A stretch of 38,236 nt of DNA, taken from Acidilobaceae archaeon. Lineage in GTDB: Archaea > Thermoproteota > Thermoprotei_A > Sulfolobales > Acidilobaceae. How positions within the stretch are numbered: the first letter of the stretch is position 1; the number at the start of each line of letters is the position of its first letter. The position numbers and the translations under genes were made by a program. The notes under the pieces were generated by a model. It made no database searches. It was not told the DNA's origin and worked only from the letters and a program-made list of their open reading frames with translations. The stretch spans positions 1 through 38,236 of the forward strand of contig JAPYWV010000008.1 of NCBI GenBank assembly GCA_028276165.1, in the 5' to 3' direction. Shown piece after piece: positions 1 through 38,236 of the stretch.

Positions 1-1
1 G

Positions 2-925
2 TTGTGTGGTGAGTTTTTTGTTGAGAATGTTAGGTCTCGTGTTTGGGGTGAGGTTGAGAGGTGGGGTTTGATTGAGCCTGGTGACTCTGTTCTCCTAGCT
101 GTTAGTGGTGGTAAGGATAGCTATGTTATGCTCGAATCCCTAGCCTTGAGGTATAAGGCTTCTAGGCTCGTAGGCCTCTCCATCATCGAGGGCATCCCCG
201 GCTATAATAGGGAGGATGATGTTAGGACTTTGGTTGACTTCGCTAAGGGCTATGGAGTTGACGTTGTGGTTGTTAGTGTTAGGGATTACGTTGGCCTGAG
301 TGTCTACGAGATGGTTCGTGAGGCTAGAGCGAGGGGTCTAGCTGAGTCTGCTTGCACTTTCTGTGGTCTCAGCAGGAGGCATATCATGGACTACTATGCT
401 AGGATGCTTGGAGCCTCTAAGGTTGCTACAGCCCACAACCTGGATGACGAGGTTCAAACGCTTGTCATGAACATGCTTAGAGGTGATGTGATAGGCGTGC
501 TCAAGGTACACCCTCTAAGCCCCCACCCTGAGGGTGGTGTTAGGAGGGTTAAACCTCTTAGGAAGATCTACGAGTGGGAGACAGCAGCGTACGCCATGAT
601 AAGGGGGTTTAGATTCCAGGAGACAGAGTGTATGTTCATAGAGGAGAATCCAACGTTAAGAGCTAAGGTTAGGGTCGCCCTGTACGAGATTGAGAGGGAG
701 AGCCCGGGATCCCTCCTGAGATTCCTAGAGTACTTCGACGAGCTCCTAGGCAGTGTAGCTAGAGGTGTTGAGGTAAGAGGGTCTACATCTATCTGCACTA
801 GGTGCGGAGCCCTAACAACAAGGGGGAGGAGGCTATGTAAGCTATGCGAGCTCCTAGAGGGTATTAGCCTAGGAGAGCCTCTTTACGTTAAGCTAAGACT
901 CAATGTTAAAAGTAGGAGGTTATAG
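2..925 (+). CDS. tRNA 2-thiolation ATP-pyrophosphatase, TtuA/Ncs6 family (5' partial)
   Basis: PP-loop ATPase of the TtcA/TtuA/Ncs6 family, which adenylates a tRNA base so that sulfur can replace oxygen. Visible motifs are the PP-loop SGGKDS (about residues 36-41), the central CTFCGLSRR with its CxxC, the HNLDDEVQT motif, and a C-terminal zinc finger CTRCG...CKLC. Family members start with another CxxC finger whose second half reads like LCxxHF. Here the first residues (TTG-TGT..., read as LCGEFF if not an initiator) match that second half. I therefore infer that the TTG at base 2 is an internal Leu codon and that the gene begins upstream of the window. The 3' end is intact. Which tRNA position is modified (s2U34 or s2T54) cannot be decided here. 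Confidence 0.85.
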   Translation: MCGEFFVENVRSRVWGEVERWGLIEPGDSVLLAVSGGKDSYVMLESLALRYKASRLVGLSIIEGIPGYNREDDVRTLVDFAKGYGVDVVVVSVRDYVGLSVYEMVREARARGLAESACTFCGLSRRHIMDYYARMLGASKVATAHNLDDEVQTLVMNMLRGDVIGVLKVHPLSPHPEGGVRRVKPLRKIYEWETAAYAMIRGFRFQETECMFIEENPTLRAKVRVALYEIERESPGSLLRFLEYFDELLGSVARGVEVRGSTSICTRCGALTTRGRRLCKLCELLEGISLGEPLYVKLRLNVKSRRL

Positions 926-934
926 TTTTAAAAG
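926..934 (+). promoter_or_regulatory. TATA box of the uL16/L10e gene
   Basis: TTTTAAAAG directly follows the stop of the thiolation gene. Adding about 27 nt puts transcription start near 955, just before a purine-rich GAGGTGG stretch and the ATG at 969. Confidence 0.5.
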
Positions 935-968
935 CCTAGCTGGAGACCTATGGTAGAGGTGGTAGGCT

Positions 969-1511
969 ATGCCCCTAAGGCCTGCTAGATGCTACACGCA
1001 CTTCAGCGGGCCACCGTACACTAGGAAGGAGTATATTGCTGGTGTCCCACCACCTAAGATAACGAAGTTCGAGATGGGTAACAGGGCTTTACTGGAGGAA
1101 GCTGAGGTTAAAGGGGAGCTTATAGCATTGGAGGCTGGGAACGTTAGGCATAATGCTCTTGAAGCTGCAAGGGTTATTGTTAACAAGAGCCTAGCAGCAG
1201 ACCTGGGGGAGGCTAACTTCTACTTCAGAGTTAGAGTCTACCCACATCACGTGCTTAGAGAGAATAAGATGATGGCGTTCGCTGGAGCCGATAGGCTCCA
1301 GGACGGCATGAGGCTAGCGTTCGGTAAACCAATAGGGACGGCTGCAAGAGTATACCCTGGAACTGTAATAATGGAGGTGTGGGCTAGAAGCGGTTCTGAG
1401 GAGAAGGTGAGGGAGGCTCTCAGAAAGGGGGCTAGCAAGCTACCAATACCGTGCAAGGTGGAGGTTAAAAGGCTAAAACAGGATAGCAGTCAGGCGAACC
1501 AGGAGGCTTAA
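969..1511 (+). CDS. rpl10e: 50S ribosomal protein uL16 (archaeal L10e)
   Basis: Large-subunit protein uL16, called L10e in archaea, which sits near the peptidyl-transferase centre and the A-site tRNA. At 180 aa it has the usual length. The N-terminus [19 protein letters not shown] and the later [19 protein letters not shown] are near-diagnostic family blocks, as is the segment around [19 protein letters not shown] start preceded by GAGGTGG about 8-14 nt upstream. It stands alone rather than in a ribosomal operon, with its own TATA box, and ends 8 nt from the convergent tatC stop. Confidence 0.97.
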
Positions 1512-1519
1512 ACCCCCTT

Positions 1520-2302
1520 CTAACCCCTCCTCTTCAGGAACCTAGCTAGGGCTACAGCGATGACTATCAACATATAGTATGGTATGAGGAAGAGCAACAT
1601 GCCGATACCTGAGGGGTCCGGGCTTATCACGGCAGCTATTATAGCGGAGGCTACAAGCAAAACCCTCATAGTGTTACCTGTAAGAGATGGTACCTCTATG
1701 ACCCCTGTGTAGGTTAGAAAGAATATTATCAATGGTACCTCGAACGCCACCCCTGTTGCCAGCGTTATCAGTATGGCCGATGACAGTATGTCCTCTAGAG
1801 ACGCGTAGGCCACAAGCCTATCTCCAGCTACACTAGCTGATAATATAAACATTATCTTGTAGGTGAAGGGGAGTACTATTAGCAATGCTACCAGAACCCC
1901 TGTGAGGAATAGTATCACTGCCACCGGGCCCCCGATCTTGACCCACCTCTTCTCGTGAGGATACAGGGCTGGTTCTATGAAAGCGTATATCTGGTATGCT
2001 ATGTAGGGGCTTGAAACTATAAGTCCTATGAGTATCGCGGAGTACATGTACAATCTGAGCCCAGCGAACGGGCTTGAAGCTATGAGTTTAATCTCTATAA
2101 CCTCCCCTCCAATCTCTATGGTCTTGGGGATTACATGTTCTAGGAACAAGTTGGGGACTATGACTAGTAGGGGTTTATAAGATGAAAGGCTTAGGGGTAT
2201 GAATGGTACTATGAGCGTTGCTATGGCGAACGCTAGGAGGGCCTTCCTAAGTCTTACCAGCAACTCTTCCAAATGCTCCCATATCGTAGCCTCCTTACCC
2301 AA
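1520..2302 (-). CDS. tatC: Sec-independent protein translocase TatC
   Basis: Polytopic membrane component of the twin-arginine translocase, which binds RR signal peptides and exports folded, cofactor-bearing proteins. The N-terminal WEHLEELLVRLRKALLAF is the hallmark cytoplasmic start of TatC (HLxELRxR). About six hydrophobic segments follow, with a family-typical YQIYAFIEPALYPHEKRW block near residues 125-142 and the FEVPLIIFFLTYTGV helix. Start is TTG; a TATA-like element lies about 37 nt upstream on the minus strand, so the leader is very short. No tatA is visible nearby. Likely clients include molybdoenzymes such as the one encoded at the right end of this window. Confidence 0.93.
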   Translation of the reverse strand: MGKEATIWEHLEELLVRLRKALLAFAIATLIVPFIPLSLSSYKPLLVIVPNLFLEHVIPKTIEIGGEVIEIKLIASSPFAGLRLYMYSAILIGLIVSSPYIAYQIYAFIEPALYPHEKRWVKIGGPVAVILFLTGVLVALLIVLPFTYKIMFILSASVAGDRLVAYASLEDILSSAILITLATGVAFEVPLIIFFLTYTGVIEVPSLTGNTMRVLLVASAIIAAVISPDPSGIGMLLFLIPYYMLIVIAVALARFLKRRG

Positions 2303-2334
2303 CCGAACACCTACCCCGATAACCCCCTATACAT

Positions 2335-2357
2335 GGTATAAACAGGGCTTTATAAAA
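2335..2357. promoter_or_regulatory. Divergent promoter region between tatC and moeA
   Basis: Two TATA-like elements face outward: GTTTATACC on the minus strand (2335-2343), about 37 nt before the tatC TTG, and CTTTATAAAA on the plus strand (2348-2357), about 40 nt before the moeA TTG. The boxes are 5 nt apart, so the two pre-initiation complexes may compete. Confidence 0.5.
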
Positions 2358-2392
2358 TATGAGAGCTATAGGTATGTGTTCGGGACTCCGCC

Positions 2393-4054
2393 TTGAAGCT
2401 ACTAGAGCCCGAGGAGGCTGTTGAAACTGTATACGGTGTCGTTGGCCGTAGTATAGCTGAGAGGGTTTTAGAGGAGGCGTATACCGTCGAGCTAGGAGAT
2501 CTCCATGGGAGGCTTCTAGCTGAGCCTGTGAGAGCTCTCACCCCTTTACCTCCAACTGTTAGATCCACCTTGGACGGCTTCGCTGTATCAACACTAGATC
2601 TGATGGGTGCCTCAGCTGATAACCCTGTTAGGTTAAAGGTTGTAGGTTACTCTAGCATAGGGGATTCCAGGGTACTCGATATCAGTAGTGGTGGGTGCGT
2701 GCAAGTCGATACGGGGGCTATCGTGCCTAGAGGTGCTGATGCAGTTGTCCCCGTGGAGGACGTGGTTGTTGATGGCGGCTACGTTGTTTTCACATACAAG
2801 CCCCAGCCTGGTAGTGGGCTGGCCCTCCCAGCCAGCGATGTTGCTTCAGGTGATGTGATAGCTCCTAGGGGTGCTAGAGCTTACCCTGATCTCGTAGCAG
2901 CACTAGCATCCCAGGGTTACAGGTTTGTTAGAGCCTCCAGGCGTGTTAGGGTTGCTATCTTCAGTAGTGGGGGTGAGCTCCTGGAGCCTGGTGATAGCTA
3001 CAGAGCTGGAGGTGTCTACGACTCCAACAGGTACTATATTGTGAGTGTCCTCAAGCTCCTAGGCTACGATATCGTAGACCTGGGCATAGTGCCCGACGAC
3101 CTGGATGCCATAAGGGAGACGCTGTATAGGGCTGCTGAGACAGCCGATATAGTTATAGCGAGCGGTGGTACCAGCGTTGGATCGAAGGACTACGTGTACA
3201 GGGTGCTAGAGTCTGAGGGTAGAGTGGTGGTAAGAGGTCTAAGGATTAAGCCTGGTAAGCCTACCATAGCAGGGCTTCTAGGAGGAGCTCTAACCATAGG
3301 GATCCCAGGCAACCCTAGGGCTGCAGTCAACGTAACATGGAGCTTCCTAATACCACTACTAGATAAGCTCGGCCTCCCAGCCCTACTAAGGGAGCCTCTT
3401 GCCGGGGAAGCTGTGCTAGCTACAGACGTTAGCCTCGATAGGAGGAGGAGGCTAAGCCTCCCCCTGGCCACCGTGGAGTCAGAGAGGGGCCTCATAGCGA
3501 TCCCCGTGGCTACGGAGAGCTACATGATATCAAGCCTCCCCCTAGCGGACTCGAAGGCCGAGCTGGAGATGGGTGTTAGAGTCTACGCTGGTACCAGGGT
3601 TAGGATACTAAACTACAGGTATCCCGAGAGGACACTAATAGCGTTAACGGATACAAGGCTCCTAGACCTGGGAACCCTCGACTCTAGGGTTGTAACGCTA
3701 GTCGTGGAGGATGCTGAGCCCGTAGTAGGTATGCTTAGGGGAGCCAGGGTTAAAATCCTACTCTCAACACTACAGCTGGGTGGAAGCCTAGAAAGGCATC
3801 TGGAGGTTGAGTGGAGCTCTAGGAGGAAGATTGTTAAGGTTGGTTCACCGAACTGTAGGAGAGTGTCGGTCTTCAAGCCCTACACCAGGCTACATAGAGG
3901 GGGTATTGTTGTTAGTAGAGCTGAGACAGCAGTCATACTGTTAAATCAGGGTTACGTTGACTGCTCCGTAATACCGGAGGACTATGCCCCTCAGGGTGTG
4001 GGGGTTGTAGAGGGGCTCGGATCCGAGGAGGTGGTTCTAGCTAGTCTACGGTAA
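2393..4054 (+). CDS. moeA: Molybdopterin molybdenumtransferase MoeA, with unusual C-terminal extension
   Basis: Inserts molybdenum (or tungsten) into adenylated molybdopterin, the last general step of cofactor synthesis. The N-terminal part has the MoeA signature PTVRSTLDGFAV (about residues 52-63) and VDTGAIVPRGADAVVPVEDV (about 103-122). The MPT-binding domain shows SGGTSVGSKDY (about 257-267), the IKPGKPTI block and GIPGNPRAAVN. A domain-IV beta region ends near residue 405. Residues about 406-553 are extra compared with a 400-residue MoeA and shorter than the PBP-like fusion of many archaeal MoeA proteins; I do not recognise them. Start TTG at 2393, with a TATA box about 40 nt upstream. 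It would serve the molybdoenzyme encoded at 36.4-38.2 kb. Confidence 0.93.
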   Translation: MKLLEPEEAVETVYGVVGRSIAERVLEEAYTVELGDLHGRLLAEPVRALTPLPPTVRSTLDGFAVSTLDLMGASADNPVRLKVVGYSSIGDSRVLDISSGGCVQVDTGAIVPRGADAVVPVEDVVVDGGYVVFTYKPQPGSGLALPASDVASGDVIAPRGARAYPDLVAALASQGYRFVRASRRVRVAIFSSGGELLEPGDSYRAGGVYDSNRYYIVSVLKLLGYDIVDLGIVPDDLDAIRETLYRAAETADIVIASGGTSVGSKDYVYRVLESEGRVVVRGLRIKPGKPTIAGLLGGALTIGIPGNPRAAVNVTWSFLIPLLDKLGLPALLREPLAGEAVLATDVSLDRRRRLSLPLATVESERGLIAIPVATESYMISSLPLADSKAELEMGVRVYAGTRVRILNYRYPERTLIALTDTRLLDLGTLDSRVVTLVVEDAEPVVGMLRGARVKILLSTLQLGGSLERHLEVEWSSRRKIVKVGSPNCRRVSVFKPYTRLHRGGIVVSRAETAVILLNQGYVDCSVIPEDYAPQGVGVVEGLGSEEVVLASLR

Positions 4055-4063
4055 AGTATTTAA
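4055..4063 (+). promoter_or_regulatory. TATA box of the CBS-domain gene
   Basis: AGTATTTAA begins immediately after the moeA stop. A start of transcription 27 nt downstream would fall near 4086, leaving a leader of about 14 nt before the TTG at 4100. Confidence 0.45.
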
Positions 4064-4099
4064 CGTTAGCTTCAAAGCCTAACCCATGGTGCTCCGAGC

Positions 4100-4573
4100 T
4101 TGGATGAGGTTGTGGGGGATGTGCTTGTTAGGGATGTCATGAGCACTCCTCTAGTCTACGTATACCCATTCCATAGCGTGAGGGAAGCGGCAGCTATAAT
4201 GGTTGAGAAGAACGTTGGTAGTGTTGTGGTACTCGATACCGATGGGAGGCTACTAGGGATAGTTACTAGAACCGATATACTAAAACATGTTGTAGCTAAA
4301 GGCTTAAACCCGGATAAGGTTAAGGTGGAGGATATAATGACGAGGAATCCCATCTACACACTAGCGGACACCCCCCTGGAGGAGGCTGCGAGGCTGATGG
4401 GGTCCAAGGGTATAGGGCATCTACCAGTACTAGATCCGAAGACGTTCAAACCAGTAGGTATGCTATCCAAGAGGGACATACTTAAGATAGCCCCCCACTA
4501 CATGGCAATAGTCTACGCTTTAAAAGTTGAATCCGCGGGTAGCCAGGGTGCAGAGCAAAGGTTAAGAGCTTAA
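4100..4573 (+). CDS. Two-CBS-domain protein
   Basis: A stand-alone CBS pair (Bateman module), 157 aa, of the kind that binds adenine nucleotides or related ligands and acts as an energy or ligand sensor. CBS1 runs from about residue 9 (VRDVMSTPLVYVYPFHSVREA) to LLGIVTRTDILKHV near 62. CBS2 runs from VEDIMTRNPIYTLADTPLEEAA to PVGMLSKRDILK near 132. Both end in the usual GxxT/SxxDIL motif. No catalytic domain is attached, so the regulated partner is unknown. TTG start; no ATG or GTG fits the frame at this position. The gene sits between moeA and the ribosomal stalk genes, where secE/nusG often lie in related archaea, which may mark a rearrangement boundary. Confidence 0.88.
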   Translation: MDEVVGDVLVRDVMSTPLVYVYPFHSVREAAAIMVEKNVGSVVVLDTDGRLLGIVTRTDILKHVVAKGLNPDKVKVEDIMTRNPIYTLADTPLEEAARLMGSKGIGHLPVLDPKTFKPVGMLSKRDILKIAPHYMAIVYALKVESAGSQGAEQRLRA

Positions 4574-4667
4574 AGTCAGTGTTTGACAGAACACCCCCAA
4601 CTAGTTCATTGCCGGTTAATAGTAGGGTTAACAGTAGAACTGCTAAGACTAAGCCGTTAACGTGGAG

Positions 4668-4676
4668 GCTTAAAGG
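4668..4676 (+). promoter_or_regulatory. Possible TATA box of the uL11-uL1-uL10-P1 operon
   Basis: GCTTAAAGG lies about 40 nt before the TTG of the truncated uL11 gene. If used, transcription starts near 4700 and the operon transcript contains only the uL11 C-terminal domain. Confidence 0.35.
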
Positions 4677-4713
4677 TGCTGGGTGTACCTAGAACCCTCC
4701 TAGGGGTCGGGTA

Positions 4714-5022
4714 TTGGGGGTTAAGCCTAGTGTTACAGAATTGTTGTTAAAGGCTGTGGGAGCCTCAGAGCCTAGCGGTGACCCTGCTAACAAGAAGATC
4801 GGGGATCTCCCCTTCGAGAAGATAGTTGAAATTGCCATAGAGAAGAAGCCAGATCTCCTAGCTAAGAGTTTGAAGGCGGCTGTTAAGACTGTACTCGGGT
4901 CGGCTAGGAGTATAGGCATAACCGTTGACGGGAAGGATCCTAAGGTTGTTTTAAGGGATGTTGATAGAGGTGTTTACGATAGCATACTAGCTAAGTACGA
5001 GGATAAGTGGAGGTCCTCTTAA
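4714..5022 (+). CDS. rpl11: Ribosomal protein uL11, C-terminal domain only (N-terminal domain missing)
   Basis: The 102 residues match the C-terminal rRNA-binding half of archaeal uL11: [16 protein letters not shown] near residues 9-24, [20 protein letters not shown] near 49-68, then [11 protein letters not shown]. Archaeal uL11 is normally about 160-170 aa. The missing first 65-70 residues form the N-terminal domain that contacts elongation factors at the GTPase-associated centre. In frame there is a TAG at 4690, only eight codons upstream of the TTG start, and none of the three frames of 4574-4713 encodes the conserved PGPPLGP-type N-terminal motif. A TATA-like GCTTAAAGG at 4668-4676 could start a transcript that never contained that domain. 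It heads the usual uL11-uL1-uL10-P1 operon. Alternatives are a recent deletion, an assembly deletion, or a split gene with the other half elsewhere. Confidence 0.88.
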
Positions 5023-5065
5023 CACCTTTAAGGTTCTAGCGAGTAGTTCTCTTAAGGGTGTTGTT

Positions 5066-5704
5066 ATGCCAGTTAGTAGGGAGGCTTTAATCGACGCTAT
5101 CAGGAGGAGCCTAGCTCTAGGTAAGCCTAGGGGGTTTAAGCAGGCTGTAGAGTTGATTGTAACCTTAAGGGATATCGATCTCAAGTCACAGGAGGCTAGG
5201 TTGAGGGAGGTAGTAGTACTACCTAAGGGTGTTGGGAGGGCTCAGAAGGTCTGCTTCGTAGCTGAAGGCGATATGCTCCTAGAGGCTAGGAAGCTTGGGG
5301 TTGAGGTTTACTCTAAGGATGAGATTCAAGCTCTGGGTAAGAAGGATGCTAAGAAGGTTGCTGAGAGGTGCGATTGGGTTCTGGTGAGAGCAGATCTAAT
5401 GGGTGTAGCCGGTAAGATCCTAGGCCCGGCGCTAGGACCCAGGGGCAAGGCTCCGATCCCCGTACCCCCTAATGCTAACGTGAAGGAGCTCGTGGACAGG
5501 TATAGTAAGGCTGTATGGGTTAGGATTAGGAACCAGCCTCAGATAGCCTGTAGGATTGGATCAGAGGATATGAGTGTCGAGGATCTAGTTGAAAACGCTC
5601 TAACAGTGTTAAACCTCGTAGAGTCCAAGCTTGGAGCTCAGAGGATTGAAACAATCTATGTAAAGAAGACCATGTCACCACCAGTTGAGCTTAAAACGCT
5701 ATAG
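5066..5704 (+). CDS. rpl1: 50S ribosomal protein uL1
   Basis: uL1 forms the mobile L1 stalk at the E site and in archaea often autoregulates its own operon. The 212 aa length is normal. Landmarks are KPRGFKQAVELIVTLRDID near residues 20-38, VVLPKGVG, and LMGVAGKILGPALGPRGKAP near 112-131, the uL1 signature. ATG start, 43 nt after the uL11 stop and 12 nt before the next ORF opens, consistent with cotranscription. Confidence 0.96.
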   Translation: MPVSREALIDAIRRSLALGKPRGFKQAVELIVTLRDIDLKSQEARLREVVVLPKGVGRAQKVCFVAEGDMLLEARKLGVEVYSKDEIQALGKKDAKKVAERCDWVLVRADLMGVAGKILGPALGPRGKAPIPVPPNANVKELVDRYSKAVWVRIRNQPQIACRIGSEDMSVEDLVENALTVLNLVESKLGAQRIETIYVKKTMSPPVELKTL

Positions 5705-5731
5705 GTACCCTTACAGGTGGAGGGTTGGGGT

Positions 5732-6751
5732 ATGCTTACTACGAGGAGGCCCGCTAAGGTTGCACCTTGGAAGATTGAGGTTGTTAGGGAGCTCAAGGAA
5801 CTATTCCAGAAGTACCCTGTGGTCGGGGTAGCCGATATAACTGGGATTCCAACAGCCCCATTACAGGCTATAAGGAGGAGGCTTAGGGATAGGATTGTAT
5901 TCAAGGTAGCTAAGAAAACCCTTATACTAAAGGCTTTAGAGCAGCTTGGAGTGGATAAGGGTAGGGTGGAGCCCTACCTTAGGGGCACTGTTATGCTCAT
6001 GTTCACAGATATGAACCCCTTTAAGCTATACAAGCTACTTGAGTCCGAGAAGGTAGCTATAGAGGCTAAGCCGGGCCAGGTTGCTAGTAAGGAGATAGTA
6101 GTCCCCGAGGGGCCCACGGATATAACTCCAGGCCCTATGCTCGGGGTTCTGGGGAGGCTTAAGATACCCTATGAGGTTAGAGGTGGCAAGGTCTACATTA
6201 AGAAGAGCACTGTTGTAGCCAAGCCAGGCGACGTGATAAGCCCTGAGCTTGCAAGCATACTATTGAAGCTTAACATTAAACCCTTCGAGATAGGCGTAGA
6301 GCCCCTAGCGGTCTACGATAGGGGGGTTGTGATACCTAGGGAGGCGTTAAGACTAGACATAGAGTCCTTCAAGAGGGAGCTCGTGGACGCCGCTGGAGAA
6401 GCTCTAAGACTAGCTGTGGGCATATCATACGTGGAGATACCGGAGGTTGCAAGCCTAGCGATACTAGAGGCTGTGAGAGAGGCAACAGCCCTAGCTGAGG
6501 CAACAGCTATCCCAACACCGGACTTCATAGAGGTAGCTCTAAGGAGGGCTCTACTAGAGGGGATGCTGGTGGTAGCAGCACTAGGGGAGAAGGCTAGAGA
6601 CCTGGGGTTGGAGCCGATCCAGACAACACGTGTGACAGCACCTGCCGAGGAGAGGAGAGAGGAGAAGGAGGAGGAGAAGAGGGAGGAAGAGGAGGAGAGG
6701 AGAGAGGAAGTAGATATATCAGCTGGGCTGGAAAGCCTATTCGGGTTTTAA
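5732..6751 (+). CDS. rplP0: Ribosomal stalk protein uL10 (P0)
   Basis: uL10/P0 is the base of the P-stalk; its helical spine binds several P1 dimers. The N-terminal rRNA-binding domain contains ELFQKYPVVGVADITGIP and QAIRRRLRDRIVFKVAKKTL. The C-terminal part is an alanine/leucine-rich spine, then a charged Glu/Lys/Arg hinge and the tail GLESLFGF. I chose the ATG at 5732 over an in-frame GTG at 5717, because GGAGGG at 5719-5724 sits 8 nt before the ATG and would itself be inside the longer reading. The product is 339 aa. The last residues match those of the P1 gene downstream, as is normal: this tail recruits translational GTPases. Confidence 0.95.
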   Translation: MLTTRRPAKVAPWKIEVVRELKELFQKYPVVGVADITGIPTAPLQAIRRRLRDRIVFKVAKKTLILKALEQLGVDKGRVEPYLRGTVMLMFTDMNPFKLYKLLESEKVAIEAKPGQVASKEIVVPEGPTDITPGPMLGVLGRLKIPYEVRGGKVYIKKSTVVAKPGDVISPELASILLKLNIKPFEIGVEPLAVYDRGVVIPREALRLDIESFKRELVDAAGEALRLAVGISYVEIPEVASLAILEAVREATALAEATAIPTPDFIEVALRRALLEGMLVVAALGEKARDLGLEPIQTTRVTAPAEERREEKEEEKREEEEERREEVDISAGLESLFGF

Positions 6752-6810
6752 AGCTGAAACCGTTACCTTTTAAGGGCTAGGCTAGATTGAATACGCTGGA
6801 GGTGTAGTGT

Positions 6811-7155
6811 ATGCCCCAGGAGGGTAAGGCTTACATACATGCAGCCCTAGCACTATACTTCGCGGGGAAGCCTATAACAGAGGAGAACCTGAGGAGCGTG
6901 ATAGAAGCGATAGGCCTCAACGTAGACGATGTGAGGATTAAGATGATTGTAGCAAGCCTATCGGAGATAAACATAGAGGAGGTCCTCAAACAAGCTGTAG
7001 CAGCACCGGTAGCAGCCCCGGTAGCAGCGCAAGCAGCAGCTCCAGCTGCGGCACCGGCAGCAGCTGAGGAGAGGAAGGAGGAGAAGAAGGAAGAGGAGGA
7101 GAAGAAGGAGGAAGTGGATATAGCCTCCGGGCTTGAGAGCCTATTCGGGTTCTAG
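6811..7155 (+). CDS. rpl12: Ribosomal stalk protein P1 (archaeal L12)
   Basis: Acidic stalk protein, 114 aa. An N-terminal helical dimerisation domain (YIHAALALYFAGKPITEENL, GLNVDDVRIKMIVASLSEI) is followed by an Ala/Pro hinge at about residues 67-88, a Lys/Glu run, and the tail GLESLFGF that binds elongation and initiation factors. The ATG is preceded by GGAGGTG about 9-15 nt upstream. It is the last gene of the stalk operon; a new TATA box follows before eL13. Confidence 0.96.
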   Translation: MPQEGKAYIHAALALYFAGKPITEENLRSVIEAIGLNVDDVRIKMIVASLSEINIEEVLKQAVAAPVAAPVAAQAAAPAAAPAAAEERKEEKKEEEEKKEEVDIASGLESLFGF

Positions 7156-7252
7156 CGTGGCCTCAGAGAAGTTAGCGTTAAACACAAGCTCCTGGAAAAC
7201 CTCAAGCTTTTAAGCACCAAGCCATATCTCCTCAACCTCCTAGGGTTGAAGG

Positions 7253-7507
7253 GTGGAGTATAGGGCTACCGTGATAGAGCCTCCGAGAGCTCTTGTTAAG
7301 AAGCCTAGGCTTGTAAAGTATGGTAAGGTCAACCTCGGGTTGAGGGCTGGGAGGGGGTTTAGCCTTGGCGAGCTTGAAGCTGTAGGTTTAGATGTGAGCA
7401 CCGCTAGGAAGCTAGACTTATACGTTGATGTTAGGAGGCGTAGTGTTAGACAGGAGAACGTGGAGCTCCTGAAAAACCTCCTAAGAGAGGTGGGCTTGGA
7501 GGCTTAG
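7253..7507 (+). CDS. rpl13e: 50S ribosomal protein eL13 (L13e)
   Basis: A short (84 aa) archaeal L13e, a family found in eukaryotes and a subset of archaea, mainly crenarchaea. Diagnostic blocks are GRGFSLGELEAVGLDVSTAR and the basic VDVRRRSVRQENVELLKNLL. GTG start; TATA-like AGCTTTTAAGC near 7203-7213 lies about 40 nt upstream. It is followed within 9 nt by the exported nuclease gene, so the two may share a transcript. Confidence 0.92.
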   Translation: MEYRATVIEPPRALVKKPRLVKYGKVNLGLRAGRGFSLGELEAVGLDVSTARKLDLYVDVRRRSVRQENVELLKNLLREVGLEA

Positions 7508-7516
7508 AGGGGTTTG

Positions 7517-8164
7517 ATGGGACGCCTCCTAATCCTAACAGCTCTCACCCTCGCCTTACTACTGGTAGCGCAGTCAACCCTACAGCATGCAACCTGGCTT
7601 ACGCTAACCCTAAGCTCTAGCCATGGGGATTGCGGCTCCTGGGATGCACTGGCCGTCGTAGTCAGGGTTGTTGATGGTGATACCTTCAGGGCTAGGATTA
7701 CATGTGTTAGCGGGGCTTTCAGCGGTAGGGTTAGCGTTGGCACCGAGTATAGGGTTAGGCTAGCCGATGTAAACGCGCCGGAGCTGGGAACAGTTGAAGG
7801 TGAGAGGGCTAGGAGTGCCCTTGAGAGCCTGATCCAAGGCAGGACTGTTATGCTAGACGTAGACGGTGTAGGTGTATTCGATAAATACGGTAGGATTATA
7901 GCGGTAGCGTACATAGACTACAATGAAACACACATATTGAACATCAACAAGTGGCTTGTAGAGGAGGGGCATGCAAGGATGTGGGATCACCCTAACGAGT
8001 TCAACCCGGAAACCTGGGAGCTATACAAACCAAAGGAGAGGACAGTAGCGGAGACAGAGGCTAAGGGTAGCGAGGACACCCGGATACACGCAGCCCTAGC
8101 GTTAGTAGCAACAATAGTGATAGCGCTCCTAGCACTCACACTACTGAGAAGACCCAAACATTAA
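7517..8164 (+). CDS. Exported, membrane-anchored thermonuclease-like (SNase) protein
   Basis: Staphylococcal-nuclease (OB-fold) domain between two hydrophobic segments. Residues 1-20 form a signal peptide or anchor, and residues about 190-209 a C-terminal transmembrane helix followed by RRPKH. The nuclease core shows VVDGDTFRARI (calcium-site Asp region), YRVRLADVNAPELG (Arg35 and Glu43 equivalents) and KYGRIIAVAYI (Arg87 equivalent). In Staphylococcus numbering, Asp40 of the RLLxxDxPE loop reads Asn here. It is likely displayed outside the cell, degrading or scavenging nucleic acids. I use the ATG at 7517 rather than the TTG one codon before it. It follows eL13 closely. Confidence 0.85.
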   Translation: MGRLLILTALTLALLLVAQSTLQHATWLTLTLSSSHGDCGSWDALAVVVRVVDGDTFRARITCVSGAFSGRVSVGTEYRVRLADVNAPELGTVEGERARSALESLIQGRTVMLDVDGVGVFDKYGRIIAVAYIDYNETHILNINKWLVEEGHARMWDHPNEFNPETWELYKPKERTVAETEAKGSEDTRIHAALALVATIVIALLALTLLRRPKH

Positions 8165-8437
8165 ACCCGACAGCAGGACAGCTAGTAGAGTATATAAAGT
8201 AACCCCCATGATGACGTCCATAGCTATCAACGTTAAACCCAAGCACCTACAACCAAAACCCCTTGAGGCTAGCTGACATCGAGGTTACCTGGAGCCTACC
8301 ACATCCAGTGGGAGGGTTGGGAGCACTAAGCTTCACTCTAGGGAGCTCATGATACCAATGGAGGTTATGGGGGTTACTATAACTTAAACTCACCCATCAT
8401 AGTCGTTCAATAAGCCTCAAGGAGCACGCTAAACAAG
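8165..8437. other. Intergenic stretch without a convincing gene
   Basis: About 270 nt between the SNase gene and the coiled-coil gene. A good TATA-like TATATAAAG at 8191-8199 points right, followed by a 22-codon ATG ORF (8208-8276) and an ATGATGA/CTGA pair. None of these is strong enough to call a gene. The rest shows no ORF or strong hairpin. Confidence 0.4.
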
Positions 8438-8446
8438 TTTATAAAG
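8438..8446 (+). promoter_or_regulatory. TATA box that selects a leaderless start
   Basis: TTTATAAAG is only 5 nt upstream of the first in-frame GTG (8451) but about 27-30 nt upstream of the second (8472). Normal archaeal spacing therefore favours a leaderless message beginning at 8472. Confidence 0.5.
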
Positions 8447-8471
8447 CTTTGTGACCAGTAGAGGTATAACG

Positions 8472-9125
8472 GTGGATGGGAAGTCTGAGGAGGATAACTG
8501 GATGGTGACATGGGAAGACCTGCTAGTTTCATTCGTATCCCAGGCTCCATGGGCTCTGGTTATACTCATCGTAGTTATAGTTATGCATGTGAGGTTAAGA
8601 GATGAGCTAAACGGAAGGATTGAAAGACTAGAGAGGGAGCTGGATCAAAGAATTGACAAGTTGGGAGGGGAGCTAGATGGGAGGATTAATGGGCTAGAGA
8701 GGGAGCTAGATGGGAGGATTAGTAGGCTGGAGAGGAGGATTGATTCTCTTGAGAGGCTCCTACTAGGCATTGCGGCCATCCTGGTATCCAAGGGTCTCCT
8801 GACTAGGGAGGAGTTCGAGTTCGTAAGATCCATATCTGAGATACCGGGGCCTAAGAGCAAGTACTACACAGAGGCTGACGCTGAGGAGCTTAGGAGGCTT
8901 TGGAGTAAGGATATAGATGATTATACTGAGGAAGATGTGGAGAAGATACTGGAGATAGCGTTGAAGATTAGAGCTGAGGGGGTGGAGACGGGTAGAAGGG
9001 ATTTAATAGACGCGTACTACATGATAGGAGCGTTCGCAGAGCTCATGAAGGTATACTTGTTAGTCAAAAGGATGAAGGCTAGGAAGGCGCAAAAGGAAAC
9101 CAGCACACAACCCCCCAATCCTTAA
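8472..9125 (+). CDS. Membrane-anchored coiled-coil protein with hendecad repeats
   Basis: Not recognised as a named family. After a short N-terminus comes one transmembrane helix (WALVILIVVIVMHV). Next is a coiled coil of four 11-residue repeats, RIERLERELDQ, RIDKLGGELDG, RINGLERELDG and RISRLERRIDS, then a second hydrophobic stretch (LLLGIAAILVSKG). The C-terminal half is helical and charged. Eleven-residue periodicity predicts a nearly straight or right-handed coiled coil, as in some hyperthermophile surface stalks. The GTG at 8472 is chosen from TATA spacing; 8451 is the alternative. It is probably a homo-oligomeric membrane scaffold or sensor. No neighbour explains its role. Confidence 0.7.
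   Translation: MDGKSEEDNWMVTWEDLLVSFVSQAPWALVILIVVIVMHVRLRDELNGRIERLERELDQRIDKLGGELDGRINGLERELDGRISRLERRIDSLERLLLGIAAILVSKGLLTREEFEFVRSISEIPGPKSKYYTEADAEELRRLWSKDIDDYTEEDVEKILEIALKIRAEGVETGRRDLIDAYYMIGAFAELMKVYLLVKRMKARKAQKETSTQPPNP
8616..8747 (+). repeat. Four tandem 33-bp coding repeats
   Basis: Units at 8616-8648, 8649-8681, 8682-8714 and 8715-8747, each encoding one 11-residue coiled-coil unit starting Arg-Ile. Units 2-4 are the most similar at DNA level, for example the shared GAGCTAGATGGGAGGATTA, which suggests recent unit duplication. Confidence 0.75.
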
Positions 9126-9228
9126 AGGCGATGAGCCTTGAGATCCTATGGCTCTCGGCCTCCTCCCAGGGTGCATATCTAAGCTCTAGGGCCTTGAATA
9201 CTACAGTTGTTTTTAACGGTGGAATGAT

Positions 9229-9741
9229 CTAGCTCTTAGCTCTTCTAGCTTTAAGCTGCTGGTACACCGTGTACGCTAAGGCTAGTGCTAGTGATGTGGT
9301 TGTAGATGCTAGTAGTATTGTTCTCACTGTTTGCTCGGGCTGAGCGTACTGGAATACGTTTAGAGCACCGTTAACCCTTGGGGCTTCGCAGCCTTCAATA
9401 GGCCTCATCTTAGCCTGTATACTGTAGAAGCCTGGGTGTGGTGTCTTGAACGTGTATACCTCCCTGAGGGGGCTATCGAGGGCCTCGACATCGAGCCTGT
9501 AGATTATGCTACCACTACCCTTAGAGTAGACTATCAAGCTTAGCCTATTGCATAGGGGGACGAACAAGCTCATATTGACGTAGCCCTCAAGAAGCCATAA
9601 GCTCATCTCACTATCCGTGTCTACTGTGAGAGGCATCGAACCGCGGGCGACAAAGACACTATTGTCCCTAGAGTAGACTGTAGCCCACGATACCAGGAAG
9701 AACAATGATATTGCTAGTAGGAGGTATGAGAGGGGCCTCAA
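9229..9741 (-). CDS. Secreted/membrane protein of unknown function with N- and C-terminal hydrophobic segments
   Basis: 170 aa. An N-terminal signal or anchor (residues about 4-22) is followed by an extracellular beta-type domain of about 110 residues with two Cys (around CNRLS and EGCEAP) and a C-terminal transmembrane helix (TILLASTTTSLALALAYTVY) ending in basic residues. TTG start, 3 nt after the stop of the 513-aa surface protein upstream, so the two are surely cotranscribed and may form a cell-surface pair. No family recognised. Confidence 0.65.
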   Translation of the reverse strand: MRPLSYLLLAISLFFLVSWATVYSRDNSVFVARGSMPLTVDTDSEMSLWLLEGYVNMSLFVPLCNRLSLIVYSKGSGSIIYRLDVEALDSPLREVYTFKTPHPGFYSIQAKMRPIEGCEAPRVNGALNVFQYAQPEQTVRTILLASTTTSLALALAYTVYQQLKARRAKS

Positions 9742-9744
9742 AAG

Positions 9745-11286
9745 CTACCGCCTCACAGTCCTAAGGTATAATGCTATGAGAGACATAGCTATGATGAGGG
9801 TCGCTGCTACCAGCACTACCTCAAGTGAGAGTATAGAACCCCTAGGAGGCTGTGCAGGCGTAGCTAGGGGAGGAGGCGTAGGCGTAACAATAGCCTGCAC
9901 AGGGGTACCAGGAGGCTGTGGAGGCTGTATCGTAGTAGGAGTTCGAACAATAACAGTGGGGGGAGCTGTAGCAGTAGGAGTAGTAGCATTAACCTGGGTT
10001 ATAGCCTGTGTAACCCCAACACCAACAGTAGTAGCATTAGCAGGGCTAGTAGCAACCCCAACCACACCAGTAGGCTGAACACTAGTAACCTCAGTGCTAG
10101 TATCATAAGCCGTTGTAACAACAGGAGGAGCCACATACTTGAGAGACCTTAAAATCCACGCTTGGGGACCACATCCTGCTCCTGGTAGAGGGTTGTACCA
10201 ACTTAGAGGTATTATGTATGATAGTACATCTGAAGTGGCGATATTATCGTTAAACCTATACGCTACACCGGTTTTAACGTCATAGACGTAGTTCACGTAT
10301 ATGTGTATGACATTTCGAGTCATAGGGCCTTTAGGGCCTATGATCCTCTTAAAGCCTAGTGATTCATAGAATCTCTCTGACATATTATACTCTGCATCCA
10401 CCCATCTACGTATAAATTCATGGTCATAGGTAGTAAACATAATTCTAGCTGTAAGTGTATCCTCAAGCCTTATAGTGATCCCGACAATCTCCTTGAAGTA
10501 ACGCTCCATATTCTCCCATATCCTTCTTAGAATTTCATGTTCATGCCAAGCGCTCACATCCGATTTTAGGGTTGCGTTTACCCTATCTATAGGCGGTTTT
10601 ACATCGAAAACCTTGTAGACAGCCATATCCGATAACACAACATTAGACCCCTCGTAAACCTCCCATGGTAGTAGGAAGAATGGCCAAACACCAGCATAGG
10701 AGCCCTTATAAACCATACTCCTATCCCTAGCAGAAACCCTAACAAACTCCTCAACAAAAGGAGACCTGTAGAGGACATTAGAGAGGTTCCTGGTATGAAC
10801 AATACTAAAACCAAACCTCAAAACAACATCATAGTAAACACCGTCAAAACCAACAACATGGAAGGAGAGGTTATAGTGAAACGTGTAACCCGCCTTTTCA
10901 AGCCTACTATAGAAGAGGTCCTCCAGGTAGGAAGCTACAAGAGCGGGGTCTTTAACAGCATTCCTATTCCTATTAAACCTTATAATCTCGTCACCCCACT
11001 TATCAACTATACTCTTGTAGAGCTCAGTATCATAATACTTGGCTAGGAGCATAGCAGAGGGAGGACCGCTACGATAAAGCCCATAGTAATCATACATATT
11101 ATACCTGTTAATAAGTGTTAGCAAAGGGCACTCGTACTCAACGTATAAGCCGACTAAACCATAGGGATCCCTCACATTACTAGAAACATTGCCGGGAACA
11201 CCATTAAATATAACGAGTAGAGCTAGTAGGATGAGCGTGATAGCAAAAGCAAACCTGGCCCCCAACATAGACCACCACACACCCAT
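9745..11286 (-). CDS. Large secreted surface protein with Thr/Pro-rich stalk and C-terminal anchor
   Basis: 513 aa, not recognised. A signal peptide (about residues 8-30) precedes a roughly 360-residue Tyr/Trp-rich ectodomain with NxS/T sequons. A linker of about 80 residues rich in Thr, Pro, Val and Ala follows (about 395-478, with runs such as PPQPPGTPV and TPTPPPLATP), then a transmembrane helix (LEVVLVAATLIIAMSLIALYL) and basic RTVRR. This is the architecture of an archaeal surface protein whose heavily O-glycosylatable stalk spans the S-layer. The ATG at 11286 is preceded by TATA-like AT-rich sequence at 11308-11327, giving a leaderless or nearly leaderless message. Confidence 0.7.
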   Translation of the reverse strand: MGVWWSMLGARFAFAITLILLALLVIFNGVPGNVSSNVRDPYGLVGLYVEYECPLLTLINRYNMYDYYGLYRSGPPSAMLLAKYYDTELYKSIVDKWGDEIIRFNRNRNAVKDPALVASYLEDLFYSRLEKAGYTFHYNLSFHVVGFDGVYYDVVLRFGFSIVHTRNLSNVLYRSPFVEEFVRVSARDRSMVYKGSYAGVWPFFLLPWEVYEGSNVVLSDMAVYKVFDVKPPIDRVNATLKSDVSAWHEHEILRRIWENMERYFKEIVGITIRLEDTLTARIMFTTYDHEFIRRWVDAEYNMSERFYESLGFKRIIGPKGPMTRNVIHIYVNYVYDVKTGVAYRFNDNIATSDVLSYIIPLSWYNPLPGAGCGPQAWILRSLKYVAPPVVTTAYDTSTEVTSVQPTGVVGVATSPANATTVGVGVTQAITQVNATTPTATAPPTVIVRTPTTIQPPQPPGTPVQAIVTPTPPPLATPAQPPRGSILSLEVVLVAATLIIAMSLIALYLRTVRR

Positions 11287-11307
11287 GGAAGAAAGAATTA
11301 TGGAGAG

Positions 11308-11327
11308 GGAGTTTAAAACGCTTATTT
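11308..11327 (-). promoter_or_regulatory. AT-rich promoter of the two-gene surface-protein operon
   Basis: Minus strand shows GTTAAATAAGCG followed by GTTTTAAAC. The downstream element is about 25 nt from the ATG at 11286. It overlaps the stop of the preceding small secreted-protein gene. Confidence 0.4.
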
Positions 11328-11724
11328 AACACGCTCCTGGAGAAGCAGCAATCCTAGCCTCAGCCCTAGCGTATCCGACTTGTTCACCGCCTATGTAAGC
11401 CTCTCCTACAGTTACTGTTGTAGCTCTATGAAACACTACGGCAGGCGGTGTTGAAACGCTAATGCTCCCTGATGCTGGGGAACTTATGAAGCCCCCACCG
11501 GCACCCCAAACATTGAATATCCACCCGGTGAAACAGCCGAACTCATCCAGCTCGGCATCACCACGAACATAAGCCCAAACATACACATAGTTACCGCTAG
11601 CTGAAGCGTAATTCGATAAGGGTATATAGCCTGAGGCGAGAGCTACGAGGGACCCCAGGGTCAACGCTAACACAGATACCGCTACAACCGATATACTCTT
11701 CTTTTTAGGGAAGCCCAAAACCAC
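11326..11724 (-). CDS. Small secreted protein, unknown; start codons lie in a perfect inverted repeat
   Basis: 132 aa. The N-terminus has a basic PKKK patch then a hydrophobic helix (ISVVAVSVLALTLGSLVALASG), a good signal peptide or type-IV-pilin-like anchor. The mature part is Gly/Ala/Ser/aromatic-rich and beta-like, with one internal Cys (FGCFTG) and a C-terminal Cys as last residue (SPGAC), which could form a disulfide. GTG start; TATA-like ATTATAC on the minus strand (11752-11758) is about 28-34 nt upstream, so the message is leaderless. The first 11 codons and the promoter loop are duplicated in inverted orientation just upstream. It could be a pilin-like or S-layer-associated peptide; no homology is recognised. 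Confidence 0.6.
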   Translation of the reverse strand: MVLGFPKKKSISVVAVSVLALTLGSLVALASGYIPLSNYASASGNYVYVWAYVRGDAELDEFGCFTGWIFNVWGAGGGFISSPASGSISVSTPPAVVFHRATTVTVGEAYIGGEQVGYARAEARIAASPGAC

Positions 11725-11796
11725 ACATATAGTGAGCCCCCAGAGAGGTGGGTATAATGGGTGTGGTTTTGGGCTTCCCTAAAAAGAAGAGTATAT
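11691..11796. repeat. Perfect 36-bp inverted repeat around a 34-bp promoter-like loop
   Basis: Arms 11691-11726 and 11761-11796 are exact reverse complements over 36 bp; the bases just outside do not pair. The loop 11727-11760 holds a TATA-like element for the minus-strand gene (11752-11758) and a weaker ATATAG near the other edge for the plus strand. The right arm carries a second copy of the GTG and first 11 codons of the small secreted protein, reading rightward into a short 29-codon ORF that stops before the ABC ATPase gene end. Confidence 0.9.
11759..11777 (+). repeat. Left copy of a 19-bp inverted repeat flanking the ABC gene pair
   Basis: GGGTGTGGTTTTGGGCTTC reads rightward here. A copy with one mismatch reads leftward at 13346-13364, so the 1.57 kb ABC cassette lies between inverted copies. 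Confidence 0.55.
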
Positions 11797-11868
11797 ACTT
11801 TTATCTATGCCAGAGTACTTATAGTATTTCTGTTGCCCGTGTGTGCTTGTGATTGCTTGTATGTGTTT

Positions 11869-12519
11869 TTACTCTATCTTTTTGATCTCCACTATTTTCC
11901 CTAGCTCCATTTTTACTATCGTTTTCACCTGTTTTTCTAGTTTTTCTGGTATTATGTGTGTTGCTACTAGTACTGTGGTTCCTTTTTCTGCTTTCTCGCT
12001 TATCATGTCTACTATTGTTTCTCTTGATTTCATGTCTAGTGCTTGGAATGGCTCGTCTAGCATTATGACCTCTGGTTTTCCTGTGAATGCTAGTAGTAGT
12101 AGGCATTTTCTCCTCATCCCCGTACTGTACGCCCCGTATGGTCTCTCCCAGTACGTGTCTACTCCTAGGGCTTCTGCTACCCCTAGGATCTCCTGCCATG
12201 GTGTTCTCGTTATCCTTGCTGTAGCTCTGGCTATGTCTATGCATGGTAGCCATACTGGTAGGCTAACCCTGTCTAGGAGTGCTCTAACCCTAGGGGCTAG
12301 CTTGGAGGAGTCCCTCCACGGGTCCAGGCCTAGGACCCTAGCGTAGCCTGAGCTAGGCCTCTCAGCACCAGCTAGTATTGATAATAGTGTGCTCTTACCA
12401 CTACCATTAGGGCCTACGATTACGTGAACTCCAGGACCTTCAATTGATAGATCTACATCGTCGAGAGCGACATTAGGCCAGTAAACCTTCCTAATACGCT
12501 TAGCAACGATAACCTCCAA
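11869..12519 (-). CDS. ABC transporter ATP-binding protein
   Basis: Single nucleotide-binding domain powering the divergent permease. Walker A GPNGSGKST, a degenerate signature YSTGMRRK in place of LSGGQ, Walker B VIMLDEP and H-loop VATH are visible; length and layout fit ABC-2 type exporter ATPases. I start at the TTG at 12519 (giving EVIVAKRIRKVYWP...), not the TTG at 12540, because family members begin at this strand and the TATA box at 12555-12562 is only about 17 nt from 12540 but 38 nt from 12519. The substrate is unknown; proximity to small secreted proteins makes peptide or protein export one option. Confidence 0.88.
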   Translation of the reverse strand: MEVIVAKRIRKVYWPNVALDDVDLSIEGPGVHVIVGPNGSGKSTLLSILAGAERPSSGYARVLGLDPWRDSSKLAPRVRALLDRVSLPVWLPCIDIARATARITRTPWQEILGVAEALGVDTYWERPYGAYSTGMRRKCLLLLAFTGKPEVIMLDEPFQALDMKSRETIVDMISEKAEKGTTVLVATHIIPEKLEKQVKTIVKMELGKIVEIKKIE

Positions 12520-12554
12520 GCTAGAAGCCCTAGGGTTCAAACTACAAGGGAACC

Positions 12555-12562
12555 TTTATAAA
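12555..12562. promoter_or_regulatory. Palindromic TATA box shared by divergent ABC genes
   Basis: TTTATAAA reads the same on both strands and is the only clear TATA element in the intergenic gap between the ATPase and permease genes. It would fire the ATPase leftward and the permease rightward, keeping both subunits matched. Confidence 0.5.
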
Positions 12563-12578
12563 CCTGCTGGTTAAACCC

Positions 12579-13334
12579 GTGTGTGGAGCTGAGACCGCCT
12601 TGAGCCTTAGAATTGCAGGGGTATACTTAGGAGACCCAGTGGTGCTCCTGCTATCAGCGATACTAGCAGGCCTCATAGTATTCCTGATAGCGAGTAAAAC
12701 GTTCATTCACTATGCCTATGGAACCCTACCTAGAGGGGAGGAGTTCCGCCTCACAACGGGGTTTAGCGATCCTGATCTAGCATTCCTAGCGAATATGAGG
12801 GTGGTAAATAGCATTATGGAGTCGTTCCTACTACTAGGAGCTGTGACAGCCATAGCAGGATCGTACATGGTGGGGATGGGGAGGGATCAGGGTTACACGG
12901 CACTCTCAACACTAGTAGGGCTGGGTAGGAGAGCTTACATAAGAGCTTTAACACTATACCCGCTAACACTATACCAGGCGGCAACAGTACCGGGATCAAT
13001 GGTGGCACTAGCGCTAATAGACCCAAACTTGATAAGATACTGGAAGCTGGTGGTAGCAACAACGCTCATAGCACTAGCCGTAGTACAAGTACAGCTGACA
13101 ATAGCCATACTAGCAACATACATCCTAGCAAACACGTACAGAGGTATAATAGCGACAATAGCCACACTACTACTCATAACAACAGCTGGAATCCACAACA
13201 ACATAGCGAGAATAATACAAGAAAAACAGACAATGAACGAAATCCTAACAACAACAATAGCATTGACAATAGCGACAACATTAGCACTATCAATAGCGTA
13301 CACCATAATAGAAACAAGGATGACGGTAAGGTAG
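12579..13334 (+). CDS. ABC transporter permease-like polytopic membrane protein
   Basis: 251 aa with about six hydrophobic segments: residues about 20-40, 85-105, 125-150, 158-180, 188-203 and 220-242. The order of segments, the charged loop after the first (GTLPRGEEFRLTTGF) and the divergent partner ATPase point to an ABC-2 type permease, although no family signature is decisive. Start GTG 12579 is listed; TTG at 12600 is equally possible because transcription from the TATA box at 12555-12562 should begin near 12585. The 3' third is very rich in ACA/ATA codons, unlike the ribosomal genes, which hints at a different origin. Confidence 0.7.
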   Translation: MCGAETALSLRIAGVYLGDPVVLLLSAILAGLIVFLIASKTFIHYAYGTLPRGEEFRLTTGFSDPDLAFLANMRVVNSIMESFLLLGAVTAIAGSYMVGMGRDQGYTALSTLVGLGRRAYIRALTLYPLTLYQAATVPGSMVALALIDPNLIRYWKLVVATTLIALAVVQVQLTIAILATYILANTYRGIIATIATLLLITTAGIHNNIARIIQEKQTMNEILTTTIALTIATTLALSIAYTIIETRMTVR

Positions 13335-13595
13335 ACTTATATCAAGAAGCTCAAAACCACACCCACTTCACTTAGGAGCCCACTACGGGTATGTGGGACA
13401 CCCATACCATGTGGAAGCCTTGTTGAGATTACCACCTCTTTCAGTACAACCCTCAATTACATGGCCATCGCATAACCGTGTGAGAGAAGCATTAGAGAGT
13501 GTTCCGAGGATAACACAGCCTACTACAAGCACGCGACCACATACATGCAGATCTGCTAGCTGTGCTAGAGCTCTTGTAAGGATCCAAGGCCGGTG
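13335..13595. other. Intergenic stretch with a partial copy of the secreted-protein gene start
   Basis: Holds the right-hand 19-bp repeat copy (13346-13364) on the minus strand, where GTG-GTT-TTG is followed by a stop after seven codons. A 74-codon plus-strand ORF runs into the antisense of the tRNA and is not credible. Nothing else seen. Confidence 0.5.
13346..13364 (-). repeat. Right copy of the 19-bp inverted repeat
   Basis: On the minus strand GGGTGTGGTTTTGAGCTTC, 18 of 19 identical to 11759-11777. Downstream similarity to the secreted-protein gene breaks down after GCTTC. Confidence 0.55.
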
Positions 13596-13673
<78 letters not shown>

Positions 13674-13710
13674 TCCCCCGGGAGCCCGTCTAGACTGTAG
13701 TAGAGGTGGG

Positions 13711-13720
13711 GCTTATATAC
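13711..13720 (-). promoter_or_regulatory. TATA box of tRNA-Arg
   Basis: Minus strand GTATATAAGC. Transcription would start near 13688, leaving a leader of about 15 nt to be removed by RNase P. Confidence 0.6.
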
Positions 13721-13913
13721 ATCCATTCACTCCTCGACCGCAACCCTCATTGCCGGAACTATAGTGTTCACCGAAGCGAGGGTGGTACCATGGGTTTTAA
13801 CATAATTCTTGTAAGGCTAGCCCATCCAGGGTTGCCAGGTGGAGAGCTTCTACCACGATGTTGGCCTGATAGGTGGAGGTATCGCTTTAAAGGCTTGAGG
13901 TGTCAGCAGGCAT

Positions 13914-13990
13914 GAGCCGGTGGTTTGGTGGCTAGGGGTTGTAGATCCCACGGCTTGGAGAGCCCGTCGGGCCTTCCACGTACGCAAAGG
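13914..13990 (+). ncRNA. Candidate structured small RNA (two adjacent hairpins)
   Basis: GC-rich patch in an otherwise gene-free stretch. Hairpin 1: AGCCGGTGG (13915-13923) pairs with CCACGGCT (13948-13955), 8 bp with one bulged G. Hairpin 2 follows without a gap: TGGAGAGCCC (13956-13965), loop GTC, GGGCCTTCCA (13969-13978), 8 of 10 paired. A TATA-like GCTTTAAAGG at 13884-13893 would place transcription start at about 13914, exactly at hairpin 1. It could be a guide RNA or another small RNA; I see no clear C/D boxes, and no ACA box at the right distance. The 3' end is a guess. Confidence 0.35.
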
Positions 13991-13992
13991 CC

Positions 13993-14261
13993 CTATTGCC
14001 CTCTCAACAGTGTCTCCAGCTCCCTATCGCATGGAAGAAGGTTGTACCCCTAATGGTGGGGTTACCTAGTAGTTCTCCTCTAAGCTCCTCGCTCCCAACT
14101 ATTGTTTCCAGTGTCTCCTCAAGCTGGTTTACGTCCCCAATCCTAGCTTTAGCTGTGTTCTCCACAATGAATACCCCGCGTTCCGTGATTACAACATAGT
14201 CTGCATGCCTCCCGGTTACCCCGTGCTTTTCATACAATGGATCCAGCTCTACCCTCCTCAA
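13993..14261 (-). pseudogene. Small PD-(D/E)XK-like nuclease partner of the AAA ATPase, probably frameshifted near its end
   Basis: Uninterrupted frame gives 85 aa ending at 14004. The core HADYVVITERGVFIVENTAKA followed by DVNQLEETLE resembles the beta-hairpin and helix of small archaeal PD-(D/E)XK proteins, with Asp and Glu in place but Lys replaced (E-N-T). The last 13 residues of that frame look unnatural. One extra base in the run of four C at 14047-14050 would instead continue as YNLLPCDRELETLLRGQ and stop at 13993, with codon use typical of this genome. TTG start 6 nt after the ATPase stop implies coupled translation. Whether the shift is real mutation or sequencing error is open. Confidence 0.5.
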
Positions 14262-14266
14262 CCCAC

Positions 14267-15658
14267 CTAACCTAACTCTATCCTAGCCCTCTCCTCCAGG
14301 AGCTCCCTCGCCACCTCGGAGAACTCACTATCCGGTATACCCTCCTCGTCTACCGTAAGCTTCTCCACCTTAGAGCTCCTCCCAACAGCTTTAACCAGGT
14401 ATGCTGAGACCATACTTGGATCTATGGAGTCAGCGGGGCTTAGGCCTAGCCTAGCAGCCTTATCCTCCCTGCCGCTCACAGCTATGAGGTTGTTTAGAGC
14501 GTGGAGCATGAAATCGCTATGTGTTGTCATCACAACATACTTACCGTGGTTAACAGCCCTTGCAATCAACCTAGCTAGGATCCTCTGAGTTCTAGGATGT
14601 AGGTGTGCCTCAGGCTCCTCGATCACGATAAACCGGTGCACTGGTGAGGCTAGAGCTAGTGCTACGCTAAGAGCCTCCCTGACACCCGAGGGGGCCTCTG
14701 AGTAGTGGAGCCTCCTACCAGTCCACATGTTCAGGTATACGGTGTAGACACCAGCCTCCCGGACGGGCTCCGGCTTACAACCGAGCTCCTCCAAGAGCTC
14801 AGAGGCAACAACCCAGACATCCTCTATGAACCTCCCGGTAGCCAGAAGCCTTGAGAGATCGTAGAAGAGGCTCAAGTACCCCCCATCAGCACCCCTAACA
14901 TCCCTTATAACATCTATACGAGGATAAGGCCTCAAAAGAACCCTCGTAATACCAGCCCTACTATCAGGTAGCACTGCTCTATACCATTTATACCCTTTAA
15001 AGAATGGCCTAAAGCTATCGAGAATGTAGTAGGATAAAAGGTCTTTTATCGCATAAATAAATGAATCTTCTTCAGAGAGCACCTCACCATCGTAAACCTC
15101 ATAGATCTCATCATCGGATAGGTATAGGTGTACAGTCAGATACCCAGGGTAGGGGGTGGTAGCATGTATTCTGTCTACGAACTCCATGTTGGGTTTGTAC
15201 TCCACTACTCTTACATCACCCCGTTCTATCCTAAACTCTATTGAGGCCTTACTATCAACTCTAATCCTAGCCTCCCCAGCTCCCTCTCTGATTACCGAGC
15301 CCAGGCCTCCATAGAGCTCCTCAACGCTCTCCCTAAACCCTGCTGCGAGCCCCTCATGCATTGTTTTAATGTAGATCTCAACCGTTCTCCTGAGGATATC
15401 TTCTACACTACCCCCCCTTCGGATCTCGTCTAATAATGTTGTGAGGGGGTCTGGGTTGCCGAGCTTCCGTGATGCTTCAAGGCTTGCAGCTTTAAACCAT
15501 TCACCCATATCTGGCGTTGTGGTGGCTAGAGCCCATAGTGTTTGTGCTATGAGTGATTTGCCAACGCTATTCCTTCCTATGAATACCGTTAGGGGTTTGA
15601 CTTCCACCTCTACCTCCTCGAAGGGCCCTATGTTTACAAGCTTAACCTTTGGGTGCAA
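14267..15658 (-). CDS. OLD-like AAA ATPase (AAA_15/AAA_21 type)
   Basis: 463 aa ABC/SMC-like ATPase as in OLD-family and related defence or repair proteins. Walker A GRNSVGKS (about residues 28-35) follows a start typical of the group (VKLVNIGPFEEVEVEVKPLTVF). The signature region EAPSGVREALSVALAL precedes Walker B FIVIEEPEAHLHP, and a switch motif MTTHSDFMLHAL follows. No TOPRIM nuclease domain is fused after the ATPase, unlike OLD; the last 60 residues are unassigned. A small nuclease-like gene lies directly downstream and may supply that activity in trans. TTG start; TATA-like ACTTTAAAC near 15696-15704. Confidence 0.85.
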   Translation of the reverse strand: MHPKVKLVNIGPFEEVEVEVKPLTVFIGRNSVGKSLIAQTLWALATTTPDMGEWFKAASLEASRKLGNPDPLTTLLDEIRRGGSVEDILRRTVEIYIKTMHEGLAAGFRESVEELYGGLGSVIREGAGEARIRVDSKASIEFRIERGDVRVVEYKPNMEFVDRIHATTPYPGYLTVHLYLSDDEIYEVYDGEVLSEEDSFIYAIKDLLSYYILDSFRPFFKGYKWYRAVLPDSRAGITRVLLRPYPRIDVIRDVRGADGGYLSLFYDLSRLLATGRFIEDVWVVASELLEELGCKPEPVREAGVYTVYLNMWTGRRLHYSEAPSGVREALSVALALASPVHRFIVIEEPEAHLHPRTQRILARLIARAVNHGKYVVMTTHSDFMLHALNNLIAVSGREDKAARLGLSPADSIDPSMVSAYLVKAVGRSSKVEKLTVDEEGIPDSEFSEVARELLEERARIELG

Positions 15659-15738
15659 GAGCTCGAGCCTCCAAGGCTTCCAGGTAGTGTTTGGGGTTTA
15701 AAGTCCTTGTGCTGGTTGGAGGTAGGAGCTCAGACTTT

Positions 15739-18700
15739 CTAGATTACGTCTACTACGTCCTTCCAGTCTCTCCAGTAGCTCCTCATATCTCTCAGTGTTA
15801 TCGTCTTGTTCTTCACCGCCTTTATGGCTTTTGCTAGTTCTAGTGCTAGTTTGTGGTTTAGCACTAGGGGTATGTTTAGGTCTGCTGCTTGTCTTCTCAC
15901 CTTGTAGTCCTTCTCTGGAGCGTACCCTGTTGTTATAACCATTCCTACATCGCCTTTGGCTATCAGCTCTAGGGCTCTCCTCTCATCCACTGCCATCGAG
16001 TCCCCTACCTCCATACCCTTGAGTGTTATGGTCTGGTACCCTGCTTGCTCTAGTATCCTCCTGGTGAGCTCTAGCTCCTGTTGCCCCCATCTATCAGGGT
16101 TGTAGACTAGTATTAGCTGCGCCTCCCCCGGCACATCGTTCCCCTGCACGCTTAGCCAGCTTGATAGTAGTGCTTCCTCGTAAACCTCTGATATCGTTGC
16201 CACCTCACCCACGCTCCTCATCTCAGGCCCTAGGTGTGGGTATGCCCCTCTAAGCCTTGCCCATGAGAATTGCGGTGATTTAACACCATACCATGTTGGC
16301 TTCAGCAGGTTAAACCTACCCTCTTCAACAACATCCCCTATCCTACCCTCTAGTGATGCCTGGACAGCTGCCCTCATCAGGTTGTAGCCTGTGACCTTGC
16401 TTGAGAAGGGCATAGACCTACTAGCTCTTAGGTTAAGCTCTATAACGTAGACAGCTCCATCCCTGTACAGCATTTGTATGTTGTAGGGCCCCTTGATGCC
16501 CAGTGTTTCGTTTAAAGCCATGGAGATCCTGCACGCCTCCACAACAGCATCCCTCGGTAGGAGCCTAGACGGAATGACCATTGTTGAGTCACCGCTGTGA
16601 ACCCCAGCTGGCTCCACATGCTCTATGACAACCCCTACAGCACTCCTACCATCGCCGACAGCGTCGACCTCGAACTCCAAAGCGTTATCAACGAACTTTG
16701 AGACGACTACAGGGTACCTGGGGGATACCTTGGCAGCCCTCCTTAGGTACTCTAGGAGCTCCTCACTAGACCATGCAATCCTCATGGCTGAGCCGCTGAG
16801 CACATAGCTTGGCCTAACGAGCACGGGGTATCCGACCCTCTCAGCGAACCTCAGGACCTCTGAGACACTGGTGGCCTCAACCCACTCAGGCTGTCTTATC
16901 CCAAGCTCGTCTAGGAGTTTGCTGAAGAGAGCCCTGTTCTCCGCCATGTTAACACTGTAGCCGGGTGTCCCTAGTAGTTTAACCTTCCTCCTCTCAAGCT
17001 CCCAAGCCACGTTATTGGATATCTGCCCTCCTAGGAACGCTACAACACCTACGGGTTTCTCGAGCTCGTATATGTCTAGGATCCTCTCAACCGTTATCTC
17101 GTCGAAGTAAAGCTTATCATTGACATCCCAGTCTGTGGAGACAGTCTCGGGGTTGTAGTTCACGACTATGACCTCGTAACCTCTACCCCTAGCCTCATCG
17201 GAGAAGGTTACTATGCTCCAGTCAAACTCAACACTAACACCAATCCTAAACCCCCCAGCACCCAGGACCATAATCTTAGGCTTACCGCTATCAAAGCTAA
17301 CATCGTGCTCCCACCCGTTGTATGTTAGGTAGAGGTAGTTCGTCCTAGCAGGCCACTCTGCCGCAAGGGTGTCGATCTGCTTCACAACAGGTGTTACGCC
17401 ATAGCCCAGCCTTAGACTCCTAACCTCGTCCTCCTCGACACCCAGAGCTCTAGCTATCTGTAGGTCGCTGAAACCCATCCTCTTAGCCTCCGCTATGAGC
17501 TCAGCTAGCTCCCTCCCAGCCCTACCCCTATGTTTTTTCAGGAGCTCGTAGAACTCAACAGCCTCCCTTACCTGTTTGAGGAAGTGCTTGTCAACCCCCG
17601 TAGCCTCGTAGACCATGTCCACGGTGGCTCCTAGCTTGAACGCCTTGGCAGCCCATAGGGGCCAGTAGGGCTCCCTAAGCCTGAGCTTCTCCATCAAGTA
17701 GTCTAGTGTTATCGATTCATCCTCGTAGATGGGGCCCCCTACGAGGCCGGGCTCGCCTATATCGAGCATTCTTAAAGCCTTCTGTAGCGCCTCCAGGAAG
17801 CTCCTCCCTATAGCCATTACCTCACCTACGCTCTTCATCTCACTACCAATGCTCCTCTCAACGTACTCGAACTTATCGAAATCCCATCTCGGGATCTTAA
17901 CTACAACGTAGTCTAGGCTTGGCTCGAAGTTAGCTGAGGTAACCCCCGTGACCTTGTTCACTATCTCGTATAGCTTGTAGCCGAGCGCTAGCTTAGCTGC
18001 TATGTAGGCTAGGGGGTAGCCTGTAGCCTTGCTAGCTAGAGCACTACTCCTAGACATCCTAGGGTTGGTCTCTATAACGTAGGCTTCATCGCTGTTATTG
18101 GGGTTCAATGCAACCTGTACATTACCCTCCCCTATGAGCATTATAGCTCTCTCAACTGCTATCGACAGATTTCTTGAAAGCTGGTACTCGTAGTCTGTGA
18201 GGGTCTGGCATGGGGCTACAACTATGGACTCCCCAGTGTGCACACCCATAGGGTCTAGGTTCTCCAAGCACGCTATGGCTGCAACATTATCGTATGCATC
18301 CCTGACAACCTCGAACTCAATCTCCTTCCAATGGTGTAGGTATTTCTCCACTAGAACCTCTCCAATCTCGCTTTGAGCGAAAGCCGCTCTAAGCCTTCTA
18401 ACCAGCTGATCCTCACTCCATGCAACAAAGCTACCAGCACCCCCTAAGTTGAAGCTAACCCTAACCATCACAGGGTAGCCTATCATGCTGGCAGCCTCAA
18501 CAGCTCCATCCAGGCTGTTGACGGCCACGCTGGGGGGTACTGGTATACCGTTATCCTCCATAACCCTCCTGAATAGGGATCTTGAGAGAGCCCTCCTAAT
18601 ACCCTCGATAGGAGTCCCCAACACCTTAACCCCGTACTTGCCTAGAACACCGTCATCGTGTAGCCTAACACCTATGCTTAAGGCTGTCTGCCCACCGAAG

Positions 18701-18957
18701 CCCACTAGTATGCCGTCGGGCCTCTCAACCTCTATTACCCTAGCTACAGACCACGGCTTGAGGGGTGCTAGGTAGACTTTATCAGCAAACTTATAGCTCG
18801 TCTGTATAGTCGCTATATTGGGGTTTACTAGTACAACCTCTAGACCCTCCTCCTTCAAAGCTTTAAGAGCCTGGTTACCACTATAGTCGAACTCGGCAGC
18901 CTCAGCTATCTTTATAGCCCCAGACCCTATGACGAGGACCTTTCTAACCGTCTCCAA
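15739..18957 (-). CDS. carB: Carbamoyl-phosphate synthase large subunit
   Basis: Makes carbamoyl phosphate from bicarbonate, ammonia (tunnelled from CarA) and two ATP, for arginine and pyrimidines. The 1072 aa show the two ATP-grasp halves: the first starts VRKVLVIGSGAIKIAEAAEFDYSG and has ETNPRMSRSSALASKATGYP, the second has IMVLGAGGFRIGVSVEFDW and ELNLRASRSMPFSSKVTGYN. A C-terminal MGS-like domain includes GVGMVITTG-type sequence (read here as GDVGMVITTGYAPE). TTG start overlaps the carA stop by 14 nt, so the two are translationally coupled. Confidence 0.97.
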   Translation of the reverse strand: METVRKVLVIGSGAIKIAEAAEFDYSGNQALKALKEEGLEVVLVNPNIATIQTSYKFADKVYLAPLKPWSVARVIEVERPDGILVGFGGQTALSIGVRLHDDGVLGKYGVKVLGTPIEGIRRALSRSLFRRVMEDNGIPVPPSVAVNSLDGAVEAASMIGYPVMVRVSFNLGGAGSFVAWSEDQLVRRLRAAFAQSEIGEVLVEKYLHHWKEIEFEVVRDAYDNVAAIACLENLDPMGVHTGESIVVAPCQTLTDYEYQLSRNLSIAVERAIMLIGEGNVQVALNPNNSDEAYVIETNPRMSRSSALASKATGYPLAYIAAKLALGYKLYEIVNKVTGVTSANFEPSLDYVVVKIPRWDFDKFEYVERSIGSEMKSVGEVMAIGRSFLEALQKALRMLDIGEPGLVGGPIYEDESITLDYLMEKLRLREPYWPLWAAKAFKLGATVDMVYEATGVDKHFLKQVREAVEFYELLKKHRGRAGRELAELIAEAKRMGFSDLQIARALGVEEDEVRSLRLGYGVTPVVKQIDTLAAEWPARTNYLYLTYNGWEHDVSFDSGKPKIMVLGAGGFRIGVSVEFDWSIVTFSDEARGRGYEVIVVNYNPETVSTDWDVNDKLYFDEITVERILDIYELEKPVGVVAFLGGQISNNVAWELERRKVKLLGTPGYSVNMAENRALFSKLLDELGIRQPEWVEATSVSEVLRFAERVGYPVLVRPSYVLSGSAMRIAWSSEELLEYLRRAAKVSPRYPVVVSKFVDNALEFEVDAVGDGRSAVGVVIEHVEPAGVHSGDSTMVIPSRLLPRDAVVEACRISMALNETLGIKGPYNIQMLYRDGAVYVIELNLRASRSMPFSSKVTGYNLMRAAVQASLEGRIGDVVEEGRFNLLKPTWYGVKSPQFSWARLRGAYPHLGPEMRSVGEVATISEVYEEALLSSWLSVQGNDVPGEAQLILVYNPDRWGQQELELTRRILEQAGYQTITLKGMEVGDSMAVDERRALELIAKGDVGMVITTGYAPEKDYKVRRQAADLNIPLVLNHKLALELAKAIKAVKNKTITLRDMRSYWRDWKDVVDVI

Positions 18958-20110
18958 ACCTGGACACCATCCTAGCGAAGAGGTCGAAGACCCATGTTGT
19001 ATCCAGGGGCCCCGGGCCCCCCTCTGGGTGGAATTGGACGGCTAGTACGGGTAGCCTCCCGTGCCTAACCCCCTCAATGGTCCCATCATCTATGTTCTTA
19101 AACCAGACCTGCAACCCCGTGCCATCGAGGCTCTCTTCGTCAACGGCGTACCCGTGGTTCTGTGTTGTGATATAGCTTCTCCCAGTCATAACATCTATGA
19201 CACCCTTATTAGGCCCCCTATGGCCGTACCTTAGCTTGAACGTTCTAGCACCGAGAGCTAGTGATATCAACTGCATCCCAAGGCATATGCCTAGAACTGG
19301 TTTACCAGAGTACACTACATCTCTTACAACGGATATCTGGTGGCCTAGGATTGCAGGGTTACCTGGCCCGTTGCTCAGCACGATACCATCGAACTCTAGG
19401 AGCTCAGAGGCCTTAGACCGGCATGGCAACCTTGTAACCTCAAACCCCCTCTTTAGGAGCTCCCTTAGTATACCGTATTTCAAACCACAGTCTAGGACTG
19501 AGATCCTGGCCTTCGGCCTACCATTAGGTCTGTGCACTATGGGTGTTTTAGGTGAAACCTTCAACGTGTAATCCCTTACATCGTAAGCTTCAGAGCTCCT
19601 CAACCTCCTCTCAAGCTCAACCCACTCCACCTCGCCACCCTCAGGGTACACCGCTAGAACCCCCATTATGACCCCGTACTCCCTAATCCTCTTGACGAGA
19701 GCCCTAGTATCAACCCTGAACATGCCCGGTACGTTGCTAGACTCAAGCCATTCAGCTAAACTCGTAACACTTAGGTAGTGGTTGTGTGGGGGCAGCTCTG
19801 ATACTATGAAGCCCTCGACCTGAACTCTATCCGATTCGTGGTTGAAGGGAACCCCGCAGTAGGAGTGCTCCAGGCTAGGGATACCGTAGCATCCCACCAT
19901 CGGGTGGGTCCATATGAGTATTTGGCCTGCATAGCTTGGATCTGTTAGAGCCTCAGTGTACCCCGGCATCCCGGTTGCGAATACAACCTCTCCTACCCTT
20001 ACATCCTGTGCTCCGAAACCACAGCCCTCCACTCTAGTGCCATCAGCTAGTAGTAGCCTAGCTCTCAGCCCACTCCTACACTTTAACAACTTCAATGATG
20101 CGTAATTCAA
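18944..20110 (-). CDS. carA: Carbamoyl-phosphate synthase small subunit (glutaminase)
   Basis: Class I glutamine amidotransferase subunit that releases ammonia for CarB; 388 aa. N-terminal CarA domain: RVEGCGFGA, GEVVFATGMPGYTEALTDPSYAGQ (the family hallmark). Glutaminase domain: nucleophile Cys in VLGICLGMQLISLALG, then GHRGPNKGV, TTQNHGYAVD and the catalytic His-Glu in VQFHPEGGPGP. TTG start, possibly with about 10 extra N-terminal residues relative to bacterial CarA. First gene of carA-carB with a TATA box about 30 nt upstream. Confidence 0.97.
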   Translation of the reverse strand: MNYASLKLLKCRSGLRARLLLADGTRVEGCGFGAQDVRVGEVVFATGMPGYTEALTDPSYAGQILIWTHPMVGCYGIPSLEHSYCGVPFNHESDRVQVEGFIVSELPPHNHYLSVTSLAEWLESSNVPGMFRVDTRALVKRIREYGVIMGVLAVYPEGGEVEWVELERRLRSSEAYDVRDYTLKVSPKTPIVHRPNGRPKARISVLDCGLKYGILRELLKRGFEVTRLPCRSKASELLEFDGIVLSNGPGNPAILGHQISVVRDVVYSGKPVLGICLGMQLISLALGARTFKLRYGHRGPNKGVIDVMTGRSYITTQNHGYAVDEESLDGTGLQVWFKNIDDGTIEGVRHGRLPVLAVQFHPEGGPGPLDTTWVFDLFARMVSRFGDG

Positions 20111-20137
20111 AACCCACTACCTCGGTTTACAGGCCTA

Positions 20138-20148
20138 GCTTAAATATC
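20138..20148 (-). promoter_or_regulatory. TATA box of carAB
   Basis: Minus strand GATATTTAAGC, about 28-38 nt upstream of the carA TTG, so transcription would start within a few bases of the start codon (leaderless). Confidence 0.55.
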
Positions 20149-20236
20149 TTTCTCAATATCCTCTGGTGGCAGTCACCATTTGAAGCTCGCGAGGTTAGTG
20201 ATACCAATGGGCTCTCGTAGGGGAGACCACTGTTTT

Positions 20237-21628
20237 TCAATGACCACACCCCCTTCCGGTGATGTGGGAGTACTTCTCCAAAGCCTCCTCCAGGGATCTC
20301 AGGGAGTTGTACGCTCTCTCAACATACCTGTCAACATCCTCCGGGTTGGAGGAGCCTAGCACAGGTCTCCTGATAGCACTCCTGTAATCCAGTTTAACAC
20401 CGTACCTCTCCTCCAGGATCCTGTAAACCTCCCCTACATCCTTAGACCCCCTGATTAGACCTGCTATCTCCCTATGAACCTCCCTGAAGGGCCTACCCGT
20501 TTTAATGGCTATGAGCTCCGCTAGGTCGGATAGCGTGATGGGGTATACTTCAACGTCTCTAACCACGTTCTCCACGTTAACCCTCAGTTTGCCTAGGAGA
20601 TCTCCTAGGATTCTTAGAGCCTCCACAGTCTTAACCAGGGGTTTGATCGCGTACCTGTTAGCCTCCTGCATGTCCAGGTTGTAGCCTGACGTTAGGCCCT
20701 TGATTATCCCAGCTACTGCTACAAATGATGCTAGGAGCTCTGAAGCCCTAGCCCTCGTTATCTCAAGTGTAACAGGGTTCCTCTTATGGGGCATAATGCT
20801 ACTTGTGGCTAGATGCTCCTCTGGTATACTGAAGTACCCTATTTGTGGTGTCGAGAATAGTATTAGATCCTCTACAACCCTCGATAGGGATGCTAGTAGG
20901 CTCGCGTTGAAGGCTAGGGCTAGTAGAGCGAAATCCCTGCTCGTTGTAGCGTACAACGTATTGTAGACTATGCCGTCGCCGAAGAGCCTTGATGCAAGCC
21001 TAACCCTGTCTAGTGGTGTTGAAACCCCAGCTGCGGGCCCCGAACCTAGGGGGGATCTGAGGGTTACACCTATTATCGGTGGTAGGAGCTCCATGTACGT
21101 TGCTATAAGCTCGTCCACGTACAATAGGTAGTGTGCTAGCGTTGACACCTGAGCTGGCTGAGTGTGGGTATACAATACCATCGGGGTCTCCTTGTGCTCC
21201 AAGGCCTTAGCCAGGAGGATCCTCCTCAACTTGAGGAGCTCCCAGCCCTCCTCGACCAGGAGCCTCGCCACCTTAAGCCTAAGAGCTGCAGCTACATGAT
21301 CATTCCTACTCCTCCCCAGGGCAAGGTATCCAGCTTCAACTCCAAGCTTCTCCCCAAGGTAAACCTCTATAGCCTCGTGTACGTCCTCGACGTTGTAGGT
21401 GAAGAGCTTAGAGGGATCCCTCTTCAAGCCCTCAATCTCGGAGATTATCCTCGTAGCGGGCTCCAAGGGTATAACCTTGGATTCCGCGAGCTCCCACACG
21501 TGAGCCTCTAGCACCTCTAGAACCTCACATACTATGAGCTTGTCATCGTCTATAGACGAGGTGTACCTTACAATCTCGGGCCTCGTCAACCCTAACAGGG
21601 GCTCCCTGTAGGCCAATGGTGAAGCCAC
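20237..21628 (-). CDS. argH: Argininosuccinate lyase
   Basis: Fumarase/aspartase superfamily lyase that splits argininosuccinate into arginine and fumarate. The signature TSSIMPHKRNP (GSSxMPxKxNP motif, about residue 275) is present, with VVLYTHTQPAQ-type sequence earlier (MVLYTHTQPAQVS) and LALGRSRNDHVAAALRL near residue 100. 463 aa, normal length. GTG start lies immediately after the argG stop with no gap. The N-terminus lacks the common LWGGRF opening, as in some archaeal members. Confidence 0.95.
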   Translation of the reverse strand: MASPLAYREPLLGLTRPEIVRYTSSIDDDKLIVCEVLEVLEAHVWELAESKVIPLEPATRIISEIEGLKRDPSKLFTYNVEDVHEAIEVYLGEKLGVEAGYLALGRSRNDHVAAALRLKVARLLVEEGWELLKLRRILLAKALEHKETPMVLYTHTQPAQVSTLAHYLLYVDELIATYMELLPPIIGVTLRSPLGSGPAAGVSTPLDRVRLASRLFGDGIVYNTLYATTSRDFALLALAFNASLLASLSRVVEDLILFSTPQIGYFSIPEEHLATSSIMPHKRNPVTLEITRARASELLASFVAVAGIIKGLTSGYNLDMQEANRYAIKPLVKTVEALRILGDLLGKLRVNVENVVRDVEVYPITLSDLAELIAIKTGRPFREVHREIAGLIRGSKDVGEVYRILEERYGVKLDYRSAIRRPVLGSSNPEDVDRYVERAYNSLRSLEEALEKYSHITGRGCGH

Positions 21629-22819
21629 CTACGCTAAGCCAGCCTTCTTCCTATAAGCTTTAACAGCTTGTAGCCCGTAGAGCTCTATAAACCCTATGGA
21701 CAGCCTTTGGTCGAAGCTACTCTTGAAGTATGATATGAGCTCGTGGTCGTACAACGAGTATGGGGAGCTCCTACCAACAACGTAGACCCCGCCCTTGTAG
21801 AGTTTAACCCTAACAGTCCCCGTGACAACCGATTCAATGCTATCTATGAAAGCGTCTAAAGCCTCCCTTAGTGGTTCGAACCAGAGGCCTTGGTATACTA
21901 GTTTAGCCCACTCCATGTCAACAATCTCCTTGAAATCGTAGGCTCTCTTGGTTAGGACAAGCCTCTCAAGATCCTTATGAGCTGTTATCAGCGTCATAGC
22001 GGCTGGGACCTCGTAGACCTCCCTACTCTTCAACCCTATAACCCTATTCTCTATCATATCAACCCTCCCAACACCGTGGGCTCCAGCGAGCTTGTTAAGG
22101 TACGTTATGAGCTCCACCGGGTCCATGGCCTCCCCGTTAACGCTCGTTGGGACGCCTGCCTCGAAGCCTATCTCAACGTACCCGGGCTTATCCGGGGCCT
22201 TGCTAGGCGGGACTGTCCACTCGAAAACCTCCTCAGGTGGCTCGACCATGGGGTCCTCTAGGGGCCCCGCCTCTATCGATCTACCCCATAGGTTCTCATC
22301 GATACTATAAACCTTGCTCTTAACGGGTATCCCGTGTTTTAGAGCGTACTCAACCTCCCAATCCCTCGTTAGACCCCACTCCCTAACGGGGGCTATGATC
22401 TTAAGGTGTGGGGCTAGGGCTTTGAATGCTAGATCAAACCTAATCTGGTCGTTACCCTTACCAGTACACCCGTGTGCAACAGCATCAGCCCCCTCCTTCA
22501 GAGCCACCTCTACAACCTTACTAGCTATCAGTGGTCTAGCTAGTGCTGTGGAGAGAGGGTATAGGTTGTCGTAGAGAGCATTAGCCTTAATAGCTTTGAA
22601 CACATAGCCTTCAGCAAACTCCCTCCTAGCATCGATGGTGTAGTGTTTTACAGCGCCAAGCTTGTAGGCCTTAGCCTCTATGGCGTTGAAATCCTCAGGT
22701 TGCCCAACGTTAACGGTAACGGTTATAACCTCAGCTCCAAGCCTCTCCTGGAGTAGCTTCAGTATAACACTTGTATCCAGACCCCCAGAGTAGGCTAGTA
22801 CAACTCTCACCCCGGACAC
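21629..22819 (-). CDS. argG: Argininosuccinate synthase
   Basis: Joins citrulline and aspartate with ATP to give argininosuccinate. N-type PP-loop at the start: [16 protein letters not shown]. Also present are [14 protein letters not shown], the [17 protein letters not shown] region and [14 protein letters not shown]. 396 aa is normal. GTG start is leaderless by TATA spacing (element at 22840-22852). First gene of argG-argH. A TGTAA-N8-TTACA palindrome sits upstream of the TATA box, where an activator would bind. Confidence 0.97.
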
Positions 22820-22839
22820 CGCTAGAATATATGAGGGAT

Positions 22840-22852
22840 CACAATAAAAGCC
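22840..22852 (-). promoter_or_regulatory. TATA box of argGH
   Basis: Minus strand GGCTTTTATTGTG. The centre is about 27 nt from the GTG at 22819, predicting a leaderless transcript. Confidence 0.5.
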
Positions 22853-22873
22853 TTTCTGAAACAGGAGTCATGG

Positions 22874-22899
22874 AAAATGTAATAAGAGTGTTACATTTT
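22874..22899. promoter_or_regulatory. Operator palindrome upstream of argGH
   Basis: Perfect inverted repeat AAAATGTAA-N8-TTACATTTT (arms 22874-22882 and 22891-22899). It lies about 22-48 nt upstream of the argG TATA box, between that promoter and the stop of the ACT regulator gene. The same core TGTAA-N8-TTACA recurs at 23643-23664. Confidence 0.75.
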
Positions 22900-22924
22900 A
22901 ATATAGGCTATGGTTGGAGGTAAC

Positions 22925-23593
22925 CTAGCTCCTCATGGACTTGATCAACGTCTCTAGAACCCTGTACGCCTCCCACGCTTTCATAGCGTCAACTAGGACT
23001 ATGGTGTCATTGTAGCATGAGACTATCTGGGTTATGTTGATGTCGTTCTCGTAGAGTGTTGACGCTATTAAAGCTACAACCCCAGGTGTTTCAACTATAT
23101 CCCTTGGGCTTACGAGTATAACTGCGGCCTGGTCCTCTAGAATCTCGACGACATCCTCCCTCCCAACGCTCCTCAAGAGCTCCTCCAAGTTCTCCCTCGA
23201 TACTATGAATGTGAACGTGTTAACACCCTGTAGTATCTGGAAGAACCTAGCCATCTCCATGGACTTAACTATACCCGGGATCCTAGCCATTACAGCATGC
23301 TTCCTAACAGTAACAACAACGAGGTCGGATTGAAGCTGTAACACCGTAGAGCCTAGAACACGTTTAAGCTTAGCCCTAAGCTCCCTCTCACTCTCAACAA
23401 CCTCCTCCCTAATCCTAACCAAAGCCATCTTAATAGCACCATGGGAAGCACTAATACCCCTAGCCCTGAGCTCCTCGGCAAGAAGCCTAGCTAGAGCACT
23501 ATAGTTAACAACACCCTCAGCAAGACAACCCCTAATAAAAGGCCTGCTAAAAACCAAACCCCTAACAATACTAGCAACACTAACCCTAACCAA
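22925..23593 (-). CDS. ACT-domain transcriptional regulator, probable arginine/lysine sensor
   Basis: About 222 aa from the TTG at 23593. The N-terminal 60 residues look like a small DNA-binding or helical domain (VNYSALARLLAEELRARG, ASHGAIKMALVRIREEV). Two ACT-like repeats follow: about 95-150 (LVVVTVRKHAVMARIPGIVK) and about 165-222 (AAVILVSPRDIVETPGVVALIASTLYENDINITQIVSC), the latter close to the ACT repeats of aspartate kinases that bind amino acids. The frame is open further upstream to 23689, but those residues are implausibly Trp/Leu/Val rich and lie over an operator and a TATA-like GTTTTAAGC (23629-23637). Adjacent to argGH and flanked by matching palindromes, it is the best candidate for the local regulator, and it is likely autoregulated. 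Confidence 0.7.
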   Translation of the reverse strand: MVRVSVASIVRGLVFSRPFIRGCLAEGVVNYSALARLLAEELRARGISASHGAIKMALVRIREEVVESERELRAKLKRVLGSTVLQLQSDLVVVTVRKHAVMARIPGIVKSMEMARFFQILQGVNTFTFIVSRENLEELLRSVGREDVVEILEDQAAVILVSPRDIVETPGVVALIASTLYENDINITQIVSCYNDTIVLVDAMKAWEAYRVLETLIKSMRS

Positions 23594-23642
23594 ACCAAGC
23601 CACCAAAACAACAACGTTACACACCAGCTTAAAACACTAACA

Positions 23643-23664
23643 TATGTAAAACCAAAGTTACATA
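23643..23664. promoter_or_regulatory. Operator palindrome at the ACT regulator promoter
   Basis: TATGTAA-N8-TTACATA, a perfect 7-bp inverted repeat with the same core and spacing as the argGH site. It sits just upstream of the TATA-like element at 23629-23637, consistent with autoregulation. Confidence 0.75.
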
Positions 23665-23729
23665 CTAAGATAAGCACCCCTGAAACCATAACAGTTTAGA
23701 AACCAGAGAACCCTCCAATGTAGACCTCG

Positions 23730-24407
23730 CTAATCACCCCCTACCACCCAGAACCAGTAGATGAGGTAGACGTAGACAGCATAAACTAGAAGCTTTAATG
23801 GCAGGATTAACCACAAGTATATCGAGATTATAAGATCCAGGTAGCCCACCTCTTTAAGCTTTGCAATTGAACGTTGGACTATCATAGCAAGTAATGAGGT
23901 GATGGCTATGTGGAGCAAGGAGGTAGCAAGTTTTAATACGAAGTTCTCATTAGACGAGACATACCACATTAACCCTATTAACTCTAGGGGATCAATGCTA
24001 GCATTAGGGTTAGATAGACTCCTCCATATCATTAAAAGCACAGCTATAGTTAACGGTGCTAGGGGGTTAATACCCAAGAGCATATGCTCAAACACTTCGT
24101 GGAAGCAGACAAGCACCTGAACTGTGGATAACACTAGAGCTCCAATAACAATATTGTAACGTGAAGTTAACCCCCCTACGAGATAACCCAACAGAGATAC
24201 TATGAGGGTTTGGGAAACCGCAGGGTATACTAGTAACGCTACAGGGATAGCCCATAAGACCCACCGAAAATTCTCATACCCTAGTAAGTAGAATTCAAGA
24301 GGAGCACTGAAAACATATAATGGAATGAAATAGTACTCATACAATGCTAAAGGAAGGGTAACCAGGATTATAAGAGAGGATGCTAATCGCTTCATATAAA
24401 CATCCAC
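23730..24407 (-). CDS. Polytopic membrane protein, unknown
   Basis: 225 aa with about six or seven hydrophobic segments (residues about 8-26, 48-66, 68-90, 92-110, 117-130, 158-182, 195-220). No family recognised. The ATG at 24407 is about 27 nt from a TATA-like GATTAAAATC (24429-24438), so it is leaderless. It may belong functionally with the two secreted-protein genes upstream on the same strand, but it has its own promoter. Confidence 0.6.
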   Translation of the reverse strand: MDVYMKRLASSLIILVTLPLALYEYYFIPLYVFSAPLEFYLLGYENFRWVLWAIPVALLVYPAVSQTLIVSLLGYLVGGLTSRYNIVIGALVLSTVQVLVCFHEVFEHMLLGINPLAPLTIAVLLMIWRSLSNPNASIDPLELIGLMWYVSSNENFVLKLATSLLHIAITSLLAMIVQRSIAKLKEVGYLDLIISIYLWLILPLKLLVYAVYVYLIYWFWVVGGD

Positions 24408-24513
24408 CTAGTAACCCCTTATGATTACGAGATTTTAATCAATGTAGCATATCCATCATGGTAATTGTAGTGGCTTCCTACCCTCCTACACGTCCAATCA
24501 GCATTGTATAGAT

Positions 24514-25158
24514 TTATTGCATGCGCCCTATAATCGTTAAAGGTGATATATATACACTGAACTCTGCGAAGGAAGAAAACCCGCTCCAAACCTCAGCTAT
24601 TGTCAGAAAGCCGATGTAGAGGCCGTCTAGATGAGTCGAAGCTATGACGTATTTACCCAGCCAAGGGGAGAAGATATACCCTGTATCTGGGTTAGCGTAG
24701 AGTCTTATATGGATAAATACATCCCATGTACTATTTAAGTAAGGATCCTTACATTCACGTGCAAGTAATTCCATTACAGGTTGCGATATTCTCTCATACT
24801 TTTTAAGCCCATTGTCACTATCCCAGAACCAGTTGTCCGTTCCATAGTAGGGGTCTCTATCGTTTATCAGAGCATACATATAAGACCCTGGAATCAGATA
24901 CCCCCTCCACCTCAACGCGTCCGCTACCTTAGCTTTTGTAGCATCTCCGTAGAACACTATAGTTATAGGCCAGTCTGTAGTACTTATACCAACACGGGTA
25001 TCGTTGAAATCCCAGTTATAAAATTGATCTTCATACAGCCAGGCTAACCCAAAGTTGTCCGATGTAGCGGGGCCGAGACATGCTATTGGAGTGTGTAGTG
25101 CAAGAAACGCCATTAATATCACCATCATAGTTTCTACCACTACATTGTTTACCCGCAT
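24514..25158 (-). CDS. Secreted protein, unknown, Trp/Tyr/Asp-rich
   Basis: 214 aa. Signal peptide (VVVETMMVILMAFLALHTPIA), then an extracellular domain rich in W, Y and D (YNWDFNDTRVG, DRDPYYGTDNWFWDSDNG) containing WPITIVFYGDATKAKVADALRWRGY. That segment loosely resembles the beta-alpha unit of LssY-C-like domains, but I would not name it so. ATG with a GGTGAT Shine-Dalgarno 8 nt upstream; it starts 3 nt after the stop of the anchored protein upstream, so the two form an operon. Confidence 0.65.
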   Translation of the reverse strand: MRVNNVVVETMMVILMAFLALHTPIACLGPATSDNFGLAWLYEDQFYNWDFNDTRVGISTTDWPITIVFYGDATKAKVADALRWRGYLIPGSYMYALINDRDPYYGTDNWFWDSDNGLKKYERISQPVMELLARECKDPYLNSTWDVFIHIRLYANPDTGYIFSPWLGKYVIASTHLDGLYIGFLTIAEVWSGFSSFAEFSVYISPLTIIGRMQ

Positions 25159-25160
25159 CT

Positions 25161-25964
25161 TTAATCACCTTTAACTCTAAGTTCAACAACTTCCTCAACA
25201 TCAGCTATATACTCTGACTTGATTCTCTTCAAACCAGCACATGGATCTAGGGTCACAATGATTATATCAATCTTTCTAACCTTAAAAGGCCCTTTATCCT
25301 CAACATCACCTTTAGGTATAACTACTTCAAACCATATAGCACATGTCTTCTTATTTTTAAGAATTAGTATTCCCTCTGTATGGAGCTCCTTTTCACCAAC
25401 ATTCCTACCTATCCTGTGTGAGTACCTAGTGTTGATATGGTTTAAGGCTAGCTCGGCAGCCTTCCCTATGATATCTCGGGTTTCCCTAGGCATGTCTAGG
25501 TTGAGGACGTCGGGTACGCTCATCTTCACACCTCGTGTCCTATAGCTAACAACCATGTTCTTATTTAGATCAACCGTTACGGTTATGGAGTTTATGGGGC
25601 CTTTAATCGTGACATTATCTTCGAGGAAGAATCTATCAGGGTATGTTAACTCAACCCATACGGTTTTATCGAAAACTACCCCTACATCTGCACCGAGTTT
25701 ACAACCATCCCTATCTTGTACCCACAGACAGCACATAACCTTACTGATATTAGCTTTACTGGAGATGCTCTTGATTAAGGGATCTGACAAGGCTATCTCA
25801 ACAGCTCTCTTCTCCTCCTCCTCAGTTAGAGGTGAGGTGTCACAACTACTATTACCACCCTTGGAAGTATACTCCACGCTGTGGCCGAGACTATGCTTGA
25901 TAAGAGCTATCGATACAGCAAGAGGCACGCTAGCTAAGAGAGCTAGGATGAGTACGGTTATCAA
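25161..25964 (-). CDS. Membrane-anchored extracellular protein, unknown
   Basis: 267 aa. N-terminal hydrophobic anchor (residues 2-22) and an extracellular alpha/beta domain with Cys pairs (SSCDTS, MCCLWVQDRDGC, KTCAIWF, DPCAG) that could form disulfides. No recognised motif. TTG start. AT-rich TATA-like sequence on the minus strand (about 26018-26030) lies about 55-65 nt upstream. First gene of a two-gene operon with the Trp/Tyr-rich secreted protein. Confidence 0.6.
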   Translation of the reverse strand: MITVLILALLASVPLAVSIALIKHSLGHSVEYTSKGGNSSCDTSPLTEEEEKRAVEIALSDPLIKSISSKANISKVMCCLWVQDRDGCKLGADVGVVFDKTVWVELTYPDRFFLEDNVTIKGPINSITVTVDLNKNMVVSYRTRGVKMSVPDVLNLDMPRETRDIIGKAAELALNHINTRYSHRIGRNVGEKELHTEGILILKNKKTCAIWFEVVIPKGDVEDKGPFKVRKIDIIIVTLDPCAGLKRIKSEYIADVEEVVELRVKGD

Positions 25965-26325
25965 GGGGATCCTAAGGTTCAGTCTGTCTACACCTCATTC
26001 TATACTCTGGGGTTGAACTTTATATTTTTTATTATTACTTCACTTTATTATCACTCTACTCATCATAGCCAGGTACATTGGTTGTTTGTGGAAAATTCTA
26101 GGCTATGGGAATAGGATGTAGGAGGGTTGATTCAATCGACTTTATTGTTATAGAGTACCAGGGCATCGTGAAGCCAGGATGAAGGCCTGGTAATAACGTC
26201 ATTCTACTGGGAGTAGCTTAGGAGATAGTGCTAGATGTGCCCGTGTCTATTGCCGGGATCGCTAAGATTTCTTGTAATCAGCTGTACTAATGAGTATTAG
26301 CGTTGTCAGGGTCTATGTTGTTGTT
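25965..26325. other. Gene-free stretch of about 360 nt
   Basis: Contains the minus-strand AT-rich promoter of the preceding gene (about 26018-26060) and a small hairpin CCAGG-N7-CCTGG near 26171-26187. No ORF with coding character and no recognisable RNA gene. It could contain the 3' end of a decayed gene, but I found no homology. Confidence 0.4.
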
Positions 26326-27153
26326 TTAAGGGTTTCCGATTATCCTGGTTCCCGGGTTTTCTAGGGCTTTTTTGACCGGGTTTTCTAGGAGCCCGTTTGC
26401 TATTAGGATTTCGCGTACCCCCCCTTCTACTGCTTCTACAGCCTCTATTATCTTCCTGTTCATGCCCGGGCCTATTTTCGGTAGTATGCTTCTAGCCTCT
26501 TGGGATGTAAGCTCTCTCACGAGGCTTCCGTCCACTACTAGTCCTTCAACGTCCGTTAAGAGTATTACCTTATCCGCTTTAATGGCCGTTGCTATCTTCA
26601 GCGCTGCCTGGTCTCCGTCCACGTTTAATAGCGTTCCATCGCTGTCCACTGCTACAGGTGCTACCACCACTATGTAGTTTTCCTCGAGTAGCCTATCGAG
26701 CAGCCCCGTCTCAACCCTCACTATCCTACCCGTGTAGCCCCCCTCCACCACCCTCCTCCTCCCCCTCTCGTCCACCACGATTATCCTCTTCCTCCTCTCA
26801 GCCACCAGCGTAGGCCCGTCAGCCCCCGTCACCCCTACAGCTCTCCCCCCTAGCCCTACGATCTTGGATACAATCCACTTGTTAAGCTTACCAGCCATAA
26901 CCATGACGTATACCTCGAGCTCCTCAAGCGACGTATACCTACTCCTAACACCCTCAGGTGAGACAACAAACCTAGGCTCAACACCCATCCTCCTAGAGTA
27001 CTCTGTAACAACATCACCACCACCATGGACTAGAACAACCCTCAAACCACCCCTCCACAGGTCAACAACATCACCTACAACGGAGTCCAGGTTGGATGTA
27101 AGAACCCTACCACCAACCTTAACAACTAAAAGCCCCCCCTGCACGCAGCCCAC
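26326..27153 (-). CDS. lysZ: [LysW]-aminoadipate/[LysW]-glutamate kinase
   Basis: Amino-acid kinase fold enzyme that phosphorylates the gamma-carboxyl of glutamate or the delta-carboxyl of aminoadipate while it is attached to LysW. Motifs: VVKVGGRVL at the start, VVLVHGGGDVVTEYSRRMG, NVDGDQAALKIATAIKADKV and ILLTDVEGL; 275 aa fits the family (acetylglutamate-kinase-like). GTG start; a second GTG three codons in is equally good. It is separated from the rest of the LysW genes by the PaREP1-like gene and has its own divergent promoter region containing GTGTAAC half-sites. Confidence 0.92.
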   Translation of the reverse strand: MGCVQGGLLVVKVGGRVLTSNLDSVVGDVVDLWRGGLRVVLVHGGGDVVTEYSRRMGVEPRFVVSPEGVRSRYTSLEELEVYVMVMAGKLNKWIVSKIVGLGGRAVGVTGADGPTLVAERRKRIIVVDERGRRRVVEGGYTGRIVRVETGLLDRLLEENYIVVVAPVAVDSDGTLLNVDGDQAALKIATAIKADKVILLTDVEGLVVDGSLVRELTSQEARSILPKIGPGMNRKIIEAVEAVEGGVREILIANGLLENPVKKALENPGTRIIGNP

Positions 27154-27279
27154 CCTCAGGATGCGAGACTCAACACCGTTAACAGGGTTACCTTAAACTC
27201 TAATAAACACAAACGTTACACCCGAAACAGATCGTACAATTTCGTTTTAATCTCGTGTAACATTGAAGTACACTGGTGG
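27154..27279. promoter_or_regulatory. Divergent promoter region lysZ / PaREP1-like gene
   Basis: Plus-strand TATA-like CGTTTTAATC at 27243-27252 sits about 28 nt before the GTG at 27280. Minus-strand AT-rich TTTATTAGAG and GTTTAAGG lie about 35-50 nt before lysZ. Half-sites TTACA at 27216-27220 and TGTAA at 27256-27260 resemble the argGH operator core but are not at its spacing. Confidence 0.4.
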
Positions 27280-27699
27280 GTGTTGGTTTTGAGCGAGGAT
27301 GTGGTTAAAGCCCTACTAGCGTCAGCTAGGGAGCTCTACGAGAGAGCGTTAAGGGAGTTCGAGGAGGCTGTGGCTAGGAACGATGTTATAGGGATTAGGG
27401 ATTCTGCTGAGAAAGCGTGGAACGCCGTAGTTCAGGCTATTAACGCTCTTATAGTTTATTACACTGGCGTTACCCCTATGAGTCATTTTGAGAGGAGGAG
27501 GAAGCTTAAGGAGTTAGAGAGATCTGTGAGGGAGGTGGGGGAGCTCGGGTTAGCAGACAGGTATATGGCGAGATTCAGGGTTCTTCATGGTGAGACCTTC
27601 TATGAGGGTATAATCGATGTTGAACAGCTTAGAGATGAGATGGTCAGGGTTGGGAGGATTATAGGGGATGTGGAGAGGCTTGTGTTGAGAAGCTCCTAG
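27280..27699 (+). CDS. PaREP1/HEPN-like small helical protein
   Basis: 139 aa, all helical. Residues about 12-50 (ARELYERALREFEEAVARND, SAEKAWNAVVQAINALIVYY) and the C-terminal LHGETFYEGIID match the style of the crenarchaeal PaREP1 family, whose LHxxFYE motif is characteristic. RFRVLH fits the HEPN R-X4-H pattern, so a ribonuclease or toxin-like activity is possible. No MNT-type nucleotidyltransferase partner lies next to it. It interrupts the lysZ-argC gene order and ends 6 nt from the convergent argC stop. GTG start; TTG at 27283 and 27289 are alternatives for a leaderless message. Confidence 0.65.
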   Translation: MLVLSEDVVKALLASARELYERALREFEEAVARNDVIGIRDSAEKAWNAVVQAINALIVYYTGVTPMSHFERRRKLKELERSVREVGELGLADRYMARFRVLHGETFYEGIIDVEQLRDEMVRVGRIIGDVERLVLRSS

Positions 27700-27705
27700 C
27701 GTCTT

Positions 27706-28770
27706 TCATGCTGGTTTTAATGGGGGTATTCTTAGGCCTAGTGTTTCATCGAAGCCCATTGATATGTTGAATGCTTGTATCGCCTGCCCTGCTGCCCCCT
27801 TGACCAGGTTGTCTATGGCCGCGAACCCCGTGACCCTGGATGCTCTCTTCTCCACTGCGAAGCTTACGTCCGCGAAGTTACTACCTATAACGTACTTTGG
27901 GTCGGGGTAGCCTGGTGGTAGCCCTTTAACGATCCTTACGAATGGCTCCTTGGAGTATGTTTCAACGTAGAGTTTTAGGAGCTCCATGTCATCCAGGTCC
28001 CTTAAAAGCCATGAGTGTGCTGACGCCAGAACACCCCTAATGGAGCTAACAGAGTGTGGGACCATGGATGCTCTTACAGGTTTCCCAGCCACCAAGCTCA
28101 GCTCCTGCACAACCTCAGCTACATGCCTGTGACCCTCAGCCTCGTAGGGCCTCATAGCCCCCTCCCTCTCGGGGTGATGGCTCCCAGGGGCTGGGTTGGA
28201 GCCTCTCTCGCTACTCCCAACCTTGACGTCGACAACTATCCTCTCCAAGTCGATAACCCCACCCTTAACCAACGGTAGTAGGGCTAGTATCGATGCTGTA
28301 GCGTTACACCCAGGTGATGCTATGAGCTTCGCTCCCCGGAGCTCCTCCCTATGGATCTCCGGCATCCCGTACACAGCCTTGGATAGAAGGTCTGGGTATG
28401 GGTGCTCAAACCCATACCAAACCTTGTAGTCCTCAGGGTTCCTAAGCCTGAAATCAGCACTTAGATCCACAACCCTAACCCCGACCTCCAGGAGCCTGGG
28501 GACGTAGTTAAGGCTAACACCGTGGGGTAGAGCTAGGAACGCAACATCAATTTTCTCAACAAGCCTACCGAGGCCCTCGGGGTCCAAGCTTGTAAACCTC
28601 AACCCCCTGTAGAAGCCTCTAAGGTTGAAGTGGACGAAGTGTATAGGCTTACCAGCATACTCCCTAGAGGTAACCACTGTAACCTCAACATTGGGGTGTA
28701 AGGCTAGAAGTCTCAGTAGCTCACCACCAGTATACCCGGATCCACCTAAAACCCCAACCCTCACAGTCAT
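27706..28770 (-). CDS. lysY: [LysW]-aminoadipyl/glutamyl-phosphate reductase
   Basis: ArgC-type NADPH reductase forming the semialdehyde on LysW. Start chosen at the ATG at 28770 (MTVRVGVLGGSGYTGGELLR), because the 29 codons upstream in frame do not match the family and cover the TATA box. Rossmann GGSGYTGGELLRLL, catalytic Cys in ASPGCNATASILAL, and the conserved GSNPAPGSHHPEREG and HRHVAEV blocks are present. 354 aa is normal. It faces away from lysW across a shared promoter region. Confidence 0.93.
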   Translation of the reverse strand: MTVRVGVLGGSGYTGGELLRLLALHPNVEVTVVTSREYAGKPIHFVHFNLRGFYRGLRFTSLDPEGLGRLVEKIDVAFLALPHGVSLNYVPRLLEVGVRVVDLSADFRLRNPEDYKVWYGFEHPYPDLLSKAVYGMPEIHREELRGAKLIASPGCNATASILALLPLVKGGVIDLERIVVDVKVGSSERGSNPAPGSHHPEREGAMRPYEAEGHRHVAEVVQELSLVAGKPVRASMVPHSVSSIRGVLASAHSWLLRDLDDMELLKLYVETYSKEPFVRIVKGLPPGYPDPKYVIGSNFADVSFAVEKRASRVTGFAAIDNLVKGAAGQAIQAFNISMGFDETLGLRIPPLKPA

Positions 28771-28890
28771 AGGCGGAAACCCCCAGTGTGCTGTAACACT
28801 ACAGCTTTTAAAGGTTACCTGGGAGTTACATTTGTAATTCTCTTGAAATTCCACCATAAACGCTTAAATACTCTAACCTTAGAAACCCTA
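28771..28890. promoter_or_regulatory. Divergent promoter/operator region lysY / lysW
   Basis: Minus TATA CTTTAAAAGC (28803-28812), about 35-40 nt before the lysY ATG. Plus TATA GCTTAAATA (28863-28871), about 25 nt before the lysW ATG, hence leaderless. Between and around them are operator-like half-sites TGTAA (28792-28796), TTACA (28826-28830) and TGTAA (28833-28837). A single region can therefore set expression of both halves of the pathway. Confidence 0.55.
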
Positions 28891-29073
28891 ATGTCACGGT
28901 GGAGGCATGTGAAGTCTAGGTGCCCAATATGTGGTAGGGAGGCTTTACTCCCAGATGATGTTATGCCCGGTGAGGTTATAGAGCATGATTGTGGTGTGAC
29001 ATTGGAAGTCGTTATCGACGGTGGTAGGGTTCTATTGAAGCCCCTGGAGATCGGGGAGGATTGGGGAGAGTAG
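28891..29073 (+). CDS. lysW: Amino-group carrier protein LysW
   Basis: 60-aa acidic carrier whose C-terminal Glu is amide-linked to the alpha-amino group of glutamate or aminoadipate. A zinc site CPICG...HDCG (residues about 11-35) and the invariant C-terminus EDWGE identify it. The ATG at 28891 is leaderless by TATA spacing. It is directly followed by the ATP-grasp ligase, the enzyme that loads it. Confidence 0.93.
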   Translation: MSRWRHVKSRCPICGREALLPDDVMPGEVIEHDCGVTLEVVIDGGRVLLKPLEIGEDWGE

Positions 29074-29076
29074 CTT

Positions 29077-29922
29077 TTGAACATAGCACTTGTATACGAT
29101 ATTGCTAGGTGGGAGGAGAGGGCTATACTGGAGGCCGCTAGGAAGAGGTCCATTCGTGTGGAGCTCCTACACCTTGAGACCCAGCCTTTAACTGTTAGCG
29201 GTAGGCCTCCCGTAGAAGCCGATGTATACCTTCAGAGGTGTTTGAGTCACGCTAACGCTCTATCATCAACGATAGCCCTTGAATCCACGGGTGTTCGTGT
29301 TGTTAACAACTCAAGGGCTATAGTTGTGGCTCACGATAAGCTGTGGACCCTAGCCCTCCTCTCCAAGGCCGGGATCCCCACGCCTAGGACTGTTATAGCT
29401 TTTAGCGAGAGCTCCGCCATGAAGGCTGCAGGGGCGCTCGGGTACCCTGTGGTTGTTAAACCAATCAACGGTAGTTGGGGTAGGCTTGTTAGCCTAGCTG
29501 AGGATGAGGAGACCCTGAGGGTTATACTAGAGCATAGGGTTTACATGAACAACCCCTTCCTCAAAGTCCACCTCATACAAGAGTTTGTAAGGAAGCCTGG
29601 GAGGGATATAAGGGTTTTCGTTGTAGGCGATGAGGTCCCAGTCGCCATATACAGGGTTAGCGACCACTGGGTAACAAATACTGCTAGAGGTGGGAGGGCC
29701 CAGCCAGCCCCAATAGATGAGGAGCTTAGAGAGCTGTCGTTGAAGACAGCTGAGACTCTAGGTGTGGAGATAGCAGGGCTCGACGTATTCGAGGACCCTG
29801 AGAGGGGGTATTTGGTTAACGAGGTTAACGCAGTACCAGACTTCAGGAACACTGTGGCTGTTACAGGCTACGATCTACCAGGTAGGATAGTGGAGTACCT
29901 GGCTAGCACCACGAGGAGGTAG
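29077..29922 (+). CDS. LysW ligase, LysX/ArgX family ATP-grasp (copy 1)
   Basis: ATP-grasp enzyme that couples aminoadipate (LysX) or glutamate (ArgX) to the C-terminus of LysW. 281 aa. Motifs: NIALVYDIARWEE at the start, PVVVKPINGSWGRLVSL (ATP-binding Lys and Gly-rich loop, about 126-142), RDIRVFVVG, and the metal-ligand strand LVNEVNAVPDFRNTV near 250-264. TTG start 3 nt after the lysW stop, in the lysW-lysX-lysJ-lysK order of crenarchaea. A second homologue is at 32.2 kb, so each may serve one substrate. I cannot assign which from motifs alone. Confidence 0.88.
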   Translation: MNIALVYDIARWEERAILEAARKRSIRVELLHLETQPLTVSGRPPVEADVYLQRCLSHANALSSTIALESTGVRVVNNSRAIVVAHDKLWTLALLSKAGIPTPRTVIAFSESSAMKAAGALGYPVVVKPINGSWGRLVSLAEDEETLRVILEHRVYMNNPFLKVHLIQEFVRKPGRDIRVFVVGDEVPVAIYRVSDHWVTNTARGGRAQPAPIDEELRELSLKTAETLGVEIAGLDVFEDPERGYLVNEVNAVPDFRNTVAVTGYDLPGRIVEYLASTTRR

Positions 29923-29924
29923 CC

Positions 29925-31100
29925 ATGTTAAATTACCTTAGATTCTACGAGGATAGAGGGCTCCTCATCGCCAGAGCTGAAGCCCAGTATGTGTGGGATG
30001 CGGAGGGTAACAAATACCTGGATTTCCACACAGGCCACGGGGTAGCATTCCTAGGCCATAGGAATCCTAGGATTGTAGAGGCTCTCAAGAGGCAGCTAGA
30101 CGAGGTTATGACGGCTACACCATCATTCAGGGTTAGGGTTAGGGATGAAATGCTATCAGCCCTAGAGAAGGTCATACCAGGAGGCTTAGACCACGTAGCC
30201 CTCCTTAATAGTGGTAGTGAGGCTGTAGAGCTAGCCTTGAAGATAGCTAGGAAGGCTACTGGGAGGAGGAAGCTTGTATCCTTCACAAACTCCTTCCATG
30301 GTAGGACTATGGGGGCCCTCTCTGTAACAGGATCCCAGAAGTATAAGAGGGGGTTCGAGCCCCTGGTGCCCGGTGTTGAGGTTATACCGTTTAACGACGT
30401 GGAGAGTCTTAAGGTGATCGATGGGGAGACGGCTGCCGTTATCGTAGAGCTAGTCCAGGGGGAGGGGGGTGTTATACCAGCTGATCTGGAGTTCGCTAAA
30501 GCCCTGAGGGAGAGGGTTGATGAGGTTGGGGCTCTCCTCGTAATCGACGAGGTTCAAACAGGTTTTGGGAGGACCGGGAGGGTGTGGGCCTTCCAACACT
30601 ACAACATAAAACCTGACGTGCTCGTAGCTGGTAAGGCTATTGGAGGAGGGTTCCCTGTCAGCCTTGTAGCCGTGGGGGGAGATGTGGCTTCGAAGCTCGA
30701 TGTTGGAGATCACGGGTCAACCTATGGAGGTAACCCCCTGGCATGCGCTGCAGTCAAGGCCTCTGTTGAAGTGCTAATAGAGGATAACGTTGTCTCGAAG
30801 GCCGAGACCGCCGGGGCAATGTTAAGGGATAAGCTTGAGTCAAGGCTTAGGGATTCCAGGATCGTGAGGGGTGTTAGAGGCTTAGGGTTAATGCTTGGGG
30901 TTGAGCTGAGGGTTCTACCTACAGGTGTTATAAAATGCTCTCAGGCTAGGAGACTACTCGTACTCAAGGCCGGGAGTACTGTTGTGAGATTACTACCACC
31001 TTACATGATAACGGTCGATGACATAGAATGGGGGGTTGAGGCTCTTGCTAGATGCATCGACGAGGAGGCTAGCGGTAGAGCTCCTGGTAAGACTGGTTGA
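29925..31100 (+). CDS. lysJ: [LysW]-lysine/ornithine aminotransferase
   Basis: Class III PLP aminotransferase converting the LysW-bound semialdehyde to LysW-lysine or LysW-ornithine. 391 aa. FLDFHTGHGVAFLGHRNP-type start block, SGSEAVELALKIARKATGRR, VIDEVQTGFGRTG and the PLP Lys in VLVAGKAIGGGFPVS are visible. ATG start 2 nt after the ligase stop. Its 3' end overlaps the open frame of lysK. Confidence 0.93.
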   Translation: MLNYLRFYEDRGLLIARAEAQYVWDAEGNKYLDFHTGHGVAFLGHRNPRIVEALKRQLDEVMTATPSFRVRVRDEMLSALEKVIPGGLDHVALLNSGSEAVELALKIARKATGRRKLVSFTNSFHGRTMGALSVTGSQKYKRGFEPLVPGVEVIPFNDVESLKVIDGETAAVIVELVQGEGGVIPADLEFAKALRERVDEVGALLVIDEVQTGFGRTGRVWAFQHYNIKPDVLVAGKAIGGGFPVSLVAVGGDVASKLDVGDHGSTYGGNPLACAAVKASVEVLIEDNVVSKAETAGAMLRDKLESRLRDSRIVRGVRGLGLMLGVELRVLPTGVIKCSQARRLLVLKAGSTVVRLLPPYMITVDDIEWGVEALARCIDEEASGRAPGKTG

Positions 31101-32121
31101 AACCTACAGCCCCACATTCAAGGAGGAGGGGGCTGTAGGGGTTCTAAGGGGTTACCTTGAGAAGCTGGGCTTCGACAGGGTTACAGTGGACGAGGTTGGA
31201 AACCTCGTAGCCGAGGTTGGAAGCGGGGGTGAAACCCTACTACTAGCAAGCCACATTGATACCATTGATGAGCCCCTGGAGGCTAGGCTTGAGGATGGAA
31301 AGCTTATCGGACGTGGGGCTGTGGACGCTAAGGGCCCCCTAGCGGCCATGACCATGGCAGCCTATCTTGCATCAAGACACCTTGACCTTTCAAACCTGAA
31401 GGTTGTGCTAACAGCACTCGTAGGCGAGGAGGGGCCTAGCCATGGGGCTAGGCATATAGTGGGGAGGGTTAAGGCCGACTACATTGTCGTAGGTGAGCCC
31501 ACGGGTCTTAACGGTGTAGTGGTAGGCTGTAGGGGTAGTTGTAGGCTTCTAGTAGAGTGCACTGGTAGCGGTGGCCACACAGCTAACCCCCAACTCTACA
31601 GGTCACCTTGCATGGATTTAATCGATATAGTTAAATCCCTGGAGGGGGGCTTGAAGGACTACACTGTAACCCCCGTCTACCTAGAGTGCGGTAGTAGGGG
31701 TAAGCTCAACGTGGTGCCCAAGAGGGCTACAGCTATCTTCAACATAAGGATCCCAATTGGGGGGAGCTCGGGTAGCCTAAGGACGGCCCTTGAGGGGTTA
31801 CTTAGAGCATATGATTGTAGGTGGAGCCTGGAGGAGTGCGTAGAACCATTTAGAACAAGCCCCAACAACCCTGCTGTAAGGGCTGCTGTAAGAGCTTTAC
31901 TAAAACTAGGGCTTAAACCTAGGATAGTCTACAAGGCTGGGACCAGCGATATGACCTTACTATCTAGTATAACAGGTAACATCGTTGAGATAGGGCCTGG
32001 TAGGCCTGAACTCTCCCACACCGACTTCGAGGAGATAAGCTTGGAGGAGTACATGACAGGCATAGAGGTCTACTACAACATAGTAAAGCTTCTAGCGTTG
32101 AGAGAGGTGGAGGTGGGGTGA
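31036..32121 (+). CDS. lysK: [LysW]-lysine/ornithine hydrolase
   Basis: M20-family metallopeptidase that releases lysine or ornithine from LysW. Motifs: LLLASHIDTI (metal His-x-Asp), GRGAVDAKGPLAAM, LVGEEGPSHGARHI (catalytic Glu) and VVGEPTG. The frame allows TTG at 31036 or 31045, overlapping lysJ by up to 65 nt; about 352-361 aa, normal length. The stop (32119-32121) is in frame with the second ligase gene and overlaps a GTG that could be that gene's original start. Confidence 0.9.
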   Translation: MRLLLDASTRRLAVELLVRLVETYSPTFKEEGAVGVLRGYLEKLGFDRVTVDEVGNLVAEVGSGGETLLLASHIDTIDEPLEARLEDGKLIGRGAVDAKGPLAAMTMAAYLASRHLDLSNLKVVLTALVGEEGPSHGARHIVGRVKADYIVVGEPTGLNGVVVGCRGSCRLLVECTGSGGHTANPQLYRSPCMDLIDIVKSLEGGLKDYTVTPVYLECGSRGKLNVVPKRATAIFNIRIPIGGSSGSLRTALEGLLRAYDCRWSLEECVEPFRTSPNNPAVRAAVRALLKLGLKPRIVYKAGTSDMTLLSSITGNIVEIGPGRPELSHTDFEEISLEEYMTGIEVYYNIVKLLALREVEVG

Positions 32122-32205
32122 AACGCTCCTAAAACCGTAGGAGTCTCCCTAGACGTAGTTAGGGTTGAGGAGGAGCTCCTAATAAGGGAGCTTAGGAGTA
32201 GGGGT

Positions 32206-32970
32206 TTGGAGCCCTTCATAGTGGATAGCTGTAAGCTACTGGGGATACCGGAGCCCAGCCTCAACGGGGCCCTGGTGCTTGTGAGGAACGTGTCAGCCTA
32301 CAATAGCGTATACGTTGCAGCTGTAACCGAGGCTTCTGGAGGTGTAGCTGTAAACAACCTTAGATCCCTGATCCTAGGCCACGACAAGATACTATCGTAC
32401 GCCATGCTGGCAAAAGCGGGGATAAGGATACCCAGGACGATGATAGCATTGGATGGAGCTAGCCTCGGGGACGCCATGTCGAAGCTAGAGTACCCCTACA
32501 TAGATAAACCACCGGTGGGAAGCTGGGGTAGGCTGGTATCGCTGGTCAAGAACCCCCAGGTGGCGGAGCAGGTGTTCAACCACAGGAGGCTAATGGGGGC
32601 ACCACAGCTAAGAGTACACGTGATCCAGAAGCCGGCAAGGCTAGGACAGGACATAAGGTGTCTAGTGGTAGGAGAGAGCATAGCAGCATGCATGAAGAGA
32701 ATAGGGCCGGAGGGAGACTGGAGGAGCAACGCAGCCCTAGGAGGGAGCACAAGGCCGTACAAGCCGGAGGGGGAGGTCGAGGAGCTCTCTATAAAAGCAG
32801 CTGAGACAATAGGAGCTGTCATAGCGGGAGTAGACATAGTGTACGATGACGAAGGCTACTATGTAAACGAGGTGAACGTAGTACCAGAGTTCAAAGCACT
32901 AGTCAAGACAACAGGCGTGAACATAGCAAGAATAATAGTAGACCACATAGTAAGAGAGGTGAGAAGCTAA
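32206..32970 (+). CDS. LysW ligase, LysX/ArgX family ATP-grasp (copy 2), N-terminus displaced
   Basis: Second LysW-ligase homologue. ATP-grasp motifs are intact: YIDKPPVGSWGRLVSLV, GQDIRCLVVG, GVDIVYDDEGYYVNEVNVVPEF. From the first usable start (TTG 32206) the product is 254 aa and lacks the first strand-helix of the family. Homology continues upstream in the same frame (KTVGVSLDVVRVEEELL from 32131), but there is no ATG, GTG or TTG there. A GTG overlapping the lysK stop (32118) would be in position if one base were added near 32128. Either the start was lost to a one-base deletion, or a rare start codon is used. With copy 1 this suggests separate ligases for lysine and arginine sharing one LysZ/Y/J/K set. 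Confidence 0.8.
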   Translation: MEPFIVDSCKLLGIPEPSLNGALVLVRNVSAYNSVYVAAVTEASGGVAVNNLRSLILGHDKILSYAMLAKAGIRIPRTMIALDGASLGDAMSKLEYPYIDKPPVGSWGRLVSLVKNPQVAEQVFNHRRLMGAPQLRVHVIQKPARLGQDIRCLVVGESIAACMKRIGPEGDWRSNAALGGSTRPYKPEGEVEELSIKAAETIGAVIAGVDIVYDDEGYYVNEVNVVPEFKALVKTTGVNIARIIVDHIVREVRS

Positions 32971-33113
32971 CCAAGACTCCACGTTGAGACCTCAAACCCT
33001 AAACCACTCGATCAAACCACCTAGACCCTAACAAGGTCAAAGAGGTAGCTTCAAGCACAGTTAAACCCCATGTATAGGAGGTTAACAGGGGGTGTAGAGG
33101 TAGGTGGTTAGCA

Positions 33114-33368
33114 GTGACCAGGGACTACGTGACCGTCTCAGCTAAGATCCCTAGGAAGTTGAAGGAACTGCTAGATAGGTATGGTATTAAGCCAGGCCCC
33201 ATCATAAGGAGAGCTCTTGAAGAGGAGGTGAGGAAACACGTGCTAAACGAGCTTGAAGAGAAAGTTAAGGATCTCAGTAGGAGAACCTCTCATATAAGTG
33301 ACGAGGAGGTAGTCTCCTTAATACGTGAGGATAGAGAGAGGAACTGTAGAGATGCGACTGCTGGGTAG
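33114..33368 (+). CDS. VapB-type antitoxin (crenarchaeal)
   Basis: 84 aa. YVTVSAKIPRKLKELLDRYGI followed by IRRALEEEV and the C-terminal HISDEEVVSLIREDRE are typical of crenarchaeal VapB antitoxins, which bind DNA as dimers and wrap a PIN toxin with the C-terminal part. Start read as GTG at 33114. The expected vapC directly downstream is absent; what follows is the antisense of a broken PIN gene. It is thus an orphan antitoxin, possibly a remnant or able to neutralise a toxin elsewhere. Confidence 0.75.
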   Translation: MTRDYVTVSAKIPRKLKELLDRYGIKPGPIIRRALEEEVRKHVLNELEEKVKDLSRRTSHISDEEVVSLIREDRERNCRDATAG

Positions 33369-33414
33369 TAGAGGAACCTTGGCTACGAGACTTTAAGGAC
33401 ATATGTCCTCCAGT

Positions 33415-33563
33415 CTTATGATGGTAGGATATCGCACTAGCAGCTTGCCAAGCATCGTAGGTGTAAATTACATCATACTTACCCATTACCACAACTGTAG
33501 TTCTATCACTGATTCCAACGTTTACTAGGCTAGTATCATCACACTCGTATCTATGTAGCTCAA
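33415..33563 (-). pseudogene. Degraded VapC-type PIN toxin
   Basis: On the minus strand a TTG overlaps the stop of the upstream RHH antitoxin (TTGA), and the frame reads SYIDTSVMILA, the opening strand and first catalytic Asp of a PIN domain, then hits TAG at 33525-33527. In another frame the following bases give MGKYDVIYTYDAWQAASAI, which matches the C-terminal PIN block around the last acidic residue. The roughly 80 residues in between are missing. This is a PIN gene with an internal deletion and frame loss. Confidence 0.65.
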
Positions 33564-33823
33564 TAGAACCTCTCCCTCATCTCCATAAGATCTTTAAAGC
33601 CCCCGTCTAACCTAACAGGTATGTAGCCGAGTGTTCTTTCCAGTTCAAACAGCCTCTCACTTATCTTCACAACATTAACCACATCTCCTACGCTACTAAG
33701 ACCTATTCTGATTAAAGTCTTAAGAGCCTCACTCCTAGACTTGAAGATACCTAGTCTAACAAGAGCATCTACAGCATCTAATATCTCCTGCTCAATCCTA
33801 ATTGAAACTCTTTTAGAGCCCAT
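33560..33823 (-). CDS. Ribbon-helix-helix antitoxin, partner of the degraded VapC
   Basis: 87 aa from the ATG at 33823 (SKRVSIRIEQEILDAVDAL); the longer frame to 33853 adds only hydrophobic residues and lies nearer the TATA-like GCTAAATAGC. RVSIRIEQEILDAVDALVRLG followed by SRSEALKTLIRIGL is the RHH fold (CopG/Arc type), and the C-terminus FELERTLGYIPVRLDG would contact a toxin. Its stop overlaps the TTG of the vapC remnant by 2 nt, the normal coupling of such pairs. Confidence 0.75.
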   Translation of the reverse strand: MGSKRVSIRIEQEILDAVDALVRLGIFKSRSEALKTLIRIGLSSVGDVVNVVKISERLFELERTLGYIPVRLDGGFKDLMEMRERFY

Positions 33824-33904
33824 GCCTAACACCACTACTATGGTAGAATTCATTAGGCTATTTAGCTTTTACATTGTGGGTTTCATCGAAGCTCGCGGGG
33901 GCCT

Positions 33905-34387
33905 TCATAGCTGTTCTAGGAGCTCCTCTAGTTTCCCCGCTAGGTTTGCGTATAACTGTGATCTCGTTTCAAGGCATTTACGTAGCTCTGGCACCCATTC
34001 TTTCAACCTTCTTATGATCTCCCTGTCTAGTGTTAAGCTTGCTAGCTCCAGTTCTACCGCTATGTGGTCTGCTAGCTCCCCCTCGACTGCTAGCTTGTAG
34101 CCCCTCTCTCCTAGAAGCTTTGCTATTGCTACACTCGTATCCCCATAGATTAGGCCTTCGCGGTAGAAGCTCTCATAGGGCGGGCACGCCCCAGCTCTAG
34201 GGCCTCCGTGGAATGCTCTTGTGTACTCCCTTAACAAGTCCTCGTAGCTCACAGTGTTTAAGAGCTCCTCTAAAGCCCTATAACCTATACTAGATGCTAT
34301 CCTCCGAGCCTCCTCTAGGGAGTTGGGGGTAGGTGTGTAAAAAAGAAGGGAGAAGAGGTATAGGATTGCTTTAATCTCCTCCTGCAA
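33905..34387 (-). CDS. TorD/DmsD-like molybdoenzyme maturation chaperone
   Basis: All-helical redox-enzyme chaperone that holds the catalytic subunit until molybdopterin is inserted and export can occur. 161 aa from TTG 34387 (QEEIKAILYLFSLLFYTP); the frame is open further upstream but overlaps nrfD. Family traits: ACPPYESFYREG in the middle and the conserved ADHIAVELELAS (DHxxxEL) near residue 110-121. A GGAAGG lies about 10 nt before the start. Last gene of the molybdoenzyme operon. Confidence 0.85.
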   Translation of the reverse strand: MQEEIKAILYLFSLLFYTPTPNSLEEARRIASSIGYRALEELLNTVSYEDLLREYTRAFHGGPRAGACPPYESFYREGLIYGDTSVAIAKLLGERGYKLAVEGELADHIAVELELASLTLDREIIRRLKEWVPELRKCLETRSQLYANLAGKLEELLEQL

Positions 34388-34392
34388 GCCTA

Positions 34393-35613
34393 CTACCTTC
34401 CGAAGAGAAGTTTGGCTAGTAGGTATAACGTGAAGGTTATACCTGCAAGCCACCCAATGGTTATTATGAACTCTACAGGTGATGGTATGTAGGGCCAGTA
34501 GGTGTATAGCCAGTATTCGTGCTTCATATCGCCTAGGACTACTGGTACGGGGATTGGCTCGCTTGAGCCTGGCATGAGAACCTTGTTTACTAGTACGTTG
34601 TAAGCTGGCTCCATGAGGTTGAATCTATGAGCGTATACACCGACCAGAGCTAGCGCTGATGCTAAGGTTGCACCTGTAGCTGTTCTCATCCTAGCTGCTA
34701 GAGCGAAGGCTACCAGTAGTATTAGGAGCTCTCCTAGGATGGTTGTAGGCCAGAGCCTGCCGTAGAGTATTGATAGTATTGCGTGCTCCTCCCCACCCCA
34801 CCACCATCTCACGAAGTAGTCCTGGTATATTAGGAATAGTAGTACGGCTATGCTTATACCGAGGAACTTCATCATGGTGTTGTAGGCCTGCCTTAGATCC
34901 TCTCTGAAGCCGTAGAGTGCCAGCGATGTTAGTATTACCACTGCTGAGCCGCTTACGAGAGCTGCCGCTATGAAGCTTGGTGCTAGGTAACCCCCATACC
35001 ACCATGGTCTTCCAGCGTTTACAGCGAAAATCCACGCTGTTACAGTGTGTATGAGGACTGCGAATGGTAGCGATATTGGTGCTAGCATCCTACCCCATCT
35101 ATAGCTCTCCTCCTCCACCCTAGCTACCTCAGCCTCCGGTAGGCCCCTGTGCTTAGCAACGTAAACCCTCCATCCTATGTAGACGTGGATCGCTGAGAGG
35201 ATAGCGTACGTCACTAGCACTATGAAATCCCATACTAGTAGTGATGTGAAGTTGGGGTGTAGGATTATATTGTATATCCTCTCAGGCCTACCTAAATCCG
35301 GTAGCACCATAGCCATAGCTCCTAGGACGAAAACAAGGGCTGTTAGAGAGGCTAGAGGGGCTAGGGGCTTAAGCTCCCTAATGTTGAGTAGGTATACTAG
35401 AGATGATACTATGAGGCCGCCTGCAGCAGTACCAACTAGGAAGGCGAAGGTTGCAATGTAGAGAGCCCATGGGAATATGTTCCTCATATTAGTTACTATA
35501 AGACCTTGGGATAACTGGTAACCCCAGCTTGCAAGGCCTACCACAGCTAGGGCTAGCAGGATCCCCATGACCCCTAGCTCTAAGGGTTTAAAGGTCTTCA
35601 TGAGGGAGGCCAT
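34393..35613 (-). CDS. NrfD/PsrC-type membrane anchor subunit
   Basis: Quinol-oxidising/reducing membrane subunit of a complex iron-sulfur molybdoenzyme. 406 aa with about ten hydrophobic helices, for example ELGVMGILLALAVVGLAS, YIATFAFLVGTAAGGLIVS and LVWDFIVLVTYAILSAIHVY. The LPDLGRPERIYNIILHPNF loop (about residues 104-122) is the family hallmark. ATG preceded by GAGGTGATG. It is 12 nt downstream of the FeS subunit gene, and its stop lies 5 nt before the chaperone start. Confidence 0.92.
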   Translation of the reverse strand: MASLMKTFKPLELGVMGILLALAVVGLASWGYQLSQGLIVTNMRNIFPWALYIATFAFLVGTAAGGLIVSSLVYLLNIRELKPLAPLASLTALVFVLGAMAMVLPDLGRPERIYNIILHPNFTSLLVWDFIVLVTYAILSAIHVYIGWRVYVAKHRGLPEAEVARVEEESYRWGRMLAPISLPFAVLIHTVTAWIFAVNAGRPWWYGGYLAPSFIAAALVSGSAVVILTSLALYGFREDLRQAYNTMMKFLGISIAVLLFLIYQDYFVRWWWGGEEHAILSILYGRLWPTTILGELLILLVAFALAARMRTATGATLASALALVGVYAHRFNLMEPAYNVLVNKVLMPGSSEPIPVPVVLGDMKHEYWLYTYWPYIPSPVEFIITIGWLAGITFTLYLLAKLLFGR

Positions 35614-35625
35614 CGCCGCATCACC

Positions 35626-36384
35626 TCACTCAAGCACCTTAGGCCAGTTAGTCTTAGGTATGTAGTAGACCTTCGGCTCCGTACCTAGATGTTCAAGCCT
35701 TCTAACAGCATTCTTCCTAGCAAGCACTTGTGAAACCTCGCTATTCGGGTCATCCAGGTCACCGAAGATCCTAGCCCTACCAACACATACTTCAACGCAG
35801 ACGGGCTTCAAACCCCCATCCACCCTTTCAACACACCAAGTACACTTAGTTACAATACCCCTCCTCAGCTTTAGCACCGATGTGTGGACAAGCCTCCCCC
35901 TATCCCTGTACTCCACAGGGTCACCGTAGATGTAGCCTGGCTCGGCCATCTTATCCTCACCAGCCTTGTAGGGGTATGGTGATTTAACCTTACGTAGACC
36001 ATCACCAAGGGTTCTTCCGGGATCCTCCCATAGGAACACCCTGACACCGTAGGGGCACGCTGATATACAGTACCTACAGCCTATACACCTCTCATAGTCT
36101 ATCAGCACAATCCCATCCTCCCTCTTGTACGTTGCACCCACAGGGCATACCCTTACGCATGGAGCGTTATCACAGTGATTGCATATATTGTGGAGTGGTA
36201 GCATTGGAGCTTGTAGGTAGCTACCGGAACCCCTCCTATCAGCCTGTTTAACATCGTATGAAGCCCATGTGACAATAGTCCAGAACATGCCTGGTGGTAG
36301 GCCGTTCTTCATAGCACATGCTACCATACAGGTTCTACAGCCTGTGCACCTGTTAAGATCTATTACCATAGCATACCTAGGCAT
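35626..36384 (-). CDS. Four-cluster ferredoxin subunit of molybdoenzyme (PsrB/TtrB-like)
   Basis: 252 aa electron-transfer subunit carrying four [4Fe-4S] clusters. The Cys sets are CTGCRTCMVAC (about 15-25), CNHCDNAPCVRVCP (about 65-78), CIGCRYCISACP (about 96-107) and CTWC...PVCVEVC (about 178-196). The end FGDLDDPNSEVSQVLARKNA resembles polysulfide, tetrathionate and sulfite-oxidising type B subunits. ATG with an excellent Shine-Dalgarno GGAGGTGAT overlapping the stop of the catalytic-subunit gene. Confidence 0.93.
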   Translation of the reverse strand: MPRYAMVIDLNRCTGCRTCMVACAMKNGLPPGMFWTIVTWASYDVKQADRRGSGSYLQAPMLPLHNICNHCDNAPCVRVCPVGATYKREDGIVLIDYERCIGCRYCISACPYGVRVFLWEDPGRTLGDGLRKVKSPYPYKAGEDKMAEPGYIYGDPVEYRDRGRLVHTSVLKLRRGIVTKCTWCVERVDGGLKPVCVEVCVGRARIFGDLDDPNSEVSQVLARKNAVRRLEHLGTEPKVYYIPKTNWPKVLE

Positions 36385-36397
36385 ACACCATCACCTC

Positions 36398-38236
36398 CTA
36401 GGCCTCCACCTTCCTAACAGCAACTAGGGTGTTATTCCACTTCGTGGTAACCTCCCAAACGCCTGGCGTGAAGTATATGATTTCCGTTGGCTTAATCCAC
36501 GGGTAGTTTGGTGAGTTGTAGTGGGTTCCATCAGTATACCTCCTCCACCAACCCTGATAGAATACTACAACCTTGGGGTGTATCGTTGGATCTACTACAA
36601 GGTAGCCTCTAACCCTACCAAACCTGTTGTACAACTCAACGTAATCTCCAGTCTTCAAACCTAGCTTTTCGGCAGTCTCAGGGTTCATGTATATCTTAGG
36701 CTTGTAGTCCTGGAGGGCTAACATCATAGCGTTATTACTATGAGTTGAGTGTACCCTGTACGGGCTGTTCTCAGTAAGATACACGAGGTCATACTTACCC
36801 CTATCCTCAGGGTAGAACTTGAATAAGCTCTCCTCAAATGGATCCTTATGCACAGGGAGCTCCTCGCCAAGGTCTATGAATGCATCCTCATCCTTGTAGA
36901 ACTCTATCCTACCACTCTTCACAAACCTACCTGTTGCCGGTAAGGGGTGTGGGTAGCTTGCATTAGGGAATGGAACCCTCTGGTTAATCTGAACCCAGAA
37001 TGGTATCTGCCTATGACCAGGTGTTGGAAACTTTAACCTCATGGGCCTCTTCTTAAGCTCCTCTAAAGTCATACCCTCAGTGAGCTTAGCTGTTACACCT
37101 TCAGCCCACGTAACACTCCTACCATCCTCTAGTATCAACTCGATAGCCTTCTCAGAAGCCTTGAACGCTAGTTCTCTAGCTAGACTTAGACTCCACCTAC
37201 CAGCCCTCCGAGCCTCCTCCTCCTGTCTCTGGAGCTCCGGATCTGGGTAGTACATCTCAGCTAGTTTAACAAGCTCGTCCTTCGTTAAACCAAGTAACCT
37301 TTCAACCTCATCGTCGGCCCACTCCTTCGCAATGATTCTAGAGGTTCTCACAGCTACCTCCTTGAATATCCAGATCTCAGGCATAGACTCGAATAAAGGC
37401 TCATGAGCTGGCTGCGTGATGGAAACGTATGGGTGTATTGGTGTGACTGTTAGCTCGTACTTCTCAAACCAAGCTGCCGCTGGTAACACTATATCGGAGT
37501 ACTCTACACTCGTAGTCCACTGTATCTCAGTTGTCATTATGAAGTCTAGAGGCTCAGGGTGCTCTCTCTTAGCCTTCCTAGTGAGTATGAGGGCCTTATT
37601 GTGTTGATCGAAGGGGTTCCACCATTGTATTAAGAGGGCTCTCACACCCTTCTCAGGCCATGGAACCTCAGGGCTACGATACTTCTTCCACTCGTCCGTC
37701 TGCCTATACTCGTAGTTTAGGAATACACTCCAGTTAAGCCATCTCGGCCTCCTCGTGGCCGGTTGCCCCCTGATCTGTGTTAGTGGTTTATCGTAACCCC
37801 ACCAACTCCACATAGGCCATCTTATCTTGAAGACACCAGCATACGTTGATATGCCTGCTCCAGGCTTACCTATGTTCCCTGTTAGGGCTACTAGTAGGCT
37901 TAGAGTTCTACCCTTAAGATCACCGTTATACCATTGCCAGTTACTAGCCCCATATATTACCGCTACGGGTTTAATGGTAGCTATCTCCCTTGCCAGCCTC
38001 TCGATTATCTCAACGTACTTCGGAGCCCACTCCGGCTTAGGCGAGATGATCCTTGCAACCTTCTCTGGCGTGTAATCCCTTGAGACAAGCTCTTTGAGGA
38101 GCTGGAATACTGGTTTAACCTTAACCCTCCTACCGTCGACAAGCTCTACCTCAAACTCGCCTTCAAGTAGGGGGTCGTACTTCTCGCCTGTAACAGGGTC
38201 TACTAGCTCTAACCTCCTAGGATCTACTATGACGGG
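36398..38236 (-). CDS. Molybdopterin oxidoreductase catalytic subunit (5' partial)
   Basis: C-terminal 612 residues of a DMSO-reductase-family enzyme; the frame is open to the window edge, so the true N-terminus with its FeS site and any Tat signal is outside. Visible: VAVIYGASNWQWYNGD and LVALTGNIGKPGAGI (molybdopterin-binding), WTTSVEYSDIVLPAAAWFEKYELTV, and the C-terminal MPT-contact domain HSTHSNNAMMLALQDYKPKIYMNPETA...GDYVELYNRFG. The substrate cannot be fixed; the partner subunits suggest a sulfur-compound (polysulfide/thiosulfate/tetrathionate) or similar respiratory reductase. Order A-B-C-chaperone. Confidence 0.93.
   Translation of the reverse strand, partial: PVIVDPRRLELVDPVTGEKYDPLLEGEFEVELVDGRRVKVKPVFQLLKELVSRDYTPEKVARIISPKPEWAPKYVEIIERLAREIATIKPVAVIYGASNWQWYNGDLKGRTLSLLVALTGNIGKPGAGISTYAGVFKIRWPMWSWWGYDKPLTQIRGQPATRRPRWLNWSVFLNYEYRQTDEWKKYRSPEVPWPEKGVRALLIQWWNPFDQHNKALILTRKAKREHPEPLDFIMTTEIQWTTSVEYSDIVLPAAAWFEKYELTVTPIHPYVSITQPAHEPLFESMPEIWIFKEVAVRTSRIIAKEWADDEVERLLGLTKDELVKLAEMYYPDPELQRQEEEARRAGRWSLSLARELAFKASEKAIELILEDGRSVTWAEGVTAKLTEGMTLEELKKRPMRLKFPTPGHRQIPFWVQINQRVPFPNASYPHPLPATGRFVKSGRIEFYKDEDAFIDLGEELPVHKDPFEESLFKFYPEDRGKYDLVYLTENSPYRVHSTHSNNAMMLALQDYKPKIYMNPETAEKLGLKTGDYVELYNRFGRVRGYLVVDPTIHPKVVVFYQGWWRRYTDGTHYNSPNYPWIKPTEIIYFTPGVWEVTTKWNNTLVAVRKVEA

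What the first reader, a model, noticed from the sequence alone, without database searches (positions are those of the whole stretch)
11691..11796. Perfect 36-bp inverted repeat enclosing a 34-bp promoter-like loop: possible invertible switch
Two exact 36-bp arms flank a loop with a TATA-like element facing the small secreted-protein gene and a weaker one facing the other way. Each arm carries the same GTG start and first 11 codons, so flipping the loop would move the promoter between two identical gene starts. Phase-variable invertible promoters in front of surface proteins are classic in bacteria and rarely described in archaea. The perfect identity implies recent origin or active homogenisation.
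Basis: partly seen in the sequence, partly recalled or inferred. Interest (0 to 1): 0.75.

Follow-up and report, generated by a model that had tools for sequence, protein, structure and literature searches.

The report
Flippable translation-start switch in an archaeon
Three related operons for secreted proteins in this archaeon each have their ribosome-binding site and start signal on a tiny DNA loop between long, perfect mirror-image repeats, so flipping the loop should turn the operon's first gene on or off; in the assembled genome all three loops point the 'off' way, but no flip has yet been observed.

Summary
The repeat is real: 36-bp perfect arms (11691-11726, 11761-11796), 34-bp loop, expected by chance about 4e-14 times per genome. 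It is not alone. Two paralogous operons elsewhere in the same MAG carry the same device at the same place, the first codons of the leading small secreted-protein gene: C41 (42-bp arms, 49-bp loop) and C57 (46-bp arms, 32-bp loop). About 500 kb of other sampled sequence from this genome has no perfect inverted repeat with arms of 14 bp or more. The loop is not a promoter. It carries a Shine-Dalgarno site, with an ATG at two loci (at C57 the GTG start lies in the arm). As assembled, all three point away from the gene; flipping each puts a strong Shine-Dalgarno in frame before a complete signal peptide (shuffled-loop P = 0.002, 0.018, 0.0004). The window's likely promoter lies outside the loop and resembles that of the orthologue in a related MAG. 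The outward-facing frames end after 15-44 residues, so this is ON/OFF, not A/B. Best reading: a phase-variable switch of translation start by inversion of a 32-49 bp loop. Inversion itself is unobserved; how it flips is inferred (hairpin-mediated template switching favoured; no linked recombinase, no clear shared site).

The parts
11691..11726 (-). Gene-side arm of the inverted repeat; encodes the first codons (VLGFPKKKSI) of the small secreted protein
11727..11760 (.). 34-bp invertible loop; as assembled its start signals face the + strand, away from the secreted-protein gene (OFF)
11745..11750 (+). Shine-Dalgarno GAGGTG inside the loop (as assembled facing away; faces the gene after a flip)
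   Evidence: Shine-Dalgarno-like motifs enriched at gene starts in this genome
11757..11759 (+). ATG inside the loop, 6 nt after GAGGTG; after a flip it is in frame with the secreted protein (MGVVLGFPKKKSISVVAV...)
11761..11796 (+). Outer arm of the inverted repeat; leads into a 31-codon dead-end frame
11791..11806 (-). Likely BRE/TATA element (AGATAAAAGT-ATATAC) driving the secreted-protein gene from outside the loop; similar to the orthologous promoter region in G005
   Evidence: 1/2000 shuffles against G005 copy 2; 64/2000 against copy 1
11326..11724 (-). Small secreted protein (132 aa from GTG; 134 aa from the flipped-in ATG), signal peptide, no family match
9745..11286 (-). Large secreted protein, Pro/Thr-rich stalk and C-terminal membrane helix (513 aa)
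9229..9741 (-). 170-aa membrane-anchored protein of the operon
11869..12540 (-). ABC transporter ATPase of the operon
12579..13334 (+). Membrane protein, likely the permease partner of the ABC ATPase (found only at this locus, C41 and G005)
13346..13385 (-). Degenerate third copy of the loop start region plus inner arm; likely relic of an older rearrangement
   Evidence: 0/500 shuffles

Best explanation
A phase-variable ON/OFF switch of translation initiation. The promoter lies outside and transcribes through the repeat in both states. The short loop between the arms carries the ribosome-binding site, with or without the ATG. In one orientation the mRNA has SD plus start codon in frame with the signal peptide of the leading secreted-protein gene (ON). 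In the other the loop gives no good Shine-Dalgarno, and at C41 no in-frame start in the signal peptide (OFF, the assembled state at all three operons). Inversion is most likely hairpin-mediated: during replication the polymerase switches template within the perfect arms and copies the loop from the opposite strand. This flips the loop and keeps the arms identical. Shown: the repeats, their repetition at three paralogous operons, and what a flip would do to the reading frame. Inferred: that flipping happens now, its effect on expression, and the molecular mechanism.
For: Three operons share the design: window 36/34, C41 42/49 and C57 46/32 (arm/loop bp). Sampled perfect inverted repeats: no others with arms of 13 nt or more in the first 266 kb of this genome, none of 14 nt or more in a further 237 kb around ABC paralogues. 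In 305 kb of related genomes the longest is 15 nt. Flipping gives SD energies of -10.6, -8.5 and -14.0 kcal/mol in front of in-frame starts; shuffled loops reach this with P = 0.0023, 0.018 and 0.0004. As assembled, C41 has no in-frame start before its signal peptide and C57 has no SD. Shine-Dalgarno motifs are used here: GGTG at 25% of first ATGs against 5% of internal ATGs. The window's TATA region lies outside the loop and resembles the G005 orthologue. At C41 homology continues beyond the perfect arms with indels (0/2000 shuffles), so the inner arms appear homogenised. The genes remain open although assembled OFF. Small 5-50 bp loops between short inverted repeats flip-flop in chloroplast genomes (PMC12928735), and loop inversion by template switching is described (PMC8794818).
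Against: No read or second assembly shows the opposite orientation; all three loci are assembled the same way (OFF). In the window the GTG in the arm could still be used weakly in the OFF state (SD energy -7.2). Transcription start sites are unmapped, so leaderless initiation is possible. The 16S gene is not detected in the MAG, so the anti-SD sequence is assumed. The outer-flank homology is significant only at C41 (C57: 40/1000; window: none). TATA similarity is significant against one of the two G005 copies only.
Confidence: 0.72

Rival explanations
1. The same switch, flipped by a site-specific recombinase (XerA or the mobile-type tyrosine integrase on C5) that acts on the arms rather than by template switching.
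For: Two tyrosine recombinases exist in the genome. The inner arm ends share a weak TGGTTTTGGG-like motif (8/400 shuffles). Known bacterial DNA-inversion switches use such enzymes (CwpV discussion in PMC2784873).
Against: Arms differ almost entirely between loci; no recombinase gene is near any of them; no serine recombinase was found. The spacing is very short for synapsis of two duplex sites (general knowledge).
Confidence: 0.25
2. Mutational fossils: template switching during replication created an inverted duplication and inverted the start region once at each locus, inactivating the operons; there is no programmed switching.
For: A single template-switch event can create exactly this structure (PMC8794818). 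All three loci are assembled OFF. A degenerate third copy lies at 13346-13385.
Against: The same accident at the same codons in three paralogous operons and nowhere else in about 500 kb sampled is implausible without selection or a locus-specific process. The genes and downstream operons remain open. C41's inner arms stay perfect while the outer homology has diverged.
Confidence: 0.15
3. An RNA device: the 36-46 bp stem acts in the transcript as attenuator or translation block, and loop orientation is irrelevant.
For: Very stable fold, -70.4 kcal/mol, z = -11.3 for the RNA strand.
Against: No Rfam family. It does not explain why each loop carries a start cassette in reverse. The likely promoter position would start the transcript inside the outer arm, so the full stem may not form.
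Confidence: 0.08
4. One reading: an invertible promoter in the loop that serves either gene start.
For: In the window, as assembled, a TTATAC lies about 31 nt upstream of the GTG, compatible with a leaderless start.
Against: C41 and C57 lack a TATA at a workable distance from an in-frame start in the same orientation. The outward frames are dead ends. The likely TATA is outside the loop.
Confidence: 0.06

Closest known systems
Bacterial phase-variable invertible elements (invertons), e.g. the CwpV switch of Clostridioides difficile and fimS of E. coli
   Same: Inverted repeats flank a short segment upstream of a surface/secreted protein gene, with a predicted ON and OFF orientation; the published CwpV genome sequence is also OFF (PMC2784873).
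   [quoted passage not shown] fimS is 314 bp. Here the arms are 36-46 bp and perfect, the loop is 32-49 bp, one arm is coding and the loop holds the ribosome-binding site. Archaeal, and no linked recombinase.
Intragenic and gene-altering invertons (Chanin et al. 2024; Milman et al.)
   Same: Inversion alters what is translated, not only the promoter; my recollection is that the 2024 paper includes archaeal isolates (not held here).
   Different: Here the invertible part is a translation-start cassette repeated at three paralogous operons. Whether those lists contain such a class could not be checked.
Small hairpin-loop inversions of chloroplast genomes (Kim and Lee 2005, cited in PMC12928735)
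   Same: 5-50 bp loops between short inverted repeats flip-flop.
   Different: Those have 11-24 bp arms and are treated as mutational noise; here the arms are longer and the loop carries start signals of conserved operons.
Template-switch mutations (PMC8794818)
   Same: Explains creation of perfect stems, their homogenisation and inversion of the loop only.
   Different: Described as mutation, not as a regulatory switch.

Membership tests
Phase-variable invertible element (inverton) | Inverted repeats flanking a short segment beyond chance | tested here: met
Phase-variable invertible element (inverton) | Segment carries an expression signal that gains or loses contact with a gene on inversion | tested here: met
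   SD or SD+ATG brought into frame by a flip at all three loci
Phase-variable invertible element (inverton) | Both orientations coexist in one population | not testable with these tools
   no reads available; one assembly only; no second copy in the genome
Phase-variable invertible element (inverton) | Expression differs between orientations | not testable with these tools
   needs a reporter or RNA/protein data
Site-specific-recombinase inversion system | Recombinase gene linked to the switch | tested here: not met
   the only two tyrosine recombinases found lie on C69 (XerA) and C5 (integrase), not on C3, C41 or C57; no serine recombinase
Site-specific-recombinase inversion system | Conserved recombination site shared by the loci | tested here: inconclusive
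   arms differ; weak inner motif TGGTTTTGGG, 8/400 shuffles
Invertible promoter | Promoter lies inside the invertible segment | tested here: not met
   likely TATA outside the loop and similar to the G005 orthologue; no suitably placed TATA in the other two loops; start sites not mapped
MITE or other mobile repeat | Dispersed copies of the same repeat | tested here: not met
   each repeat occurs once in the genome
Hairpin-loop small inversion by template switching | Loop of about 5-50 bp between perfect inverted repeats | tested here: met
   loops 34, 49, 32 bp; arms 36, 42, 46 bp
Hairpin-loop small inversion by template switching | Relatives differ by loop orientation | not testable with these tools
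   nearest relative G005 lacks the short repeat

The most novel reading that the evidence does not exclude
An archaeon controls a family of secreted-protein/ABC-exporter operons by flipping 32-49 bp ribosome-binding-site cassettes inside long perfect palindromes, without a dedicated recombinase: replication template switching harnessed as a programmed, repeated translational phase-variation device.
Probability: 0.4. Interest if true: 0.87.

Novelty: new variant of a known kind. Interest (0 to 1): 0.74.

Why it matters
Phase variation by DNA inversion is classic in bacteria; a survey of 209 sequencing data sets found no inversions in its six archaeal genomes (PMC5903667). Three parallel switches in one crenarchaeal genome would be a strong archaeal case. 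They would act on translation start rather than on a promoter, with very small invertible segments, and would suggest that a sequence-independent hairpin process can serve as a genetic switch. It also shows why gene callers may miss or shorten such genes: the assembled state is OFF. The claim is directly testable with existing reads.

Tried and rejected
Promoter-in-loop: rejected, and the paralogous loops. Two-gene (A/B) switch: rejected, because the outward frames end after 31, 44 and 15 residues. Mobile repeat: rejected, single copies. Known RNA family: none. Virus origin: no relatives of the large protein and no copy of the arm in viral contigs. Protein function: no Pfam, NCBIfam or PDB relative for the secreted proteins; AlphaFold models of the small and large proteins were too poor to use (pLDDT 39 and 40), so no fold search was run. 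16S 3' end not found in the MAG. The key inverton papers (Chanin 2024, Milman, Jiang 2019) are not held.

Full report
OBSERVATION. The repeat is exactly as described: two 36-nt arms, 100% complementary, 34-nt loop. The window is the whole of contig C3 of a 1.71-Mb MAG in 158 contigs. The nearest relative with the same operon, G005, matches contig CAKZTZ010000010.1 of an uncultured Sulfolobales archaeon. By base composition about 4e-14 such repeats are expected per genome. It is the only perfect inverted repeat with arms of 15 nt or more (loop up to 400) in the 38-kb contig.

OPERON FAMILY. The small secreted-protein gene (11326-11724, minus) belongs to an operon with a large Pro/Thr-rich membrane-anchored secreted protein, a 170-aa membrane-anchored protein, an ABC ATPase and a likely permease. 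The same set occurs in G005, there duplicated in inverted orientation, and as a paralogue on C41 of the same genome. None of the secreted proteins matches Pfam or NCBIfam. The C41 small protein is matched to the window's mainly by position; its sequence similarity is weak. A third, more distant operon on C57 has a small secreted protein, a large Pro/Thr-rich membrane-anchored protein, a membrane protein with permease-like features, an ABC ATPase (40% identical to the window's) and a beta-propeller-like protein.

THE SAME DEVICE THREE TIMES. C41 has 42-bp perfect arms with a 49-bp loop (L035:85-126/176-217). C57 has 46-bp perfect arms with a 32-bp loop (L082:3430-3475/3508-3553). Each sits at the first codons of the leading small secreted-protein gene, one arm coding, one outside. 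Background: in the first 266-kb sample, which includes the window and C41, only those two perfect repeats have arms of 13 nt or more with a loop up to 150 nt. A further 237 kb around other ABC paralogues has none of 14 nt or more. In related genomes the longest are 16 nt in 275 kb of G005 and 15 nt in 305 kb of G001-G005. I sampled stretches, not the whole genome.

WHAT A FLIP DOES. Reading toward the gene with the loop flipped: the window gains GAGGTG-GGTATA-ATG, in frame as MGVVLGFPKKKSISVVAVSVLAL...; C41 gains GAGGGTGAATGGGGG-ATG, in frame as MNRLFSGFWLKAFLSLTLSIVVIA...; C57 gains TAGGAGGTGGTCATACC directly before its GTG, MLWVLKSVNTSLAGILLAF.... As assembled, C41 has no in-frame ATG, GTG or TTG before the hydrophobic part of its signal peptide, C57 has no Shine-Dalgarno (+1.0 kcal/mol against -14.0 when flipped), and the window has only a weakly supported GTG (-7.2 against -10.6). 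Shuffled loops match the flipped state with P = 0.0023, 0.018 and 0.0004; these are for one chosen orientation each, so doubling them is fair. The anti-SD is assumed canonical because the 16S gene was not detected, but GGTG is found upstream of 25% of first ATGs against 5% of internal ATGs in this genome.

NOT A PROMOTER SWITCH. On the gene strand the sequence just outside the outer arm, AGATAAAAGT-ATATACTCT, aligns with the upstream region of the orthologue in G005 (AGATAAAAATATTTAAACTCT; 1/2000 shuffles against copy 2, 64/2000 against copy 1). The likely TATA element is therefore outside the loop and does not move. The other two loops lack a TATA at a workable distance from an in-frame start. 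The outward-facing frames end after 31, 44 and 15 residues, so there is no second gene to serve.

HOW IT MAY FLIP. The arms are identical within each locus but largely different between loci (a weak shared inner motif TGGTTTTGGG, 8/400 shuffles). No recombinase is linked. The genome has XerA next to a topoisomerase VI-like gene (names from sequence reading and general knowledge) and one mobile-type tyrosine integrase, and no serine recombinase. Perfect arms around a 32-49 bp loop fit hairpin-mediated template switching, known to invert loops and to repair stems (PMC8794818). Comparable 5-50 bp flip-flop inversions between 11-24 bp repeats are known in chloroplast genomes, there ascribed to recombination of stem-loops (PMC12928735). 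At C41 the inverted homology continues outside the perfect arms but with substitutions and a gap (0/2000 shuffles for the first 30 nt). The duplication is thus probably older than its perfect core, which implies homogenisation of the core. This mechanism is inferred.

RELATION TO KNOWN SYSTEMS. It works like an inverton. Membership in the strict sense needs both orientations in one population, which could not be tested. It differs from CwpV (21-bp imperfect repeats, 195-bp segment 57 bp upstream of the start, terminator model; PMC2784873) and from fimS (314 bp, PMC9993118 abstract) in size, in the coding arm, in the translational element and in the absence of a linked recombinase. A survey that included six archaeal genomes found no inversions in them (PMC5903667). 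From memory, Chanin et al. 2024 reported intragenic invertons in bacterial and archaeal isolates; the paper is not held here.

LIMITS. All evidence is from one assembly; orientation polymorphism, transcription starts and expression are untested. That all three loci are assembled OFF fits a mostly-OFF population, but also an inactivation scenario, to which I give 0.15. The confidences of rivals overlap with the best explanation where they differ only in the flipping enzyme.

Noticed in passing
window 13346-13385 (minus strand): Degenerate third copy of the loop start region and inner arm, just downstream of the permease gene; 0/500 shuffles reach its alignment score.
   Followed up: partly
L019 (G005:C10) 1-6530: In the related MAG the operon is duplicated in inverted orientation; the two copies are about 95% identical over the divergent promoter and permease start but about 50% over the small secreted gene, as if the 5' ends are homogenised; the contig begins inside this repeat.
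   Followed up: partly
L082:7665-9203 (G000:C57): Beta-propeller-like secreted protein with a C-terminal membrane helix at the end of the C57 operon (weak SBBP match).
   Followed up: no
L048:8496-9788 (G000:C5): 430-aa tyrosine recombinase of mobile-element type, a possible enzyme for the inversion.
   Followed up: partly
inner arm ends of the three repeats (window 11713-11726 and 11761-11774; L035; L082): Shared TGGTTTTGGG-like motif read in different frames (8/400 shuffles); a possible recombination core or chance.
   Followed up: partly
window 9229-13334 versus L019 and L035: Gene order of the operon differs in all three copies (the ABC ATPase lies upstream of the secreted gene in the window, last in G005 and C41; the permease is divergent in the window and G005 but inside the operon in C41), pointing to frequent rearrangement.
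   Followed up: no
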